Source: Gemmatimonadota bacterium (GTDB lineage Bacteria; Gemmatimonadota; Gemmatimonadetes; Longimicrobiales; Gaopeijiaceae). Taken from it: 64,000 nucleotides of DNA. The notes below the pieces were generated by a model. The model was not told where the DNA came from, made no database searches, and saw nothing but the letters and a program-made list of their open reading frames with translations. Where the stretch lies: the NCBI GenBank assembly GCA_029262115.1, contig JAJCZZ010000079.1:1-64000 (forward strand), written 5' to 3'. Shown here one piece after another: positions 1 through 64,000 of the stretch (the first letter of the stretch is position 1; each line of letters starts with the position of its first letter). A program made the position numbers and the translations under genes.

Positions 1-333
1 GAACCGTACGCACGGTGGTGTGGGAGGGTGGCGGCCGTGACGCTCCATGGTCAGCCCTACACGGGCACGAAGTCGGAAACGACGGACTACCGCCAAGGGC
101 AAAGACCTAACGAACTCACGCGCCGCGCCCTACCCGATAACACACAGTTGCCGCTGCGGGCGCGTTGCGCCCTTACCCTCTGCTTCACTCCGGGACATGC
201 CTTCGGCACGTCGGCAGCACCTGAACGTTGATATGGAAGGGCCCCGTCAAGGCAGACGATGCAGTCGAGAGTGGGAGCCGGGGGCGTCTTCGACGATGAA
301 TTCCTGCCGATATACGGGCTCCACCGTCGGCCG
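1..333. other. Intergenic / window edge, no gene recognised
   Basis: This stretch lies downstream of the minus-strand acetamidase-like gene that ends at 334. Short open frames exist on both strands, but their translations are Arg/Ser/Pro-rich with no recognisable motif, as expected for chance frames in GC-rich DNA. I saw no tRNA cloverleaf or clear terminator hairpin. Confidence 0.5.
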
Positions 334-1497
334 CTACCGCTCCCCGACCAGCTCCTTCCCGACCATGACGTGCACCCCGACGTTCCCATCCACCAACTCG
401 GTGATCCGCAAGTCACACGCCATCGATACCACCGAGTACGCCTCCCCGCTCGTGAGGTTCGTGCGCTCCTGCAGGAATTCGACCGCCTCGCGGATCGCGA
501 TCTCCGTCGCCTCCTCGAGATCGGGGGCGAAGCCCATCAGGATGTGGTGGGTCGGCGTCTCGGCGCGCGGCCAGTCGAGCGACCGCCCTTTGCGCACGAC
601 GAGCTGAAGCTCGCCGCTCAGTGAGGTCTCCAGACCGGTCTGGTTCACTTCGCCGTCTCCCTGCAGGGCGTGTCCGTCGCCCACTTCCAGGAGCGCACCC
701 GGCACCCACACCGGGATGTACAGGGTCGTGCCCGGGACCAGCTCCTTGTTGTCCATGTTCCCGGCATGGCGCCCCGGCGGGTTGCTGCTCACGCGCCCGG
801 AGTCGGGCGGCGGCGCGACGCCGATGCTACCGAAGAACGGATGCAGCGGCAGGGTAATCCCCGGGGCGATCTCGGCACGACGCTCCTCCCGGTCTATGGG
901 GATGAGACGCGAGCGGCGATCCGGGTCGCACAGGCCTCGCACGAACCCGCTGCAGCCGTTGTATCCGTATCCGATTGAGAACTCCACGGATAGAATGCGG
1001 ACCTCCAGCACATCCCCCGGCTCCGCACCTTCCACGAAGATCGGTCCCGTCAGGATATGGCCGCCCGGACCCCGGTCGGTGACCTGATCATAGATGGCCC
1101 GGAGCTCCGGTTGGACATCGCCCGGAGCCACACCGAGGCTCTCCAGGCGGGTGGGATTGCTGGTCAGCATCGTCGTCACCGCCACGACGTCACCGGAACG
1201 GACACGCAGGACCGGAGTGCCGGCCGGGTCGTAGTGGCCGAACGCGACCGTCGACGGGCCGGCCGTATGGGTGTGACGGGTGGCGTCCGACTGCGCCTCA
1301 GCGGCGGCAGGGAGCAAGGCCACGAAAGGGAGCAATGCCACGACGGAGAGTAGCGCCGTGACGGAAAACAGCTCCGCGACGCGGAGTCGCGGCCCGACCG
1401 GCTCACGTGGCAACCCGAGAGAAGGAGCGAACTCCTGGACGGGGAAGGCACGCTCGAGAGAAGGGCTGACAGGCTCCGTGCGGTTTGAATGCGGCAT
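334..1497 (-). CDS. Secreted acetamidase/formamidase family protein
   Basis: The 387-residue product resembles the FmdA/AmdA family, whose members hydrolyse formamide, acetamide or similar short amides to the acid and ammonia. Family-like blocks are HILTGPIFVEGAEPGD (about residues 150-165), FFGSIGVAPP (about 225) and a long conserved-looking stretch from PPGRHAGNMDN to GDGHALQGDGEV (about 245-290). Unlike the usual cytoplasmic enzyme, it has a hydrophobic segment at about residues 41-65 followed by AAAEAQ, which looks like a signal peptide with an over-long N-region. The true start may therefore lie downstream of the ATG used here. The start is 6 nt after the stop of the Asp-box gene upstream, so the two are probably co-transcribed. 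Family assignment is firm; substrate is not known. Confidence 0.85.
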   Translation of the reverse strand: MPHSNRTEPVSPSLERAFPVQEFAPSLGLPREPVGPRLRVAELFSVTALLSVVALLPFVALLPAAAEAQSDATRHTHTAGPSTVAFGHYDPAGTPVLRVRSGDVVAVTTMLTSNPTRLESLGVAPGDVQPELRAIYDQVTDRGPGGHILTGPIFVEGAEPGDVLEVRILSVEFSIGYGYNGCSGFVRGLCDPDRRSRLIPIDREERRAEIAPGITLPLHPFFGSIGVAPPPDSGRVSSNPPGRHAGNMDNKELVPGTTLYIPVWVPGALLEVGDGHALQGDGEVNQTGLETSLSGELQLVVRKGRSLDWPRAETPTHHILMGFAPDLEEATEIAIREAVEFLQERTNLTSGEAYSVVSMACDLRITELVDGNVGVHVMVGKELVGER

Positions 1498-1503
1498 GAT
1501 CGT

Positions 1504-4437
1504 CTACCTCAGGAGTCTATCGGCTACAGCCAGACGCTCTTCCACGAGCGAGACGGTCGCCGGTGTGGGGGGTCGGTCGCTGCCCTGCAGAATTCGGTAA
1601 AGCGATTCCAGTTGAGCGGCGAGAGGACGAACAGCCGGCACGTCTCGGCCAGCGAGGCGGTTGAGCACGTCCTTGATGCGCATCGACAGATCGAACTGCC
1701 GCCTCAGTTCCGTGGGGGTCGTCGACACCCGCGGGTCCATCTCCACATGCAGCGGACGGGTATGGGTCCGCCCGTCCACGGTCAGATGCACAGTGTAGTC
1801 GCCAGGAAGCGCGATCGGCCCACGGGGTTCCGCGGGCGTATACCCGGAGATGGCTGAGATCGGATATCCCTGCCGTACCCCGGCCGGACGCTCGTAACGG
1901 AGGTCCCACACAAAGCGGTGCATACCCGCTTCCGTCGACAGCGTCTGCGCGGGGCGCACCCACAGCGGAGGTACTTGCTGACCTTCGAGCATGGGCTCCG
2001 ACACGTCCTCGCTCGAGAAGCGCCGTGCCACCCGTCCGGAGGCGTCCGCGATCTCGAGTACGACAGGCCCCAGCGCGGCACTCTTCAGCCAGTAGTAGAG
2101 CAGGGCCCCATCGGGCGGATTCTCACCCGCCGGCTCCTCCGGCGGCAGCGGTGTGTCCGTCCACCGGTTCCAGCGGAACCGCCACGCTCGGCCCGGCTCG
2201 AACAGAGCGGACGGGGCGTCGAAGGTGGAGGCGTCGATCTGACGGAGCGGGGAGATGTCGTCGAGGATCCAGAACGAGCGGCCATGCGTGCCCACCACTA
2301 CATCGTCTTCCTTGATGACCAGATCGCGGATCGACGTGGCGGGCATGTTCAACCGCAACGATTGCCAGTGCGCACCATCGTCCACGGAGAAGTAGACCGC
2401 CTGCTCCGTTCCGGCGAACAGCAGTCCCTTCCGGACCGGATCTTCACGGATGGTGTTGGTGGCCCCGCCCGCCGGGATGCCCTCGACGATCTCGGTCCAA
2501 CTCCGCCCGCCGTCGTGAGTGACATATAGATGTGGGCGCAGGTCGTCGAGGCGGAGCGTGTTGACCGCAGCGTATGCGGTGAGCGTATCCGAATGGGACG
2601 CGTCCATGATCGAGATCTTGCTCCACGGCGTGCCGCGGATCTGCGCGGGGGTGACGTCCGTCCAGGTGGTCCCCCCGTCGCGCGTTACATGGATCAGGCC
2701 GTCGTCGGTGCCCACCCAGATCCAGTCGCCGTCCACGTAGGAGGGCGCGATCGTGTAGATCGTGCCCGGGTGGTGGCGAACGGCTTCGGGCGTGTCCGCC
2801 CACCGTCGCACCGTCGCGGGTATCAGCGAGTCCGTCCGCGTCAGATCCGGTGAGATCTCCTGCCAGGTGCGCGCACCGTCCGTCGTCTTCCACAACGTGT
2901 TCGCGCCGAAGTAGAGCGTGCGCGGATCGGTCGGCGCAAACAGCACGGGTGCGGTGCGTACGGTGAAGTATCCATCGCCACGGAGCGGCTTCGGACCGAC
3001 CTGCTGGACATCTCCGCTCTTCCGGTCGAAGCGGGTAACCTTGCCACCGTAGACGATGTCCGGATCGAGCGGGTCGGGCGCTACGTAGCCGTACTCCTCG
3101 ACTCCGACCGGGTGCCAGTCGTGGAACGTGATTTGGCCGTCGTCCGAACGACTGGTGATGCACACCGACCCGCTCTCCTGCTGCCCCCCGCACACCCGGT
3201 ATGGAAAGGCGTTGTCGGTGGAGACGTGGTAGAACTGGGCCGTGGGCTGATTGTACCATGAGCTGAACGTCGTCCCGCCGTTCACGGTGATCACGACCCC
3301 CTGATCCGAGGCGAGCATGATGACCCTCGGATTCGTGGGGTCGATCCAGATCCGCTGGTAGTCGTCGCCGCCCGGCGCGCCGCGGAAGGCCTCGAACGTG
3401 GTGCCCGCGTCCGTGGACTTCCACGTCACGACGTTGGCCGAGTAGACGACGTCGGGGTCGGTGGGGTCGACCTTCACCTCGTTGAAGTCCCCGTCGCGCC
3501 CCCACACGCGCGGGTCCGTCTGCACGCGTCGGAACGTCGCCCCGGCGTCGTCGCTCCGGTACATCCCGCCGCGCTCCCGCGGCGATCCGACGATCGCATA
3601 GATGCGGGAGGGAAGGCTCGGTGCGATGCCGATGCCGATCCGCCCGAGACCCTCCGCACCCGTCGGGAGGCCGGCCCCGATCTGTCGCCACGTGGTGCCG
3701 CCGTCCGTCGACTTGAAGAGCCCGCTCCCGGGTCCGGAGAACACGGCGTTCTCCCAGGGGCCGTGCTGTGATTCCCAGAGCACCGCATAGACGATGTCGG
3801 GGTTCACGGGATCCAGGGTCACGTCGGCCGCGCCGATGGTGGGGCCGTGGTAGAGGACGCGCACGAACGTGTCGCCACCGTCGGTCGAGCGGAACACGCC
3901 CCGCTCTTCGTTGGCCCCATAGGGATGACCCAGCACGGCCACCCACAGACGGTTCGGGTCACGGGGATCGACCTGGATCTGCGGGATCTGCTGCCCGTCG
4001 CGGAGGCCCAGGTGAACCCACGTGTTCCCGCCGTCGCGGGACCGGTAGATGCCGTCGCCGGTCGTGAGATCGGGGCGCTGCATGCCCTCGCCGCTCCCCA
4101 CGTAGATCACGTCCGGATCCGAGGGGGCGACCGCAACCGCACCGATCGAGCCGGTCGGCTGGTCATCGAAGAGCGGCGTCCACACACGCCCATAGTCGGT
4201 GGTCTTCCACAACCCACCGTTCACGTAGCCCGCGTAGAAGAGGCCGGGCCGGCTCGGCACTCCAACGGCCGCCTTGGTGCGTCCCCCGCGGTGCGGTCCG
4301 ATCATCCGCCAGCGGAGGCTCTGGTAGAGAGACGCTTCCACGGTCTGAGCCGGGAGCGGCGTCACGCCGGCCGGAAGGAGGGCGGCGGCGGCCAGAAGGA
4401 CGAGGGCGCTGTGGCGAGTGCGACGGCGGGTACGCAT
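1504..4437 (-). CDS. Secreted Asp-box (BNR/Vps10-like) beta-propeller protein
   Basis: The 977-residue product has a signal peptide (Arg-rich start, hydrophobic core, cleavage near PLPAQ at residue 31). It carries many Asp-box repeats of the S-x-D-G-G-x-T-W type, for example YRSRDGGNTW, FRSTDGGDTF, FKSTDGGTTW, HVTRDGGTTW and YVTHDGGRSW. This pattern folds as multi-bladed beta-propellers as in sialidases and sortilin Vps10 domains. No sialidase catalytic set is evident, so the common database name glycosyl hydrolase should not be taken literally. The last roughly 250 residues look like an added beta-rich domain. Such large secreted propellers are frequent in Gemmatimonadota and Acidobacteria. 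It probably acts in the periplasm or outside the cell; ligand unknown. It is transcribed with the acetamidase-like gene. Confidence 0.85.
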   Translation of the reverse strand: MRTRRRTRHSALVLLAAAALLPAGVTPLPAQTVEASLYQSLRWRMIGPHRGGRTKAAVGVPSRPGLFYAGYVNGGLWKTTDYGRVWTPLFDDQPTGSIGAVAVAPSDPDVIYVGSGEGMQRPDLTTGDGIYRSRDGGNTWVHLGLRDGQQIPQIQVDPRDPNRLWVAVLGHPYGANEERGVFRSTDGGDTFVRVLYHGPTIGAADVTLDPVNPDIVYAVLWESQHGPWENAVFSGPGSGLFKSTDGGTTWRQIGAGLPTGAEGLGRIGIGIAPSLPSRIYAIVGSPRERGGMYRSDDAGATFRRVQTDPRVWGRDGDFNEVKVDPTDPDVVYSANVVTWKSTDAGTTFEAFRGAPGGDDYQRIWIDPTNPRVIMLASDQGVVITVNGGTTFSSWYNQPTAQFYHVSTDNAFPYRVCGGQQESGSVCITSRSDDGQITFHDWHPVGVEEYGYVAPDPLDPDIVYGGKVTRFDRKSGDVQQVGPKPLRGDGYFTVRTAPVLFAPTDPRTLYFGANTLWKTTDGARTWQEISPDLTRTDSLIPATVRRWADTPEAVRHHPGTIYTIAPSYVDGDWIWVGTDDGLIHVTRDGGTTWTDVTPAQIRGTPWSKISIMDASHSDTLTAYAAVNTLRLDDLRPHLYVTHDGGRSWTEIVEGIPAGGATNTIREDPVRKGLLFAGTEQAVYFSVDDGAHWQSLRLNMPATSIRDLVIKEDDVVVGTHGRSFWILDDISPLRQIDASTFDAPSALFEPGRAWRFRWNRWTDTPLPPEEPAGENPPDGALLYYWLKSAALGPVVLEIADASGRVARRFSSEDVSEPMLEGQQVPPLWVRPAQTLSTEAGMHRFVWDLRYERPAGVRQGYPISAISGYTPAEPRGPIALPGDYTVHLTVDGRTHTRPLHVEMDPRVSTTPTELRRQFDLSMRIKDVLNRLAGRDVPAVRPLAAQLESLYRILQGSDRPPTPATVSLVEERLAVADRLLR

Positions 4438-4717
4438 GGTGGTCGGCCTGATGAATCGTGGATCGTGCTACGGCTCGTGTCGGCTACCATGCCGCTGGGA
4501 GAGCCGGTGCGCCAGCTTCGGAAGGCCGCCCGGGGGATGCGGCTCCGCGCGGGGGTGGACATCTCGCTCAACCCGATATCGTTCCCCGCATCGGACGACG
4601 CCTCGCGGCTGCCATCCCCGTGAAGAACAACGTCCGACACTCGGTTCTGCGCGTCGTGCCCTCCGTCGATCGCCTTGCTTCGGGTCAGGTCACCGCCGCA
4701 GGATAGGTGCCTGTGCC

Positions 4718-5076
4718 ATGCCACCGCGAAACCGGAAGGACGGACTACTTCCCTTCACCTGCCACGCGTGCACGCGCCGGGGCCGGGCCCAGCGTGGTGC
4801 CCGAGCGTCCATCCGGGCGCGGGCGGCCGAACTTGCCGAGACGCTCGGAGTCGATTTGCCTCCCAGTCCGCCCTACGAGTCGCTCGCGCACGCGTGCTGG
4901 CGGTGCCAGACCGAGATCTTGATCCACGCCTGGCCGGGCAGCGGCCGCAACAGCCCGCGTCGTCCCCCGGACTCGATCCCTCCCACCGTGTGCTATTCGG
5001 TCGCGGATTGGGCCGGCGATCATTGGGCCCGGCGGCTATTCTTCTGGCACGATCCGCGCGCGGTCCAAACTGCCCG
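4718..5076 (+). pseudogene. Remnant of a CxxC zinc-ribbon protein gene
   Basis: Reading from the ATG at 4718, the first 120 or so residues look protein-like: a CHAC pair near residue 15, then SLAHACWRCQTEILIHAWPG, then IPPTVCYSVADWAGDHWA and FFWHDPRA. From memory, small zinc-knuckle proteins of this type have a third CxxC pair between the HWA-like and FFWHDP-like blocks. Here about ten residues appear to be missing at that point, including that Cys pair. The frame has no stop of its own and runs on antisense into the permease gene ending at 5077, so the natural 3' end is lost. I read it as a decayed gene. The 280 bases before it (4438-4717) hold no recognisable gene. Chance similarity cannot be excluded. 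Confidence 0.35.
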
Positions 5077-7725
5077 TCAACTCGCCCTCAACGTACTCGC
5101 GGGATCCAACCGCGCGGCCCGTGTCGCTGGTACCCAACACGCGACGAGTGCGACCGCGGACAGGATCGCGAAGACGCCGAGATACGTAAGGGGATCGAGG
5201 CGCGATACATCAAAGAGAAGCGTGGAGAGCGCCTCAGTTGCGGCGGCGGCAGCGCCGAGGCCGACGACCAGCCCCAGCCCGGTGATAGAGATCCCGTTGC
5301 GGATGACCAGGGCCACGATGTCGGTTCGAGACGCACCCAGGGCGCCACGCACGCCGATCTCTCGCGCCCGTTCGGTAACACTCCCCGACAATACGCCGAA
5401 CAGCCCGACACCGGCCAGCAAGAGCGCCGACATCGCAAACGCCGCAAGGACGGTTGATACGAAGCGGCGCTGCGTCTCGGAGCGTGCGACGAGGTCGGTC
5501 ATGCTCTGAACACGGACGACGGGTTGGTTGGGGTCTACGCGTCGGATCGCCTCACGGATCGAGGGCACGAGGGCTTCGGTGTCCCCGTTCGCTTGAACCA
5601 CGATCCATCGCACCCGGTCGGCCCAGTGCCACTGATCAGACGGGACGTATACTGCCTCAGCTTCAACCGCCCCGAGCGATTCTTGCTTCACGTCTTCCAC
5701 AACACCGACCACGGTATACGGGCGGTCGATCGCCGCCCCGAACTGGAGGCGTGAGCCAATTGGGTCGTCGTAGGGGAAGAGCCGCCGGGCGAGGGACTCG
5801 CTGACAACCGCGGCTCGGGAGGCCGCATCGTCGTCCCGGCGATCCAGGTGTCGCCCCTGCATGAGCTCCACCCCCATCACATCGAGGTACCCTGGCGTGA
5901 CCGCATATCGGTACGCCGAGCCGTCTCCGCCGAGCGCGCGACCAGGCTCATGGAGGGTGAGTCCGTACATGTCGACGTCGCCGCTCAGTGGCAGCTGGCT
6001 GGTCACTCCCGCAGCGCGCACACCGGGTACGTCCCGGACCGCCTCCAGGGCCTCGCGATAGAAGCGATGGACAACGTCGTCTCCCCGGCCCAGTGCGGTG
6101 GTTGACACCTGCAGCACCACCACACCGGTGGCATCGAATCCCGGCTCGATCGCGAAAAGGCGCTGGGTGCTACGAAGGAGAAGCCCCGCCCCCACGAGAA
6201 GAACCGCCGCGAAGGCGACCTCTGTTACGACGAGCGCCCGCCGAGCGGAGAGCGTTCCCCGGATCGAGCCGCGGTGCGTCGATTGGATCCCGCGGAGCGG
6301 CGTCCGTCCGGCGCGAACTACGACCGGACCCAGACCGAAGATCACGGAGATCAGTGTCGGCAGGACGACGGCGACGAGCAGAGCGCCGACGTCTAGCCCT
6401 ACGGTATCCGTCTGCGCCAAGCTGGGTGGGCTGACTGCTAGCAGACCTGCGAGTGCGGGCTGCGCAACGATCACTCCGACGCCTGCTCCGAGAGCGGCAA
6501 GGACGAGGCTCTCCGTGAGAAGGTATCGGGCCAAGCGCGACCGCGACGCACCGAGCGCCATGCGCATCGCGATCTCACCCTGACGACGCGCGCCCCGGGC
6601 CAGCAGCAAGATCGTCAAGTTCACGCAGGCGATTCCGAGTAGCAGAGACGCCGCCCCGAGCAGAACGAGCATCGTAGGCCGGGCGTCTCGGGTCGCGGAT
6701 TCTCGGAGGCTTCGGATCGATAAGCCGGCCTTGAGGGACGCCCATACGGGCCGAACGAAGTCAGGCGCCGGGTTCGCGGCTACCGCTTCAATGCGCGAGT
6801 ATGCCTCGTCCAAGCCGAGCCCTGCTTTCAGCCGGCCGAACATCTGGAGATGGTGGCCCCACTCTCGACTGTCGAAAGACGCCGGGACCGGCTCGTACTG
6901 AAGCAGGGACCAGACGGTCGCAAGCGGAGCGGTGGCGTTCTCGAAGTTCGGCCCCATCACGCCGGTCACGGTGAAAGCCGTGCCGTCCAGACGTACGGTC
7001 CGACCCACTATCGTCGGGTCGGATCCAAATCTCAGCGCCCACAGCCGATGGCTCAGGATGACGAGGTCGGGGCCACCCGGACGGTCGGCCTCCGGATCGA
7101 AGCCGGCACCCAAGAAGGGCGTCGCGCCCAGCACGCCGAAGTACTCCGCGCCCACGCGTTGTCCCTCCAGTCGTTCCGCATCCTGAGCCCACGTCAGTGT
7201 CGGCTGCCACGGCTTGTAAGCCGCGAGCTCGTCGAACGAGCCGCTCCGCGACCGGACTTCCAGATATGTGCCGAAGGTCACCGGCACGGGAGTTCCGTCC
7301 TCAGAACGGTCGGCGACCACGACGATCCGGTTTGCGTTCAGGTACGGCAGCGCGTCGAACAGGACAGGGCGGACAGCGCTCACGATCGCAGTCGTAGCGC
7401 CGATGCCGAGTCCCAGTGTCAGAACCGCGATCACCGAGAACCCCGGGTCACGTACGAGGCGCCTGCCAGCGAGCCGCACATCGGTCCAGACGGAAACTAC
7501 GAGGTTTTCCCAGCCATATGAGCCAACCTCCTCACGGGCCGCGAGTCCATCGCCGTACCGGAGCCGAACAGTCCTGCGGGCCTCTTCCGGACTCGTCCCG
7601 CTCGCCACGAGCTCCGCCTCGGCCTGGTCCAGGTAGTGTCGCACCTCCTCGTCGATCTTTTCGGCGACCTCCGCGTGATGCATGAGCCCGCGAAGGCCCA
7701 GCCGAATGTGTCTCCAGAGCGACAC
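5077..7725 (-). CDS. ADOP family permease (FtsX/MacB-type, PadR-linked)
   Basis: The 882-residue membrane protein fits the acidobacterial duplicated orphan permease (ADOP) type. It has an N-terminal cytoplasmic helical region (about 1-85, with EEVRHYLDQAEAELVASG), a MacB-like periplasmic domain and two FtsX-like permease modules, without an ATPase encoded beside it. The first TM helix follows DPGFSVIAVLTLGLGIGA, and the final FtsX block ends at WVPATRAARLDPASTLRAS. I chose the GTG at 7725 because GAGGGG precedes it closely and it starts 4 nt after the PadR stop; longer starts run back into padR. ADOP permeases usually sit beside PadR genes and are thought to export or sense envelope-active compounds; the substrate is unknown. 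Confidence 0.9.
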   Translation of the reverse strand: MSLWRHIRLGLRGLMHHAEVAEKIDEEVRHYLDQAEAELVASGTSPEEARRTVRLRYGDGLAAREEVGSYGWENLVVSVWTDVRLAGRRLVRDPGFSVIAVLTLGLGIGATTAIVSAVRPVLFDALPYLNANRIVVVADRSEDGTPVPVTFGTYLEVRSRSGSFDELAAYKPWQPTLTWAQDAERLEGQRVGAEYFGVLGATPFLGAGFDPEADRPGGPDLVILSHRLWALRFGSDPTIVGRTVRLDGTAFTVTGVMGPNFENATAPLATVWSLLQYEPVPASFDSREWGHHLQMFGRLKAGLGLDEAYSRIEAVAANPAPDFVRPVWASLKAGLSIRSLRESATRDARPTMLVLLGAASLLLGIACVNLTILLLARGARRQGEIAMRMALGASRSRLARYLLTESLVLAALGAGVGVIVAQPALAGLLAVSPPSLAQTDTVGLDVGALLVAVVLPTLISVIFGLGPVVVRAGRTPLRGIQSTHRGSIRGTLSARRALVVTEVAFAAVLLVGAGLLLRSTQRLFAIEPGFDATGVVVLQVSTTALGRGDDVVHRFYREALEAVRDVPGVRAAGVTSQLPLSGDVDMYGLTLHEPGRALGGDGSAYRYAVTPGYLDVMGVELMQGRHLDRRDDDAASRAAVVSESLARRLFPYDDPIGSRLQFGAAIDRPYTVVGVVEDVKQESLGAVEAEAVYVPSDQWHWADRVRWIVVQANGDTEALVPSIREAIRRVDPNQPVVRVQSMTDLVARSETQRRFVSTVLAAFAMSALLLAGVGLFGVLSGSVTERAREIGVRGALGASRTDIVALVIRNGISITGLGLVVGLGAAAAATEALSTLLFDVSRLDPLTYLGVFAILSAVALVACWVPATRAARLDPASTLRAS

Positions 7726-7729
7726 CCCG

Positions 7730-8107
7730 CTACCCCTCGGCACCGAGGAGGCGGCCCACTGCCGCTGAACGACGGTACCACTCTTCGGTCTCGTGCTCGA
7801 GGCGGCGCCCGCCCGCAGGCGTGAGAGCATAGTACTTGGCGCGCCGGCCGTTTTCGGTCTGCTTCCAACTCGAAGCGAGAAGCCCGGCACGCTCGAGTCG
7901 CTTGAGCGCGGTCAGGAGAGAGCCCGGATTGACCCGAAATACCTCCCGTGAGACCTGTTCGATTCGACGTGCGATGCCGTAGCCGTGCAGCGGCTGCAGG
8001 CTCAGGGTCTTAAGGATGAGCATGTCGAGCGTGCCCTGGATGACATCGGTATTCGACGGAGGCAAGGTCTCGGTCCCGAAGGATTCATGGCGATTGCAGA
8101 CAGGCAT
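7730..8107 (-). CDS. PadR family transcriptional regulator
   Basis: This is a winged-helix repressor of the PadR family (PF03551). The signature VIQGTLDMLILKTLSLQPLHGYGI, split here as VIQGTLDMLILKT and HGYGI, is followed by RVNPGSLLTALKRLERAGLL and GRRAKYYALTPAGGRRL. The length (125 residues from this ATG) is normal. The ATG at 8107 touches the -10 region of the predicted promoter, and family members usually begin only a few residues before S-N-T-D. A TTG at 8065 giving M-P-P-S-N-T-D is therefore a good alternative start. It is followed directly by the ADOP permease gene, which it very likely regulates together with itself through the palindrome at 8111-8135. Confidence 0.92.
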   Translation of the reverse strand: MPVCNRHESFGTETLPPSNTDVIQGTLDMLILKTLSLQPLHGYGIARRIEQVSREVFRVNPGSLLTALKRLERAGLLASSWKQTENGRRAKYYALTPAGGRRLEHETEEWYRRSAAVGRLLGAEG

Positions 8108-8110
8108 ATC

Positions 8111-8135
8111 TTGACAGTCATGATATGAATGTCAA
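8111..8135 (-). promoter_or_regulatory. PadR operator overlapping the padR-ADOP promoter
   Basis: A 25-bp interrupted palindrome has outer arms TTGACA/TGTCAA and inner arms TCAT/ATGA around a 3-nt centre, with a single unpaired base in each arm. Read on the minus strand, its right arm is a perfect -35 TTGACA (8135-8130). A 17-nt spacer leads to AAGATA (8112-8107) as a weak -10. Repressor binding would block the promoter. Spacing and position immediately upstream of padR are typical of PadR autoregulation. Confidence 0.7.
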
Positions 8136-8197
8136 GTGGTTGGTGCGCCGGGTTGGTGATCTGCAGTCGAGCCCCGCTGAGGTGGACGGGAGGAAGC

Positions 8198-8533
8198 CTA
8201 CCCCCCGCCCACCCCCCGCTTCATGATCGTCAGCAGCATTTTGAAGGGCGCACCCCCATGCAGGGTGTGCGGCACGTCCGCGGGCAGATGGACCATCTGG
8301 CCGACATCGAGCGTGAGATTCCGCCCGCCTATGGTGACGTGTACGGCGCCCTCGAGGACCGAGATGACCGCGTCGTTCGGGTTGGAGTGCTCGGACAGCC
8401 CCTGTCCTTCCGCGAAGGCGAAGGCTGTCATGGTTCCGGTCTCAGTTCGGAAGATGACGCGGCTCACGACGGAGTCGGCGCGATACTCGACGGCGGCGGC
8501 AACGTCGACAGGTTCCACGATCTGATTGACCAC
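8198..8533 (-). CDS. Small cupin-domain protein
   Basis: The 111-residue product is a single conserved beta-barrel cupin. Motif 1 is degenerate: G-L-S-E-H-S-N-P-N-D-A-V-I-S-V-L-E-G retains one His and the Glu-Gly end. Motif 2 is V-H-L-P-A-D-V-P-H-T-L, with a candidate metal-binding His. It begins 3 nt after the truncated haemoglobin stop and is the last gene of a three-gene minus-strand unit headed by an Rrf2 regulator. Small cupins of this type often accompany NsrR-like regulators and haemoglobins. A role in nitrosative stress is inferred from context only; no catalytic activity can be read from the sequence. Confidence 0.85.
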   Translation of the reverse strand: MVNQIVEPVDVAAAVEYRADSVVSRVIFRTETGTMTAFAFAEGQGLSEHSNPNDAVISVLEGAVHVTIGGRNLTLDVGQMVHLPADVPHTLHGGAPFKMLLTIMKRGVGGG

Positions 8534-8536
8534 GGT

Positions 8537-8935
8537 CTACTCCACGGGTTGGTTGGCGTCCATTGGTGGGGTCGCGCTCGGTCCGATGCCTCGCTCGAGG
8601 ACCTGGCGCATTCGCATGCTGCGTCCAACTACGTCCATCGCCACGTGAGGCGGCAGGACGTCCTCCGCGGTCTTCTCGAAGAGCTCGATCCAACGGTCGA
8701 AGTCAGTGGTGGTGATTGACTCCACCCGCCGGTGGGCCTCCACCGGGTTCCCGCGATAGCGACCCGAGGCGAGCATGACGGTCGACCAGAAGTCGCACAT
8801 GCGCTCCAGATGAGCGTCCCACTTCCCGGCCAGCCGCTCCTCAAAAATCGGTCCGAGCCGCGGATCGTCCCGCACCCTTTCGTAGAACGCGAATACGAGG
8901 TCGCGAATCTCAGCTTCCGTGATGCGCGACCGCAC
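8537..8935 (-). CDS. Group III truncated haemoglobin
   Basis: The product (132 residues) is a 2-on-2 globin of group III. Visible features are the ITEAEIRDLVFAFYERVR helix with a Tyr at the B-helix position, DPRLGPIF, the RMCDFWSTVML segment, and GNPVEAHRRV, whose His is the likely proximal haem ligand, followed by FDRWIELFEKT. Such proteins bind O2 and NO; in an operon with an Rrf2/NsrR-like gene, NO detoxification or sensing is the natural inference. Two in-frame GTG codons compete. AGGAGG sits right against the upstream GTG at 8941 but about 5 nt before the GTG at 8935, so I chose 8935. The start lies inside the 3' end of the regulator gene, suggesting translational coupling. Confidence 0.9.
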   Translation of the reverse strand: MRSRITEAEIRDLVFAFYERVRDDPRLGPIFEERLAGKWDAHLERMCDFWSTVMLASGRYRGNPVEAHRRVESITTTDFDRWIELFEKTAEDVLPPHVAMDVVGRSMRMRQVLERGIGPSATPPMDANQPVE

Positions 8936-9365
8936 GATCACCTCCTATCTCTACGAGTTGCTGGTAGTTCGCTGCAACGAGATCCTGCACCGTGTACTGA
9001 TCGAGCGTGCGGAAGAAGCTGTCCTGGGCCTCGCTCAACGCGCCCGCAAGACGACAGTCCCCGGTCAGGGGACAGGCGGACTCCGACTCGAAGCACTCGG
9101 CCAAGGCAAGGCTCGGTTCCAGTTGCCGCACCAGACTGCCGACCTTCACGGACGAGGCTGGCGACTGCATGACGAATCCTCCCGACCGCCCACGCGTACT
9201 CCGGACGATACCGAGCGCCTGAAGCGCCTGGAGGCTCTTGCCCAGATGGTCTCGGGATACCCGAAGACGCATCGCCATCTCCGCTGTCGCTAGGATGCGT
9301 TCGGGATCCACAGCGAGAAGGAGCAGCGCACGGAGGCCGATGTCGGAAAAACGGGAGAGTCGCAT
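8910..9365 (-). CDS. Rrf2 family regulator, NsrR-like
   Basis: The 151-residue regulator has the Rrf2 winged helix (LSRFSDIGLRALLLLA, then RVSRDHLGKSLQALQALGIV, RGRSGGF) and three cysteines at residues 91, 98 and 104 (C-x6-C-x5-C). This matches the Fe-S ligand arrangement of NsrR/IscR-type sensors; E. coli NsrR has Cys at 91, 96 and 102. An NO-sensitive [Fe-S] cluster is therefore likely. It heads the unit with the truncated haemoglobin and cupin, its 3' end overlaps the haemoglobin start, and an AT-rich near-palindrome at 9381-9400 lies just upstream. NsrR is the best guess, but other Rrf2 members share the Cys pattern, so no symbol is given. Confidence 0.88.
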   Translation of the reverse strand: MRLSRFSDIGLRALLLLAVDPERILATAEMAMRLRVSRDHLGKSLQALQALGIVRSTRGRSGGFVMQSPASSVKVGSLVRQLEPSLALAECFESESACPLTGDCRLAGALSEAQDSFFRTLDQYTVQDLVAANYQQLVEIGGDRAVAHHGS

Positions 9366-9380
9366 GGGTCGGGTTCAGGG

Positions 9381-9400
9381 AAATATATGTATATAAAATA
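9381..9400 (-). promoter_or_regulatory. AT-rich operator/promoter of the Rrf2 unit
   Basis: A 20-base all-AT block, apart from one G, stands out in GC-rich DNA 16 bases upstream of the Rrf2 start. It contains the palindrome TATAT-GT-ATATA (9384-9395). On the minus strand, TATTTTATATACATATATTT resembles the A/T-rich dyads bound by NsrR proteins, and TATATA could also serve as a -10. Autoregulation by the Rrf2 protein is inferred from the position. Confidence 0.45.
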
Positions 9401-9540
9401 CCTGTTTATCGATCCCCGGGAAGCGTGGCGCGCCGTGCCGTCCGCTTGCTCCTTGGCGCGGGGGCGCGGCATCGTGATGCGCGGCAACGGAATCCGACCG
9501 CCCCCCCATCAACCCAGCCTGGCGTCTATCCCACATCACC

Positions 9541-10705
9541 ATGGCCTTGCTCTTCGTCGGAATGGCCGCCTGCGACCGCTCGCCGAAGGCGCACGAGGTG
9601 ATCCGCACCGCGTCCGGAGACACGACGACGGTGCGTATTCCGGCCTCATGGGGTGCCGATCCGGTCCCCGTCGACGTCGCCGTCCTGTGGCAGGACGCCG
9701 CCCTCGGCGAACCCTCGACGCTCGTGGTGTCAGGCGACGAGGTCTGGGTGGCCGACGGTGACCGCGTCCACCGAATCGGTCTCGGAGGCGCACATGTGGG
9801 ATCGGTGGGCCGGGCCGGCCAGGGCCCGGGGGAATTCGGGGGTATCATCGCACCTGGCGTGCTGGCAGATACCGTCGTGGTCGTGAACGCGCAGAACCAC
9901 CGACTCTCGCTCTTCTCCTCGGACGGAGCGCTGATCGATACCCGTCGGCTCGCCTCCCACCCCGACTACCGGAACGTCCGTCGTGAGCAGCAACTCCGCT
10001 TCGTCGACGGCGGAGTGGTGTCGTTGGCAGAGGAGATTGTCCGGCTAGATCGAAGGACCAGGGCCGCCGTCCTGTGGCAGCCGCTCGACGCCGACTCGGT
10101 GGTGGCGTTCGCCGAATTCCCCCATCTGGGCGTGGCGCGACTTCGGCCGCCTCCTGGGAGAAGCGGAGCTGTTCGGCCCCCGGGCCCTGATCGCCTTGGG
10201 CCCGGGTGGCCGGTTCGCCCACGGGAACGGTCGAGGCCCATGCCTCTCGGTCCAGTCGTTCGAGGCGCCCGATGTCCTCCGGGTCTGTCAGGATCGAGAC
10301 CCCGTACCGATCGGCCCGGGAGTGCGAAGGGTCACGCCCGAGGATGCCGCAGCCGGAGAGTCGCTGCCTCCTCAGATGCTCGAAGCGCTCGCGGCCGTGT
10401 ATGCCGAACAGACCATCCCCGATAGCTACCCGTACTTTGACGCTCTAGAGTTTGGAGACGACGGAGCCCTCTGGGTGCGGATCATCCGCAGCGACGTTCC
10501 GGACATTCACCCCGCTGCGTAGGCGCGCCGACCCGAAACGCAACCTGCCGTCCGTCTATGGGAGCGCTATGATCCGGACGGCACGCCGAGCGGTGTGTTC
10601 GCGTTTCCTAGCGCTTTTCGTCCCGTAGTATTTCGAGCGGATGGGACCGCCGGTCTTCTGACCCTACCGAGTGGCGAGAGCGCTGTCGCAGCGGGACGCT
10701 GGTGA
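9541..10705 (+). pseudogene. Broken six-bladed beta-propeller lipoprotein gene
   Basis: Reading from the ATG at 9541 gives a short hydrophobic start and a lipobox-like end (GMAAC), then a propeller-type sequence (LVVSGDEVWVADGDRVHRIG, PGEFGGIIAPG). At a run of five C at about 10119-10123 the protein-like frame jumps by one base and continues as RDFGRLLGEAELFGPRALIA and LGPGGRFAHGNGRGPCLSVQ. It then reaches an in-frame TAG at 10520-10522. Beyond that TAG the same frame still encodes family-like sequence (LWERYDPDGTPSGVFAFPSA, FRPVVF) up to TGA at 10703-10705. One frameshift plus one nonsense codon make a functional product unlikely unless the sequence is wrong. Intact relatives are common secreted lipoproteins of unknown role in this lineage. 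Confidence 0.7.
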
Positions 10706-10724
10706 ATCGCTTCAGGGAGGGACG

Positions 10725-11156
10725 ATGACGACGGATAACGGAACCACCTACCTCGAACCGACGCAGGAGTCCGGCAGGGACTTCATGCTTCGCGGGATCG
10801 AGGGCGAAGTTATCATGCTGAACCTCCTACGTTTCCGAGAGATCGCCGACTACTCCGGCACGCCGGATCTTCAGCCTGATGAGCCGATCTCGGGCGCGGC
10901 GGCCTACGATCTCTATGTCGAACACACCCTCCCTCACCTTCGCGAGTCGGGTGGCGACCTGGAGTTCGTGGGTGAGGGCGGATCGCTCCTGATCGGCCCA
11001 CCCGACGAGCGTTGGGACGCGGTTCTCCTCGTTCGCCACCGGAGTGTTCAGACCTTCATGTCCTTCGCGCAGAACGAGGCGTACCTCGGTGGGATGGGGC
11101 ATCGTCTCGCGGCAATCTCGGACTCCCGGCTGATGCCCGTGGTTCGGCGAGCGTAG
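10725..11156 (+). CDS. DUF1330 domain protein
   Basis: The 143-residue soluble protein has a ferredoxin-like alpha/beta pattern of the DUF1330 type: EVIMLNLLRFREIADYSG near the N-terminus, AAYDLYVEHTLPHLRESGG, then FVGEGGSLLIGPPDERWDAV and VRHRSVQTFMSFAQNEAYL. A purine-rich GGGAGGG lies 5-12 nt before the ATG at 10725, which fixes this start over longer frames. The downstream gene starts immediately after its TAG, so the two form an operon. Family function is undefined; some members are proposed dimeric stress-related or monooxygenase-like proteins. Nothing here narrows that. Confidence 0.8.
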   Translation: MTTDNGTTYLEPTQESGRDFMLRGIEGEVIMLNLLRFREIADYSGTPDLQPDEPISGAAAYDLYVEHTLPHLRESGGDLEFVGEGGSLLIGPPDERWDAVLLVRHRSVQTFMSFAQNEAYLGGMGHRLAAISDSRLMPVVRRA

Positions 11157-11960
11157 ATGAGCCGCTTCTCCCCGACCCTGGCGCTATACCTCGCGGCGTT
11201 CTCCTCGGGATGCCACCCGACCCAACCGCCCTCCTCGGCGAGCCCGTCCTCAACCACGGACACCGTGCGCATCCTCGCGTACAACATCCACCACGGCGAG
11301 GGCATGGACTCGGTCGTCGATCTCGAGCGTATTGCCGACGTCATCCGGTCGGTGGGAGCCGACCTGGTGACGCTTCAGGAGGTCGACAGCGTCGTGGACC
11401 GAACCGGTCGGGTCGACCAGGCCGCGGTGCTGGGTCGGCTTACCGGTATGACCCCGGTCTTCGGACGGTTCATGCCCTATCAGGGCGGATCGTACGGGAT
11501 GGCATTGCTGTCCGCGTGGCCGATTATCGAGACAGAGAATATCCTCCTCCCGGACGGTGACGAACCTCGGTCGGCGCTCACGGCCGTGGTCAGGTCGCCC
11601 GCTTCGGGTCGGGCCCTCCGCATCGTCGGAATCCACCTCTATCGAACGGAGTCGGAGCGGGTGGCCCAGGCCGAGGCGCTGATGGCAAGGCTCGCCCGCG
11701 ACACGTTGCCCACGATCCTGGCGGGCGACTTCAATTCCGAGCCGCGCACCGCCGTCATGTCGCGACTGTCGGAAGAGTGGAGCATCGTACCCAAGAACGG
11801 TGACCGGCTCACGTACGCGTCATTCGACCCGGTCCGCGAGATCGACTTCGCTCTGCTCCGTCCGCGTGATCGCTTCACCGTCGTCCGGCACTGGCTCCTC
11901 GACGAGCCGGTGATCTCGGATCACCGACCCATTGTCATCGACCTCGTGGTCCGGCCTTGA
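11157..11960 (+). CDS. Endonuclease/exonuclease/phosphatase-family lipoprotein
   Basis: The 267-residue protein starts with a lipoprotein signal (hydrophobic segment ending FSSGC at residue 19) and carries the EEP fold (PF03372). Catalytic landmarks are N-I-H-H-G-E (about 42-47), LQEVDS (metal-binding Glu), GDFNSEP (Asp/Asn) and SDHRPI (the Asp-His pair near the C-terminus). EEP enzymes cleave phosphodiester or phosphomonoester bonds in DNA, sphingomyelin or inositol phosphates. With a lipid anchor this one should act in the periplasm or at the surface, so a phospholipid or nucleotide substrate is more likely than DNA repair. The ATG directly follows the stop of the DUF1330 gene. Confidence 0.88.
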   Translation: MSRFSPTLALYLAAFSSGCHPTQPPSSASPSSTTDTVRILAYNIHHGEGMDSVVDLERIADVIRSVGADLVTLQEVDSVVDRTGRVDQAAVLGRLTGMTPVFGRFMPYQGGSYGMALLSAWPIIETENILLPDGDEPRSALTAVVRSPASGRALRIVGIHLYRTESERVAQAEALMARLARDTLPTILAGDFNSEPRTAVMSRLSEEWSIVPKNGDRLTYASFDPVREIDFALLRPRDRFTVVRHWLLDEPVISDHRPIVIDLVVRP

Positions 11961-11964
11961 ACGG

Positions 11965-12570
11965 ATGACCTCACAGAACCGAGTTGTCCTCGCGACCCTC
12001 CTGGCCATCGGCGCATCGGGCGCCCTCGTGCACGCCGCTCACGGTCAGGGCCGCGCGTGGGTCACCAACAACCGGACGATCCTGGGATCACCCGACGACC
12101 TCACCGCCTCCGTGGAGTTCGTCGACGTCGATGCCGACGGCGACATCGACATCGTATACGCGAACGGGCGTCACTGGGCCCAGCTCAACGAGGTCTACCT
12201 CAACAACGGACGCGCCCCAGTTCACCGTGGGCTATGCGTTCGGCCCGGAGAAAGCGACGACGTACGGCGTCCCGGCGAGAGATCTCGATAGCGACGGCAA
12301 CCTGGATCTCCTCGTGACGAACCGAGGGACTGCGAACGGCTTCTACCTCAATCAAGGCGATGACCACTTCGGCCCGAAGCGCACGTTCGGTGGCTCCGAG
12401 GGCTCGACGATCGCGGTGGCCGTTGCCGACGTCGACGACGCTTCGACTCGGCTCTCCGATTCGGAACGGGCGGCGATGAGACGCGGTCCGTGGCGGTCGC
12501 CGACCTGAATGGAGACGGCTTCCCGGTGATCGGCTTCGCGAACTCCGGCGCCTTCAATCGGATCTCCTGA
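11965..12570 (+). pseudogene. Degenerate FG-GAP/VCBS repeat protein gene
   Basis: The frame starts at the ATG at 11965 with a signal peptide (LATLLAIGASGALVHAAHGQ) and an FG-GAP/VCBS calcium-loop repeat (VEFVDVDADGDIDIVYANG). Near a run of four C at about 12215-12218 the protein-like frame moves by one base to PQFTVGYAFG and PARDLDSDGNLDLLVTNRG. A second change near 12470 returns to the first frame for SVAVADLNGDGFPVIGFANS before TGA at 12568-12570. The product would also be far shorter than normal repeat propellers. It is read as a decayed secreted propeller fragment; sequencing error is possible for either shift but would not explain the shortness. Confidence 0.65.
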
Positions 12571-13119
12571 ACGTGCCCAAGGAGGGGCGATAGCGCCGCG
12601 CTGGGCGCCCCGGCAAGCTTCAGCCGGGGCACCCTCGCTTCGCTGCTTCGCTCTGAGGCGTAAGGGAGCCTCCCGTCACGCGGCACTGGCCGCGCTGAAA
12701 CGCCGAACCCGCCCGATGGGCCGCGCCGCTACCCGTTCGGAGCAAAGCTGCTGCTCGATTGGAAAGCGTATGCGGGAACCGTGTCCTACCCACTGACACG
12801 GTCGTCTGAGGAAGCTGGGTGAGCCGTGCGGCAGCAGAGCAACGCATGGCGGTCACCTGGTGGGATCGTTCGTGGTGCCCCGAACGGGGGGCCTGCACCC
12901 TAAGGTGTGCAGACGCGGCACTCGATCGACCCACCGGACGGGCCCCTGAGACCTTTTCATCTCTTGCCCGTCCACAATGCGACCCGGGGGGGTCCAGGTG
13001 CCGTACGCGCCCCGACGTAGCGATGACGTAGGGCTACGTAGGGATACCGGTACGTGAACTACGTATTACGTACCTCCCCTCGCCCCCCCAACCCGCCATA
13101 CGCCCCGCCTAACCTGCGG
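12571..13119. other. Convergent intergenic region with hairpin
   Basis: This 549-base gap lies between the FG-GAP remnant (plus) and the phosphatidyltransferase gene (minus), whose 3' ends face each other. I found no convincing gene. It holds a perfect 8-bp hairpin, GCCCCGGC with an 8-nt loop and GCCGGGGC (12607-12630), without a T-tract. A second possible stem pairs GCCGTGCG (starting near 12828) with CGCATGGC. The cluster of ACGTA words at 13015-13072 is listed separately. Confidence 0.5.
13015..13072. repeat. Cluster of ACGTA words
   Basis: Within 58 bases the word ACGTA occurs five times (starting at 13015, 13026, 13036, 13061 and 13068), with one ACGTG at 13052. Start-to-start spacings are 11, 10, 16, 9 and 7. 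Two copies lie in the palindrome TACGTA. The cluster lies 47 bases beyond the 3' end of the phosphatidyltransferase gene. Function unknown. Confidence 0.6.
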
Positions 13120-13869
13120 CTACTCGCCCCCCTCGGTCGCGAGTCGTCGGGCGATCCATACCGTCCGGTACACCGCCGTGGCCACCGTCCCCAAGGCCAC
13201 GATCCCGATGGCCCACAGGAGCAGAGCGCGTGACGGCCATCCGAGGGCGACGCCGACCACGGGGTCGAGGATGCCCCCAAAGCCGACCATCAGGAGGCGC
13301 TCCGCGCGCTGCATGATCCCGCCCTTGCACAGGACGCCCACGCTCTCGCCGCGTGCTCGCGCGTAGCTGACGAGCAACGAGCCGCCGAGGGCGGTAACGA
13401 CGACGGCCACACCGATCGGCGAGCCGCGGTATAGCACGGCTAGCCCGACAAACGCTCCGAACTCTGCGAAGCGGTCGAGCGTCGAGTCGAGAAACGCGCC
13501 TTGGTCGCCGGCCACGCCCTGCGCTCGCGCGATGCGCCCGTCGAGGACGTCCATGGCCCCTCCCAGCAACACGCCCCATCCCCCCAGCGTGAGGTGCCCG
13601 GTCGCGAACGCGATACCTCCCGCGGCCCCGAACCCGACACCCAACAGGTTGAAGAGCAGAGGAGGGAGACCGAGCGCCAGGCATGTCCACTCGACCGGGC
13701 GAATGAACCAGTAGAACCAACTCCGGACGAAGCCGCCGAGAACGAAACCTCCTCGAGCGCTCGATTCGAGCGTGTCGGGCCGTCGTCGAGCGGAGCCGAG
13801 GGCGTAGACCGGCATCGACCCGAAGGCGACGCCGAGAATGGCCAGGAGCACAACGACTTCAGTCCTCAC
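13120..13869 (-). CDS. CDP-alcohol phosphatidyltransferase family protein
   Basis: The 249-residue integral membrane enzyme carries the complete CDP-alcohol phosphatidyltransferase motif D-x2-D-G-x2-A-R-x8-G-x3-D-x3-D at about residues 107-132 (DVLDGRIAR through FLDSTLD). It would transfer a phosphatidyl group from CDP-diacylglycerol to an alcohol such as glycerol phosphate, inositol phosphate or another head group. The rest is several hydrophobic helices. GTG at 13869 was chosen because it forms a GTGA overlap with the stop of the gene before it. It is the last gene of a PlsC/nucleotidyltransferase-like/phosphatidyltransferase cassette. Head-group specificity cannot be read from the sequence. 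Confidence 0.85.
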   Translation of the reverse strand: MRTEVVVLLAILGVAFGSMPVYALGSARRRPDTLESSARGGFVLGGFVRSWFYWFIRPVEWTCLALGLPPLLFNLLGVGFGAAGGIAFATGHLTLGGWGVLLGGAMDVLDGRIARAQGVAGDQGAFLDSTLDRFAEFGAFVGLAVLYRGSPIGVAVVVTALGGSLLVSYARARGESVGVLCKGGIMQRAERLLMVGFGGILDPVVGVALGWPSRALLLWAIGIVALGTVATAVYRTVWIARRLATEGGE

Positions 13870-14843
13870 GATTCCGAATCCTCGGTTGCCGGTCGTGTCC
13901 GCAGAACGCGCACAACCCTCGGCCACAGGAACACGATGGGAAGGCGCCGCTCGAGCACGGTCAGCTCAACCGGAGAGCCGGTGCGCCGTTCGACCTTCCG
14001 GGCGATATAGGGCAACCAGTTGTCGAACGTGAGGACGTGTTTGAACCACCTGGAGGTGCTCCGGACCTTCGAACGGCGGAAGTGCCACCGCCACCGCGAT
14101 CGTTCGGACGCGCCAGCCGGCGTGTGAAGTTGGAATCGCCCGTCCGGCAGCCGATCCAGCCGCCCGCTGTCAGCGGCTTCCTCCAGACCCGGAAGCAGTA
14201 CGTGCGCAAAGTGATCGGCCTGGGCCGCGAAGACGGTGTCGAACCGGTTCCCGGCCTCGGGGCGGAGCTCCGCCCGGTACGACACTTCCAGAAGTCTCCG
14301 CCCGAGCGACGCCGCATCGAACGTCTCGCCGGGGCCCATGAACGGAGCGACCCAGTCCAGCACCCGCGCCCGAGCTCCGGCCAGGAGGGACTCCACCCAT
14401 TCGGCATCGCCAGGCGACCTCGACCACACCAGCGCGACCCGCTGCACCATCCGGCCCAACAGGAAGTGGTCGGGCGGCGAGGGCCCCAGCGCCACCTCGA
14501 AGTCGTCATCGCGGATCACGAGGCACTTTGCCATCCCCTGGGAACCGTCGTCCGGCGTGAAGGCGATGACGTTGGGGGGCAAAACGGTGGAAAGGGCCGA
14601 GAACATGCTCGCGGGTCGATGAATCTCGCCGGAGGCCTTGAGCGTCTCGTAGAACGACCCGTAGCTGCGGACGAGGACGACCAGGTCGTATGCGCTGTGC
14701 TTGCCGGGGGAGGTCTTGGACAAATGCGACCCGTACATGAGGACGGCCCGGACCGACTCGCCCCCCGCCTCGGCCAACTGCTCCGCCAGACGACGTCCTG
14801 CGGCCGGGGCCGCCACGTTGCCCGCTCTGGGAGGAGAGGTCAT
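13866..14843 (-). CDS. Nucleotidyltransferase-fold protein of unknown specificity
   Basis: The 325-residue protein shows a polymerase-beta-type nucleotidyltransferase signature near its start: L-M-Y-G-S-H (G38-S39), then a spacer and Y-D-L-V-V-L-V with Asp at residue 53. Only this one acidic residue of the usual catalytic set is obvious, so activity is uncertain. The remainder is alpha-helical with no recognised domain, ending in a basic, amphipathic C-terminus (KVERRTGSPVEL...FLWPRVVRVLRTR). ATG at 14843 gives an ATGA overlap with the upstream PlsC stop. Being locked between an acyltransferase and a phosphatidyltransferase suggests a part in phospholipid or CDP-activated head-group synthesis; this is inference. 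Confidence 0.6.
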   Translation of the reverse strand: MTSPPRAGNVAAPAAGRRLAEQLAEAGGESVRAVLMYGSHLSKTSPGKHSAYDLVVLVRSYGSFYETLKASGEIHRPASMFSALSTVLPPNVIAFTPDDGSQGMAKCLVIRDDDFEVALGPSPPDHFLLGRMVQRVALVWSRSPGDAEWVESLLAGARARVLDWVAPFMGPGETFDAASLGRRLLEVSYRAELRPEAGNRFDTVFAAQADHFAHVLLPGLEEAADSGRLDRLPDGRFQLHTPAGASERSRWRWHFRRSKVRSTSRWFKHVLTFDNWLPYIARKVERRTGSPVELTVLERRLPIVFLWPRVVRVLRTRPATEDSES

Positions 14844-15655
14844 GCGGTGTGCTCCTCCCGAAGACGGCGGAGCTGTTCCACCATCTTCTGTCGCATGTCG
14901 TAGATGAACGGCTCGGCATCCGCCCTGGGATCGTCCCACTCGAACGGACCGAGGAGCGCCACGTCGCCTTCGATCGCGCTCATGCCGTTCAGGAAGTCCT
15001 TGAGCTTCGCGCGCTCCCAGAAGCCGTCCACGACCAACAGCCAGACCGACCACGGGCGCTGACGAAGGACCAGCCGGAGGCCGGTGGTCTTGAATTCCCC
15101 GATGGTCCCGTCGCGTGAGCGCGTCCCCTCGGGGAAGATCGCCAGGGGCACGGAGCTGTTCCGAGCGGCGTCACGGATCCCGGCCAGCATCTTCTTGCTC
15201 TCAGAGGGGTTTGCAGCGGAATCCACCACCGGGTATTGATAGAGCCGAACCAAATGCGAGATTAGCGGGATCCAACGTAGGTACCGCTTTCGGGTCACGA
15301 TCCTCGGAAACGCGCTCTCGGTCGAGGCCACCACTAGAGGGATGTCGAGAACGGATTGATGGTTCATCAGGACCAGCGTTCCCTCCGCCCCCGGTATTTG
15401 CGGCAGTTCAGGAATGCGGGCGCCTCCGATCTTCGAGACGGCCGACAGGACCCACCGTGCTAGAAAACGCTCCCATCGTCCCATCAACTCGATCTTCCGA
15501 GACGGCGCCAGACGTGTCCAGGGTGTGAGGACGAGGCGTTGCGCAAGGTCGAGCAAGGGGAACGAAAGACATAGCAACAGCAGTGCGATGTAACCGCGTA
15601 TCTTCTGGATGGAGCGCCTCGACCGTTTCCGCAGAGGGAGGGCGGGTTCGGGCAT
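14840..15655 (-). CDS. 1-acylglycerol-3-phosphate acyltransferase (PlsC-like)
   Basis: This 271-residue membrane-associated acyltransferase has motif I NHQSVLD (His99-x4-Asp104), a basic block RIVTRKRYLRWIP, and motif III FPEGTRS (residues 174-180). These residues catalyse transfer of an acyl chain from acyl-ACP or acyl-CoA to lysophosphatidic acid. A hydrophobic segment at about 22-40 anchors it. It starts the three-gene minus-strand lipid cassette, with a 4-nt overlap to the next gene. It could equally be a second, specialised PlsC serving a particular lipid made with the phosphatidyltransferase downstream, so no gene symbol is given. Confidence 0.85.
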   Translation of the reverse strand: MPEPALPLRKRSRRSIQKIRGYIALLLLCLSFPLLDLAQRLVLTPWTRLAPSRKIELMGRWERFLARWVLSAVSKIGGARIPELPQIPGAEGTLVLMNHQSVLDIPLVVASTESAFPRIVTRKRYLRWIPLISHLVRLYQYPVVDSAANPSESKKMLAGIRDAARNSSVPLAIFPEGTRSRDGTIGEFKTTGLRLVLRQRPWSVWLLVVDGFWERAKLKDFLNGMSAIEGDVALLGPFEWDDPRADAEPFIYDMRQKMVEQLRRLREEHTA

Positions 15656-15741
15656 AACCCTAAGAGGCGAACGCTAACCGGAGAGCCCGACAGGGTTCAA
15701 GGCCGCGAGACGCCGCCGATCACTGAGAAAAGACGGGGACC

Positions 15742-16404
15742 ATGGAGTACACCTACTACGGCTACAAGAACTGCGTTGCGGCCTTTTTCGAGATGCCGAC
15801 CGCGAACGCCCGGAAGATCCTTCCTGCGCATCTCCAGCCGATGGAAGTGCAGCACACTCGAAGCGTTCTGGCCATCAACGCGTTCCAGTTCACCGAAAGC
15901 GAGGTTGGAGCATACGACGAGATCGTGCTCGCGGTCATCGTCCCGCCCCTGGTCGAGCCGGACAAGCCTCTCCCCAGGTCGGCCTTCTTCCCGTTTATGG
16001 TCGGCACATCCACCGAGGCGTCCCGGCTCCACGCCATCGAACGATGGCACCTGCCGCACTATATGAAGGACGTGGAGATGGACTTCACGGAGACCGATGG
16101 TCGGATGGAGGTGAACGTTCGGGACAGCGACGCGCCCATCCTGGATCTGGTCGTGACGGCGCATGAGTTCGCTCCCAGCCGGAACCTCTACAACTCCTTC
16201 ATGGTGGATGGAGATGAGCGCTTCAAGGCCAACATCTACATGGAGGCGCCCCACGCCGAGCACGAAGAGGAGGAGGGTTCGCTCACGCTGCACGAGCATG
16301 AGATGACGGCGGCTCTGAGCCTCACCGAGGTGAATAGCTGGCCGTTCCGCGAACAGTGGTACACGGAGGGGCTGCAGACCTTCGAGCCGCTGGTGACGAT
16401 CTGA
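15742..16404 (+). CDS. Acetoacetate decarboxylase-like family protein
   Basis: The 220-residue protein resembles the acetoacetate decarboxylase superfamily (ADC/MppR fold): an early YGYKNCVAAFFEMPTANARK segment, LPAHLQPME, an E-I-V-L-A-V-I-V-P-P-L strand and a C-terminal beta-rich half. I cannot identify the catalytic lysine pair of true decarboxylases with confidence, so it may be a non-decarboxylating homologue. It lies divergent from the PlsC cassette. The lipid-kinase frame that follows overlaps its 3' end by up to 49 nt, so the two are probably translated from one message. Confidence 0.65.
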   Translation: MEYTYYGYKNCVAAFFEMPTANARKILPAHLQPMEVQHTRSVLAINAFQFTESEVGAYDEIVLAVIVPPLVEPDKPLPRSAFFPFMVGTSTEASRLHAIERWHLPHYMKDVEMDFTETDGRMEVNVRDSDAPILDLVVTAHEFAPSRNLYNSFMVDGDERFKANIYMEAPHAEHEEEEGSLTLHEHEMTAALSLTEVNSWPFREQWYTEGLQTFEPLVTI

Positions 16405-17357
16405 TCGCGGACCGACGGGTCTATGTGATCTTCAATCCGGCTTCCGGGCGGGGCCGGGGGGCACGCCGGATCGAGGAGTACCAACGGCTTCTCAGGGAGA
16501 TGATCCCCGGGGCCGAATACGGCGTCACGGAGGCGCCGGGCCAGGAAGCGGAGCTGGCCGACCGCGCGCTGGCCGAGGGGTTCGACGTGATTGCGGCGGC
16601 CGGTGGCGACGGTACGTGGAGCAACGTTGCCGATCGAATCGTTTCATCGGATCGGGACGGGGTCTCTTTCGGGATGCTCCCGAACGGCACCGGAAACGAC
16701 TTCGGCAGGAACCTCGGATTCAGGCCGCTCGACGCGGAGCACGCCGTTCGGGCGCTCGCGGACGGTCACACCGTTTCGGTCGACGTCGGCCACCTCGAAA
16801 CCCCGAGCGCCTCGGAGCACACGCCCGACCGTTTGGAGTCTCGGCACTTCCTGAACCTGATCGGCTTCGGCTTCGACATCGCGGTCATCGACGCCGCGGC
16901 CGGAGCGCGCTTCCTCAAGGGCGAGATCCTCTACAAGATCACGGCGCTCCAGCAGCTCTTTCGTTTCCCGGGCTTTCGCTTCGACCTGAAGGGCGTCGCG
17001 TCGGGGGCTGTTCGCTCCGGCGATCACCTGATGCTGACCGTGTCGAACGGACGGTACTTCGGCGGCGGATTCCCCATCGCGCCGGGCGCCACGATCAGCG
17101 ACGGCCAGCTTCACGCGTGCTGCATCGGAGACGCGGCGCCCCTCACGCGCCTCAAGCTCTTCGGCCTCGCGGAGAAAGGTCGACACGTCTCGTCCGAGCG
17201 GGTTGCAGTGCTAGGAGACCAGGCCTTCGAGATCAGATTCCCGTCGCCTCCTCGCTTCGAGATGGACGGCGATGTTCGCCGTGCCGCCGAGCCGATTCTT
17301 CGTGTCCGGGTCCTCCCCCGGGCGCTGTCTGTGATCGCGCCGGCAGGACAGAGCTAA
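16356..17357 (+). CDS. Diacylglycerol/lipid kinase family protein (YegS-like)
   Basis: The protein has the DAGK catalytic fold: VYVIFNPASGRGRGARR (nucleotide-loop start), AAAGGDGTWSNVADRIV (GGDGT motif) and GMLPNGTGNDFGRNLG. A C-terminal beta-sandwich contains NGRYFGGGFPIAPGA and FEMDGD. The family phosphorylates diacylglycerol, phosphatidylglycerol or related lipids with ATP. The start is unusual: the only canonical codon before the first motif is GTG at 16356, which lies inside the preceding gene and adds about 20 non-family residues. A CTG near 16401 would fit the family better. Neighbouring lipid genes suggest membrane-lipid turnover. Confidence 0.85.
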   Translation: MVHGGAADLRAAGDDLIADRRVYVIFNPASGRGRGARRIEEYQRLLREMIPGAEYGVTEAPGQEAELADRALAEGFDVIAAAGGDGTWSNVADRIVSSDRDGVSFGMLPNGTGNDFGRNLGFRPLDAEHAVRALADGHTVSVDVGHLETPSASEHTPDRLESRHFLNLIGFGFDIAVIDAAAGARFLKGEILYKITALQQLFRFPGFRFDLKGVASGAVRSGDHLMLTVSNGRYFGGGFPIAPGATISDGQLHACCIGDAAPLTRLKLFGLAEKGRHVSSERVAVLGDQAFEIRFPSPPRFEMDGDVRRAAEPILRVRVLPRALSVIAPAGQS

Positions 17358-17502
17358 CCGGCTGAGGGGTCGGTCCGGCACAGATTAGTCAGAGGGAGCG
17401 GGCTGAACGACTTGGGTCGCTCCGGCGCTGACCCGCAGGCGGAGTGGCGCTTTGCAGCACAAAGAACTTGACGAACGCTCCTGTCAATCCTACCATCCCA
17501 GC

Positions 17503-18123
17503 ATGACTCTACCCGCCCGAGCCGTTCAGAGTAAGAACCCGAGTGGTCACCTGGCCCTCCACGACCGCGCCATTGACGATCTCCGGTTCATCCGAGAGAC
17601 GATTGAACGGTCCCAGTCCTTTACGGCCGTGTCCGGCGCGGGCGGCGTGGTGATGGGGCTGATCGCTCTGGCCGGTGCGGCGATCTCGGCCGGCGCGGCG
17701 TCGCCGACCATGTGGGTCGCCACCTGGATGGGGGCCGCCGTGCTCGCTCAGGGGGTGGCGCTGTTCGCCATGACCCGAAAAGCCCGATCGGTCGGAGAGA
17801 AGATGCTGTCGGCCGCCGGTCGAAAGTTTGCGTGGAGCTTCACGCCGCCGCTGCTGGTGGGTGTGCTGGTCACGGTGGCGCTCACGCTCCGAGGCGGGAC
17901 GTCGTTGCTTCCGGGCGTCTGGCTCCTTCTGTATGGGACCGGAGTCGTCACCGGCGGTGCGTTTTCCGTGCGGATCGTCCCGCTTATGGGACTCTGTTTC
18001 ATGGCGTTGGGCGCGGTCGCGCTCTTCGCCCCGGTTGCGTTCGGCAACGGGTTCATGGCCGCCGGATTCGGGGGACTGCACCTGATTTTCGGCGCTGTCA
18101 TCTGGAGGAAGTATGGGGGCTAG
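17503..18123 (+). CDS. Six-helix membrane protein of unknown function
   Basis: The 206-residue protein has a soluble N-terminus of about 35 residues (ALHDRAIDDLRFIRETIERS) and roughly six hydrophobic helices: SGAGGVVMGLIALAGAAI, TMWVATWMGAAVLAQGVALF, LLVGVLVTVALTL, WLLLYGTGVVTGGAF, LCFMALGAVALFAPVAF and GLHLIFGAVIW. I do not recognise a named family. ATG at 17503 was preferred over an upstream TTG because the extra residues are unlike the rest. Its 3' end overlaps the winged-helix gene by 11 nt. That tight pairing suggests the two proteins act together, possibly as membrane sensor and regulator. Confidence 0.7.
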   Translation: MTLPARAVQSKNPSGHLALHDRAIDDLRFIRETIERSQSFTAVSGAGGVVMGLIALAGAAISAGAASPTMWVATWMGAAVLAQGVALFAMTRKARSVGEKMLSAAGRKFAWSFTPPLLVGVLVTVALTLRGGTSLLPGVWLLLYGTGVVTGGAFSVRIVPLMGLCFMALGAVALFAPVAFGNGFMAAGFGGLHLIFGAVIWRKYGG

Positions 18124-18499
18124 TCACGGGACGGCCCGCGTGGACGGAGTGACGGTGGACTCCGCTGCGATCGAGGCCGTCGAGGGAGGGCACCCGGAGG
18201 CGGGGGCCCTCGAGCTGGATCGAATGATCCATCAGCGCATGCGCCTGGGTATTGTCAGCGCGTTGGCGGTGAACGGCACGATGACGTTCACGGACCTGCG
18301 CGACGTGTTGGGCGCGACCGACGGGAATCTGAGCGCGCACGCCCGGCGGCTGGAGGACAGCCTCTACATCGAGTGCATCAAGTCGTTCGAGGGTCGGACT
18401 CCGCGCACCGAGTATCAATTGACGGACAAGGGCCGCGGTGCGTTGCAGGACTACCTGGACCACATGGAAGCGATCATCCAGGCGACAAGGAATAGCTGA
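18113..18499 (+). CDS. Winged-helix transcriptional regulator
   Basis: The 128-residue protein is a small winged-helix regulator of the HTH_34 type (PF13601): MRLGIVSALAVNGTMTFTDL, then D-V-L-G-A-T-D-G-N-L-S-A-H-A-R-R-L-E-D as recognition helix, then R-T-P-R-T-E-Y-Q-L-T-D-K-G-R-G-A-L as the wing and final helix. Such proteins often pair with a membrane partner in a short operon. Here the partner overlaps by 11 nt upstream, and the prenyl transferase starts 1 nt after its stop. The 35 residues before the HTH are poorly conserved in appearance. DNA target unknown. Confidence 0.82.
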   Translation: MGASHGTARVDGVTVDSAAIEAVEGGHPEAGALELDRMIHQRMRLGIVSALAVNGTMTFTDLRDVLGATDGNLSAHARRLEDSLYIECIKSFEGRTPRTEYQLTDKGRGALQDYLDHMEAIIQATRNS

Positions 18500-18500
18500 C

Positions 18501-19193
18501 GTGCACGTCGCGATCATCATGGATGGGAACGGTCGGTGGGCGCGGGCACGCCGCCGGCCGAGGGAGTGGGGCCACCGCCAGGGCGCCAAGGCCATTCGGG
18601 CGATCGTCGAATCGGCTCCCGACGTCGGAATCGACGTCCTCACGCTCTATGCCTTTTCGGCGGACAACTGGAAGCGACCCGACGCGGAAGTGCGTGGCTT
18701 ACTCCGGCTGTTCCGTCGCTATCTCCGGGCCGAGACCCCGTCGATGGTCGAGGACGGCGTCCGCCTCCAGGTGATCGGACGTCGGGACCGCCTCCCGGCC
18801 GACCTCGTGCGGGCCATCCGGACCTCCGAGGAGGCGACCCGACACGGCTCCCGGATCACGCTTCGACTCGCGGTCGACTATTCGGCGAGGGACGCCATGG
18901 TGCGCGTCGCGCGTGTGGCGGCAGAGAGCGGCACCGTTGTCGACGAGGCCAGTTTCGCTGAGTTGATGGGTCAGATTCTGAATACGGACGACGCTGTTCC
19001 GGACGTGGACCTGTTGATACGGTCCGGAGGCGAGCAGCGGCTCAGCGACTTCCTACTCTGGGAGTGCGCCTACGCCGAACTGTACTTCACGTCCAGGATG
19101 TGGCCGGACTTCCGACCGGAGGACCTCCGAGAGGCCATGCGGGTGTTCGCGGCACGGGACCGGCGCTTCGGAATGGTCGCGGAAGCGGTCTAG
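18501..19193 (+). CDS. uppS: Cis-prenyl (undecaprenyl-type) diphosphate synthase
   Basis: The 230-residue enzyme shows all UppS landmarks: IIMDGNGRWA at the start (catalytic Asp8), WGHRQGAKAIRAIV, LTLYAFSADNWKRP, and DLLIRSGGEQRLSDFLLWEC followed by AYAELYFT. It condenses isopentenyl diphosphate units onto an allylic primer in cis. It is at the short end of the family, which begins here directly at the first motif; GTG at 18501 follows the preceding stop by 1 nt. The usual neighbours cdsA, dxr and frr are absent, and it sits with a regulator and membrane protein, so it may be a second copy making a specialised polyprenyl lipid. It converges with the next gene, overlapping by 4 nt. Confidence 0.87.
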   Translation: MHVAIIMDGNGRWARARRRPREWGHRQGAKAIRAIVESAPDVGIDVLTLYAFSADNWKRPDAEVRGLLRLFRRYLRAETPSMVEDGVRLQVIGRRDRLPADLVRAIRTSEEATRHGSRITLRLAVDYSARDAMVRVARVAAESGTVVDEASFAELMGQILNTDDAVPDVDLLIRSGGEQRLSDFLLWECAYAELYFTSRMWPDFRPEDLREAMRVFAARDRRFGMVAEAV

Positions 19194-22100
19194 AATTCCC
19201 ACCAGAGCCGCACGGCCAGGAGGTCGTCGGCTGGGTCGAGCGGACCGCTCTGATCCGTGATCGACCCCGACAGCATGAGGCCGGCGTTACGCGCCAGGCG
19301 GTAGCCGACCGACGCCTCGTAGCGCATGACGTCGTGGTCCCAGTCGGTGTCTCCCCGCCCCGGGAGCGCGAGCGGACGAAAGTCGATGGCGCCCCACCGC
19401 CCGGCCACGGAGAAGCCCGCCGCCACATCGGACTGGACTTCCAGGGTCCACGACAGGTCGCGCACGTCGTCCGACAGCCCCGGCACCTCCCATCGGTCGG
19501 CGAAAACCTCGGCGCGCATCATCATCGAGCCCCGGGCGATCGTGGCGTCAATCGACACGATCTCCTGGTGGTACACGAAACGCTCATGGCCCGACGTCAG
19601 GAGCGGCTGGATCTCCTCTTCGAGAAAGGGACCTCGATTCCAGGACGCGCCCAACGACACGGAGGGCCCTATCGCCGCGGTAACGCCCGCCACATAGGAG
19701 GGATGTTCGAAGCCGTCACGCGTCCACTCCCACAGGTCGGGTTCGCTCGACGGCGACGAGTTCATGGCGGCAAGCCGATACCCGAACGGTCCGGCTCCCC
19801 CGAGTAGCATCGCGCCCCACTGATACGGCACACCCCACACGGGCGGGGCACCCTCCTGACGGAACACGGCCGGAGTCGACAGCCAGTCGACGAATCCGTC
19901 CGGGCCGTCAGGAACGCGGGTGAACGACACGATCGTGCGGTAGTCGTACGGAAGAGGAGGCCGGACGAACGGATCGACATCGGTCGAGTGGCGCGCGGCA
20001 TACGAGCCGAACGGGCTTGCGAAGCGTCCGACCTGGCCCATGAGTACGTCCGAGCTACCCGCCAGACGGAGGAACGCCTGCTCGACCCGGGCCTCCCACT
20101 CGGACTCGGTCGGACCCGGACCTTGATCGCCCCGGACTTCCACGAGCCCGTACACGTGGTCACCGAGGAAGACGTCGACAAAGATCCGGAGGCGGGGCGA
20201 GACCCACACACCATCGCCGTAGGCCAGTCCCGCGCTGTGGCCGTTCATGGCGAAGGCATCGAGGTCCAGTCGACCGGACAGGTCGAGTTGGAAGGTGCCG
20301 GTCTCCGATATCCAGCCGAGGCCCGCGTCGGACAGACTCGGCCACCCATTCTGCGCCGAGACCGGCGCGGAGGCGCCGGACATGGCGGCCAGGAGCATCA
20401 ACTGCGGCAGCACCTTCCCGGACGTCCGGGAAGGCCGGGCCTCCTCCTCCGATGCTTTCCCCGAGGCCCGCTCGACCTCCACCGCCGATCCCTTCCGGGA
20501 CACCCGGCGGGTCGCATCGGCTTCCACTCCCTCCACCTGAAAGACCTCCACATCCGCGGCGAAGCCCTTGAACGAGCGCCCGCCCACGGCGCGGACCGAC
20601 ACCGTACGGCCGGCGGCAGCCACGACCTCCCGCGTAACCAGGATTTCACCGGCGGTGGCCCCGCTGCATAGCCGCGCAGCAAGGTTCACGACGTCTCCGA
20701 GAACGGTGTAGTTGAGCCGGTTGGCCGAGCCCATGTTGCCGGCAACGGCTTCGCCGGTATTGAGGCCGACCCCCAGCCCCAAAGGCGCGTCGCCCCGAGC
20801 CGACCGCTCCGTGTTCAACTCGTCGACGGCCTCTCGCATGGCCACCGCCGCTCGGACGGCACGCATCGCGTCGTCGGGGGCGCCGATCGGGGCACCGAAG
20901 ACCGCCATGATCTCGTCACCCACGTACTTGTCGACCACACCACCTTCCCGTTCCACGGCATCGGACAGCCGCTGCATGCACTCGTTCAGCAGGCCGATCA
21001 CACCCTGCGGCTCCATACCATCCGTGAGAGCCGTGAAGCCGCGGATATCGCCGAAGAGCACCGTCACCATGCGGTTCTCACCGCCGAGTTCGACCCCGCC
21101 GCGCATCAACTCTTCGGCCACGTCGCGGGAGACGACCTTGTTGAGTACGGATCGGTACCGTTCCTTGAGACGGAGCCCGTGGGTCATGTCGTTGAAGGCG
21201 GCGGCCAGGGCGCCGATCTCGTCCGTCGAAGACACCGAGACGTCCGCACTGTAGTCCCCACGTGCGACCCGTCCCGTGGCTCCCACCAGAGCGCGGACAG
21301 GTCGGGTGAGCCCACGACTGAGGACCGTCGCCGCCAGGACGGCGAGGGCCAGGGCGGCCAATCCCCCGAGGAGCAGGGCGCTCGTGATCCGGCGAAACGG
21401 TGCGAGGATCTCGTCGAGCGAGACCGCGACGACCCGCCAGCCTCCGTCGGTTCGCCCGGGAACGAGCGGCAGGGCACGGACCGACCAGGTGCTCCCCACC
21501 GCCCGCGCCCGCGCCCCACTGGTCGACTCCAGTTCCGGCGACACCGATCCGCCCGCGACCAGGGACGCCAACGCAGGGCCCAGCGACTCCCGGGCCAGCG
21601 GCGTGCCGACGACACAGGCCTCAGCAACGACGAAGCAGACCTCGGCCCCGGCCACCGAACCGATGCGGCGCATGTCGTCCGCGGCAATCGGCAGACCGAA
21701 GGTGATCGTGCCGAGGGGTGCGAACCGCCCTTCCAGGAGGAGCGTCTGCAGGTGGTAGAACGCGCCCTCGAAAACCCGATACGACCGGGCTTCGACCTCG
21801 GTGCCGGCCAGAAGGTCCTCGGCGACCGGACGGACTCCGACCGGGTCGCTACCCTCCATCGGATCATCGTCGTGCAGCGTCAGCAACGGGACGCCGGACG
21901 GATCTGTGACGATCACGAGGATGTCGTCGATCCCCGCCAACTGGACGTCGTAGCCGATCCGATCGCCGAACTCGGTGAGGTCCCCCGTCAGCATGGCCTG
22001 CTCGAGCGCCGCGAGCGCCCGCACTCCTCCGATCAACGGGCCGGCCAATCGCGAGATCTGGAGGAGCTGGATCTCCTCGAGCTCGGCAAGCTGCGTGACC

Positions 22101-22252
22101 GCCCCGGTGACCGCGCGATCGACCACCAGGTCCACCTGCCGCGACGTCTCCGAGCGGACGACCACGAACGTGACGGCCATGAGAATGCTGACGGTCCCGA
22201 TGAGCGCCGCGAAAATCTTGGCGGCGAAGCTCGACTGGAGTCGACGAATCAT
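19190..22252 (-). CDS. Membrane nucleotide cyclase fused to an outer-membrane-barrel-like domain
   Basis: The 1020-residue frame holds a TM helix (about 12-32), a periplasmic sensor region (33-285), a second TM helix (291-312), HAMP (313-365) and a class III cyclase (about 390-575). Cyclase metal Asp are D402 and D446; K442 and D520 suggest adenine specificity, and N523/R527 complete the active site. After a charged linker (576-612) comes a signal-peptide-like segment (614-634, ending PVSAQ). About 385 further residues look like an outer-membrane porin: alternating strands, V-S-P-R-L-R-I-F-V-D-V-F-L-G, GRFASPFGSYAARHSTDVDP, and a C-terminal W-W-E-F. No stop separates the halves. Either one chain is cut by signal peptidase, or the barrel is also translated internally (GTG at 20413). 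The cupredoxin gene precedes it by 27 nt. Confidence 0.85.
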   Translation of the reverse strand: MIRRLQSSFAAKIFAALIGTVSILMAVTFVVVRSETSRQVDLVVDRAVTGAVTQLAELEEIQLLQISRLAGPLIGGVRALAALEQAMLTGDLTEFGDRIGYDVQLAGIDDILVIVTDPSGVPLLTLHDDDPMEGSDPVGVRPVAEDLLAGTEVEARSYRVFEGAFYHLQTLLLEGRFAPLGTITFGLPIAADDMRRIGSVAGAEVCFVVAEACVVGTPLARESLGPALASLVAGGSVSPELESTSGARARAVGSTWSVRALPLVPGRTDGGWRVVAVSLDEILAPFRRITSALLLGGLAALALAVLAATVLSRGLTRPVRALVGATGRVARGDYSADVSVSSTDEIGALAAAFNDMTHGLRLKERYRSVLNKVVSRDVAEELMRGGVELGGENRMVTVLFGDIRGFTALTDGMEPQGVIGLLNECMQRLSDAVEREGGVVDKYVGDEIMAVFGAPIGAPDDAMRAVRAAVAMREAVDELNTERSARGDAPLGLGVGLNTGEAVAGNMGSANRLNYTVLGDVVNLAARLCSGATAGEILVTREVVAAAGRTVSVRAVGGRSFKGFAADVEVFQVEGVEADATRRVSRKGSAVEVERASGKASEEEARPSRTSGKVLPQLMLLAAMSGASAPVSAQNGWPSLSDAGLGWISETGTFQLDLSGRLDLDAFAMNGHSAGLAYGDGVWVSPRLRIFVDVFLGDHVYGLVEVRGDQGPGPTESEWEARVEQAFLRLAGSSDVLMGQVGRFASPFGSYAARHSTDVDPFVRPPLPYDYRTIVSFTRVPDGPDGFVDWLSTPAVFRQEGAPPVWGVPYQWGAMLLGGAGPFGYRLAAMNSSPSSEPDLWEWTRDGFEHPSYVAGVTAAIGPSVSLGASWNRGPFLEEEIQPLLTSGHERFVYHQEIVSIDATIARGSMMMRAEVFADRWEVPGLSDDVRDLSWTLEVQSDVAAGFSVAGRWGAIDFRPLALPGRGDTDWDHDVMRYEASVGYRLARNAGLMLSGSITDQSGPLDPADDLLAVRLWWEF
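20413..20434. repeat. Perfect 22-bp palindrome at the cyclase/barrel junction
   Basis: The sequence CCTTCCCGGAC is followed immediately by its exact reverse complement, giving 11+11 bp with no loop. It encodes residues 607-613 of the cyclase fusion, directly before the signal-peptide-like segment and touching a GTG codon at 20413-20411. It could form a cruciform or an mRNA hairpin, or bind a dimeric protein. Confidence 0.8.
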
Positions 22253-22279
22253 GGAACGGTCGGCACGTCGGCTCCGACG

Positions 22280-22963
22280 CTACCCGATCTCGACCTGAAC
22301 GCGCGCAACACCACCGTCCGTGACATCGACCGTGCGCTCCACTTCGCCGAGATCGGCGTGCCAGAACACCAGGGTGCGCGAACCGGCCGGGACGCCCTCG
22401 AGCGTAAACGTCCCGTCCGAAGCCACCCGGGTGTGGTGGGGGTTCTCCGCGACCACGATGACGGCACGCATCGACTCATGCACTTCGCAGTATACCTTGA
22501 CCACCCCTGGGCGATCGAAGCGTACGTTCTTGGCATCTCCCTGGGGATACCGGCCCAGATCGAACCGGGCCGGGTCGGAGTACGAGAACACGTTGTGGAA
22601 GAAGTCGTCCCGATTGGGAAAGCGGACCGTCGTTCCCACGGGGACGATCAGAGCGCCGGGCGCGAAGACCGTGTCCGCCTGGACCATCTCCATCGGCGCG
22701 CGGGAAGGGCTGGGCGCGCCCAGGGGACCCTTGACCCAGACGAGAACGGGAAGCTGCTGCACGGTCCGTGCGCTTCGGGGAGCTCGTCCATACCGCTCGG
22801 CCGTCCGACGCGGTGGGGGCATGCGAACCGTTACCGTGCCGACCACTCGTCCGACGGCCGGTAACACCGCCGCAGCCTGAACCATGATGGGTCCCGGGGC
22901 CAGCGTCAGCGAGGCCAGCGCGGTCCCGAGTCCGAGGGTCAACGCAATCGTGTGGGTCTTCAT
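22280..22963 (-). CDS. Periplasmic cupredoxin-like copper protein
   Basis: The 227-residue protein has a signal peptide (MKTHTIALTLGLGTALASL, cleavage after about residue 30) and a plastocyanin-like fold. Candidate type-1 copper ligands are His123 (FFHNVFS), Cys159, His162 and Met165 (YCEVHESM, a C-x2-H-x2-M loop). This loop is shorter than in classical plastocyanin and typical of the group annotated as methylamine-utilisation-like proteins. The last 50 residues (GTFTLEGVPAGSRTLVFWHA) form a carboxypeptidase-regulatory-like beta-sandwich. It would carry electrons or sense copper/redox state in the periplasm. It is followed 27 nt later by the cyclase-barrel gene and preceded by the degenerate kinase gene on the same strand. 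Confidence 0.85.
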   Translation of the reverse strand: MKTHTIALTLGLGTALASLTLAPGPIMVQAAAVLPAVGRVVGTVTVRMPPPRRTAERYGRAPRSARTVQQLPVLVWVKGPLGAPSPSRAPMEMVQADTVFAPGALIVPVGTTVRFPNRDDFFHNVFSYSDPARFDLGRYPQGDAKNVRFDRPGVVKVYCEVHESMRAVIVVAENPHHTRVASDGTFTLEGVPAGSRTLVFWHADLGEVERTVDVTDGGVARVQVEIG

Positions 22964-23004
22964 TTCGGTGCCGAATGGCCTGGGGACCCGGGAGCCCGGT
23001 GAGG

Positions 23005-24513
23005 CTAGGACCCTCTCGTGGGCTCGTCGTCCAGGCCGTCAGGAGGTCCGACCAAGGGAAGGTACAAAATAGCGGTAACTCCAAGTCCCGGCCTGTTGAC
23101 GAGCCGGAGCGAACCGCCGTTCTGCTGCGCGAAGCCGTGTGCGGCGGACAAACCCAGCCCGAGGTGATCCGGCCACGTCGAGTAGAACGCCTCGATGGCT
23201 CGAAGGGCCACATCGGGGGGCATCCCACCGCCTTGATCGTCGACCCGGACGCCCACGAGGGGGCGGCCAGGGCCGAGTTCATCCACCGGAGTGTTGGACG
23301 GTTCGACCAGACGGAGGGTGACCGGCGTCTCGCCTTCGCCCGTTGCCTGACCGGCGTTCTCGATCAGGGCCAGGACAACCTCCTGCAGAAGCGAGCGATC
23401 GACGGAGACCCACCAATCCGTCGCACTGAATTTCAGTGCCACCCGTGCGGGGTGGGCGGCGCGCCGGATGCTCGCGTGCCAGGACCGTAGCGTATCAGCC
23501 AGGTGTATGACCTCACGTTCGGTCTCGCGAGCGTGGCCGACGGCCAGAAGCCGGTCGACCAAGGCTCGGGCCCGGTCGACGGCCACGTCCAAGGCGACCA
23601 CGGCGTCGGTCGCACCGGTTTCACGGAGCAGGTTCACCTGACCGCGTACGACCGCCATCAAGTCCCCAACCTCGTTCGCCACGCCTCCCGCCATGAGCGC
23701 GATGTCCTCCAAACGACGCGCACGGGCGACCCTTTCGTCGATCACCCGTAGCTCGGACAGGTCGAGCACGCTGCCCATCACGGTATCGTCCTCGGGACGG
23801 TGACGGAGCGACATCACCACATGGACCCGACCCTCCTCGTGGCAGCGAAGGCTCCGGCGTCGAGCGGAAACCCGTCCCGACGATCGGACGAGGGCGGACA
23901 GGTACTGGTACTCGACGGGAATCGGCAGCAAGGACCGGAACGACGTGCCTACCACGTCGTCGGTGGTCTCGTACCCGAGCAGATCCGCGAACGTGCTATC
24001 CGCCTCTGTTATCATCCCGTCGGCATCGAAGACGAAGGTACCCCAGACTTTCCCTTCATGGAGCCGCCGGAACAGGTCGGCCCGAGTTCGACGTGCATCG
24101 CCCAGATACGCCTCCGGCGTGGCATCACGAAGGACGAAGACGGTGCCGGTGCGCATCTTTCCGTCGAACAATGGTGCGAGGACTCCCGACACGGGAAGCC
24201 CTCGGCCATCCGCAGTTTCGAGCGTCGTACCGTCCGGCAGATGGATGGCCCTTCCCTCGTCCGGGCCCGGCGCGGCCAATGCCTCCCCGACGCCGGAGCC
24301 GTCGGGCATGGCCAGATCGACGACCTCTGCCACCGGTCGATCGAGCACTTCCTCAACGCGGCGTGCCGTGAGGAACTCGGCCGCCGGATTGAAGTCGCGC
24401 ACGAGGGCTTCGTGGTCCACCAGGATGACGGCTTCGCGCACACTGCGAAGGAGAACCGTCAACTCCGCTTCGCCGAACTCGGCCCGTGCCGAGGCGACCC
24501 TGGACTCTACCAT
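23005..24513 (-). CDS. PAS-domain histidine-kinase-like protein lacking the phospho-His
   Basis: The 502-residue cytoplasmic protein has two PAS-like domains (about 17-135 and 147-255), a dimerisation helix region and a C-terminal GHKL ATPase. The ATPase has an N-box (ALIENAGQA), a G1 box (VDDQGGGMPPD) and a G2 box (HLGLGLSAAHGFA). In the H-box, where NtrB-like kinases read G-G-V-A-H, this protein reads AGGVANEVGDLM: Asn280 replaces the phospho-accepting His. The ATP site looks intact, so it may bind ATP and signal by conformation, or act on a partner, rather than autophosphorylate in the standard way. It is the first gene of a minus-strand set with the cupredoxin and the cyclase fusion, and divergent from the LuxR-type regulator. 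Confidence 0.85.
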   Translation of the reverse strand: MVESRVASARAEFGEAELTVLLRSVREAVILVDHEALVRDFNPAAEFLTARRVEEVLDRPVAEVVDLAMPDGSGVGEALAAPGPDEGRAIHLPDGTTLETADGRGLPVSGVLAPLFDGKMRTGTVFVLRDATPEAYLGDARRTRADLFRRLHEGKVWGTFVFDADGMITEADSTFADLLGYETTDDVVGTSFRSLLPIPVEYQYLSALVRSSGRVSARRRSLRCHEEGRVHVVMSLRHRPEDDTVMGSVLDLSELRVIDERVARARRLEDIALMAGGVANEVGDLMAVVRGQVNLLRETGATDAVVALDVAVDRARALVDRLLAVGHARETEREVIHLADTLRSWHASIRRAAHPARVALKFSATDWWVSVDRSLLQEVVLALIENAGQATGEGETPVTLRLVEPSNTPVDELGPGRPLVGVRVDDQGGGMPPDVALRAIEAFYSTWPDHLGLGLSAAHGFAQQNGGSLRLVNRPGLGVTAILYLPLVGPPDGLDDEPTRGS

Positions 24514-24659
24514 GTGTCGTGCATCGATACTCGGGGGTGGGAAGGATCACAATATCCGCCTCGCTGCCCGTAGCGCGAGGGGTGTCTCCATTCGCCGTTC
24601 GACCGCGTAGCCTGATACAATGGTGCCTCCAACCCCCGCCTGAATTGCAACGGACGGCG

Positions 24660-27600
24660 ATGACGATCCCTTACTCCGACCAGCTACCCAAAGGACGGAA
24701 CCCGCTTTCCGCGGCAATGCCCTTGGTCGGGCGAACGGAAGAATTGGCAGCTCTCGAGGCGCTCGTCGAGCACCCGGAACGGGACGTTTCCCTGGTTCTG
24801 CTCTCAGGCGAGGGTGGGGTGGGCAAGTCCCGGCTCGTGTCGGAGCTGGCAGACCGCATCGAGGGGCGGGGGTGGAAGGTTGCCAGAGGGCGGGCCTACC
24901 CCGTCGAAACCGGGGTCCCGTACGCGCTCTTCTCCGACGCCTTCCTGCCGATCCTTCGCTCCATGGACGAGGATACCCTGACGGTGCTCAGCCGCGGGGG
25001 CGAGGCCGAGTTGGCGTACCTCTTCCCGACCCTGACGGTCGGTAATCGAAACGTCGAAGCGGCCGAACCCGGCACCGACCCCGAGGAGTTCCGCACCCGT
25101 ATTCTGTGGAACTTCGCCGAGTTCCTGGGCCGCTACGCGGCTCGAGAGCCGTTGCTGGTCGTTCTGGAGGACCTGCACTGGGCCGACGACTCGTCTCTAC
25201 GGTTGCTGCACTTTCTCGCGCGGCAGGCCGTTGGACAACCACTGATCTTCCTGGCCACCTACAACTCCTCCGAACGAGATCGGAACACCCAGCTCGTTCA
25301 GGCCGAGCGATCGCTCGTATCGGTACGTGCGGCCCAGCAACGACGCTTGGAACCCCTGACGAAAGAGCAGTTGAGCGAGTTGGTCTGTCGCGTCTTCGGT
25401 ACCGAGGCGGAGTTCGTCGCGCCGTTCGCCGACTTCCTGTTCGAGTGGACGCGTGGGAATCCCTTCTTCACCGAGGAGGTGCTGAAGTCACTCGTTGGAA
25501 CAGGAACGCTCTCGTATCGAGACGGACGCTGGACCGGGTGGGACGCCCGGGACATCGGGCTTCCCGGCTCCATTCGGGATGCCGTTCTGGCGAGGGTGGC
25601 CGGCTGCTCCACGGCTGCGCAGAGAGTGGCCGACGTGGCCGCCGTGGTGGGGAGCCGGGCGGGCTATTCGTTGCTGGCCGCCGTGGTCGAGCTGAACGAG
25701 TCCGCGCTCCTGGAGGCTCTGGATGAGCTGTGTGCCCACAGAATTCTCGATGAGGAGGAAGTGGACGGCTCCGTCGTCTACGGATTCGTCCACCCGGTGG
25801 TTCGCGAGATCGTGTATGGAGAGTTCGGACTCCAAAGGGCGCGCCTCCTGCACGGGCATGTGGCTGAGGCCATGGAGGCGGAGTGGGGCGAGGAGTCCAT
25901 GGCGCACGCGGACGAGCTTGCATACCACTTCGCTCGATCAGACGCGGGCCATCTGGTGGACAAAGCCGTCCGGTACCTCGCGGCCGCGGGCACGAGGGCG
26001 CTCTTGCGCCACGCGGATCGGGAAGCCGTCAAGTACCTCCGCGCTGCCCTGGAGCGGCATGGACGGATCTCGGACGGCGACGGCGCTATCCGCCTGGCCT
26101 TGGTAACCGACCTGGCTCGCGGCCACCTCCGGATGGGGGAGTACGAGGCTTCGGCGGCGCTCTGGGCCGACGCGTTGGGCCAGGTCGAGCAGAGGGGGGT
26201 TGCTGAAGCGGATATCCGGCGGAGCCTCGGACTCGCCCACTTCTGGTGTGGGCGCCACGCGGAGGCACTCGACCATCTGGACGCCGGGCTCGTGGCCGGG
26301 GAAGGCGATCCGGGGGCCACCGTACAGACGCGGCTGGTTCGCGCCCACTGCCTGCAGGAGTTGGGACGGGGGGAGGAGGCCCGCCGAGAAATCGAGGCGG
26401 CGCTTCCGGTCGCCCAGGCGCTCGGAGACCCGCGCGTGCTCGCGCGGGCCCACCGCTCCCTGTCACTACTACATGTGTGGATCGGCCCGCCGGAGGCCGC
26501 GCGCTCCCACGCCGAGCGCGCCATCGAACTGGCACGTGAGGCCGACGAGATCGGGGTAGAGTTCTGGGCGCGGTGGGGAATGGCGGTCCAGTTCGGAATG
26601 ATGGGAGATACCGGTTCGTTGGAGCCGGCCATAGCGGACGCGCGCGCGCTGGCGGATCGTCTGCGTTCGCCCGTGCTGAAGCTGTGGACGACCGAGTTGA
26701 TGATCGAGTTGGCCCACGCGACCGGCGACTGGGACAGCGGGCTCACGCTCGGCGAGCAGGCCATCGCCCTCGCGAGGAAACTCAATCAACGGGTCCTTCT
26801 GCCCCGCCTGTTGGTGTGGACCTCACTGTTCTACGTCGGCCGAGGCCACCTCGAACGCGCGGAAGAGCTCGTGGCCGAGGCCTCCGAGATTTCGGGACTT
26901 CGCCGCGCCGGCGGACCGATCGACGTCCACCTCGTTGTGCCGGCATACATTGGTCTGGCGCACTACCAGGTCGCGCTCGGCGACTATCACGACGCTATCG
27001 AGTCCGCCCGAAAGGGACTCGGGATCGCGGAGGGGACCGGATACATCCTGTGGGCCATCCACCGACTGCTGCCGATCTATGCCGAAGCATGTCTGTGGGC
27101 CGGAGAGATCGAACTGGCCGCCGAGCTCGGCGAACGTATGCGAGAGCACGCCGAGGCCTTGAACCATCCTCTCGGCATCGCCTGGGCAGACGCTTGCGAC
27201 GCGTTGGTGGCGTGGAAGCGTGGCGACAGCGAGCGGGGCGCCGTTCTCATGCGGAAGGCGGCCGAGCGTCTCGAGGAGATCCCGATGGTGCCGTATGCGG
27301 CCCGCATCCGCCGGCAGCTCGCGGGGCGTCTCGCGGAGATCGGCGACGTGGACGGTTCTGTCGAAGAGCTCCGACGAGTCCACGACGTGTTCGTCCAGAT
27401 CGGAGCCGAACTGGAGCTGGAAAAGGCGCGCATGCAGTTTCGCGAGGTCGGGCATCGCCCGCCGCCACGAGGCGCCGGTGAGGGCATCGGTGGTCTCACG
27501 GCCCGCGAACTGGAGATCGCGCTGCTCGTCGCCAAAAGGAAGTCCAACAAGGCCATCGGAAAAGCGCTCGACATCTCACCCCGGACCGCCAGCACGCATC

Positions 27601-27683
27601 TGTCCAACATCTTTCAGAAGCTCGATATCACGAGCCGAGGGGCGCTGGCCGACCTGATTCGCTCCGAGGGCTTGCTGGGCTGA
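24660..27683 (+). CDS. Large ATP-binding LuxR-type regulator (LAL/MalT-like)
   Basis: The 1007-residue protein has an N-terminal AAA/STAND ATPase with Walker A GEGGVGKS at residues 50-57 and Walker B LLVVLEDLHWADD at about 165-177. A long array of TPR-like helical repeats follows (about 420-930). The C-terminal LuxR/GerE helix-turn-helix is in the last 62 residues (LTARELEIALLVAKRKSNKA, then IGKALDISPRTASTHLSNIF). LAL regulators bind an inducer through the repeat region and ATP through the STAND module, then activate transcription. ATG at 24660 was preferred over a frame reaching back to 24486 because homologues begin shortly before the P-L-V-G-R-T-E-E-L motif. It is divergent from the degenerate kinase across 146 bp and may regulate that cluster. 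Confidence 0.9.
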   Translation: MTIPYSDQLPKGRNPLSAAMPLVGRTEELAALEALVEHPERDVSLVLLSGEGGVGKSRLVSELADRIEGRGWKVARGRAYPVETGVPYALFSDAFLPILRSMDEDTLTVLSRGGEAELAYLFPTLTVGNRNVEAAEPGTDPEEFRTRILWNFAEFLGRYAAREPLLVVLEDLHWADDSSLRLLHFLARQAVGQPLIFLATYNSSERDRNTQLVQAERSLVSVRAAQQRRLEPLTKEQLSELVCRVFGTEAEFVAPFADFLFEWTRGNPFFTEEVLKSLVGTGTLSYRDGRWTGWDARDIGLPGSIRDAVLARVAGCSTAAQRVADVAAVVGSRAGYSLLAAVVELNESALLEALDELCAHRILDEEEVDGSVVYGFVHPVVREIVYGEFGLQRARLLHGHVAEAMEAEWGEESMAHADELAYHFARSDAGHLVDKAVRYLAAAGTRALLRHADREAVKYLRAALERHGRISDGDGAIRLALVTDLARGHLRMGEYEASAALWADALGQVEQRGVAEADIRRSLGLAHFWCGRHAEALDHLDAGLVAGEGDPGATVQTRLVRAHCLQELGRGEEARREIEAALPVAQALGDPRVLARAHRSLSLLHVWIGPPEAARSHAERAIELAREADEIGVEFWARWGMAVQFGMMGDTGSLEPAIADARALADRLRSPVLKLWTTELMIELAHATGDWDSGLTLGEQAIALARKLNQRVLLPRLLVWTSLFYVGRGHLERAEELVAEASEISGLRRAGGPIDVHLVVPAYIGLAHYQVALGDYHDAIESARKGLGIAEGTGYILWAIHRLLPIYAEACLWAGEIELAAELGERMREHAEALNHPLGIAWADACDALVAWKRGDSERGAVLMRKAAERLEEIPMVPYAARIRRQLAGRLAEIGDVDGSVEELRRVHDVFVQIGAELELEKARMQFREVGHRPPPRGAGEGIGGLTARELEIALLVAKRKSNKAIGKALDISPRTASTHLSNIFQKLDITSRGALADLIRSEGLLG

Positions 27684-27735
27684 CGCCGCGCGCCGCCGGG
27701 TCGACGACGCGCCGGAGGTGTGGATAGCTTCAAGT

Positions 27736-28209
27736 ATGAACTCATCCCTCCCGCCGACCTCGTTCAAGGTCGACGTCGACGTTCGCAGCTACGAACTCGA
27801 CTCCTTCGGTCACGTGAATCACGCCGTGTTCCTGAGCTACCTCGAGTTCGCCCGATTCAACGCCCTCGAGCAGGGCGGTTTCCCCTATCAGGAACTCCGT
27901 GCCCGGGGATGGGGCGTCTTCGTGGTGCGGGCCGAGATCGACTACGTCAGCCAGGCGAGGCTGGGCGACAGGCTCCGGATCCGCACGTCTGCGGAGGAGC
28001 CGGGCCGGACGAGCGTGGTCCTGGTGCAGGAAATCGTGCAAGCCCACGCACCCGAGACTGTGGTCGCGCAGGCCCGAATCACGGCCGTCTGGGTAGGGGA
28101 GAAGGGACGCCCCATGCGCGTGCCCCAGGAGGTCGTGGACATCTTCAACCCGCCCGGCGACGTGGACGACCGCGCCCGGGCCTCATTCACCGAACCAGGA
28201 AACCGATGA
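27736..28209 (+). CDS. Acyl-CoA thioesterase, 4HBT hot-dog family
   Basis: The 157-residue hot-dog protein has the 4-hydroxybenzoyl-CoA thioesterase signature SFGHVNHAVFLSYLEFARF at about residues 24-42, followed by G-V-F-V-V-R-A-E-I-D-Y-V-S-Q-A-R-L-G-D. It should hydrolyse an acyl-CoA or acyl-ACP thioester in the cytoplasm; YbgC-like members are close in form. The usual active-site Asp before the helix is replaced by Ser-Phe (ELDSFGHV has the Asp two residues earlier). ATG at 27736 is chosen over a GTG at 27718 by fit to family length. Its stop overlaps the start of the dehydrogenase gene (ATGA). Confidence 0.85.
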   Translation: MNSSLPPTSFKVDVDVRSYELDSFGHVNHAVFLSYLEFARFNALEQGGFPYQELRARGWGVFVVRAEIDYVSQARLGDRLRIRTSAEEPGRTSVVLVQEIVQAHAPETVVAQARITAVWVGEKGRPMRVPQEVVDIFNPPGDVDDRARASFTEPGNR

Positions 28210-29525
28210 TTACGACGCCGCGACGCTCCGCCATTTTCGTGTGCCTCTGCCTCGCGACCGCGTGCGCGCCCACGGACGAAACGCCAACCGAGGACGCGAG
28301 CCGTTCCGCGGATCCGGCAATGTGCGACGTGGACAACGGCGGCCTGACGCTGCCGGCCGGATTCTGCGCGGCAGTGATCGTGAACAGCCTTCCCGGTGCC
28401 CGCCACATCGAGGTGGCGCCCAACGGCGACGTGTTCGTCGCGCTTCGGGACCGGCGCGGATCGCGGAACGGTCCGGTCATTCCCGGAGGGGTCGCGGTCC
28501 TTCGGCCCACAGCGGATGGACGCGACTACGAAGTCGTTGGACGCTTCGGGGAGGTGGGTGGCAACGATGTCGTCTTGCACGAAGGCTTCCTGTACTTCGC
28601 GCCGGACGACCGGGTCGTTCGCTACCCGTTCGAGACGGGAGCCGTCGAACCGGCGGGCCCAGCGGAGACGATCGTGGCTGGGCTGCCCGATACGAGGAAC
28701 CACACGGCCAAGAGCATCGCGCTGTCGGGAACAGACCTCTACGTGAACATCGGATCTCCCTCGAACGCGTGCATGACGCAGTCGCGCACGGCCGGGTCGG
28801 CCGGAATGGACCCCTGTCCGGAACTGGACACCCGGGCGGGCATCTGGCACTTCCACGCGAACACGCCCGGTCAGTCGCAGGCGGACGGCAGCCGCTTCGC
28901 CACCGGCCTGCGCAACGTTGTCGCGCTACGAATGCATCCGGAGCAAGGCGTCCTGTACGGCGTGGTCCACGGGCGCGACCAGTTGCACGACATGTGGCCG
29001 GACCGGTACACGGTCGAAGAGAACGCCGAGAAGCCTGCCGAGGAGTTCGTCCGGCTGACGGAGGGCTCGGACTACGGATGGCCGTACTGCTACTTCGACC
29101 CGGCCACCGGCCGGAAGCTGCTCGCGCCCGAGTACGGAGGCGACGGAGAACAGGTCGGGCGGTGCGCGGACGCGGATATGCCACTGATCGGCTTCCCGGC
29201 GCACTGGGCGCCCAACGACCTCGAATTCTATACCGGCACTCAGTTCCCGGCGCGGTATCACGGGGGCGCGTTCATTGCCTTCCACGGATCGTGGAACCGA
29301 GCCCCCCTCCCGCAGGAGGGATACCGTGTGGCCTTCGTTCCCGCAGACGGCGCCGGGTTCTCGACGGAGTGGCAGACGTTCGCCGACGGATTCCAGCCCG
29401 CTGATCCGCAAACGGGCGGCACCGCTTCGCGTCCCGTGGGCATCGCAACCGCGTCGGACGGCTCACTCCTGGTGGTCGACAGCAACCGCGGAACGATCTG
29501 GCGCATCCTCTACGTCGGGAGTTGA
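28206..29525 (+). CDS. PQQ-dependent sugar dehydrogenase-like lipoprotein
   Basis: The 439-residue secreted protein starts with a lipoprotein signal (lipobox LATAC, Cys20). It has the six-bladed fold of soluble glucose/sorbosone dehydrogenases: LPGARHIEVAPNGDVFVALR, GGNDVVLHEGFLYFAPDDRV, HTAKSIALSGTDLYVNIGSP, FATGLRNVVALRMHP, GSDYGWPYCYFDP and FIAFHGSWNRAPLPQEGYRV. HTAKSI and RN correspond to the catalytic His and Arg region of PQQ enzymes. It would oxidise a sugar or alcohol in the periplasm if PQQ is available; no pqq synthesis genes are in the window. Four extra cysteines suggest disulphides. It overlaps the thioesterase gene by 4 nt. Confidence 0.85.
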   Translation: MITTPRRSAIFVCLCLATACAPTDETPTEDASRSADPAMCDVDNGGLTLPAGFCAAVIVNSLPGARHIEVAPNGDVFVALRDRRGSRNGPVIPGGVAVLRPTADGRDYEVVGRFGEVGGNDVVLHEGFLYFAPDDRVVRYPFETGAVEPAGPAETIVAGLPDTRNHTAKSIALSGTDLYVNIGSPSNACMTQSRTAGSAGMDPCPELDTRAGIWHFHANTPGQSQADGSRFATGLRNVVALRMHPEQGVLYGVVHGRDQLHDMWPDRYTVEENAEKPAEEFVRLTEGSDYGWPYCYFDPATGRKLLAPEYGGDGEQVGRCADADMPLIGFPAHWAPNDLEFYTGTQFPARYHGGAFIAFHGSWNRAPLPQEGYRVAFVPADGAGFSTEWQTFADGFQPADPQTGGTASRPVGIATASDGSLLVVDSNRGTIWRILYVGS

Positions 29526-29614
29526 TCTGCCGGCACTGAGCACCCGACCCGTGAACCTCCAGGCCGGGGGTCGCGCCTCCGGGCCGCGACCCCCTGGCCC
29601 GTCGCGACGGACCG

Positions 29615-31471
29615 ATGGCTGACACCCGCGAGTTCCACTACTCGTGGGACTGGTTACTTCCCTTGAGTGCGGACGCGCTCTGGCCTCTGGTCTCGGACAC
29701 GAACCGCTTCAACCGGGATGCGGGCCTGCCTCCGGTCGAAGAGGTCGGCGGTCCCGCGGAGCGGCTGCCGAACGCTCGCAGGCGGCTGCGGCTGAAGGTG
29801 AAGGGTATCATGCTCGAATGGGAAGAACTCCCTTTCGAGTGGTACAAGCCGTATCGGTTCGGAGTGATCCGCCGGTACTCGAAGGGCCCGCTTCTCGAGA
29901 TGCGTGTGCGAGTAGACCTCCACGAAGAGGGCGTCGGCGTGACCCGCATCCGCTACCACGTCGCGGCTCGCCCTCGGGGACTCCTGGGGATGGTGACGAC
30001 GCCGATCCAGATTGGCCTTCTCAGTCGGAGGACATTCGGCCGGGTGTTCCGACGGTACGCAGAGGCCCTGAAGGCCCGGTCACACACGGGTGTGCCCACC
30101 CCAAGCGTGGACCGTGCCACCCGCCGCCGTATCGACCGAGCCCGGGACGAACTCTCGGCAGCAGGCGTCACCGAGGCGATGGCCGACCGACTGGTCGAAC
30201 ACCTGCACGAATCGGACGATCTGACCCTGGCTCGGATGCGCCCGTACGACCTGGCGGATCAGTGGGGCGCCGAGCGCAAGGATGTCCTGCGCGCTTGCCT
30301 CCTGGCCACCCGCGCAGGCGTGCTGGATCTGTCGTGGGACATTCTCTGCCCGGTCTGCCGGGGGCCGCAAGACAGCGCGAATACGCTGCAGAATCTGCGG
30401 ACCGGTCTCGCGCACTGTGACACCTGTCAGATCGACTTCTCGCCCGACTTCGATCAGGTGGTTGAGATCTCCTTCTCGCCCTCCCCCGCCGTGCGGACGG
30501 TCACCGCGCCCCCCTTCTGCGTGGCCGGACCGCAAATCACTCCGGATGTGGAAGTGCAACAGCTCCTGGCGTCGGGTGAGGCTCGGACGGTGTCGGCCGT
30601 TCTGGGCGAGGGTCGCCACCGCGTTCGCGCGTTCGGGGTTCCGGGTGGTCCGACCTTTCATGTGCGAGAGGGTGGCGCCGAAGAGGCAGAGTTCCGCCTG
30701 AGGGCGGACCGCGAATGGTCGACCAGCGCCCAGGAGGCGGTCGACCCTCACGCACGCCTCACGCTGGCGAACGAGGGGCCCGAGGAGGTGCTTATCGATG
30801 TCGAGCGGCCACGGTGGGCGGACAGCGCCGCCACGGCGGCCGAAGTTACCGCCATGGCGGACTTCCGCGATCTGTTCGCGAGCGAGGTCCTCGCTGCCGG
30901 TGACTTCGTCAGCGTCGGCACTCTGGCTGTCTTGTTCACGGACCTCAAGGCGTCCACCCGGCTTTATCAGCAAATCGGAGATGCGCCGGCGTTCAGCCGT
31001 GTCATGCGACACTTCGACGTGCTGCGGGATGCGGTGGCGGCCGAGGGTGGCGCCGTCGTGAAGACTATCGGAGACGCGGTCATGGCCGTTTTCGTGCAGC
31101 CCGCCTCCGCCGTCCGGGCGGCGCTGGCGAGCCAGGCTCGTCTGGCCGAGGGAGAGGATGCCCTGGTGTTGAAGGCCGGCGTGCACCTCGGTCCATGCAT
31201 TGCGGTCACGCTCAACGATCGGCTGGACTACTTCGGTTCGACCGTGAACGTCGCGTCCCGGCTCGGCTCGCTGTCGAGCGGCAACGATCTGGTGATATCG
31301 AAGCGCGTGCGGCGACATCCCGAGGTCGAGGCACTGTTCAGGGAGATGGGCGCAACGGTCACGTCCACCCGAGCGCAGATCCAGGGCATGGACGAACGGC
31401 TCGAAGTGTGGAGAGTCGTGGCGCCGGGGGGAACGGAGTCGGCGGTCAGAACCCCACCGGCCGGAAGTTGA
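29615..31471 (+). CDS. DUF5939-type class III nucleotide cyclase
   Basis: The 618-residue soluble protein starts with an SRPBCC/START-like domain (about 1-150; WDWLLPLSADALWPLVSDTN). A helical segment and a zinc-ribbon-like insert follow (CPVCRGPQ ... CDTCQIDF, about 247-272), then a beta-rich DUF5939 region and a C-terminal class III cyclase (about 435-603). Metal Asp lie in VLFTDLKAS (D443) and KTIGDAVMAVF (D487). Lys485 in that motif and the Asp of LDYFGSTVNVASRL fit adenylate cyclase specificity; Asn and Arg of NVASR complete the site. There is no membrane segment. The SRPBCC fold may bind a hydrophobic ligand that controls cAMP production. Its 3' end overlaps the convergent barrel gene by 26 nt. 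Confidence 0.9.
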   Translation: MADTREFHYSWDWLLPLSADALWPLVSDTNRFNRDAGLPPVEEVGGPAERLPNARRRLRLKVKGIMLEWEELPFEWYKPYRFGVIRRYSKGPLLEMRVRVDLHEEGVGVTRIRYHVAARPRGLLGMVTTPIQIGLLSRRTFGRVFRRYAEALKARSHTGVPTPSVDRATRRRIDRARDELSAAGVTEAMADRLVEHLHESDDLTLARMRPYDLADQWGAERKDVLRACLLATRAGVLDLSWDILCPVCRGPQDSANTLQNLRTGLAHCDTCQIDFSPDFDQVVEISFSPSPAVRTVTAPPFCVAGPQITPDVEVQQLLASGEARTVSAVLGEGRHRVRAFGVPGGPTFHVREGGAEEAEFRLRADREWSTSAQEAVDPHARLTLANEGPEEVLIDVERPRWADSAATAAEVTAMADFRDLFASEVLAAGDFVSVGTLAVLFTDLKASTRLYQQIGDAPAFSRVMRHFDVLRDAVAAEGGAVVKTIGDAVMAVFVQPASAVRAALASQARLAEGEDALVLKAGVHLGPCIAVTLNDRLDYFGSTVNVASRLGSLSSGNDLVISKRVRRHPEVEALFREMGATVTSTRAQIQGMDERLEVWRVVAPGGTESAVRTPPAGS

Positions 31472-32567
31472 ACTGGATGCTCCCGCCGAATCGACGATAG
31501 TACTCCCGTCCGATGTCGGTCTCCGCACGGGTCCAGCCGAAGCGCACCGCGCCGTCCAGATTCCTGGCCAGCGGACGCGTGATCTGGAGGTAGGCAATGG
31601 AAGCGTTGTCCGCCTCCTCACCCGGCACCAGGCGCGCGAACTTGGTCCCTTCGACGTAGCTCTTGCCGGTTACGACCGCCCTGACGTTCAGCAGGAGCCG
31701 CCCGGGGAGGGGAACGTTGAACAGACCGTGTACGCTGATGGCGTCGTACTCGGGACGGTTCGAGTTGGATCGGTTGATCATGCCCTCGAATCCGAGTTGG
31801 GCGAACACCGTGCCCACGTGCGTCCACTCCAGCCCGGCGTTGACGCGTCGGTCACGCCGGAAGGGATCGTCGTCGACGAAGCTGGCCTGGTTGGGATACT
31901 CGGTCCAGCGGACGCCTCCGAAGACACGCATGATGGAGGAGCCCCCCCAGCGTGCGCCCGCGTTAACGCCCGCAGCACGACGGTCGAGCAGATCCAACGC
32001 CTGACTCCCGAGAACCGTTGACCGGTAGTCCGCCGCTTCTCCATCGACGGTGAAGTCGAAGCTCACGCCATCGAAGGCACGCGTCACCAGACCGAGGCTG
32101 CCGGAGCCGATGGAGTAAGCGGACTGCAGGTAGAAGGGTGGGGGTGGACGGTCCTGCACCGACCGACCCCGGTAGCCCGCGCGTCCGACGAGACGTGCCC
32201 AGGACCCCATCCGCTCCCGGTACGTCAACGAGGCGCTCCCGGCCCACTCCCGAGGGGCGTAGTCACGGACCTTGAAGCCCGTCGCAGCGGCCTGCCGCAG
32301 TCCTCCGTCGAACGTCAACTCGATGCCACGCCGATCGTTGGTAAACAGATCCAGAGCGCCCCGTATCGCTACCTCGCCCGCCGCGGCGGCCGCGTTCTCG
32401 ACGCTGTCGGCCACGAAGTTGCTCACGGCGGACAGATTGCCGTTGTAGTCCTCGACGGAACCGGTCAGGCTGATCACGAGGTCACGCCAAACAACCTGAC
32501 CGTAGAGCGGCGCTGCGTAGGCCAGCACCGCCACCCAGGTCGCACACGCTACCCTCAGCACCGTCAC
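31446..32567 (-). CDS. Outer-membrane beta-barrel protein of unknown function
   Basis: The 373-residue protein has a signal peptide (cleavage near PLYGQ at residue 24) and then long amphipathic strands with aromatic girdle residues (GSASLTYRERMGSWARLVGR, RVNAGLEWTHVGTVFAQLGF, GAVRFGWTRAETDIGREYY). It ends in the aromatic terminus FRPVGF typical of BAM substrates. No family name is recognised. It is the last gene of a five-gene operon and overlaps the preceding gene by 4 nt (ATGA), so it is likely an envelope component controlled by the adjacent kinase/NtrC pair. Its 3' end lies antisense to the last 26 nt of the cyclase gene. Confidence 0.75.
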   Translation of the reverse strand: MTVLRVACATWVAVLAYAAPLYGQVVWRDLVISLTGSVEDYNGNLSAVSNFVADSVENAAAAAGEVAIRGALDLFTNDRRGIELTFDGGLRQAAATGFKVRDYAPREWAGSASLTYRERMGSWARLVGRAGYRGRSVQDRPPPPFYLQSAYSIGSGSLGLVTRAFDGVSFDFTVDGEAADYRSTVLGSQALDLLDRRAAGVNAGARWGGSSIMRVFGGVRWTEYPNQASFVDDDPFRRDRRVNAGLEWTHVGTVFAQLGFEGMINRSNSNRPEYDAISVHGLFNVPLPGRLLLNVRAVVTGKSYVEGTKFARLVPGEEADNASIAYLQITRPLARNLDGAVRFGWTRAETDIGREYYRRFGGSIQFNFRPVGF

Positions 32568-33484
32568 GAAATGAACCCGACGGCCTGGCGGAATGCCCGG
32601 GCCCGGATCAGAAGTTGGTCGCGATACAGCAGGAGCTGCTCGCGATACTGCTGCTTCAGCCGGATCCGCTCGTCGAGTGTGGCGGGCCTGCCCCCCCCCG
32701 AAACGGAGTCGCCCGGGGCGACTGGCGCATCTCCAGGGGGCGTGCCGCCAACCACGGGCAGCCGAGTGTCATCGAATCGCTCCGTACCCGCCAGAAAGTC
32801 GGCTCGACGTCGCTCGTTCCGGAGCCGACTGCCCAAGTCACGGATCTCCCGGTCGACCTGGACGACAGCCGAATCCGTGAATGCCGCCCGTCGCTCCATG
32901 ATCTGCGCCTTGATCTCCAACTCCTCTGGTCCGTCTCGGGGATCGAACACCACATCCGGGAGCGCCACGGGATCGATCAGGACCCGGCTTCCGATCTCGT
33001 CCTCGAGCTGCGCGAGTTCGTTGCGCAGATCACGGAACAACACGTCGAGGCGGTCGCGTTCGCGACGGCTCGAAGCCTGGCGCATGTCGTCGACGAGGTT
33101 CTCCATCCTGACCGCGATTACTTCGATCAGCGCCGTTCGGGCTCGATCGAGGTCGTCTGCGGCATCTTCGACGCGCTGAGTCTGGGATCGGAGGGGTCCA
33201 CTTCGTTCCTGTGCCACCGCGAGAGCCCGTTCACGGGCGTCGTCGTCGCCTCTGCGGCGAGCTCGCTCGGCAGCCTCCAGTGCCGAGGCGAAGTCGGCCT
33301 CGAAGACCAGGACCGCACTCCGGGCCGACTCCCACTGATCCCGTGCCGCCCGATACTCCAGGCGGCGCTGAACGAGTCTCGCCTCGGTGCTCTGGGCCTC
33401 CACTGCCGTCGCGCTGCCCAACACCACGGCGCACCCCGCCAGGACCACATGCCTCCATCGTGCCGCCCGGACCGACCCAAGCAT
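32564..33484 (-). CDS. Periplasmic coiled-coil protein
   Basis: The 306-residue protein has a signal peptide (HVVLAGCAVVLGSATAVEAQ, cleavage near residue 31; Cys18 lies within the hydrophobic core, not at a lipobox end). Long, highly charged helices rich in Arg, Glu, Ala and Leu heptads follow (RLEYRAARDQWESARSAVLV, ARRRGDDDARERALAVAQER, REIRDLGSRLRNERRRADFL). Around residue 235 is a Gly/Pro-rich loop, and the C-terminus is another helix (RIRLKQQYREQLLLYRDQLL). No named family. By shape it could span or organise the periplasm. It is translationally coupled to the NtrC-type gene (1-nt overlap) and the barrel gene (4-nt overlap). Confidence 0.75.
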   Translation of the reverse strand: MLGSVRAARWRHVVLAGCAVVLGSATAVEAQSTEARLVQRRLEYRAARDQWESARSAVLVFEADFASALEAAERARRRGDDDARERALAVAQERSGPLRSQTQRVEDAADDLDRARTALIEVIAVRMENLVDDMRQASSRRERDRLDVLFRDLRNELAQLEDEIGSRVLIDPVALPDVVFDPRDGPEELEIKAQIMERRAAFTDSAVVQVDREIRDLGSRLRNERRRADFLAGTERFDDTRLPVVGGTPPGDAPVAPGDSVSGGGRPATLDERIRLKQQYREQLLLYRDQLLIRARAFRQAVGFIS

Positions 33485-34893
33485 CAGGCTTCGATTCCGT
33501 ACTTTTCGAGCTTGTAGTACAATGCACTGGGCTTCAAGCCGAGAAGACGGGCCGCTTCGGCTTTCACGCCCGCAGCTTGGTCGAGCGCTTGCCGGAGAAG
33601 GCGCTCCTCCATCCCCTCCACCGCGCGGTTCAGGTCGACGCCTTGGCTCGGCAACGGTTCGTGCGTGGTCCCGTTCGTTTTAGCCGGTGTGCGGGCGCCC
33701 CCGCGAGTCAGTTGCGGGATCGACGCCTCGGTCAGCTCCGGCCCATCGGCCATGACGAGCGCGCGTTCGATAATGTTCTCCAACTCGCGCACGTTTCCCG
33801 GCCAGTCGTAGGACGCCAGCATCCGAAGCGCGCCGTCGGAAGCGCGCTCCACTACTGAGGCCGTTCGTTCCCGCAGCTTTTCGACGAAGTGCGAGACCAG
33901 AAGCGGTATGTCCTGAGGACGGTCCCGGAGCGGTGGCAGAGTCAGCGGGACCACATGCAGCCGGTAGAACAGGTCCTCCCGAAAACCCGTTCCCTCCTGG
34001 AGGTTCTCGGGCGTCGCGTTGGTCGCGGCAATGATGCGGACATCCACAGGGATCGTGTCCTCACCGCCCACCCGCTCGAGTTCACGCTCTTGGAGGACCC
34101 GGAGCAACCGGATCTGCGTGGTATGCGGAACGGTCGCGATCTCGTCGAGAAAAAGCGTGCCCCCATGCGCCAACTCGAACCGGCCTCGGCGCCTCCGTTC
34201 GGCACCCGTGAACGCACCCTTCTCGTGTCCGAAGAGTTCGGAGTCGAGCAGACTTTCCGACAAAGCGCCGCAGTTCACACGGATGAACGGACCATCCTTG
34301 CGAGGAGATGAAGCGTGTATGGCACGAGCCACCAGCTCCTTCCCGGTACCCGACTCGCCGTAGATCATGACCGTCGAATCGGAGCGTGCCACCCGATCGA
34401 TCCAGGAGAAGAGCTCCTCCATCGGTTCGGAGTCGCCCACGATCTCGCCGTAGCGGGCCTGGGTCGACTCCTTCAAATAGGCGTTCTCCACCCGGAGCGC
34501 CTGATTTTCCCGTAGAAGCCGGGACCGCTCCTCCTTCTCCGCCACCAGCCGATCCACCTTTACGGCGAACTCTTCCGAACTGAACGGCTTCGTGATGAAG
34601 TCCGCAGCACCCAACTTCATGGCCTCGACGACCTTCTCGATGGTGCCATGCGCGGTGATGACCATGACCTCGACGTCCGGCGACGCCTCCTTCACGCGGC
34701 GCAGCACTTCCATCCCGCCCATCCGCGCCATCTTCATGTCGGTGATGACGAGATCGGCGCCCTCCTGTTCGAGCATCTCCATGCCCAGCTTACCACTCTC
34801 CGCCGAGCGCGTGCGGTGACCACGGCGCCGCAGAAGGAGCTCGAGCCCCTCCCTCATGGAGTCGTGGTCGTCGATGATCAGGATGTCAGCCAT
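33484..34893 (-). CDS. Sigma-54-dependent NtrC-family response regulator
   Basis: The 469-residue regulator has an N-terminal receiver domain (about 1-120; acidic pair in ILIIDDHDSM, phospho-acceptor in LVITDMKM, switch T/K in VITAHGT and ITKPF). A sigma-54 AAA+ domain follows (about 140-375) with Walker A GESGTGKE, the sigma-54-contacting loop GAFTGA and Walker B-type GGTLFLDEIA. A Fis-type helix-turn-helix lies at the C-terminus (LLRQALDQAAGVKAEAARLL, then GLKPSALYYKL). All key residues are present, so it should activate sigma-54 promoters when phosphorylated, presumably by the kinase encoded 68 bp upstream. I did not find a convincing -24/-12 promoter in front of its own operon. Confidence 0.95.
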   Translation of the reverse strand: MADILIIDDHDSMREGLELLLRRRGHRTRSAESGKLGMEMLEQEGADLVITDMKMARMGGMEVLRRVKEASPDVEVMVITAHGTIEKVVEAMKLGAADFITKPFSSEEFAVKVDRLVAEKEERSRLLRENQALRVENAYLKESTQARYGEIVGDSEPMEELFSWIDRVARSDSTVMIYGESGTGKELVARAIHASSPRKDGPFIRVNCGALSESLLDSELFGHEKGAFTGAERRRRGRFELAHGGTLFLDEIATVPHTTQIRLLRVLQERELERVGGEDTIPVDVRIIAATNATPENLQEGTGFREDLFYRLHVVPLTLPPLRDRPQDIPLLVSHFVEKLRERTASVVERASDGALRMLASYDWPGNVRELENIIERALVMADGPELTEASIPQLTRGGARTPAKTNGTTHEPLPSQGVDLNRAVEGMEERLLRQALDQAAGVKAEAARLLGLKPSALYYKLEKYGIEA

Positions 34894-34961
34894 AAGGTGC
34901 GTCGAAAAGATCTCGGCCCGTGGAGCGCCGGAGCATCAGGTCAGTGAGATGGCACATGTGT

Positions 34962-36431
34962 TCAACCCCCGACAGGGGCAGATGGGTCGGGCGGGAGGTC
35001 CTCCAGACTCGGGAAATATATGCGGAACTCCGCCCCCACTGCATCATCTGTTTCCTCGGGGAGGACGAGTTCCACACGGCCCTTGAACGCCTCGGCGACC
35101 TTCCGGACAATGGCCAGACCGAGTCCAGCGCCTTGTTCCTTGTCGGTAACGAACGGATCGAAAATCCGCGGACGGAGCTCCGGATCGACGCCAGGGCCCT
35201 CGTCCGTAACGCGGATCAGAACCTCGCCGTGTTCGAGTCGCCCCTCGAGGCGCACCACATCCGAGACCTGAGCCGCGTTCCGGAGGAGGTTCAGGGTGGC
35301 TCTCTTCGCATAGTCCAGGGAGACACGAGCCATGAGCGGCTCCTCGGGGAACGTGACCACCATTTGCCCGCCCCGGTCCTCGAGTTCAGCTCGAACGAGG
35401 TCCGCCGCATCACCCAGGGCCAGACGGAGGTCGCTGGCTTCCCGTCCGTTCGACATCGGTCGGGCGAACGTGAGGAAGTCGTCGATGATTCCGTTGAGGG
35501 CGGACACCTCGCCACGCACCCGTCGGATCAACCGACCGCGTTCCTTGGCGTCCTCCGTCTCCGCGGCCGCGGCCGCGAAGAGCTCGAGTCCACCCAATGG
35601 ATTGCGGATCTCGTGAGCGACCTGAGCGAGCATCAGGCGCAACTGTTCGTCGCGCTCGAGGATGCCCCGGCGCATGCGCTCCATCGCGCGGGACAGTCGT
35701 CCGAGCTCTTGTCCCGGTTCGGTGGCGACCGGCTCGTCCATCCGGCCCCGTTGGATGCGCAGCGCCACCCGACTGAGGCGCTCCATCGGCTCCGTGAGTG
35801 CGGAGGCGAGCAAGGCCGCGAGCGCCACCGCCAGGACCGTAGCCAGAGCCGAGCCGAAGATGAGGTTCCGCCGAAGTTGATCGAGAGGGGCGAGGTAGTC
35901 GGCAGGCATGAGGACCGCCAGCACGTAGTCCGTCTGCTCCAGCTCCGCGAAGCCCCACTTGAACAACTCGTCGTTGATCATGAAGGACGGCGTGGTCGCG
36001 TTCCCCGTCGTCCGTGCCTCTTCGAGTTCGGGACCGAATGGCTCCAGAAAGAGAAGCGGGGTCCCGATCGGAACCGAGTCAGCCGGAAGTGTGCTCACCA
36101 CCGACGTGTTGTCGGGCGCCACGATATAGGCTTCCCGCACGTACCGCCGGAGGCGACGAAGACGGGCCTGGACGGGCGCCATCAGATCCTCCATTCCAGG
36201 CTGGAGGCCGCTGACGAGCGATGATGGCAGCCCCGACTCGACCGCAGCACCGGCGATCGACGTGGCAGTCCGATCGAGCTCGCTTTCCAAGGCGCGGCTG
36301 GCCTCCCGCCACGCCTGGTACCCTCCGGCTGCCGACACCACGAGTGCGAAGGAACCGAAGACCGCGACCAGGAGCGCCCGGAGGGTCACGCGGCCGGGAC
36401 ACTCATCCGCAAGGGACCTCTTCCCGCCCAA
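34962..36431 (-). CDS. Membrane sensor histidine kinase with HAMP domain
   Basis: The 489-residue kinase has TM1 at about 15-37, a periplasmic sensor of about 145 residues (AYIVAPDNTSVVSTLPADSV, a dCache/PAS-like pattern), TM2 at about 188-212 and HAMP. The H-box LAQVAHEIRNPLGGLELF has phospho-His273. The ATPase has an N-box (LNLLRNAAQ), G1 (DEGPGVDPELRPRIFDPF) and G2 (GAGLGLAIVRKV). The pattern is that of NtrB/ZraS-like kinases paired with sigma-54 regulators, and the NtrC-type partner follows. The start is uncertain: TTG at 36431 overlaps the lipoprotein gene by 29 nt, while GTG at 36389 would begin just before TM1. Neither has a strong ribosome-binding site. Confidence 0.93.
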   Translation of the reverse strand: MGGKRSLADECPGRVTLRALLVAVFGSFALVVSAAGGYQAWREASRALESELDRTATSIAGAAVESGLPSSLVSGLQPGMEDLMAPVQARLRRLRRYVREAYIVAPDNTSVVSTLPADSVPIGTPLLFLEPFGPELEEARTTGNATTPSFMINDELFKWGFAELEQTDYVLAVLMPADYLAPLDQLRRNLIFGSALATVLAVALAALLASALTEPMERLSRVALRIQRGRMDEPVATEPGQELGRLSRAMERMRRGILERDEQLRLMLAQVAHEIRNPLGGLELFAAAAAETEDAKERGRLIRRVRGEVSALNGIIDDFLTFARPMSNGREASDLRLALGDAADLVRAELEDRGGQMVVTFPEEPLMARVSLDYAKRATLNLLRNAAQVSDVVRLEGRLEHGEVLIRVTDEGPGVDPELRPRIFDPFVTDKEQGAGLGLAIVRKVAEAFKGRVELVLPEETDDAVGAEFRIYFPSLEDLPPDPSAPVGG

Positions 36432-37413
36432 CCGAAGCGAAGTTGTGAGGCGTGGGCGTGCGTGGCGCGACGACGATGTGGAACGGAACGTGGCGCCGTG
36501 CAGCCGGTGAACAGAAGTTCCCGAGCACGCGATCCACGACGTGGATCAGCGTCCCGATGTCCACGGGCAGTACCCGGCGCACTTCGACACTGTCTCCCGC
36601 CTCGTTCCGAACGCCCGTGATGCCGACGACCACCATGTTCTCGGTGAAGTCCACCGCCGGGAGCGCACGTCCAGGGGCGTGGTCGCGCCAGAAGTCGGAC
36701 CACTCCACGCTGTCGGTGACGGCCATCGAAGTCCGAACGTTCGAGGGCGTGTCAGCCCCTCGCTCGAGTGTCGCGAACGGAACGCTTCCCGAGTAGGACG
36801 ACCTGAAGTCGGCTCCAACCGTGCTTCTGGCCATCAGGAGCGCCACTTGAGCGAGTCTGGAAGCGGCGGCCCCGGGACCTGCGCCTGCCGGAGTGAGCGA
36901 TGTCAGCGATCCGTCGACGCACCGCACCCATGACTTCTCCGCCAATCGTGCGTCGTCGACGATCTGGATCGTGATTCGCGTCCTCGTCGGCCCGCAGGTC
37001 GGATCCAGGTCTTCCGGGAGCTCGTCGCCGAGCCCGAGTAAGCGGAGTCCCTCGCTCTCGTTGACCTGGGTGATCAGGAGGGCATACTGGCCCGCTCGTA
37101 CCACTTCCGCGATCGAGTCGACGCGCTGGGCATCGCCCAGAACGCCGTCATAGGAGATCGCCTCGGAGAGCGTCCACGACCCAGTCGAACGCCACGTCAG
37201 CGTCTGGGTCAGCTCACCGACACCCAGGCCGAGGGGTACTTCGAGCCGCGCCTGGATGCTCCCGACCTGGCCAAAACGGAGAGCTTCCGGCGGAACCGGT
37301 CCCCCGTCGTCGCAGCCAGCGACGGCCGCGAGGACGGCAACAAGCACGCCACGTGCGGCCCGCAGCCACGAGGCGCGGGCGGGGTACGAGAGGACTTGCC
37401 CCATTCCCATCAT
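36403..37413 (-). CDS. Lipoprotein with PrcB-like C-terminal domain
   Basis: The roughly 336-residue lipoprotein has a signal ending in the lipobox LAAVAGC, then a low-identity beta-rich middle part. The last 110 residues (SVEWSDFWRDHAP, PAVDFTENMVVVGITGVRNE, FHIVVAPRT) resemble the PrcB C-terminal domain (PF14343) found with treponemal dentilisin and in many lipoproteins. Three ATG codons lie close together (37413, 37410, 37404); longer frames run antisense into pyrE and are unlikely. Only 18 bp separate it from the pyrE start on the other strand. It heads the kinase operon, so it may be part of the signal the kinase reads; that is inference. Confidence 0.65.
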   Translation of the reverse strand: MMGMGQVLSYPARASWLRAARGVLVAVLAAVAGCDDGGPVPPEALRFGQVGSIQARLEVPLGLGVGELTQTLTWRSTGSWTLSEAISYDGVLGDAQRVDSIAEVVRAGQYALLITQVNESEGLRLLGLGDELPEDLDPTCGPTRTRITIQIVDDARLAEKSWVRCVDGSLTSLTPAGAGPGAAASRLAQVALLMARSTVGADFRSSYSGSVPFATLERGADTPSNVRTSMAVTDSVEWSDFWRDHAPGRALPAVDFTENMVVVGITGVRNEAGDSVEVRRVLPVDIGTLIHVVDRVLGNFCSPAARRHVPFHIVVAPRTPTPHNFASVGREEVPCG

Positions 37414-37431
37414 TCGGACACTCTGGCGACT

Positions 37432-37989
37432 ATGGATCATCGTACGCGGCTCAAAGAACTCCTGCTCGAACGGTCCGTGCGGCTCGGGGATTTTACCCTG
37501 GCAAGCGGAGCACGTTCGTCCTACTACGTCGATGCACGTCGGACCACGATGTCGGCCGAGGGCCAATCGCTGGTGGGGCGACTCGGCTACCATGCGATCC
37601 GGGACGCCGGCCTGACACCCACCCACGTTGGTGGCCTCACCATGGGAGCGGACCCGGTCTCGTATGCGATCGCCCATTTCAGTTTCCTCGAGGGCGAACC
37701 CCTCGACGCCTTCAGCGTCCGTAAGAAAGCGAAGGATCACGGCACGGGCCAGCGGATCGAAGGCGGACTGCCCACGGACGCCCGTGTGATTCTCATCGAG
37801 GACACGGTGACATCGGGTGGATCGGCTCTTCAAGCGCTCGACGCAGTTCGCGATCACGGGCCCGAGATCCTGGCGGTTCTGACCGTGGTCGACCGGGAGG
37901 AAGGGGGTAGGGAACGGATCGAAGCGGCCGGCATCCCGCTCGTGGCGTTGTTCGCCGGAAGCGAACTGAAGGGTGCAGCCGGAAGATAG
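37432..37989 (+). CDS. pyrE: Orotate phosphoribosyltransferase
   Basis: The 185-residue enzyme makes OMP from orotate and PRPP in pyrimidine synthesis. It has FTLASGARSSYYVDARRTT (substrate loop), GGLTMGADPVSYAIA, AFSVRKKAKDHGTGQRIEG (flexible catalytic loop) and the PRPP-binding motif VILIEDTVTSGGSALQA. Length is normal. ATG at 37432 was chosen because it directly precedes the family start (DHRTRLKELLLER); an upstream ATG at 37396 would overlap the divergent lipoprotein gene. It stands alone, not with other pyr genes, just outside the dnaN-dnaA block and convergent with dnaN. Confidence 0.95.
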   Translation: MDHRTRLKELLLERSVRLGDFTLASGARSSYYVDARRTTMSAEGQSLVGRLGYHAIRDAGLTPTHVGGLTMGADPVSYAIAHFSFLEGEPLDAFSVRKKAKDHGTGQRIEGGLPTDARVILIEDTVTSGGSALQALDAVRDHGPEILAVLTVVDREEGGRERIEAAGIPLVALFAGSELKGAAGR

Positions 37990-38079
37990 GGATGTCCCCG
38001 GGGGATGACGGACACTCCCGGTTCTACGCGTCCCGGTACTCGCTCCTCATGGAAGCCGTCGCCCCGACGGTCACTCCGG

Positions 38080-39192
38080 TCAGTCGAGCAAACGCAGCGG
38101 CATGACCAAGCAAAGATAGTCGATTGTTTCACCGTCGGCGGGCACCGGCTCCATGGTGGCAGCACGCTCAGGCGCCTTGAACGCGATCTTCACCTCGTCG
38201 GTCGGCATGTACCTCAAAACTTCCAGTAGATAGTTCGCGTTGAAGCCGATCTCCAGCTCCTCTCCGTCGTATCCGATCTCCAGCTCGTCGTGGCCCTCGC
38301 CTAGGTCCGGCGTCAGGACATTGAGGTGCACGCGTCCGGGCTCGAACATCATGCGGATCCGGTGTGTCTGGTCTGACGCCACCACCGCCATCCTACGCAC
38401 GGCCGACTCCAGCGCCTTCTTGTCCACGATCGCGAGCTTGTCGCTGTCCCGCGGGATGACCTGGTCATAGTTCGGGTACGTGCCTTCGATCAGGCGGGTG
38501 AACACCTCCGTACGCTCGGCGCGGAAGCCGAGGTGGTTTCCACTCTTCGCCACCGAGAGCCTGTCCTCATCCTTGAAGAGCCGCTGGACCTGTTGGAGGG
38601 CGGCGGGCGGAACGATGAAGTCCGCCGAAGGTGCTCCAGACGTGCCAGCCGGGATACCCATGCGAGCGAGGCGATGCCCGTTGGTGGCTACCATCCGCAT
38701 CTCGCCATCTCGCAACTCCCAGAGCACGCCGTTCAGGATCGGTCGACTCTCCTCCGTCGAAACCGCGAACGAGGTGTGGTGGATCAGGGCGTGCAGATCC
38801 TTGCCCTCCACGTCCCACGCGTCGGAGAAGTCCACGCTTGCCAACGTCGGAAACTCCTCGGCCGGCAAGCCGTTGAGCTTGAAGTGGCTGCGACCGCATT
38901 TCAGCTCGATCTGATCGCCACGCGTCGTAACCTCGACAGGCTGATCGGGAAGCTCACGAGTGATCTCCTGAAGCTTCTTGCCCGGAGCGGTAAGGCTACC
39001 CTGTTCCTTGACATCGGCAGGCACCTTGACCCTGACGGCTACGTCGAGGTCGGTACCGCTCATCCAGACGCCGTCCTCCCGCGCCTCGAACAAGATGTTG
39101 GACAATACCGGCAGCGTCGTCTTCGACGGAATGCTGGCCGACACCGCGGCGAGACCAGAGTGAAGGTTTTGCCTGGTGATCGTAAAGTTCAT
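38080..39192 (-). CDS. dnaN: DNA polymerase III beta subunit (sliding clamp)
   Basis: The 370-residue clamp has the standard N-terminal start (MNFTITRQNLHSGLAAVSAS), LPVLSNILFEA, GTDLDVAVRVKVPADV, the middle-domain RPILNGVLWEL and the C-terminal motif YLCLVMPLRLLD, here with Leu for the usual Pro-x-Arg pattern. It is the ring that tethers DNA polymerase III. It is encoded on the same strand as dnaA and downstream of it, the classical order, separated by the 304-bp gap considered as a possible origin. Full length, no anomalies. Confidence 0.97.
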   Translation of the reverse strand: MNFTITRQNLHSGLAAVSASIPSKTTLPVLSNILFEAREDGVWMSGTDLDVAVRVKVPADVKEQGSLTAPGKKLQEITRELPDQPVEVTTRGDQIELKCGRSHFKLNGLPAEEFPTLASVDFSDAWDVEGKDLHALIHHTSFAVSTEESRPILNGVLWELRDGEMRMVATNGHRLARMGIPAGTSGAPSADFIVPPAALQQVQRLFKDEDRLSVAKSGNHLGFRAERTEVFTRLIEGTYPNYDQVIPRDSDKLAIVDKKALESAVRRMAVVASDQTHRIRMMFEPGRVHLNVLTPDLGEGHDELEIGYDGEELEIGFNANYLLEVLRYMPTDEVKIAFKAPERAATMEPVPADGETIDYLCLVMPLRLLD

Positions 39193-39496
39193 TGGAGTTC
39201 CCGCTCCCTGAGTGTGTTTGCGAACCAGTCTACTCTATCCACAGGTGGCTATTCTATCTCTCTAAGAGATAAATAAACCAGTGGTAGTAGAGGGTGTGGA
39301 TCCGTGGAAGAGTGCCCGGTCCGCAGGAGGTTGAAGCTACTCGCCCAAGGCGTACCGAGGGCGCAGCACCATGTGGGTGGGTGGTGAACAACCGGCCTGA
39401 TGCGGTAGGGCCGGGTCCGGGCTCGCCGCCGCTCGGTGGATAATCCGGCGTTTCCCCCACGCTTTCCACAGCCGGCGGACACCGCTCTAGAGACCG
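39193..39496. other. dnaA-dnaN intergenic region, possible origin
   Basis: This 304-bp gap has three sites one mismatch from the DnaA box TTWTNCACA: CTATCCACA (39235-39243), GGTGGATAA on the complement (39435-39443) and CTTTCCACA (39462-39470). A weaker TGTGGATCC lies at 39295-39303. A locally AT-rich stretch (39250-39280) contains the perfect hairpin TATCTCT-CTA-AGAGATA (39255-39271) and could serve as an unwinding element. It may be part of oriC or only a dnaA/dnaN regulatory region; the boxes are sparser than at 51.7 kb. Confidence 0.45.
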
Positions 39497-40885
39497 TCAT
39501 GAGGGCGTGTCCAACTCGGAGCGCGCATCATCAACCTGACGCTTGAATTCGGGGTCCTTCGCCATCTCCTCCTCGACCCTTCGGAGCGAGTGGATGACCG
39601 TCGAGTGATCCCGGCCGCCGAACAACTCGCCGATCTGTACCAACGACGTTCCGAGCTTTTCCTTGATCAGGAACATCGCCACCTGCCTGGGCACCGTGAG
39701 ATCCTTGGTGCGCCTCTTGGAGGCGAGAGCTTCGGGGCGGACGCGCCACCGCCGAGCGACCATCTCCCGGATCCGCTCCGGCGAGAGGACCGGTCCCTCG
39801 TCACCCTTTCGCCCCAGAACGCCTTTGAGGGCCGTCTCAGCCAGGCTGAGTGTGATCTCCTGATGGGTCAGCGACGAGTAGGCCAGCAGCTTGATGACCG
39901 CGCCCTCGAGCTCTCGGACCGAGGACTTGCAGTGATGGGCGATGTAGTCGATCACCTCCGAGTCCAGTGTGAGGCCGTCGTCCGAGGCCTTCTTCCGGAG
40001 GATGGCCATGCGGGTCTCGTACTCCGGCGCCTTGACGTCCACCACGAGTCCCCACTCGAAACGGGAGATCAGCCGGTTCTCGAGGCCGGGGAGGTCCTTG
40101 GGCGGGCGATCGCTGGTGAGGATGATCTGCTTCTGGGCGTCGTACAACGCGTTGAACGTGTGGAAGAACTCCTCCTGAGTGCGCTCCTTGCCCTCCAGAA
40201 AGTGGATGTCGTCGACAAGGAGGAGGTCCATTTCCCGGTACTTTCGCCGGAAGCCGGCCATCTGACCGTTCTGGATCGAACCCACCAACTCGTTCGTGAA
40301 CTGCTCGGACGACACGTACGCGACGCGCCGTCCGGGGTCATCGGAAAGGAGCTCGTGGCCAATGGCGTGCATGAGGTGGGTCTTCCCGAGCCCCACGCCC
40401 CCGTAGAGGAAGAGGGGGTTGTACATCCGGGCGGGTTTCTGGGCCACCGCCCGGCACGCCGCCGCTGCCAACTGCGTGTTGAGCCCGACCACGAACCGGT
40501 CGAAGGTGTACCGGTCGTTCAGTTGGGGACGGAACGGGAGTGGGTCCGCACCCCCAGAGCCCGGTGTGGGAACCACCGGCCTTTCGTTTCGGGGGGGCTC
40601 GTATTCGTACTCCGGAAACGGTATCGGGCCCGGCGCGTCACCGGCGATGACGCACACCGCCAGCGGGCGGCCGAGGACACGGTGAGCGCACTGGGAGAGG
40701 AGCGGACCATACTTGTCCTCGATCCACTCGCCGTGGAAGCGAGATCCTGCCTTGATCGTCAGCGCGTCGTTGGACAAGGACGCCGCGGTAGGGGCCTCGA
40801 GCCAGGTTCGGAAGCTCTGCTCCGATACGGATGCTCGGGCGATCTCCTGGATCTTCGACCAGAGCTCTTCGGCTGTCAGCTCCAT
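39497..40885 (-). CDS. dnaA: Chromosomal replication initiator DnaA
   Basis: The 462-residue protein has all four DnaA domains: helicase-contact domain I (ELWSKIQEIARASVSEQSFR), a short Pro-rich linker (85-120), the AAA+ domain with Walker A GGVGLGKTH (162-170) and Walker B DLLLVDDIHFL, and the C-terminal DNA-binding domain with the signature GRDHSTVIHSLRRVE. It binds DnaA boxes and opens the origin. It is transcribed away from rpmH and towards dnaN. DnaA-box-like sites on both sides of the gene suggest autoregulation. Start ATG agrees with the family. Confidence 0.98.
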   Translation of the reverse strand: MELTAEELWSKIQEIARASVSEQSFRTWLEAPTAASLSNDALTIKAGSRFHGEWIEDKYGPLLSQCAHRVLGRPLAVCVIAGDAPGPIPFPEYEYEPPRNERPVVPTPGSGGADPLPFRPQLNDRYTFDRFVVGLNTQLAAAACRAVAQKPARMYNPLFLYGGVGLGKTHLMHAIGHELLSDDPGRRVAYVSSEQFTNELVGSIQNGQMAGFRRKYREMDLLLVDDIHFLEGKERTQEEFFHTFNALYDAQKQIILTSDRPPKDLPGLENRLISRFEWGLVVDVKAPEYETRMAILRKKASDDGLTLDSEVIDYIAHHCKSSVRELEGAVIKLLAYSSLTHQEITLSLAETALKGVLGRKGDEGPVLSPERIREMVARRWRVRPEALASKRRTKDLTVPRQVAMFLIKEKLGTSLVQIGELFGGRDHSTVIHSLRRVEEEMAKDPEFKRQVDDARSELDTPS

Positions 40886-41205
40886 GGCGCAGCCGGACTC
40901 GGCGGCGCTGAGCCCGCGAGCGGCGCCGCTATGAGCGGGCGCCAGAAGTGTGTCGAAAGGTCGTGGAGGAGTGGCATCCCCGCCGTGAGAACAAGTGTCG
41001 GCCGTGCCCTGTTTTCGGGCACCCCCGGGAGGGGGGCGCCGAAGTTACCGGCGGGGGTGTGGAAAAGTCAATCGGGCAGACAGGGCCTTGCACTTATGGG
41101 GTTTTCCACGGTGCGTCGTCTCCCAGGCGTTGACCCTTGCGCACGCCCTTGGCTATCTTTTCAAGCTCGACTAGAAGCACATTTTCCCAGTACCGGGACG
41201 CAGTG
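40886..41205. other. dnaA-rpmH divergent intergenic region
   Basis: This 320-bp gap between divergent dnaA and rpmH holds an exact DnaA-box-type site TGTGGAAAA (41058-41066, complement TTTTCCACA) and TTTTCCACG (41102-41110, one mismatch). A 6-bp hairpin GTGCCC-N7-GGGCAC lies at 41004-41022. The rpmH promoter at 41130-41159 is listed separately. The boxes probably control dnaA transcription and could belong to a split origin. No gene is seen. Confidence 0.5.
41130..41159 (+). promoter_or_regulatory. Predicted rpmH operon promoter
   Basis: TTGACC (41130-41135) as -35 is followed after 18 nt by TATCTT (41154-41159) as -10, 46 bp before the rpmH ATG. This is the best sigma-70-type match in the gap and is correctly placed to drive rpmH-rnpA-yidD-yidC-mnmE. 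Confidence 0.55.
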
Positions 41206-41355
41206 ATGGAGCCGACATACAAACCGCGGAATCGGAAGCGGTCGAACAAGCACGGATTCCGTGCGCGGATGGCCACCAAAGGTGGGCGCAAGGCTCTGGC
41301 CCGGCGGCGTAGCCGCGGTCGCGCCAAGCTCACGGTGACCATCGGGAAGAAGTAA
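41206..41355 (+). CDS. rpmH: 50S ribosomal protein L34
   Basis: The 49-residue basic protein matches L34: [20 protein letters not shown], then [19 protein letters not shown] and a short C-terminus TVTIGKK. ATG at 41206 gives the expected size; frames starting earlier add residues foreign to the family. It is the first gene of the conserved rpmH-rnpA-yidD-yidC-mnmE set. Its stop TAA overlaps the first base of the proposed rnpA initiation site. Confidence 0.97.
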
Positions 41356-41738
41356 TCTCGCCGAGGCGGGGGTACGGGGAGCGCCTTCCCCGATCCGCGC
41401 GCATTCGGCGCACCAACGAGATTCGCGCACTCCTGCAGCAGGGGAAGCGTAAGAGGACTCGGACGGTCGACGTCTTCTTCGCGCCTTCCCCTGTTTCGCG
41501 TTCTCGGCTGGGGCTGATCGTCGGCAAACTGGGCCACGGCATCGTGGAGCGGAACCGCGTGAAACGCAGGCTGAGGGAAATCGGTAGGACTCGTGTCATG
41601 TCTCTCCTCGATGGACAGGAGAGCGGGGGGACCGATGTCCTGATTCGGGCCAGATGGGGGGCGTACGAGGTCGGCTTCGACGAGCTGGCCAGGGATGTGG
41701 AGGAAGCGGTGGAGGCGTTGTGGTCGCTCGAATCCTGA
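41355..41738 (+). CDS. rnpA: Ribonuclease P protein component, start codon unclear
   Basis: RnpA-like sequence is clear: GERLPRSARIRRTNEIRALL, TRTVDVFFAPSPVSRSRLGL, and the RNR-type motif GIVERNRVKRRLREIGR that contacts RNase P RNA. The protein processes the 5' ends of tRNA precursors with the RNA subunit. The frame is open from 41313, yet it has no ATG, GTG or TTG before 41544, which is too late because the N-terminal motif would be lost. I placed the start at ATC 41355, overlapping the rpmH TAA; ATT at 41403 and CTG at 41433 are other options. The alternatives are a non-canonical start, translation by frameshift from rpmH, or a base error in the sequence. Confidence 0.75.
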   Translation: MSPRRGYGERLPRSARIRRTNEIRALLQQGKRKRTRTVDVFFAPSPVSRSRLGLIVGKLGHGIVERNRVKRRLREIGRTRVMSLLDGQESGGTDVLIRARWGAYEVGFDELARDVEEAVEALWSLES

Positions 41739-42031
41739 CCTCGTTGATCCTCTTTTATCAGAAGGGGATCTCTCCGTGGACGCCGGCTTCCTGTCGCTAC
41801 ACGCCCACCTGTTCGGAGTACGCGCGCCAGGCGATCACCTCGCACGGCGCGGCTTCCGGGGCTCGGTTGGCTCTCCTCAGGATTCTCCGGTGCCATCCAT
41901 GGGGCGGCCGGGGTTTCGATCCCGTGCCTTCGAGCCAAGAAGCATCAACGGTCGGACCGACCACGCCGACGCGCGCGGAACGGGCTGACGAATCGACGAC
42001 TCGGGACTTCGCGTCCCGACACATCGCGTAG
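41720..42031 (+). CDS. yidD: Membrane protein insertion efficiency factor YidD
   Basis: The 103-residue protein has the YidD signature ILFYQKGISPWTPASCRYTP, TCSEYARQAI and LRILRCHPWGGRGFDPVP. YidD helps YidC-dependent insertion of inner-membrane proteins. GTG at 41720 overlaps the rnpA 3' end by 19 nt and directly precedes the first motif. The C-terminal 35 residues (SSQEASTVGPTTPTRAERAD) are longer than usual and low in complexity. The yidC ATG follows 3 nt after its stop. Confidence 0.9.
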   Translation: MVARILTSLILFYQKGISPWTPASCRYTPTCSEYARQAITSHGAASGARLALLRILRCHPWGGRGFDPVPSSQEASTVGPTTPTRAERADESTTRDFASRHIA

Positions 42032-42034
42032 ACG

Positions 42035-43801
42035 ATGAATTCAGAAGTGCGGTTCCTCCTGGCCATCATGCTGATGCTCGGGGTCTTGGTAGGCACCAAC
42101 TTCCTGTTCCCGCCCGTGGAGCCTGTTCCCTTGGAGCAGGTCGACACGACCGACGCTCGAGAACCGGTTGCCGGGGCCCCGGATGTGGCGGCGCCGTCCA
42201 CCGAGGCTCCCGCGCCAGTAATTCCGGGGATACCGGGGGCGTCGGACGGACCGGCGGTGGACGCCGGGCAAGAAGCCGCTGGGGGTGTCGACCCGACCGG
42301 TGCGCTGGCCGGTGGGTCCTCCGCGGGTCAACGTCCCGTCGTCGTCGAGTCCTCGCTGTACCGCTTCACCTTCTCGCCGCAGGGGGCCCGCCTCCTGTCC
42401 GCGGAAATGTTGCAGTACGAGTCGTTCCGAGGCGCGGGCGGGCCGGTGGACCTGCTCCCCCCCGGGTCCACCGGTATCCTGGGCCACAAGCTGGTGGTGG
42501 GACGCGATACGGTCGACCTCTCGGGGCTCACGTTCTCGGTTGAGCCCGCGGAGGGGTTGGTGCTTGCCGAAGGGTCCGGTGAACAGTCGCTCCGCTTCAC
42601 CTATCAGCATCCGACGAACCCGTTCCGATTCGAGGTCGAGTACACGTTCGATCCGGAGTTGTACGCCGTGGGCGCTACCGGCTCGGTCGATGGGGTGGAC
42701 CGCCCACTCATCGTGACGAGGCTCGGCGACGGGATCTCGTACGCCGAGGTTGACTCTGCTCAGGAGACGCGGAGCATGGCGTACGTTGCCAACCACCTGC
42801 AGGACGGCATCGACTCCTGGGCGTTGGACCGGAGCAGTCCGCGGATCGTCGAGGGGCCGCTCGCGTGGGCGGCCTTTCGTAGCAAGTTCTTCGTGGTCGG
42901 AATGCTGGCGGAGGGCGTCGACGGAGCGGGCACTCCTCGGTACCTGGGCGGAATGCTGGTGGGCCCCAGTGAGCTGGCCGAGCGGACCGAAGTGCAGGTG
43001 GCGCAGTCGGCCGGATCGGACGGCGCGTTCGCCTACCGGCTGTTCCTGGGACCCCAGGAGCACGCGCGGCTGACTTCGCTTGGCGAAGGAATGCAGGAGG
43101 TGAACCCGTACGGGTGGCGTTTCGTCCGGCCCATCGTCAGGCCATTCGTCGCCATCATCATCGGGGCGCTGACGTTCCTGCACGACAACCTGAACATCGG
43201 GTACGGTTGGGTGCTCATCATCTTTGGTGTCCTGATGCGCGTCGTCCTCTGGCCGCTCAACCACAAAGCGATGAAGGCGCAGCTCCGCAACATGGCGGTG
43301 CAGCCTCTCGTGCAGGACATCCAGAAGCGGTACAAGGACAACCCCGAGAAGCTTCAGAAGGAGATGGTGAAGCTCTACAAGGAGCACGGCTTCAACCCCG
43401 TGGCAGGTTGTTTGCCGATGCTGCTTCCCTGGCCCGTTCTGATTGCCTTGTTCTTCGTGTTCCAGAACGCGATCGAGTTCCGCGGTGAGCCGTTCCTCTG
43501 GTTGCCGGACCTCTCGGCGGCGGACCCGTTGTACATCCTCCCGGCCTTCCTGGCGCTGTCGATGTTCCTCATGCAGTACGTGAGCTACAAGTCGCTCGAC
43601 CAGGAAAACCCGCAGATGAAGATGATGATGTACATCATGCCGGTCATGATGGGCTTCATCTTCTTCAACTTGCCCAGCGGGCTCAACTTGTACTACTCGA
43701 CCGCGAACGTGGCCACGATTCCGCAGCAGATCTGGATTGCGCAGGAGCGGAAGAAGGTGAAGAAGCACGTGCCACCGGCGGGGCCGACGGACCCCACCTG
43801 A
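42035..43801 (+). CDS. yidC: Membrane protein insertase YidC
   Basis: The 588-residue insertase has an N-terminal TM helix (FLLAIMLMLGVLVGTNFLF), an Ala/Pro-rich linker (about 35-100) and a large periplasmic beta-supersandwich domain (about 105-335). The five-helix YidC/Oxa1 core starts at about 360 (GWRFVRPIVRPFVAIIIGAL, VLIIFGVLMRVVLWPLNHKA, CLPMLLPWPVLIALFFVFQN). The Arg in the third core helix region (LMRVVLWPLN) fits the hydrophilic groove residue. It inserts proteins into the inner membrane with or without SecYEG. Full length for a Gram-negative YidC. Confidence 0.97.
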   Translation: MNSEVRFLLAIMLMLGVLVGTNFLFPPVEPVPLEQVDTTDAREPVAGAPDVAAPSTEAPAPVIPGIPGASDGPAVDAGQEAAGGVDPTGALAGGSSAGQRPVVVESSLYRFTFSPQGARLLSAEMLQYESFRGAGGPVDLLPPGSTGILGHKLVVGRDTVDLSGLTFSVEPAEGLVLAEGSGEQSLRFTYQHPTNPFRFEVEYTFDPELYAVGATGSVDGVDRPLIVTRLGDGISYAEVDSAQETRSMAYVANHLQDGIDSWALDRSSPRIVEGPLAWAAFRSKFFVVGMLAEGVDGAGTPRYLGGMLVGPSELAERTEVQVAQSAGSDGAFAYRLFLGPQEHARLTSLGEGMQEVNPYGWRFVRPIVRPFVAIIIGALTFLHDNLNIGYGWVLIIFGVLMRVVLWPLNHKAMKAQLRNMAVQPLVQDIQKRYKDNPEKLQKEMVKLYKEHGFNPVAGCLPMLLPWPVLIALFFVFQNAIEFRGEPFLWLPDLSAADPLYILPAFLALSMFLMQYVSYKSLDQENPQMKMMMYIMPVMMGFIFFNLPSGLNLYYSTANVATIPQQIWIAQERKKVKKHVPPAGPTDPT

Positions 43802-43805
43802 CCGG

Positions 43806-45188
43806 ATGGCGCCGGACACGATCGTTGCGCTATCGACACCTCCGGGACGAAGCGGGGTGGCGGTCGTACGGGTATCCGGGGCGGCGGCCGACCAGGTGCT
43901 GGCTGCGGTAGCGCCCGCCCTCGAGATCGGCCGCGCGCCGCCACGGGAGGCGCGTCTCTCGGCCATCCACGATCCGTCGACGGGAGATCTGGTCGACCGG
44001 GCGCTGGTCACGCGGTTTCCCGGCCCGGCGAGTTATACCGGCGAGGACGTGGTGGAGATCTCCTGCCACGGCGGCTGGCTGGTACCGGCGCTCGTGGTGG
44101 AGGCGTGCGTGGTGGCCGGAGCCCGACAGGCAGAGCGGGGTGAGTTCAGCCGCCGGGCCTATCTGAACGGGAAGCTCGACCTCGTCCAGGTCGAGGCGGT
44201 GGCCGATCTCATCGACGCACGTAGCCGGGCGCTTCATCGCGCCTCGCTCATTCAGCTCGACCGGGGGCTGTCCGAGCGTATCGCGGCGCTGCGGGAGCGA
44301 CTGATCCGGACGGAGGCTCTTCTCGCGCATCACCTCGATTTTCCTGAGGAAGATGACGCACCCGTCCCGCTGACCGAGGTTGTGTCGGAGGCTGACGACG
44401 TACTCGCGAAGATCGACGGCCTTCTTCGGACGGCTCCGGAAGGGGCCCTCCTGCGGGAGGGTGCGGTGGTCGTTCTCGCGGGTGCGCCCAATGCTGGGAA
44501 GTCGTCGCTGTACAACGCGCTCGTCGGAGAGGACCGAGCCATGGTCACCGAGGTGCCGGGGACGACGCGTGACGCGCTGGAGTCGACCGTGGAGCTGGGT
44601 GGCTTTCCCTTTCGACTGGTCGATACGGCGGGCCTTCGGGACTCGGAGGAGCGGCTGGAGATGATGGGAATCGAGGTGGCGAGACGAGCGCTGGCGAGGG
44701 CGGATCTCGTCCTCTATTGCACGGAGAAAATGGCTGTGGGCGCGGAGTTCGACCGCCTGCGCTCGGAGATCAATGTTCCGATGGTGATCGTGCACACCAA
44801 ACGAGATCTTCGGGGTGCCGGTGCCCCGGGGGTTTGGGCTGAGGAGGTCGCCGGCTACGTGGACGTCGCCGGCTACGTGGAAGTGTCGACCGTCACGGGT
44901 CACGGCCTCGGGGACCTCCAAGACCGGCTGCCGCGGGCCGTATTCTCGGGCTTGATCGAAACGGGCGGGGAAGTGCCGGTGGTCACGCGCAGGCGCCAGG
45001 TGCGGGCGTTGGAGGCGGCGCGAGAAGCCGTAGAGATGTTTCGCCGGGAGCTCGAGGGCGGCGTACCCGCAGATCTCGCGGCGACCCACCTGCGGCCGGC
45101 GGAGAGCGCCCTCGAGGAATTGCTGGGCGTCGTTTCGGTCGATGACGTACTGGACGTGCTGTTCGCCGACTTCTGTATCGGCAAGTGA
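43806..45188 (+). CDS. mnmE: tRNA modification GTPase MnmE
   Basis: The 460-residue enzyme has the N-terminal tetrahydrofolate-binding domain (TIVALSTPPGRSGVAVVRVS, YTGEDVVEISCHGG) and a helical domain. The inserted Ras-like G domain carries G1 GAPNAGKSS, G2/G3 PGTTRD and DTAGLRDS, and G4 HTKRD. The C-terminal motif is FCIGK with its conserved Cys. With MnmG it installs the 5-carboxymethylaminomethyl group on U34 of certain tRNAs. It starts 4 nt after the yidC stop. Full length. Confidence 0.97.
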   Translation: MAPDTIVALSTPPGRSGVAVVRVSGAAADQVLAAVAPALEIGRAPPREARLSAIHDPSTGDLVDRALVTRFPGPASYTGEDVVEISCHGGWLVPALVVEACVVAGARQAERGEFSRRAYLNGKLDLVQVEAVADLIDARSRALHRASLIQLDRGLSERIAALRERLIRTEALLAHHLDFPEEDDAPVPLTEVVSEADDVLAKIDGLLRTAPEGALLREGAVVVLAGAPNAGKSSLYNALVGEDRAMVTEVPGTTRDALESTVELGGFPFRLVDTAGLRDSEERLEMMGIEVARRALARADLVLYCTEKMAVGAEFDRLRSEINVPMVIVHTKRDLRGAGAPGVWAEEVAGYVDVAGYVEVSTVTGHGLGDLQDRLPRAVFSGLIETGGEVPVVTRRRQVRALEAAREAVEMFRRELEGGVPADLAATHLRPAESALEELLGVVSVDDVLDVLFADFCIGK

Positions 45189-45199
45189 GGTCTGGGGAG

Positions 45200-45502
45200 A
45201 TGAGCGAGAGTACGAACCGTGGTGGTGAGGTCGTCCGCTCCTGGATCGTGCGCGGACGGGTGCAGCGCGTTGGGTTCCGTTGGTGGACGCGGAACGTCGC
45301 ACTCGATCTGGGCGTGCGAGGGTGGGTCAGGAACCTCGCGGACGGTTCGGTGGAGGTTCACGGCGCCGGGGACGCTGGGTCGATCGATTCATTGGATCAG
45401 GCGCTCAGGGAGGGCCCTGCCCAGGCTCGGGTGGATTCGGTTGCGGACGGTGATGGGGACCACGCTCGGATTCCGGCCGAAGGCTTCGAAATTGTGCGCT
45501 GA
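45200..45502 (+). CDS. acyP: Acylphosphatase
   Basis: The 100-residue protein has the acylphosphatase signature: VRGRVQRVGFRWWTRNVALD with the catalytic Arg in V-G-F-R, then G-V-R-G-W-V-R-N-L-A-D-G-S-V-E-V with the catalytic Asn. It hydrolyses carboxyl-phosphate bonds. GGGGAG precedes ATG 45200 at good spacing, which fixes this start. Placement between mnmE and mnmG is not the usual order. A 222-bp gap with a hairpin follows, so acyP may end the rpmH operon transcript. Confidence 0.92.
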   Translation: MSESTNRGGEVVRSWIVRGRVQRVGFRWWTRNVALDLGVRGWVRNLADGSVEVHGAGDAGSIDSLDQALREGPAQARVDSVADGDGDHARIPAEGFEIVR

Positions 45503-45563
45503 GCGGGTTGATACGGAGCGGGCGGCCGCGCGGGAGCGTGTAAGCAGTAGGGCGCACGGCTGT

Positions 45564-45582
45564 GACGGCGCGCTCCGCCGTC
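45564..45582 (+). terminator. Hairpin between acyP and mnmG
   Basis: Perfect 7-bp stem GACGGCG / CGCCGTC with a 5-nt loop (45571-45575), 62 bp after the acyP stop. There is no T-tract, so intrinsic termination is doubtful; it may be an attenuating structure. The rest of the 222-bp gap shows nothing else recognisable. Confidence 0.3.
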
Positions 45583-45724
45583 GTGTCCGAGTGACTGCGG
45601 GATCCGTCGAGGGTGCCGGTGGGTGGCGGGAGCGCTGCGCTGCTCGTGGCGCACCGCCTCCTGCGAGGATGTACGCTCGGTTGCTCAGGGCACCGGCGGT
45701 ACGACCGACTCGGGAGGAGCACGA

Positions 45725-47611
45725 ATGAGGAGTCGCTACGACGTGGTCGTGGTCGGCGGTGGGCATGCCGGAACGGAAGCGGCCGCCGCCTCTGCACGGA
45801 TCGGGGCGCGGACGCTGCTCATCACGCCCGACATGGGGCGCATCGGCCAGATGAGCTGCAACCCGGCGATCGGGGGGGTGGCGAAGGGCGTGGTCGCACG
45901 CGAGGTGGACGCGCTGGGCGGCGTGATGGGACAGGCGACCGATGCGTCCCGCATCCAGTTCCGGATGCTCAACCGATCGAAAGGCCCGGCGGTGTGGGGT
46001 CCCCGCGCGCAGTGCGACCGCGCGATGTATCCGATCGCGGTCCGGCGGATCCTCGACGGGTTGCCTTGCCTGGAGCTGTTTCAGGAGATGGTCGAAGATC
46101 TGGTGGCCGAGGACGGGCGGGTAGTCGGCGTCCGTACCCGGGGCGGGACGCTCATCGAGGCGGATGCCGTGGTGGTGACTGCCGGGACCTTCCTTCGGGG
46201 TCGCATCCACGTCGGGGGTCAGGCCGGTGTCGAGGCGGGGCGTGCCGGCGAGGCGCCATCGGTGGCGCTGGCCGTGGGGTTGGAGGTACTGGGGCTGCGG
46301 GTTGCGCGGTTCAAGACCGGTACGCCGCCGCGAGTGGATGGACGGTCGGTGGACCTGGATGCGATGGTGCGACAGGACGGGGAGGTCGGTGACTTTCGAT
46401 TCGCCTCCTATGTGCGCGAGACGATTCCGGATCAGCGCCCGTGTTGGATCACCTGGGCGGGCGCGGACCTCAAGCGGGTGGTGGCGGAGAACCTCGACCG
46501 AAGCGCCCTCTACGGCGGCGAGATCTCGGGACGTGGACCACGATATTGTCCGTCGATAGAGGACAAAGTGGTGCGGTTCCCTGACGCGCCACGGCATCAG
46601 GTGTTTCTGGAGCCAGAAGGGCTCCACACGACCGAGCTCTACGTGAACGGTCTGTCCACCTCGCTTCCGGCCGAGGTTCAACTGGAGTTCCTCCGAACGC
46701 TCCCGGGCATGGCTGACGCGATCATGACGAAGGTCGGCTATGCCATCGAGTACGACTACTTTCCGCCGGACCAACTCCGCCATACGCTCGAACTGCGTAG
46801 CGTGCCCGGCCTGTTCCTGGCGGGGCAGGTGAACGGCACGACCGGCTACGAAGAGGCGGCCGGGCAGGGATTGGTGGCCGGGGCCAACGCGGCGTTGAAG
46901 GTTCTGGGAGGTGAGCCCTTCCTGCTCGAGCGCGACGAGGCGTACATCGGCGTCCTGATCGACGATCTGGTGACGCGTGGGGTCGACGAGCCGTACCGGC
47001 TGTTCACCTCCCGAGCGGAATTCCGCCTTCTTCTGCGCCAGGACAATACAGTGCGTAGGCTGGGCGGCATAGCCGTAGCACATGGCCTCTTGACCGATGT
47101 ACAGAAGGTCTCGCTCGACGAGCGTCTCCGGGATGAGGAGCGGTTACGACAGTGGTTCGTGGCCACCAGCCTCCCGCCCGATGCGGTCAACGATGCGCTT
47201 GAAGCAGCCGGGTCATCACCGATCCGAGAGCCGACTCGGGCGGCCGCCCTGCTGAAGAGGCCAGGCGTGACCGCTCGGGTGCTCCTCGCGGTCGCGGACG
47301 GTGAGGCTCCCGTGACCGACCAGGACACCCTCTCGTCGGTGGCGGTGGAGCTCAAGTATGCCGGATACGTCGACAGGGAACGTGCTCGTGCCGAGACCCT
47401 CAGGAAACAGGCTAAGATCAAACTGGACAACGAGTTACCGTACTCATCATTCGTCACGCTCTCCTGGGAGGCACGGGAGAAGCTGGACCGGATCCGCCCC
47501 GATACCTTGGCACAGGCCGCGCGAGTTCCTGGTGTGACGCCTGCCGATCTGCAGAACCTTGTGATGGAGGTTCGGAAGCTGCGGAGCCAGGGAACGGGCG
47601 CCGGTACCTGA
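45725..47611 (+). CDS. mnmG: tRNA uridine-5-carboxymethylaminomethyl modification enzyme MnmG (GidA)
   Basis: The 628-residue FAD enzyme has the dinucleotide fold GGGHAGTEAA at residues 9-18, MSCNPAIGGVAKG, HVGGQAGVEAGRAGE, the MnmG signature GPRYCPSIEDKVVRF, GLFLAGQVNGTTGYEEAAGQ and the C-terminal MnmE-binding helical domain. It partners MnmE in wobble-uridine modification. ATG at 45725 follows GGGAGGAGCACGA; the longer frame back to 45623 is not needed. rsmG, a frequent downstream neighbour, is missing; the next 480 bp carry parS sites instead. Confidence 0.97.
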   Translation: MRSRYDVVVVGGGHAGTEAAAASARIGARTLLITPDMGRIGQMSCNPAIGGVAKGVVAREVDALGGVMGQATDASRIQFRMLNRSKGPAVWGPRAQCDRAMYPIAVRRILDGLPCLELFQEMVEDLVAEDGRVVGVRTRGGTLIEADAVVVTAGTFLRGRIHVGGQAGVEAGRAGEAPSVALAVGLEVLGLRVARFKTGTPPRVDGRSVDLDAMVRQDGEVGDFRFASYVRETIPDQRPCWITWAGADLKRVVAENLDRSALYGGEISGRGPRYCPSIEDKVVRFPDAPRHQVFLEPEGLHTTELYVNGLSTSLPAEVQLEFLRTLPGMADAIMTKVGYAIEYDYFPPDQLRHTLELRSVPGLFLAGQVNGTTGYEEAAGQGLVAGANAALKVLGGEPFLLERDEAYIGVLIDDLVTRGVDEPYRLFTSRAEFRLLLRQDNTVRRLGGIAVAHGLLTDVQKVSLDERLRDEERLRQWFVATSLPPDAVNDALEAAGSSPIREPTRAAALLKRPGVTARVLLAVADGEAPVTDQDTLSSVAVELKYAGYVDRERARAETLRKQAKIKLDNELPYSSFVTLSWEAREKLDRIRPDTLAQAARVPGVTPADLQNLVMEVRKLRSQGTGAGT

Positions 47612-47836
47612 AGTGACGCCGTTCAGCCCGCGGGGTCTCCCAATCCTTGCAGATACGGACAGATATCGTGCTGAGAAGGCGCTGGACGCCGAAATCTCGT
47701 CATGGCTGTAGCGGATCCCGCGGGACCTGGAGAGATATCCCGCTGAGACTTCTTGGTGGGGCGACTTCCGCCGGCGAACTGACGCGGGTGTTCCCCAGGA
47801 GTGACCCAGCCCGCTAGCGGGAAGTCCACAGTTCAG

Positions 47837-47852
47837 TGTTTCACGTGGAACA
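47837..47852. other. parS site 1
   Basis: TGTTTCACGTGGAACA is the 16-bp ParB-binding palindrome with a single asymmetric base (the consensus TGTTNCACGTGNAACA is fully met). It lies 0.95 kb upstream of parA. ParB loads here and spreads to form the partition complex. Confidence 0.9.
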
Positions 47853-48039
47853 TCGGTGGACGCCCCGGGAATAGGCCAACACCCCATCGGTTCGACTACA
47901 CGGGGTTGTCTGGGGAGCTTTTTTCCGGGTGGGCCGCTCGTTCTCCGTGCCCGACGATAGGGCCAACGTCGTCAACCGCGAAGTCGCCCCGCGATTGCTT
48001 GACGGCCAACGATCCAAGGACTGGGCGATCAATGACACG

Positions 48040-48055
48040 TGTTCCACGTGGAACA
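48040..48055. other. parS site 2
   Basis: TGTTCCACGTGGAACA is a perfect 16-bp palindrome matching the parS consensus, 188 bp from site 1 and 37 bp beyond the stop of the convergent lipoprotein gene. Two sites this close, near parAB, mark the origin-proximal centromere. Confidence 0.95.
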
Positions 48056-48092
48056 GCCTCGGCCCAACTCGCCAACGAGGTCACGAGGTCGA

Positions 48093-48584
48093 CTACTTCC
48101 TGGCGAATTCGAAGTGGGCCAGGGCTGCCTCGGGTGACCCGTCGAGGTTGAAATCGAACTCTGTCGTACCGTCCAGGATCAATCGATCGGCCGTCACCGA
48201 GAAGGTCCCGCTGGTTCCCGGTTGACCCGGGGGGAAGGTGGGAACAAGGGTGAACTCCGACCCGGACACACGTATCTGACCGATCTCGGTCGACGATTGG
48301 ACGGCCACCACCAAGATGGCTGTATACTGCCCGGAGGGCTGTACGTTGAGGTCGAACGTCGCCCCGATCTCGATGAGATCGGGACGGACGGTCGGGTTCG
48401 CCACGTTCGTCAACACAACGGCGGTGGCGGACCAGTCGCCCACGAGCGGGGCTATGTCACCGGATCCGACCATGGGATCCTCGGAGCATGCGGTGGTGAC
48501 CGCGAGCACGCCAGCAAGCGCGAGTCGCAATCCGAGTCGGAATCGGAATAGGAAGCCCGTCCCGGCTGAAGTCTTTGAACGCAT
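48093..48584 (-). CDS. Lipocalin-like lipoprotein of unknown function
   Basis: The 163-residue protein has a lipoprotein signal (hydrophobic run LGLRLALAGVLAVTTAC with Cys as the lipidated residue). A compact beta-rich domain follows, of the lipocalin-like kind (LVGDWSATAVVLTNV, FDLNVQPSGQYTAILVV, FSVTADRLILDG). ATG at 48584 has GGGGTGAGGGG just before it; an upstream ATG lacks such a site. It is the only minus-strand gene between mnmG and parA and its 3' end abuts the parS region. Function unknown; related small lipoproteins are common in this lineage. Confidence 0.7.
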   Translation of the reverse strand: MRSKTSAGTGFLFRFRLGLRLALAGVLAVTTACSEDPMVGSGDIAPLVGDWSATAVVLTNVANPTVRPDLIEIGATFDLNVQPSGQYTAILVVAVQSSTEIGQIRVSGSEFTLVPTFPPGQPGTSGTFSVTADRLILDGTTEFDFNLDGSPEAALAHFEFARK

Positions 48585-48785
48585 CCCCTCACCCCCCATT
48601 TTGATCGCTGTTGAAAGCAAACCCAGCTCGTTCGGTCCGCCAGAGCCCGATGAAAACTCCCTGGGTCGCCTCGGGAGGTCAAGCCAGCGTGCTAGACGTC
48701 CCTCGCCGACCTACTTCGCCAAGAAGACGACCGTTAGATTCCCACCCATCACGGACCCCTGCTTCGAAAAGGCGCCTGAATCCAT

Positions 48786-49571
48786 ATGTCGCGCATTATC
48801 GCTATCGCCAACCAGAAAGGCGGGGTGGGTAAGACCACCACGGCGATCAATCTGGGCGCGGCTCTGGCCGTGGCCGAGAAGCGGACCTTGGTTGTCGACA
48901 TCGATCCACAGGGTAACGCCTCCAGCGGGCTCGGCCTGGAGGGTCGCGACTCCCTCCCGACCGTTTACGATATTCTCCTGGAGGGTCGGCCGGCCCACGA
49001 CTGCGTGATCAAGGGAATCCACTTCCCACTGATGGACCTGATCCCGTCCACCAGGGACCTGGTTGGCGCCGAGATCGAGTTGGTGAACGCACCGTCACGG
49101 GAGCACGTCCTCCGGCATGCCCTCGACGACATCCGCGACGACTATGATTACATCCTCGTAGATTGCCCGCCGTCGCTCGGCCTCCTTACCCTCAATACGC
49201 TGACGGCCGCAGATTCGGTCATGATTCCCATCCAGTGTGAGTTCTATGCACTGGAGGGACTGAGCCAGCTCCTCAACACCGTTCGCCTGGTCCAGAAGGG
49301 CCTCAACAGCGCGCTCGACATCGAGGGGGTCTTGCTGACCATGTACGACCGGAGGCTGAACCTTTCGAAGCAGGTCTCGGCCGAAGCGCGTGAGTACTTC
49401 GGCGATAAGGTATACCGCACGGCGATACCTCGGAACGTGCGCCTCGCGGAAGCCCCCAGCTTCGGCCAGCCGATCGTCCTGTACGATGTTCTCTCCCAGG
49501 GCGCGCAGGCCTATCTCGCTCTGGCAAAGGAGGTTCTGAGCAAGAAGCCTTCGTCCGGAGCGGTCCGGTGA
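48786..49571 (+). CDS. parA: Chromosome partitioning ATPase ParA (Soj)
   Basis: The 261-residue ATPase has the deviant Walker A KGGVGKTTT at residues 11-19 with the signature Lys, A' motif VVDIDPQGNASSGLG and B motif ILVDCPPSLGLLTLN. It forms a nucleoid-bound gradient that pulls ParB-parS complexes apart. It lacks an N-terminal regulatory HTH, as expected for a chromosomal ParA. Its 3' end overlaps parB by 4 nt (GTGA). Confidence 0.97.
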   Translation: MSRIIAIANQKGGVGKTTTAINLGAALAVAEKRTLVVDIDPQGNASSGLGLEGRDSLPTVYDILLEGRPAHDCVIKGIHFPLMDLIPSTRDLVGAEIELVNAPSREHVLRHALDDIRDDYDYILVDCPPSLGLLTLNTLTAADSVMIPIQCEFYALEGLSQLLNTVRLVQKGLNSALDIEGVLLTMYDRRLNLSKQVSAEAREYFGDKVYRTAIPRNVRLAEAPSFGQPIVLYDVLSQGAQAYLALAKEVLSKKPSSGAVR

Positions 49572-50458
49572 CCCGACGAGATCGCCTTGGTCGGGGACTC
49601 GGCGCCCTACTCGGGGACTACCTCGAAACCGACTCGCCGACGGGTGACTTGAAGACGGTGAAGCTGTCCGCCGTCGTTCCGAACCCTCACCAGCCGCGCA
49701 GGACGTTCACAGAGTCGGAGCTTTCGGATCTCGCCGCCTCCATCAAGGAGAACGGCCTCCTTCAACCCCTCGTTGTGCGGCCGGCCCCGGGTTCACCGGA
49801 CCGCTTCGAGCTGGTGGCCGGCGAACGGCGCTACCGAGCACTCGACCGGCTGGGGTGGGAGCAAGCCCCCGTTCTGATCCGGGAGGCGACCGACGAGACG
49901 ATGTTGGTCCTGGCCCTTGTCGAGAACCTTCAACGCGAGGCTCTCAGTCCCTTGGAGGAGGCAGAGGGGTATCGCGTCCTCGCCGACCAGTTCGACCTGA
50001 CGCAGGCGCAGATCGCAGACGCGGTCGGGAAGAGCCGTTCGACTGTGGCGAATTTCCTTCGCCTCCTCAACCTGCCCGCCTCCGTCCGCAAATTCCTCGA
50101 GGAGGGCGGGTTGTCGATGGGACACGCTCGGGCCCTCCTCGCGGTGGATGACGATGTTCGCGCGGGCGCTCTCGCCCGCGAGGCCGTTCGCGAAGGGTGG
50201 TCCGTCCGCGAGACCGAGCGGCGCGTGTCCAACCCGGACGCGGCAGCGAAACCGAGGAAGCAGTCGGTGTCGAGGGCGGTGGATCCGGTCGTGGCCGCCC
50301 TGGAGCAATCGCTCCAGGAGCGCCTCGCCACCCGGGTTTCGATCAAGCCCTCCTCGACAGGGAAGGGCACCATCGAGATCACCTATCTGGGAGATGAGGA
50401 TTTCGAGCGCATTTTCGCGCTCGTCGCCGGTCACTCGATCAACGCCGTCCTGGAATGA
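49568..50458 (+). CDS. parB: Chromosome partitioning protein ParB (Spo0J)
   Basis: The 296-residue protein has the N-terminal ParA-stimulating peptide (RLGRGLGALLGDY) and the CTPase fold with PNPHQPRRTF, GERRYRALDRLGW and ENLQREALSPLEEA. The central HTH (LTQAQIADAVGKSRSTVANF) recognises parS, and a C-terminal dimerisation domain follows. GTG at 49568 overlaps the parA stop. All CTP-binding motifs are present, so it should act as a CTP-dependent sliding clamp loaded at the two parS sites upstream. Confidence 0.97.
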   Translation: MTRRDRLGRGLGALLGDYLETDSPTGDLKTVKLSAVVPNPHQPRRTFTESELSDLAASIKENGLLQPLVVRPAPGSPDRFELVAGERRYRALDRLGWEQAPVLIREATDETMLVLALVENLQREALSPLEEAEGYRVLADQFDLTQAQIADAVGKSRSTVANFLRLLNLPASVRKFLEEGGLSMGHARALLAVDDDVRAGALAREAVREGWSVRETERRVSNPDAAAKPRKQSVSRAVDPVVAALEQSLQERLATRVSIKPSSTGKGTIEITYLGDEDFERIFALVAGHSINAVLE

Positions 50459-51228
50459 GTCCTCGCAAGGTGCGCCATCTCACCATGATGGTGATGTCCG
50501 ACGACGGACGAGATCAGAGGTCGTACCGAGTCCGGGTGGCGACGCTCAGGTTGGCCGCCGCAGGCGTCTTGCTCCTCGCCCTCGTGTTCGTCGCTATGGC
50601 GTCGTCGTGGTGGTTTGTGGCAGCGCGGGCGCAACAGGCGGGGGAACTTGAGCAGCAAGTGGCGCGACTGGAGGCCGAGCGTGGCCAGATCGCCACCCTC
50701 GTGCAGCGGCTGGAGGAAGTGGAGGGCGCCTATAACCAGCTTCGGTCTTTGTTCGGTTCCTCTCGAACCGATGCCTCTTCCAGCGTATGGCTACCGCCTC
50801 CGACCGCGACCCGCACGGGCACTTCTCGCTCCCGCGGCGTCACCGCTGCCCCGCCAGACAGCTGGCCCCTGACGGAACGGGGATTTGTGACCCAGCAACT
50901 GGGGAGTACCGGGGACGCGCCCCATCCAGGGTTGGATATCGCCGTTCCCACTGACTCCTACGTTCGCGCGGCGGGTCCCGGGACCGTTGTGGACGCCGGC
51001 GACGATCGGGTTTATGGTCGCTTCGTCGTGATCGATCACGGCGACGGGTATTCCACATTGTACGGGCATGCCTCGTTGCGCTTGGTGGAGCGAGGACAGC
51101 AGGTGCGCCGCAACGAGGTGATCGCCCTCTCGGGATCCACGGGCCAATCGACCGCCCCCCACCTACATTTCGAGATTCTCCTGAACGGTGAGGCGGTAGA
51201 TCCCCTCACCCTCGTGACCCAGCCTTAG
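50455..51228 (+). CDS. M23 family (LytM) peptidoglycan endopeptidase
   Basis: The 257-residue inner-membrane protein has a short cytoplasmic N-terminus, one TM helix (LAAAGVLLLALVFVAMASSW), a periplasmic coiled coil (about 60-100; GELEQQVARLEAERGQIATL) and an M23 peptidase domain. Zinc ligands are visible: His and Asp in HPGLDIAVP, and HLHFEI with the second-shell motif YGHASL. It should cut peptide cross-links in peptidoglycan. It overlaps parB by 4 nt and is followed 27 nt later by a bactofilin. The M23-bactofilin pairing is known from cell-shape systems, where bactofilin positions the hydrolase. Confidence 0.92.
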   Translation: MSPRKVRHLTMMVMSDDGRDQRSYRVRVATLRLAAAGVLLLALVFVAMASSWWFVAARAQQAGELEQQVARLEAERGQIATLVQRLEEVEGAYNQLRSLFGSSRTDASSSVWLPPPTATRTGTSRSRGVTAAPPDSWPLTERGFVTQQLGSTGDAPHPGLDIAVPTDSYVRAAGPGTVVDAGDDRVYGRFVVIDHGDGYSTLYGHASLRLVERGQQVRRNEVIALSGSTGQSTAPHLHFEILLNGEAVDPLTLVTQP

Positions 51229-51254
51229 CGCTGGGCCCAGCCGAACGGATCATC

Positions 51255-51668
51255 ATGGCACGAGACCGAGGCTCCAGTGGCGCGGCCCCCGAGACGGTGA
51301 TCTCCATCATCGGCCCCGGAATGAAAGTGATCGGAGATTGCGAGACGGACGGCACGATCCGAGTGGAGGGCTCCGTGGAGGGCTCGATCCGTGCAGGAAA
51401 GGCCGTTGTGATCGGCAAGGACGGCCATGTGAACGGGAGCATCAGCACCCAGGACGCGGTCATATCGGGAAGAGTGGACGGCACCCTGATCGCCGAGTCA
51501 CGGCTCGAGCTCCAGTCCACCTGCCGGATCGAAGGAGAGGTCCGGGCCCGGAGGATGCAACTCGAAGAGGGAGCGATCCTCAACGGTACGGTGCAGATGG
51601 GCGAGGCCTCGATCACCCGTGTCGCCCGCGTGGAAGACACGGCTCCAAAGCTGGCCGCCTCGTCCTGA
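51255..51668 (+). CDS. Bactofilin family cytoskeletal protein
   Basis: The 137-residue protein is a right-handed beta-helix of the bactofilin family (PF04519): repeating short strands with Gly turns, as in GDCETDGTIRVEGSVEGSIR, GKAVVIGKDGHVNGSISTQD and VISGRVDGTLIAESRLELQS, flanked by disordered termini. Bactofilins polymerise without nucleotide and scaffold cell-wall enzymes. Its position after an M23 peptidase and parAB suggests a shape or polar-organising role; in myxobacteria bactofilins also hold the ParB-parS complex, so a link to segregation is possible here. Confidence 0.93.
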   Translation: MARDRGSSGAAPETVISIIGPGMKVIGDCETDGTIRVEGSVEGSIRAGKAVVIGKDGHVNGSISTQDAVISGRVDGTLIAESRLELQSTCRIEGEVRARRMQLEEGAILNGTVQMGEASITRVARVEDTAPKLAASS

Positions 51669-51854
51669 CGACGTTATCCCCAGGGGCGCATTCGGTGACG
51701 CGTCCGGCTGCTTCCTCCTGTGGAAACCACCTCGAAGCGCTTGATATGAACGTGGTGACCGAGTTATCAACATCGGTGTTCCCAGCGCGCTAGGAGCGGG
51801 CATTTCCACATTGTCCACATTTTCTCAACACGGCCGTAAACTCGCGGGGTGTTC
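51669..51854. other. DnaA-box cluster, candidate replication origin
   Basis: This 186-bp gap is richer in A+T than its surroundings and has five sites within one mismatch of TTWTNCACA in 146 bp. They are TTATCCCCA (51674-51682), TGTGGAAAC on the complement (51719-51727), TTATCAACA (51764-51772), ATTTCCACA (51802-51810) and TTGTCCACA (51811-51819), the last two touching. An AT-rich tail with TTTTCTCAACA follows. The density is higher than in either gap flanking dnaA. Proximity to parAB and parS supports an origin; alternatively DnaA regulates a neighbouring gene. Confidence 0.5.
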
Positions 51855-52613
51855 ATGAAATTAGAACCACTCCTCCAATATGTGGATACGTATCTTGGCG
51901 TGAGCGGCCATCCCGACTACAGGACTGCTCTCAACGGCTTGCAGGTCGGGGGCGTGGGGGACGTCGAGCATGTCGTAGCCGCTGTCGACGTCTCCGAAGC
52001 GGCGGTCGAGGAGGCGGTCGAGCGAGGGGCCGACCTGCTCCTCGTGCACCACGGACTCTTCTGGGCCGGGCTGCAGCCCCTGACGGGGCGTCTGCTACGA
52101 AAGGTGCGGGGTCTACTGGACGGCGGCGTCGCCTTGTACGCCGTACATCTGCCTCTCGATTCCCACCCCGAGGTCGGCAACAGCGCACTCCTGGCACGCG
52201 CGCTGGGGCTCGCGATCCGCGGCTCGTTCGCCCCGTACGATGGGGCCGACATCGGGTGGTGGGGAGAGGCGGCTCAGCCTCTGACGCCCGAGGAGTTGCG
52301 GGCGAAGGTGTCAGGGGCGGTGGAGGGCCCGGTCCACGTGGCTCCGGGCGGCCCCGACCGAATCGAGCGCGTGGGTGTGGTCACGGGGGGAGGCGCGTCA
52401 TTCCTCCAGGATGCCGCGGCCATGGGACTGGACGCCCTGGTCACCGGCGAGGCGTCGCATCACCACCATATCGATGCCATGGAGATGGGCCTCCATCTGT
52501 TTCTCGGCGGCCACTATGCCACGGAAACGTTCGGAGTGAAGGCGCTCGCGGCCCACCTCGGTGAACGGTTCGGGCTCACCTGGGAATTCGTGGACCTGCC
52601 GACCGGGTTGTAG
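51855..52613 (+). CDS. Nif3-like dinuclear metal centre protein
   Basis: The 252-residue protein belongs to the Nif3/YbgI family (PF01784), hexameric proteins with a two-metal centre. Motifs are NGLQVGG, ADLLLVHHGLFW (metal-binding His pair), YAVHLPLDSHPEVGN (His/Asp) and GLDALVTGEASHHHHIDAMEMGL with HYATE near the end. GTP cyclohydrolase-like and RNA-ligase-template roles have been proposed; the true function is unsettled. ATG at 51855 has GGGG six bases upstream; GTG at 51849 is the alternative. It follows the candidate origin. Confidence 0.9.
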   Translation: MKLEPLLQYVDTYLGVSGHPDYRTALNGLQVGGVGDVEHVVAAVDVSEAAVEEAVERGADLLLVHHGLFWAGLQPLTGRLLRKVRGLLDGGVALYAVHLPLDSHPEVGNSALLARALGLAIRGSFAPYDGADIGWWGEAAQPLTPEELRAKVSGAVEGPVHVAPGGPDRIERVGVVTGGGASFLQDAAAMGLDALVTGEASHHHHIDAMEMGLHLFLGGHYATETFGVKALAAHLGERFGLTWEFVDLPTGL

Positions 52614-52645
52614 GGGGCGGGCTCGCCGCGGCCGCCCAGCCCCCA

Positions 52646-54298
52646 TCACCGCGCCGTCCCCATCATCGCGTTCCGCGCCGCCTTGAACTCCTGACCATCG
52701 GACCAGTTCGGCCATTCCGTCGAGTTCGCGACGTCCATGACGATCCGGTAGACGAGCTCTCCCTGCTGGATCGCTCCGTCGAAGACGAAGTCCTCCGAGA
52801 ATTCGTCACTGGGCGCGTGGTATCGCTCCGCCGTGTACCGGTCGAGGAGGTCCTGCCCCCATCCCGCGTCCCTCCCGCGGAAGCGACGTCCGTGCTCGAT
52901 GTAGAGCGAGGGGATCCCCGCTTTGGCGAAGGGGAAGTGGTCGCTCCGGAAGAAGAATCCCTTCTCGGGCTCCTGGTCGGGCACGATCTCGAGGCCCAGC
53001 GCGCCGGCGTGGGGTCGCACGTAGGCACCCAACTCCCCCCGTTCCGCACCGTGCACCGTTACGTCGTCCGTTTCGCCCCACAGGTTCGCGCCGTCGACGT
53101 TGACCTCGGCCACCGTGCGCTCCAACGGAACCAGCGGCGACTGGACGTACCACTGTGCGCCCAGCAGTCCTTGTTCTTCGGCCGCGGTCGCGATGAACAG
53201 GAGGGACCGGTCGAGCGCAGTCCCGTCCGCCGCAAGAGCATCGGCCAGGCCGATCAGCAGGGCCGTCCCGGACGCGTTGTCGTACGCACCGTTGTAGATG
53301 CTGTCTCCATCGATGGCCTCACCGACACCGAAGTGGTCGTAGTGTGAGGTGATGGTGATCACCTCGTCCGGACGAGTCGCACCCGGCCTCGTCCCGACCA
53401 CGTTGCGCGTCTCGACCGACCGGGTGGACGCGCGCAGCCGGGCCGAAGCGCTCACCCCTGTTGCGATTGCCTCGAAGTCACGGGACGCGGCCTGCCTCTT
53501 CAACTCCTCGAAATCGAGTCCCGCGAGGTCCAGCAGGCTCCGGGCCGTCTCGAGGCTTACCCAACCATTCATCCCGGCGGGAGCCGGTCCCTCCGGATCC
53601 GGCGGCAACGCGAACTGCTCCCCGGACCACCCGCCCCGCACCACACTCCACGGGTACCCCGCCGGGGCGGTCTCGTGGACGATCAACGTGGCCAGCGCAC
53701 CCTGTCTCGCCGCCTCCTCGTACTTGTACGTCCACCGACCGTAGTACGTCATGGCCGGACCGCCGAACAGGTCGGGCTCGGCAGACGGAGAGGGAGGGTC
53801 GTTGACCAGCACGAGGAGCACCTTGCCGCGAACGTCGATCCCCGCGAAGTCGTTCCAGTCGGCCTCCGGGGCGACGATGCCGTACCCGGCAAAGACGACC
53901 TCCGCCTCGCCGCTCACGGACGTGGCCTGGGGATCCCCGGGATTGAGAACGAAGTCATCGAGGTATGTGGGCGCGACTTCTCCCTCCGGCCCACGGAAGG
54001 TCAGGCGGGCGTCGGAAGCGGTCGTGGACGCGAGCATCGGGACGGTCTGGAAGTGCGAGCCTCCCACCGGTTGAAGACCCGCGGCAGCGAACTGCTCGGC
54101 GATGTACTCCGCCGCCATGTCACCTCCGGGGTGACCGGGCCCTCGACCCATGTACTCGTCGGAGGCGAGTGTCCGCAGGTGTCGTTCGACCACATCGGGT
54201 GAGACGACGCGGACTTCATCCGGCTCGTCAGGGGGGACATCGACATCTCCACACCCGGCGACAACGGCGACGCAGAGGATCACGGCAGGACCACGCAT
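52646..54298 (-). CDS. M28 family aminopeptidase lipoprotein
   Basis: The 550-residue secreted peptidase starts with a lipoprotein signal (lipobox VVAGC at residue 16). It has a PA-domain insert (about 130-280) inside the M28 zinc peptidase fold. Zinc-site landmarks are TSHYDHFG (His/Asp), NGAYDNASGTALLIG (bridging Asp), FIATAAEEQGLLGA (catalytic and metal Glu), VNVDGANLWG (Asp) and YHAPSDEF (His). M28 enzymes of this type release N-terminal amino acids or degrade glutamate-rich peptides. It probably feeds peptide nutrients with the M14 peptidase nearby. No intervening gene; divergent neighbours lie on both sides. Confidence 0.93.
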   Translation of the reverse strand: MRGPAVILCVAVVAGCGDVDVPPDEPDEVRVVSPDVVERHLRTLASDEYMGRGPGHPGGDMAAEYIAEQFAAAGLQPVGGSHFQTVPMLASTTASDARLTFRGPEGEVAPTYLDDFVLNPGDPQATSVSGEAEVVFAGYGIVAPEADWNDFAGIDVRGKVLLVLVNDPPSPSAEPDLFGGPAMTYYGRWTYKYEEAARQGALATLIVHETAPAGYPWSVVRGGWSGEQFALPPDPEGPAPAGMNGWVSLETARSLLDLAGLDFEELKRQAASRDFEAIATGVSASARLRASTRSVETRNVVGTRPGATRPDEVITITSHYDHFGVGEAIDGDSIYNGAYDNASGTALLIGLADALAADGTALDRSLLFIATAAEEQGLLGAQWYVQSPLVPLERTVAEVNVDGANLWGETDDVTVHGAERGELGAYVRPHAGALGLEIVPDQEPEKGFFFRSDHFPFAKAGIPSLYIEHGRRFRGRDAGWGQDLLDRYTAERYHAPSDEFSEDFVFDGAIQQGELVYRIVMDVANSTEWPNWSDGQEFKAARNAMMGTAR

Positions 54299-54417
54299 CG
54301 ACCACCTCCAGCAGGAGAATTCGGTAGAGTCGCTCGACGCCGGTCACCCATCTGTGGCAGACGTCGCACGACCGTACGATACCAACGACTCGACATGACT
54401 TCCACGCCGGAAGCCGG

Positions 54418-56601
54418 TCAGAAAAGGCCATCGAGGTAGAAGAGAAAGGCCCACCCGCGCCCGCCCCTCACCGCTCGGGCGATGTCGGCGCGGATCAGCC
54501 CGTCCAACAACGAGGTCCCGACGCCCACTCCGGCGAAGTCGATTCTCGAGCGGTCGGCTCCCTTCAACCCGGTCCAGGCGGCGTCCGCGAAGACGGTCAG
54601 CCGCGCTCCCGACATCCCCCGACCCAACTCGAGGCGGGCGAGGGCGAAGTCGTTCGCCCGGATCTCGCTGACGTCGAATCCGCGCACGGTCCTGCTGCCA
54701 CCGAGGAAGTAGCCGCGCTGGACGGGGACGAAGCTTTCGCGTCGCGACCATGCCGTGCCGACCCGCACCTCGAGAGCACCAGCCACTCCGGCCGAGAGCG
54801 GCCCGGATGCGGCGAGCGAGGCCCCGAGTCGCTGGTAGGCCGCGTCTCCGAAACCGACCTCGGTATCGACGCTGCCGGAAAGGATCCGTCCCGTCGGATC
54901 GAGGCCGGAGAACCACCGATACCCGCCCCTCACGCCCCCCAGCGTCACCTCGTCCGCCGCCAGGAGTCGGGGCGACTCCGCCTCTCGGAAGGACTGGGTG
55001 ACGTAGAAGTTCGTCCCGACTTCGACCGCTGAGTGACGCTCCCGAAATGCCTCGAGAGTCCACCGGGTGGACGGGCCCGTCCGAAAGGTCCCAACAGCCA
55101 CGCCGTCTCGGCGGAAGAACTGCCCTCGGTTCACCCCGAGCGTCAGGTTCACGATCGAGCTTCCCACCCCGAACGGGTTGTGGAAGTCGTTCATTCCGGT
55201 CAGCTCGCGCAGGTAGCCGGACGTGGTCCAGCCCCTGTTCGTCGAACCGTACGAGAGTCTTGCGCTCAACTCGGGTTCCGAGGGGGATACCGTGCCGATC
55301 CGGGCGCCGGCGGTCACGCGCGCTTGTGATGTGAGGGCCATGGTGGCAACGGCTCCTCCGCTCAGCCCTTCCACCCGGTTGAAGCGTGGGGGCGCCAGAG
55401 AAAGCGCCGGCCGAAACGGGTTGAACGCGGGCAGCAGCGCGCTGAGCTCGCTTCTCAGGTCGTCGATCTCGTCGTCGGAGAACGACGAGACGGACCGACC
55501 CGGCGGGTCGTCCCCAAGGGCGGGGCTCATGAGAAGCGAATCCGTGACGGGAACCACCACCGTCACGTATCGGGGCGATCCATCCGGCGCGTCGACCCGC
55601 TGTTCACGTCGGGTCCAACCGGGTGGGAGCGGCCCCCGCGCGGGGATCTCCGACTCCGCTTCATTCACGCGATACTGGCCGGCGGACCATTCGACCGTGA
55701 GCGGTATTGTCACCAATCGGCCCACCCGAGCTTCTCCCTGAAGGGCAAACCGCCGGGGGAGCCAGAATCGACCTTCGTGAAGCGAGTACTCGACGGTGAT
55801 GTACTCCATCTCGGCCTGGACGGGACCGAGGAAGGGCGGCAGGTTGTCCGCGTCCTCGGGCTCGTCGATGGCCATGTCGAATGGGCGTGCGGGCTTGTAG
55901 GTGGCACGGACGAGCGACGCGGACTCCTGGTGGAACCAGAGAGAGCCGGCCACGAGGTTGAAGTCCGCGCGCCGGGGTTCGACGCGCACCTCGAGGAGCA
56001 CGAGATCACCCTCAGGCAGCGAGATGGTCAGGGTATCGCCCGACGCGTACCGGTAGTGTGCGGCGGCAGTGTCCGCCATCGGGTTCAGCGCCCAATCGCC
56101 CCCGAACATCAAGCGATCCGCGTTGGGCTCGAACGCGAATGCAGGAAGGTCGGCACTCTGCAGCAGGTCCTCGGGCAGGCCGTCGCCGAGCGACGCACCT
56201 GCCTCGCGCCGGGACGGTCGACCTTCGCGGGCATCGCGCGCACGCTCCACGGCGGCCTCCCGCGAGTCCGCGCCGATGAGGGGCACGGCCCGTCGTGCGC
56301 CGATCCACTGGATGGCCCGCTCCCCGTCGCGACTCCACCGGATGCGCGCGACACGCTCCTGGTCGAACAGCCCGCGCTCACGCCGGAAGCCGGGCGACGT
56401 CAGGCCGACGTACATGCGCTCCCGTAGCACGCCTTCGTAGCTGTCGATGCCCTGGATGTCACGCTGGCGGGCGGCCCGCGCCCGGGTCATCAGTGCCCGG
56501 GCAGAAACGTCCCGATAGGTGTCGGAGGGAGGCGTCTGGGTTTGGGCGGAGACCTCGGGCGTCCCCACGCTCAGGAAGAGGGCCAGAACCCCGATAAACA
56601 T
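54418..56601 (-). CDS. Omp85-like outer-membrane beta-barrel protein
   Basis: The roughly 727-residue protein has a signal peptide (MFIGVLALFLSVGTPEVSAQ), an N-terminal soluble part of about 400 residues without clear POTRA repeats, and a C-terminal barrel. The barrel contains GYFLGGSRTVRGFDVSEIRA, reminiscent of the Omp85/surface-antigen GG-x-x-x-x-R-G motif, and ends with FLFYLDGLF (terminal Phe). ATG at 56601 was chosen because it directly starts the signal peptide; the longer frame overlaps the divergent M14 gene. It may export or tether a partner, perhaps one of the peptidases. Family placement rests mainly on the barrel motif. Confidence 0.65.
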   Translation of the reverse strand: MFIGVLALFLSVGTPEVSAQTQTPPSDTYRDVSARALMTRARAARQRDIQGIDSYEGVLRERMYVGLTSPGFRRERGLFDQERVARIRWSRDGERAIQWIGARRAVPLIGADSREAAVERARDAREGRPSRREAGASLGDGLPEDLLQSADLPAFAFEPNADRLMFGGDWALNPMADTAAAHYRYASGDTLTISLPEGDLVLLEVRVEPRRADFNLVAGSLWFHQESASLVRATYKPARPFDMAIDEPEDADNLPPFLGPVQAEMEYITVEYSLHEGRFWLPRRFALQGEARVGRLVTIPLTVEWSAGQYRVNEAESEIPARGPLPPGWTRREQRVDAPDGSPRYVTVVVPVTDSLLMSPALGDDPPGRSVSSFSDDEIDDLRSELSALLPAFNPFRPALSLAPPRFNRVEGLSGGAVATMALTSQARVTAGARIGTVSPSEPELSARLSYGSTNRGWTTSGYLRELTGMNDFHNPFGVGSSIVNLTLGVNRGQFFRRDGVAVGTFRTGPSTRWTLEAFRERHSAVEVGTNFYVTQSFREAESPRLLAADEVTLGGVRGGYRWFSGLDPTGRILSGSVDTEVGFGDAAYQRLGASLAASGPLSAGVAGALEVRVGTAWSRRESFVPVQRGYFLGGSRTVRGFDVSEIRANDFALARLELGRGMSGARLTVFADAAWTGLKGADRSRIDFAGVGVGTSLLDGLIRADIARAVRGGRGWAFLFYLDGLF

Positions 56602-56698
56602 GTGGGAATTCGGGGATCGTCCGCGTTGCCGGTCCGGTATCGCCGCGATACCATCCACACATGCCCTCACGCCGCACGGTCCGATCCAAGGAGATCCG

Positions 56699-58993
56699 AT
56701 GATTCGCCGGGTCATGTCCACTGTTTCCATCCTCGCCGTCACCGCCTCCACGTTGGGAGCCCAGTCGGTACCCACGCCGCGTCAGCACTTCGGTTTCGAT
56801 ATCGGCGAGGATCGGAAGCTCGCCAACTGGGACGCTCTGACGGCGTACTACGAGAAGCTCGCTGAATCGAGCGGCCGGGTCACCGTGGACACCCTCGGGA
56901 CGACCACGATGGGACAGCCCTTCGTAATGCTCACGATCACGAGTCCGGGGAACCACGCCCGGCTCGACGAGCTTCACGATATTCAGATGAAGTTGGCCGA
57001 TCCCCGCACGGTCTCGGGTTCTGCCGAGCTCGAGCGTCTGATCGAGGCCGGCCGCACGATCGTCATGATCACCCACGGAATCCACGCCACCGAGGTGGGA
57101 GGGAGTCAGACGGCCGCGCGGTTGGCTTGGCGCCTCGCGACGTCGAACGACGCCGACATCCGGAAGATCCTGGACGAGGTCGTGCTCCTGCAGATCCCGT
57201 CCCTCAACCCGGACGGCCTCCAGTGGGTCGCGGACTGGTACAACGAGCACGTCGGGACCGAGTTTGAGGCCGCCCCTCTTCCTTGGCTGTATCAGTACTA
57301 CGTGGGGCATGACAACAACCGCGACTGGTACGCTTACACGCAGGACGAGACGATTCTCACGGTCGCGGCCCAGAACGAGTGGCATCCCCAGATCGTTCAT
57401 GACATCCATCAAATGGGTGGCACCGGAGCCCGCATTTTCTTCCCACCGTACATTGATCCGTGGGAGCCGAACATCGACCCGGCTCTCACCACGGCGGTGA
57501 ATCAGTTGGGGATGTATATGGCGGCTGAGGTCACCAGTCAGGGGAAGCCCGGCGTCGTGGTGAACGCACAATACGATGCGTTCACACCGGCACGCGCCTA
57601 CATGCACTACCACGGGGGAGCGCGTATCCTGAGCGAAACGGCTTCGGCGTCTCTGGCTACACCCGTCGACATCACGTGGGATCAGTTGGACTCGCCGAGG
57701 CGCGGCTTTCATTCAGGACAGCCTTCGTGGAACTTCCCCGACCCCTGGGAGGGAGGGGAGTGGGGACTGCCCGACATCGTCGACTACATGGAATCGGGTG
57801 CGCTTGCCTTGCTCAACAACGCCGCTCGCAACCGTCGCTTCTGGCTGGAGAACTTCCACGGCGTCGTCGGCCGGGCGGTCGAGGGTTGGGACAGCTGGCC
57901 GGACGCGTGGATCATTCCCGCGGGCCAGGCGAATACAACCGGCGTGAAGTATGCGATACGCTCGCTCGCCATGGGTGACGTCGAGGTGCACGAGGCGCAG
58001 ACGGCCTTCATCGCGGACGGCATTCGCTTCCCGGCCGGCAGCTTCGTGATTCCCATGAATCAGCCGTGGGCGGGATTCGCGAATTCGCTGCTCGAAGTAC
58101 AGGTGTACCCCGACCTGCGAGCCTATCCGGGCGGTCCGCCTCTCGCTCCCTACGATGTGACCGGCCACACGCTCGGCTATCTGATGGACTTCGAGGCGGT
58201 CGCGGTGGAACGCCTGCCGCAGGTCACGATGGGAGCACCGATCTCGCCGCCTGACTTCGACTTCCGGCTGCCCGCCCACCTGACGGGTCGGAACGCGTCA
58301 CGCGTGGCTGTATACAAGCCGCCGCAGGAGTCGATGGAAGCGGGGTGGACGCGGTGGCTCTTCGACGAGCACGGGCTCACCTACGATACGATCAGGAATG
58401 CCGACGTTCAGCGGGGCGACCTCGCGGACCGGTACGACGTGATCGTCCTTCAGGCCCAGGATATGGGCTCGATCGAGAGCGGCTATCCTCGGGGTCGGGT
58501 GCCGGACATGTATGCGGGTGGCCTGGGTCCGACCGGTCGCGACGCGCTCCGGGACTTCGTGGAGGACGGTGGCAGGGTCGTCGCCATCGAGGAGTCGGTC
58601 GAGTACGTCGTCGATCTCTTCGATCTCGACGTGGAGAACCGAGTGGCCGGTCTGGCCACCACCGACTTCTATGTTCCGGGCTCCATCCTTCGACTCGAGC
58701 TGGAGCCGGGATCCAACGTCACCGAGGGTCTGGACCCCGAGGGGACGGCCTGGTTCTGGCGGAGTAGCATGGCTTTCGATGTCGGCTCCGATATCGAGGT
58801 GGTCGCTCGGTATGGCTCGGGGGATCCCCTCCTGTCCGGTTGGGTGATGGGAGGCGACCGCCTCGCGGGACAGCCGGCCATCGTCGAGGCCTCCGTCGGT
58901 GACGGGTCGGTGGTGATGTTCGGGTTCCAGCCCAATTATCGCTCGCAAACCGTGGCTACCTGGCCGCTTCTCTTCAACGCACTCAGGCGATGA
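56699..58993 (+). CDS. Secreted M14 family zinc carboxypeptidase
   Basis: The 764-residue protein has a signal peptide (MIRRVMSTVSILAVTASTLGAQ). Its M14 catalytic domain (about 30-400) has HGIHATE (His and Glu zinc ligands), LLQIPSLNPDGLQ, NNRDWYAYTQ and IVHDIHQMGGTG (third His ligand). A long C-terminal part (about 500-764) contains a class I glutamine-amidotransferase-like Rossmann domain, as in many bacterial M14 relatives. It would trim peptides C-terminally in the periplasm or outside. AAGGAG lies 6 nt before the ATG. The next gene overlaps by 4 nt. Confidence 0.93.
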   Translation: MIRRVMSTVSILAVTASTLGAQSVPTPRQHFGFDIGEDRKLANWDALTAYYEKLAESSGRVTVDTLGTTTMGQPFVMLTITSPGNHARLDELHDIQMKLADPRTVSGSAELERLIEAGRTIVMITHGIHATEVGGSQTAARLAWRLATSNDADIRKILDEVVLLQIPSLNPDGLQWVADWYNEHVGTEFEAAPLPWLYQYYVGHDNNRDWYAYTQDETILTVAAQNEWHPQIVHDIHQMGGTGARIFFPPYIDPWEPNIDPALTTAVNQLGMYMAAEVTSQGKPGVVVNAQYDAFTPARAYMHYHGGARILSETASASLATPVDITWDQLDSPRRGFHSGQPSWNFPDPWEGGEWGLPDIVDYMESGALALLNNAARNRRFWLENFHGVVGRAVEGWDSWPDAWIIPAGQANTTGVKYAIRSLAMGDVEVHEAQTAFIADGIRFPAGSFVIPMNQPWAGFANSLLEVQVYPDLRAYPGGPPLAPYDVTGHTLGYLMDFEAVAVERLPQVTMGAPISPPDFDFRLPAHLTGRNASRVAVYKPPQESMEAGWTRWLFDEHGLTYDTIRNADVQRGDLADRYDVIVLQAQDMGSIESGYPRGRVPDMYAGGLGPTGRDALRDFVEDGGRVVAIEESVEYVVDLFDLDVENRVAGLATTDFYVPGSILRLELEPGSNVTEGLDPEGTAWFWRSSMAFDVGSDIEVVARYGSGDPLLSGWVMGGDRLAGQPAIVEASVGDGSVVMFGFQPNYRSQTVATWPLLFNALRR

Positions 58994-59883
58994 CCGACGA
59001 GACTACGGGGGCCGTTGAATGCCCCTCCTGCGGCAAGGAAGCGAACGGCAACTTCTGCAGGCACTGTGGCGCCACGCTAGGTGGTCGTTTCTGCAACAAG
59101 TGCGGAACCTCCCTACGTGAAGGTGCGCAGTTCTGTGACCAATGTGGAGCCCCTCGCGCGGGCGGGGCGGGGGCTGTAGCGCCGGTGGTTGCGGGCAGGC
59201 CCGTGCCCGCGCCTCGGAGCGACGCACGGCCCCGCGTCACGGACGCGCAGGGCGGCGGCGGGCCAGCGAGGACCGGGGCCTCGTCACGGCGCCCCCCCGT
59301 GGAGTCGAAGGCCGCGAGTAACTTGCCGTGGTTCCTCGCGGCGGCGAGCCTGTTCGCGCTGATCGTGGTCATCGGCGTGACCATGATCGATCCGGCGGGC
59401 CCGGCTCCCGCGGCGGGGACGCCGGCCAGCCCGGCGGGTGGCGTGGCGCCCGACATCAGTCAGATGACGCCGCGCGAGGCAGCGGACCGTCTGTTCGACC
59501 GCGTGATGCGTACCTTGAGCGCCGGGGATACCGCGGGCGCCATGGCCTTCCAGCCGATGGGAGTCCAGGCATACCAGCGGGCCGAGCCACTCGATCTGGA
59601 CGGGGTCTTCCACATGTCCATGCTCCAGATGCTCGCGGAGCCGGCCGTCGCTCTGGCCTCCGCCGAGCGGATCCTCGAAGTCGAACCGGCACACGTGTTC
59701 GCGCTCGGTATCAAAGCGCAGGCGCACGACAATCTGGGAGATACCGCGGCAGCCCGGGCCACCTACCAAAGACTTCTGGACGGGTACGAGTCAGAGCAAG
59801 GCAACGTGACCTTGTACGACGGCCACCTCGACCTCCTGCCGCGCTTCCGGGCCGACGCGGAGAGTTACCTCGCAGGGGGATGA
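58990..59883 (+). CDS. Zinc-ribbon, single-TM, TPR-like protein
   Basis: The 297-residue protein begins with two or three CxxC zinc ribbons (CPSCGKEANGNFCRHCG, FCNKCG, FCDQCG, residues 12-55). A Pro/Arg/Gly-rich linker, one TM helix (WFLAAASLFALIVVIGVTMI, about 113-132) and a periplasmic helical domain with a TPR-like pair (SAERILEVEPAHVFALGIKA, AHDNLGDTAAARATYQRLLD) follow. The arrangement places the ribbon in the cytoplasm and the TPR outside. Function unknown. It overlaps the M14 gene and the epimerase-like gene by 4 nt each, so all three are translated together. Confidence 0.8.
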   Translation: MTDETTGAVECPSCGKEANGNFCRHCGATLGGRFCNKCGTSLREGAQFCDQCGAPRAGGAGAVAPVVAGRPVPAPRSDARPRVTDAQGGGGPARTGASSRRPPVESKAASNLPWFLAAASLFALIVVIGVTMIDPAGPAPAAGTPASPAGGVAPDISQMTPREAADRLFDRVMRTLSAGDTAGAMAFQPMGVQAYQRAEPLDLDGVFHMSMLQMLAEPAVALASAERILEVEPAHVFALGIKAQAHDNLGDTAAARATYQRLLDGYESEQGNVTLYDGHLDLLPRFRADAESYLAGG

Positions 59884-60901
59884 CGCGCCGGGCGCGCGTC
59901 GGAGTCGCGTATTCGTAACGGGCGCGACCGGCCTGCTGGGGTCGCACCTGGCGGCCCTCCTCCGCGACCGGGGCGACGACGTCGTAGCGCTGCACCGCTC
60001 TACATCGGATACGGCCTTCCTGGAGTCGATCGGGTGCACCCTCGTCGAGGGCGACGTCACGGATCCGATGGAGTCGCTGTCGGCAGCCATGACCGGAGCC
60101 ACGCACGTGGTACACGGAGCCGCCCTGGTTTACTCGGGGGCCGACTGGGAGCGCATCCGGTCCGTGAATGTGGACGGAACGGCGCGCGTGCTCCGAGCGG
60201 CTTCTGTGGCAGGCGTACGTCATGCGCTCCATATCAGCACGGTGGCCGTGTACGGGACGGTTGAGGGGGTGGTGGACGAGTCCACCGCGACGGACCGGCC
60301 GGTACCGAACAGCGACTACTATGCGCGATCGAAGCGGCTGGCTGAAGAGGAGGCCCGCCAGGTGGCGAGAGAGACCGGACTGTCCCTATCGATGCTCCGC
60401 CCCGCCGCGGTGTACGGCGAACGCGACCGACTCATGGCTCCGAACATCGCCGGAATGACCCGGTGGCCCATCGCCTTCTTACTTGGCACGGGGGACAACG
60501 CGATCCCGGCGGTCTACGCCGGAAACGTGGCGAACGCCATCGCGCGGATCCTCGAGGCCGAAGTCGACGGTGGCGTGTGGAATCTGGGTCTCGACCATCG
60601 CCTCACGCAGCGTGAGATGCTCCGATGGATGGCCGAAGGGCTCGAGCGACGGCCCAGGCTGATGGGCGTTCCGGCTCCGCTGGTACGGGCCGGGGCCGAC
60701 CTGCTCGAACGGCTGGGGGTACCCACTCCCGGCGCGGCGCATCTGCCCCTGGGGCGTGCGGCGCGCCTCTCTCTGGGCGAGAATCCCTACCCGTCCGACC
60801 GGATCAGGGCCGACCTGGGCTTCGATCCGCCCCACCGCCCGGAAGATGCGGTGCGCCGTACCGGAGCCTGGCTCCGACAACAGCGCGCCGCCCATTCGTA
60901 G
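59880..60901 (+). CDS. NAD(P)-dependent epimerase/dehydratase, frame break near start
   Basis: The protein is an extended short-chain dehydrogenase: GATGLLGSHLAALLRDRG (NAD-binding Gly motif), EGDVTD, HGAALV, STVAVYG and the catalytic YYARSKRLAEEEA (Tyr-x3-Lys), then LRPAAVYGERD. It would oxidise, epimerise or reduce a nucleotide sugar, sterol or flavonoid-like substrate. The natural start ATG at 59880 (ATGA overlap, GGGGGA before it) reads only twelve residues to a TAA. A one-base slip near 59906 is needed to enter the main frame (RVFVTGATG), which itself has no canonical start before 60068. This is a sequence error, a recent mutation or an unusual start; the rest is intact. Confidence 0.75.
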
Positions 60902-60919
60902 AGCTGGAGAACGGCCCCG

Positions 60920-61693
60920 ATGAGCAAAGAAGAAAAGCACCGCCCGCCTTTCGCGGTCGCCCAGCCCGAGCGTCGCACGGCCGACGAGGCCTTGCTCGAG
61001 AGCGTCCAGGAGCTCGAGACCATCGGGAAGGATTCGTGGCGGGTCTTCCGGATCATGGGCGAATTCGTCGAGGGCTTCGAGGAGATGGCCAACGTCGGAC
61101 CGGCCGTGTCGATCTTCGGATCGGCGCGTACGGCCGAGAGCGACCCTCAGTATCAACTGTGCGTGGAGACCGCCCGCATCCTGGGGGCGGCCGGCTTCGG
61201 CATCATCACGGGCGGCGGGCCGGGAATGATGGAGGCGGCCAACAAGGGGGCGCGCGAAGCCGGTGCGTGCTCGGTCGGGTGCAACATCGAGCTGCCCTTC
61301 GAGCAGTTCAGCAATCCCTGGCTCGATGTTTCGATCGACTTCTCCTACTTTTTCGTTCGAAAGACGATGTTCGTGAAGTATGCGGAAGCCTTCGTCATCT
61401 TCCCCGGCGGCTTCGGAACCATGGACGAACTGTTCGAGGCGCTGACGCTGATCCAGACGAGGAAGGTCCGTCACTTCCCGGTCGTTCTCATGGGCAAGGC
61501 GTACTGGCAGGGTCTTTACGACTGGATCGTCAGCACCATGCAAGCGGAGGGGAAGATCGGTCCCGACGACCACGCCCTTCTGCTTCTGACCGATGATCCG
61601 GAGCAGTGTCGCGACCATATCCTGGTGGCGTACGAAGAGCGGCTTGCCGAGGTGGCGGCGAGCTACGTGCGGAACCCGGGTCCCCGGTCATGA
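60920..61693 (+). CDS. LOG/TIGR00730 family Rossmann-fold protein
   Basis: The 257-residue protein has the LOG-family motifs GGGPGMMEAANKGAREAG (about 95-112) and FPGGFGTMDELFEALTLIQT, with VSIFGSARTAESDPQYQL at the start of the fold. Characterised members cleave nucleoside 5'-monophosphates, including cytokinin ribotides, to base and ribose 5-phosphate. In bacteria the usual role is probably AMP or damaged-nucleotide turnover. The N-terminal 45 residues form an extra helical region. It overlaps the following transporter-like gene by 4 nt. Confidence 0.92.
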   Translation: MSKEEKHRPPFAVAQPERRTADEALLESVQELETIGKDSWRVFRIMGEFVEGFEEMANVGPAVSIFGSARTAESDPQYQLCVETARILGAAGFGIITGGGPGMMEAANKGAREAGACSVGCNIELPFEQFSNPWLDVSIDFSYFFVRKTMFVKYAEAFVIFPGGFGTMDELFEALTLIQTRKVRHFPVVLMGKAYWQGLYDWIVSTMQAEGKIGPDDHALLLLTDDPEQCRDHILVAYEERLAEVAASYVRNPGPRS

Positions 61694-62949
61694 TCACCGG
61701 GCCGCTGGCGCTGACGGGCGTCATCGTACTCGCCACGCTCGCCGCCTTCCTGCTCGACTATCATGTGCCCGCCCTTGGGAAAGTGGGCGCCTCGTTGCTC
61801 GCGCTGATCCTCGGGGCGGCGCTCTCGAATCTCGGGATCGTGCCCGCCGCGTCGCCCGTCTACGACGCAATCGCCGGACCTGCCACGTTACTCGCCGTGG
61901 CGTGGCTGCTTCTCGCGGTCCACGTCACAGACTTGCGGTACGCCGGCCCGCAGATGGTGGGGGCCTTCGCGCTCGCGGCGCTGGGTACCGCCCTCGGCGC
62001 ATTCATCGGTGCGATCATCTTCGCGGACTTCCTCGGCGAGAACATGTGGAAGCTGGCCGGCACGCTCACCGGTACCTACACGGGTGGCTCGCTCAACTTC
62101 GTGGCCGTGGGAACCGGGCTCGAACTTCCGGCCCAGCTCTTCGCGGGCGCCACGGCGGCGGATGCCCTGACGACCGGTCTCTGGCTAGCGGTGACCCTCA
62201 CGATCCCGCTCTGGCTGGGCCGGTTCTATCCGCCCGTGCCGGACGCCGCCTTCGTGGAGTTGGACGGATCGGAGGCGTACGCTTCTTCCGCCCCGGGGTC
62301 CGTGCCCTCGCCCGGCCCGGCCGGTTCGGGGTCGGCTGTCGAGGCGGATCCCCGCGCGGAACATCCGTTCTTCAAGAAGGAGGCCCTGAGCACCCTCGAT
62401 CTGGCCATCCTGGTAGCGGCTGGCTTCTTCCTGATCGTCGCGGCAGATCAAACGGCGGCCTGGCTCGGTGGCGCGGCTGAAGCGGGCACATTGCCGGGCT
62501 GGATGGGCGCAATCCCCTCTGTGCTCTGGCTGACCACCTTCGCACTGATCCTCGGCCACACACCCCTGTTTCGCACGGCGCACGGCGCGCTCCAACTCGG
62601 CTCCCTCGCGCTCCACTTCTTTTTCATCGTCATCGGAATCTGGTCCCGGGTATCCGAGATCATGGCGGTCGGGGTAGAGGTCTTCTTCTACACGTTGGTC
62701 GTGGTCGGAGTCCACGGGTTGGTCGTGTTCGTCGGTGGGAGGATGGCGGGCATCGATGTCGGGTCGCTTTCGGTAGCATCACAAGCCGCGGTAGGGGGAC
62801 CCTCGAGCGCGCTCGCGGTGGCCGTGTCGAGAAAGTGGCCGGGTTTCATCCTGCCCGGGATCATCGTCGGACTACTTGGGTACGCGGTCGGAAACTTCCT
62901 CGGGTTCGGGGTCGGTTACCTTGTTCGGTACTTCGGAATCGGGCTATGA
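61690..62949 (+). CDS. DUF819 family membrane protein (transporter-like)
   Basis: The 419-residue integral membrane protein has about ten to twelve TM helices in two similar halves, split by a hydrophilic loop (about 195-235, rich in Ala, Ser, Pro and Gly). Family-like segments are GPATLLAVAWLLLAVHVTDL, LTGTYTGGSLNFVAVGTGLE and, in the second half, ASQAAVGGPSSALAVAVSRK. The paired Gly-rich re-entrant motifs are reminiscent of anion or carboxylate carriers such as CitS/GltS. Substrate is unknown. ATG at 61690 overlaps the preceding stop (ATGA). Confidence 0.88.
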   Translation: MITGPLALTGVIVLATLAAFLLDYHVPALGKVGASLLALILGAALSNLGIVPAASPVYDAIAGPATLLAVAWLLLAVHVTDLRYAGPQMVGAFALAALGTALGAFIGAIIFADFLGENMWKLAGTLTGTYTGGSLNFVAVGTGLELPAQLFAGATAADALTTGLWLAVTLTIPLWLGRFYPPVPDAAFVELDGSEAYASSAPGSVPSPGPAGSGSAVEADPRAEHPFFKKEALSTLDLAILVAAGFFLIVAADQTAAWLGGAAEAGTLPGWMGAIPSVLWLTTFALILGHTPLFRTAHGALQLGSLALHFFFIVIGIWSRVSEIMAVGVEVFFYTLVVVGVHGLVVFVGGRMAGIDVGSLSVASQAAVGGPSSALAVAVSRKWPGFILPGIIVGLLGYAVGNFLGFGVGYLVRYFGIGL

Positions 62950-63062
62950 TTCCAGGCTCTGCGGGGGTGGAACGACCAACGTTCGTGCGGAGAATCTGAC
63001 GACAATTTCCCTGGGAAAGCGATGCCCGCAGCACTCATGCGCACGGGCTTGGAGGATAGACG

Positions 63063-64000
63063 GTGAGCAAGACGGCGACCCCCTACGGCTACGCGCCCAC
63101 CGGTAAAGACACCGGTGTGGTCAAGCCGAAAGGCAAGTCCGACATCCGGGCGCACGAGGGCATCGACACCGTCGATATCCGCTCTCGTAAGCCGGCGTGG
63201 CTGAAAGTGCGTTCTCCGGGTGGCCGCAACTACCTGAAGCTCAAGGGGATGATGCGTTCGGAATCCTTGCACACGGTGTGTGAGGAGGCGAGCTGCCCGA
63301 ACATCGGCGAGTGCTGGGAGGCCGGGACCGCCACGTTCATGATTCTCGGGGACGTGTGTACCCGCGCCTGTAAATACTGTGGGGTCGCGCACGGGATGCC
63401 TTCCGAACTCGATCTCGACGAGCCTCGGCGGGTGGCCGAGACGGTTGAGCGGATGGGACTCGAACACGTCGTCATCACCAGCGTCAACCGAGACGAACTC
63501 GCCGACGGCGGAGCGGCGATCTACGCCGACACGATCCGCCGCATCCACGACGCGGTACCGGGCTGTTCGGTCGAGGTCTTGATCCCCGACTTCAAGGGAG
63601 ACGTGGACGCCCTCGAGGCTGTGGTCGCCGCGAAGCCGCATATCCTCGGGCACAACCTGGAGACGGTCGACCGCCTCCACCCCGAGGTTCGACCCGGTGG
63701 GCGCTACTGGCGCTCGATCTCTTTTCTCGGTGCGGTGAAGAAGATCGATGCCGCCATGTTGACGAAGACGGGCATCATCCTGGGGATGGGCGAAGAGCCG
63801 CACGAGATCCGGCAGGCCATGATCGACCTGCGTGAGGCCGCTGTGGACATCCTCACGCTCGGGCAGTACCTGCGCCCCTCCGCCATGCACATCCCCGTGG
63901 CCCGTTGGGTCACGCCCACGGAGTTCACGGACTGGAAGCGCGTCGGTGAGCAGGAGTACGGGTTCAAGCATGTGGAGTCCGGCCCGCTGGTCCGATCGAG
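63063..64000 (+). CDS. lipA: Lipoyl synthase (3' end beyond the window)
   Basis: The first 312 residues of a radical-SAM lipoyl synthase are present. The auxiliary cluster cysteines lie in TVCEEASCPNIGECW. The radical-SAM motif is CTRACKYC, followed by LGMGEEPHEIRQAMIDLREA and LTLGQYLRPSAMHIPVARWV. The enzyme inserts two sulphurs into octanoyl groups on E2 and H proteins. GTG at 63063 is preceded by GGAGG; the leading 25 residues (TPYGYAPTGKDTGVVKPKGK) are a somewhat long N-terminus. The reading frame is open to the last base, so the gene is truncated only by the window edge. Confidence 0.95.
   Translation, partial: MSKTATPYGYAPTGKDTGVVKPKGKSDIRAHEGIDTVDIRSRKPAWLKVRSPGGRNYLKLKGMMRSESLHTVCEEASCPNIGECWEAGTATFMILGDVCTRACKYCGVAHGMPSELDLDEPRRVAETVERMGLEHVVITSVNRDELADGGAAIYADTIRRIHDAVPGCSVEVLIPDFKGDVDALEAVVAAKPHILGHNLETVDRLHPEVRPGGRYWRSISFLGAVKKIDAAMLTKTGIILGMGEEPHEIRQAMIDLREAAVDILTLGQYLRPSAMHIPVARWVTPTEFTDWKRVGEQEYGFKHVESGPLVRS

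Follow-up and report, generated by a model that had tools for sequence, protein, structure and literature searches.

One uninterrupted gene in the window (the whole 64,000-nucleotide stretch of Gemmatimonadota DNA that was analysed) joins an inner-membrane sensor and nucleotide cyclase to a predicted outer-membrane porin. The frame lies on the minus strand and runs from an ATG at 22252 to a stop codon at 19190–19192, with 1,020 codons and no internal stops. The joining of cyclase and barrel in one gene, reported with these coordinates in a first-pass annotation, is thus confirmed. Inner-membrane helices and outer-membrane barrels are normally encoded by separate genes. The product is probably a two-membrane polyprotein that signal peptidase I cuts, with the cyclase kept in the inner membrane and the porin passed on to the outer membrane. 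The parts of the chain and its neighbours are listed in Table 1.

Table 1. Predicted features of the fused gene and the genes upstream of it (positions in the window)
Feature	Positions	Strand	Basis or remark
Fused gene: sensor, HAMP, adenylyl cyclase, internal signal-like segment, porin barrel	19190..22252	minus	1020 aa; same fusion in 12 other sequences
First membrane helix, ~residues 9-33	22154..22228	minus	Hydrophobic sequence; model shows helix 9-75
Periplasmic sensor domain, ~residues 34-285	21398..22153	minus	hhalign match to dCache_3-type kinase sensor, and model
Second membrane helix, ~residues 286-309	21326..21397	minus	Hydrophobic sequence; model shows helix 280-330
HAMP domain, residues 310-361	21170..21325	minus	Pfam PF00672, E 7.2e-15
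Class III (IIIb-type) adenylyl cyclase catalytic domain, residues 395-563	20564..21070	minus	Pfam PF00211, E 8.2e-24
Cytoplasmic linker, residues 577-613	20414..20524	minus	Disordered in model; basic directly N-terminal to the hydrophobic core
Internal signal-peptide-like segment, residues 614-633, predicted cut A633/Q634	20354..20413	minus	Equivalent to the N-terminal signal peptide of separate porin genes
16-stranded porin barrel (predicted), residues 634-1020, C-terminal WWEF	19193..20353	minus	Alignments, structure model, fold matches
Secreted protein with cupredoxin domain	22280..22963	minus	Pfam Copper-bind above cutoff; 27 nt upstream of fused gene; conserved partner of sensor/porin
PAS-PAS histidine kinase	23005..24513	minus	First gene of the same-strand run; absent beside most other fused copies

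The sensor of the window cyclase had no match by Pfam or against solved structures; its sole link is a profile match to the dCache_3-type sensor found in kinase versions of the protein (hhalign probability 94.7, E 6.4e-8), pointing to a distant relationship. The cyclase itself is well defined, the Guanylate_cyc domain scoring 84.6 bits against a curated Pfam cut-off of 21.9. Two metal-binding aspartates (D402 and D446), the substrate lysine (K442) and the transition-state asparagine and arginine (N523 and R527) show no variation among 16 relatives. The first-pass annotation had recognised these residues and added D520, a position that varies among the 16 relatives (D, G, E, T, R, or S); the second substrate-selecting residue is instead T516, seven positions before N523, which is invariant in 16 sequences and aligns with the threonine of CyaB. 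Thr516 fits the class IIIb pattern, and the domain is a predicted adenylyl cyclase. It aligns throughout (E to 1e-39) with the class IIIb adenylyl cyclases CyaB (3R5G), likewise with Thr at the substrate-selecting position, and CyaC (1WC0), and with the guanylyl cyclase Cya2 (2W01), which has Glu where the window protein has the adenylate-type Lys442. Unlike these three structure entries, the window protein has a periplasmic sensor as well as a C-terminal signal segment and barrel. Seven cNMP-binding proteins are encoded in the genome, and such proteins adjoin the corresponding locus in two relatives (G016 and G017).

The C-terminal part of the window protein had no Pfam or NCBIfam match, while another fused member matched OMP_b-brl/Porin_4 weakly. 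An AlphaFold2 model of residues 635 to 1020 (14-sequence alignment; pLDDT 82.5, pTM 0.83) has 16 strands and matches the 16-stranded porins OprP (Z 27.4), OprO (Z 27.0), and OmpE36/OmpF, so that the porin-type barrel proposed at first pass is borne out as a structural prediction. With the known porins of this class (OprP/OprO, OmpF/OmpC, and OmpT of Vibrio) the barrel has 16 strands in common and a fold match of Z 24 to 27 over ~290 to 310 residues, although sequence identity is only 10 to 14% and, unlike them, it forms the C-terminal end of an inner-membrane sensor chain. The C-terminal aromatic residue, F1020, is invariant in an 11-sequence alignment.

An open frame with this fusion occurs in 13 divergent sequences (the window and 12 others), roughly 37 to 52% identical and nearly all from Gemmatimonadota, bacteria of soil and water. 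For one contig, Planctomycetota is a label only. An assembly or frameshift artefact was rejected given the 12 further open fusions; no frame repair by a missed base is needed. More broadly, it is extremely improbable that the joined frame is an assembly error, a pseudogene, or a meaningless chance read-through of two genes. The assemblies are drafts, several of them labelled metagenome-assembled, and there is decay among the relatives: one copy reads through the junction in frame yet is interrupted by a TAG within the catalytic domain (G002), another is a barrel remnant joined to the start of the cupredoxin (G014), and two more are remnants (G041 and G151). Against this stand the 13 open fusions across divergent genomes, with invariant catalytic residues, barrel motifs conserved across relatives, and low dN/dS (0.2 to 0.35) in both cyclase and barrel.

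Relatives are commonly fused, contrary to the possibility that homologues are always two genes; separate-gene relatives also exist. G148, G154, and G038 encode the porin on its own, with an independent start and signal peptide; in G154 the porin gene is convergent with that of the cyclase, 13 bp away. Many other relatives pair a histidine-kinase sensor with a porin that is likewise encoded apart and begins with an N-terminal signal peptide. Distribution is patchy, with carriage in 27 of 154 genomes from the order, and the fused or separate label changes five times on the tree, where G017 was grouped as fused; since G017 has its cyclase and its barrel at the ends of two contigs (L050 and L051), it was left out of the count of proven fusions. 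From these comparisons, the separate porin gene is the ancestral state, and fusion arose at least three times, with a cyclase, a histidine kinase (G130), and a hybrid kinase-receiver (G332), and was reversed about twice. That fusion recurred with different sensors hints at a benefit from linking the two parts.

At the junction, all 16 sequences compared have a hydrophobic core with Ala at −1, followed at +1 by Gln (15 sequences) or Glu (1 sequence). Core and Ala/Gln pattern resemble the N-terminal signal peptides of the separate porins and of other exported proteins of these loci, and in the separate-gene relatives the signal peptide of the barrel corresponds in position to the internal segment. 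Among these cores the window's is the weakest (Kyte-Doolittle 1.7). The signal-peptide-like segment noted at first pass is thus present, its limits corrected from residues 614–634 to 614–633 with the likely cut at A633/Q634, and the argument that its C-terminal side faces out is supported: cyclase and linker are predicted to be cytoplasmic, and the model is consistent with this. The genome has two signal peptidase I genes. Junctions range from 120 to 363 nt; the linkers come in 13 lengths, every one of which preserves the frame. Constraint on the linker is weak (dN/dS values near 1.2 and 0.6, versus 0.2 to 0.6 in the domains), and dN/dS gave no sign of selection on the linker itself.

These junctions also bear on whether an internal translation start makes the porin separately, with the through-frame incidental or a by-product. 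GTG codons do lie near the junction in some members, a few with a Shine-Dalgarno-like sequence upstream (G037, G150, and G067), an ATG stands at the start of the core in G063 and G130, and a separate porin gene is the ancestral state. However, in four members (G084, G079, G036, and G080) ATG, GTG, and TTG are absent from the 25 codons before the core, the nearest start being 32 to 62 codons upstream; ATG occurs there in 17 of 21 separate genes versus only 1 of 13 cyclase fusions; and the conserved frame across so many linker lengths would be unneeded if the porin were translated separately. In the window, a GTG at codon 614 would give a signal peptide without a basic n-region. The start-codon and Shine-Dalgarno scans hence make an internal start unlikely, the latter discriminating weakly, as start-like codons in the catalytic region score equally (mean −4.0 kcal/mol, n = 225) and the three genes of the window itself give poor scores.

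Even less probable, and by some way, is that the chain stays uncut, with the porin tethered to the cyclase across both membranes or held as a non-inserted periplasmic domain. A permanent tether is possible in principle for the fusions, cleavage being what we infer. However, the model places only ~20 residues between helix 614–633 and the first barrel strand, too short for a normal periplasm; every member has the Ala/Gln cut-site pattern despite a linker that otherwise changes freely; the barrel preserves its fold and aromatic C terminus; and the porin of the separated forms is a free exported protein.

For the polyprotein reading, we propose a sequence of events whose first two steps are based on sequence evidence, while the later ones (cleavage, equal synthesis, and sensing) are what we infer. 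One translated chain would comprise a two-transmembrane sensor, HAMP, adenylyl cyclase, linker, signal-peptide-like helix, and porin. Since cyclase and linker are cytoplasmic, the third hydrophobic helix (614–633) would enter the membrane N-in/C-out, in the fashion of a signal peptide. Signal peptidase I would then cut at A633/Q634 and release the porin to the periplasm, from where it would insert into the outer membrane; the cyclase would remain in the inner membrane, the signal helix probably being retained as a third membrane anchor. The fusion would set equal synthesis of the sensor and one dedicated porin. The first-pass idea that release of barrel and cyclase in a 1:1 ratio links cAMP signalling to outer-membrane composition is a conjecture. 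Finally, the porin may admit a small solute that the periplasmic sensor reads, with cAMP as output, the sensed signal being a guess; an alternative guess is that porin and copper cupredoxin handle a copper- or redox-linked signal for the sensor, again with cAMP as output.

The cupredoxin belongs to the module. Its type 1 copper ligands (His, Cys, His, and Met) are kept in 28 of 28 intact copies, and the upstream partner is predicted to bind copper. The PAS-PAS histidine kinase is probably cotranscribed with the fused gene here and is not conserved with the module. From sequence comparison, the conserved module consists of a secreted cupredoxin, an inner-membrane sensor, and a porin. Operons of other Gemmatimonadota have this module in common (cupredoxin, HAMP sensor, dCache_3-type in several, and porin), except that a histidine kinase replaces the cyclase and, in most cases, the porin has a gene and a signal peptide to itself.

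An open-literature search for cyclase-porin or kinase-porin fusions returned nothing on point. The first-pass statement that no described bacterial protein of this design was known is qualified by one precedent. The FbcH cytochrome b/c1 polyprotein of Bradyrhizobium japonicum is made from one gene as one chain and split by signal peptidase at an internal signal peptide. By analogy it is the closest precedent, being likewise one bacterial gene with two functional units in one open frame; its products are both inner-membrane subunits of one complex, whereas here the presumed cleavage would yield an outer-membrane porin and a signalling enzyme. The fused cytochrome-porin Cyc2 (PMC8406198) also ends in a porin barrel but lies wholly in the outer membrane, without an inner-membrane partner.

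More tentatively, the fusions may represent a new type of envelope sensor in which sensor and dedicated porin are one chain, porin processing and delivery are coupled 1:1 with it, and the output domain (cyclase or kinase) signals delivery state or admitted solute. Such a design would have evolved more than once, with a cyclase, a histidine kinase, or a hybrid kinase as output, next to a copper cupredoxin. The envelope module (cupredoxin, dCache-type sensor with swappable output, and porin) is apparently undescribed, and it connects one porin with a sensor of the cyclic-nucleotide or phosphorelay kind in a concrete way that can be tested. A conserved, repeatedly evolved two-membrane chain would show that the internal signal peptide can serve as a routine route to two products per gene in bacteria.

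The minus-strand frame that the first-pass annotation read as a single 1,020-codon gene does run without a stop (22252-19190), encoding a protein of 1,020 aa. Pfam placed a HAMP domain at residues 310-361 and a class III cyclase at 395-563, and matched nothing beyond residue 563, i.e., after the cyclase. The whole-chain AlphaFold2 model (pLDDT 68, pTM 0.39) is usable for the individual parts but not for their overall arrangement. Modelled by itself from a 14-sequence alignment, the barrel has 16 strands (pLDDT 82.5, pTM 0.83), and its top matches among solved structures are 16-stranded porins (OprP, Z 27.4; OprO, Z 27.0; OmpE36/OmpF and others), bearing out the porin-like barrel proposed from the sequence. 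Its fold is ordinary among known porins, as is the cyclase's class among known cyclases.

Parts of the window protein and coordinates of loci mentioned in the text
Feature	Location	Source or genome
Helix	residues 9-75	whole-chain AlphaFold2 model
Sensor fold	residues 112-278	whole-chain AlphaFold2 model
Helix	residues 280-330	whole-chain AlphaFold2 model
HAMP	next along the chain	whole-chain AlphaFold2 model
Cyclase	residues 393-576	whole-chain AlphaFold2 model
Disorder	residues 578-613	whole-chain AlphaFold2 model
Short helix	residues 614-628	whole-chain AlphaFold2 model
Barrel	after short helix 614-628	whole-chain AlphaFold2 model
PAS-PAS histidine kinase	23005-24513	window
Histidine kinase	L041 5283-7526	G036
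cNMP-binding genes	L044 3860-5860 (-), 9652-11130 (+)	G016
cNMP-binding genes	L050 2796-4625 (+), 4632-5423 (+)	G017
Cupredoxin-barrel remnant	L049 6591-7388	G014
Separate porins with CxxCH	L054 4879-6114, L056 6001-7245, L057 2336-3571, L058 1065-2300	

The cyclase-barrel fusion is conserved. A first search for relatives found both parts in a single frame in genomes G037, G084, G079, G036, G080, G063, G016, and G067; a barrel-only search, which did not require a cyclase, added G150, G153, and G131, and the named-genome collection one more (JACQVX010000014), for a total of 13 with the window. None of the barrel-search matches had an out-of-frame co-directional cyclase gene ahead of the barrel. 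Apart from JACQVX010000014, whose record label is Planctomycetota, the named records with the fusion are MAGs of Gemmatimonadota, some of them labelled Longimicrobiales. The barrel is patchily distributed (27 of 154 genomes of the order), and some copies of the module have decayed. In G014, the start of the cupredoxin reads in one frame straight into the final quarter of the barrel, as though a deletion had taken out the cyclase and the bulk of the barrel.

The junction resembles a signal peptide. In each of the 16 junctions examined, among them those of G002 and of the kinase fusions in G130 and G332, a hydrophobic core (mean Kyte-Doolittle 1.7-2.9) terminates in Ala at -1; the +1 residue is Gln in 15 and Glu in one, and the N termini of free porins show the same core-Ala|Gln pattern. 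Separate translation of the porin from an internal start near the junction is unlikely, if less so in the fusion members with GTG codons nearby, because start codons are scarce before the core and every linker is in frame. An ATG lies within 25 codons before the core in 17/21 separate genes versus 1/13 cyclase fusions (that of G063, where the ATG opens the core), and G084, G079, G036, and G080 lack ATG, GTG, and TTG over that distance, their nearest upstream start codons being 39, 52, 62, and 32 codons away, respectively. The 13 linkers, weakly constrained in sequence, have 13 different lengths (120-363 nt), a separately translated barrel having no need to keep frame, and in G016 the core is reached almost directly from the catalytic domain. 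An uncut chain inserted in both membranes at once is likewise implausible, since only about 20 residues separate the helix from the first barrel strand. A crude script applied to the window and the Gemmatimonadota loci compared with it also gave Gln as the commonest +1 residue of predicted N-terminal signal peptides (10/39); this preference, the Q-rule, has so far been described in Bacteroidetes but not across the FCB group as a whole (PMC5837995).

The first-pass annotation had left it between fused and adjacent genes in relatives; 12 besides the window are fused, and separate genes also occur (G148, G154, G038). G148 and G154 share a genus group with the fused G150 and G153; their cyclase (596/641 codons) and barrel (478/468 codons) are convergent genes 13 bp apart, the cyclase terminating right after the catalytic domain and the barrel beginning with its own putative signal peptide. 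In G038 the barrel gene directly follows the cupredoxin, with its own ATG. Other loci of the phylum have a histidine kinase or a longer kinase as sensor and keep the barrel in a gene of its own, while in G130 a HAMP-HisKA-HATPase kinase and in G332 a HisKA-HATPase-receiver hybrid kinase continue into the barrel (single frames of 1,030 and 1,229 codons). On a barrel tree built by a quick method, with G017 scored as fused despite contigs split at the junction, the fused/separate label requires five changes, each forced by well-supported branches. The tree indicates that fusion arose more than once; most simply, it happened three times (with a cyclase, a kinase, and a hybrid kinase) and was reversed twice. 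Some separate porins, possibly haem bearing, carry a CxxCH haem-attachment motif (CTYCH, CAGCH, or CDACH) before the third strand, which is absent from fused porins.

Of the catalytic set first proposed, D402, K442, D446, N523, and R527 do not vary across 16 sequences, nor does T516, whereas position 520 does. In class III cyclases the substrate-selecting position lies seven before the Asn, with which the CyaB alignment is consistent, so T516 and not D520 belongs in the set. Its sequence places the enzyme among class IIIb-type adenylyl cyclases; the nearest solved relatives of its catalytic domain are Cya2, CyaB, and CyaC. The genome encodes seven cNMP-binding proteins. In G016 and G017 the module has likely cyclase effectors on its flanks: a patatin/NTE-type protein that binds cNMP, and another cNMP-binding protein, extended in G016 by a methyltransferase domain.

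Directly upstream of the fused gene lies a gene for a secreted, cupredoxin-domain protein. Such a gene adjoins the sensor or porin at most loci, and all 28 intact copies, from cyclase and kinase forms alike, retain predicted type 1 copper ligands. By hhalign (probability 94.7, E 6.4e-8), the cyclase's sensor is distantly related to that of the kinases in sister modules, and several of those kinase sensors match dCache_3. The kinship suggests a single sensing module whose output domain has been exchanged. G036 has both output types in one locus, as a histidine kinase upstream of its cupredoxin and fused genes shares the cyclase's sensor domain. In the window, a PAS-PAS histidine kinase heads the same-strand gene run before the cupredoxin; most other fused loci lack it. 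All six cyclase-type periplasmic sensors aligned share two cysteines at a spacing of seven (C206 and C213 in the window protein), which might form a disulfide, redox, or metal site beside the copper cupredoxin.

The sequence shows a single frame encoding two membrane-helix regions with a cyclase between them, plus an internal signal-like helix and a porin. We infer that the third helix would insert N-in/C-out and signal peptidase I, for which the genome has two genes, would cut at A633|Q634; the released porin would insert in the outer membrane, and the cyclase would be retained with the signal helix as third anchor. The closest mechanism we take to be that of FbcH, a polyprotein split by signal peptidase, as the window protein would be by its predicted cut. 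We know of no description of the two-membrane combination, its repeated origin, or the cupredoxin-sensor-porin module, and a search of open literature found none, which is weak evidence as it covered few subscription papers. From the cupredoxin and porin, our guesses at the sensed signal are copper, redox state, or a small solute. Fusion is probably advantageous because it ties production of a dedicated porin in a fixed way to that of its sensor.
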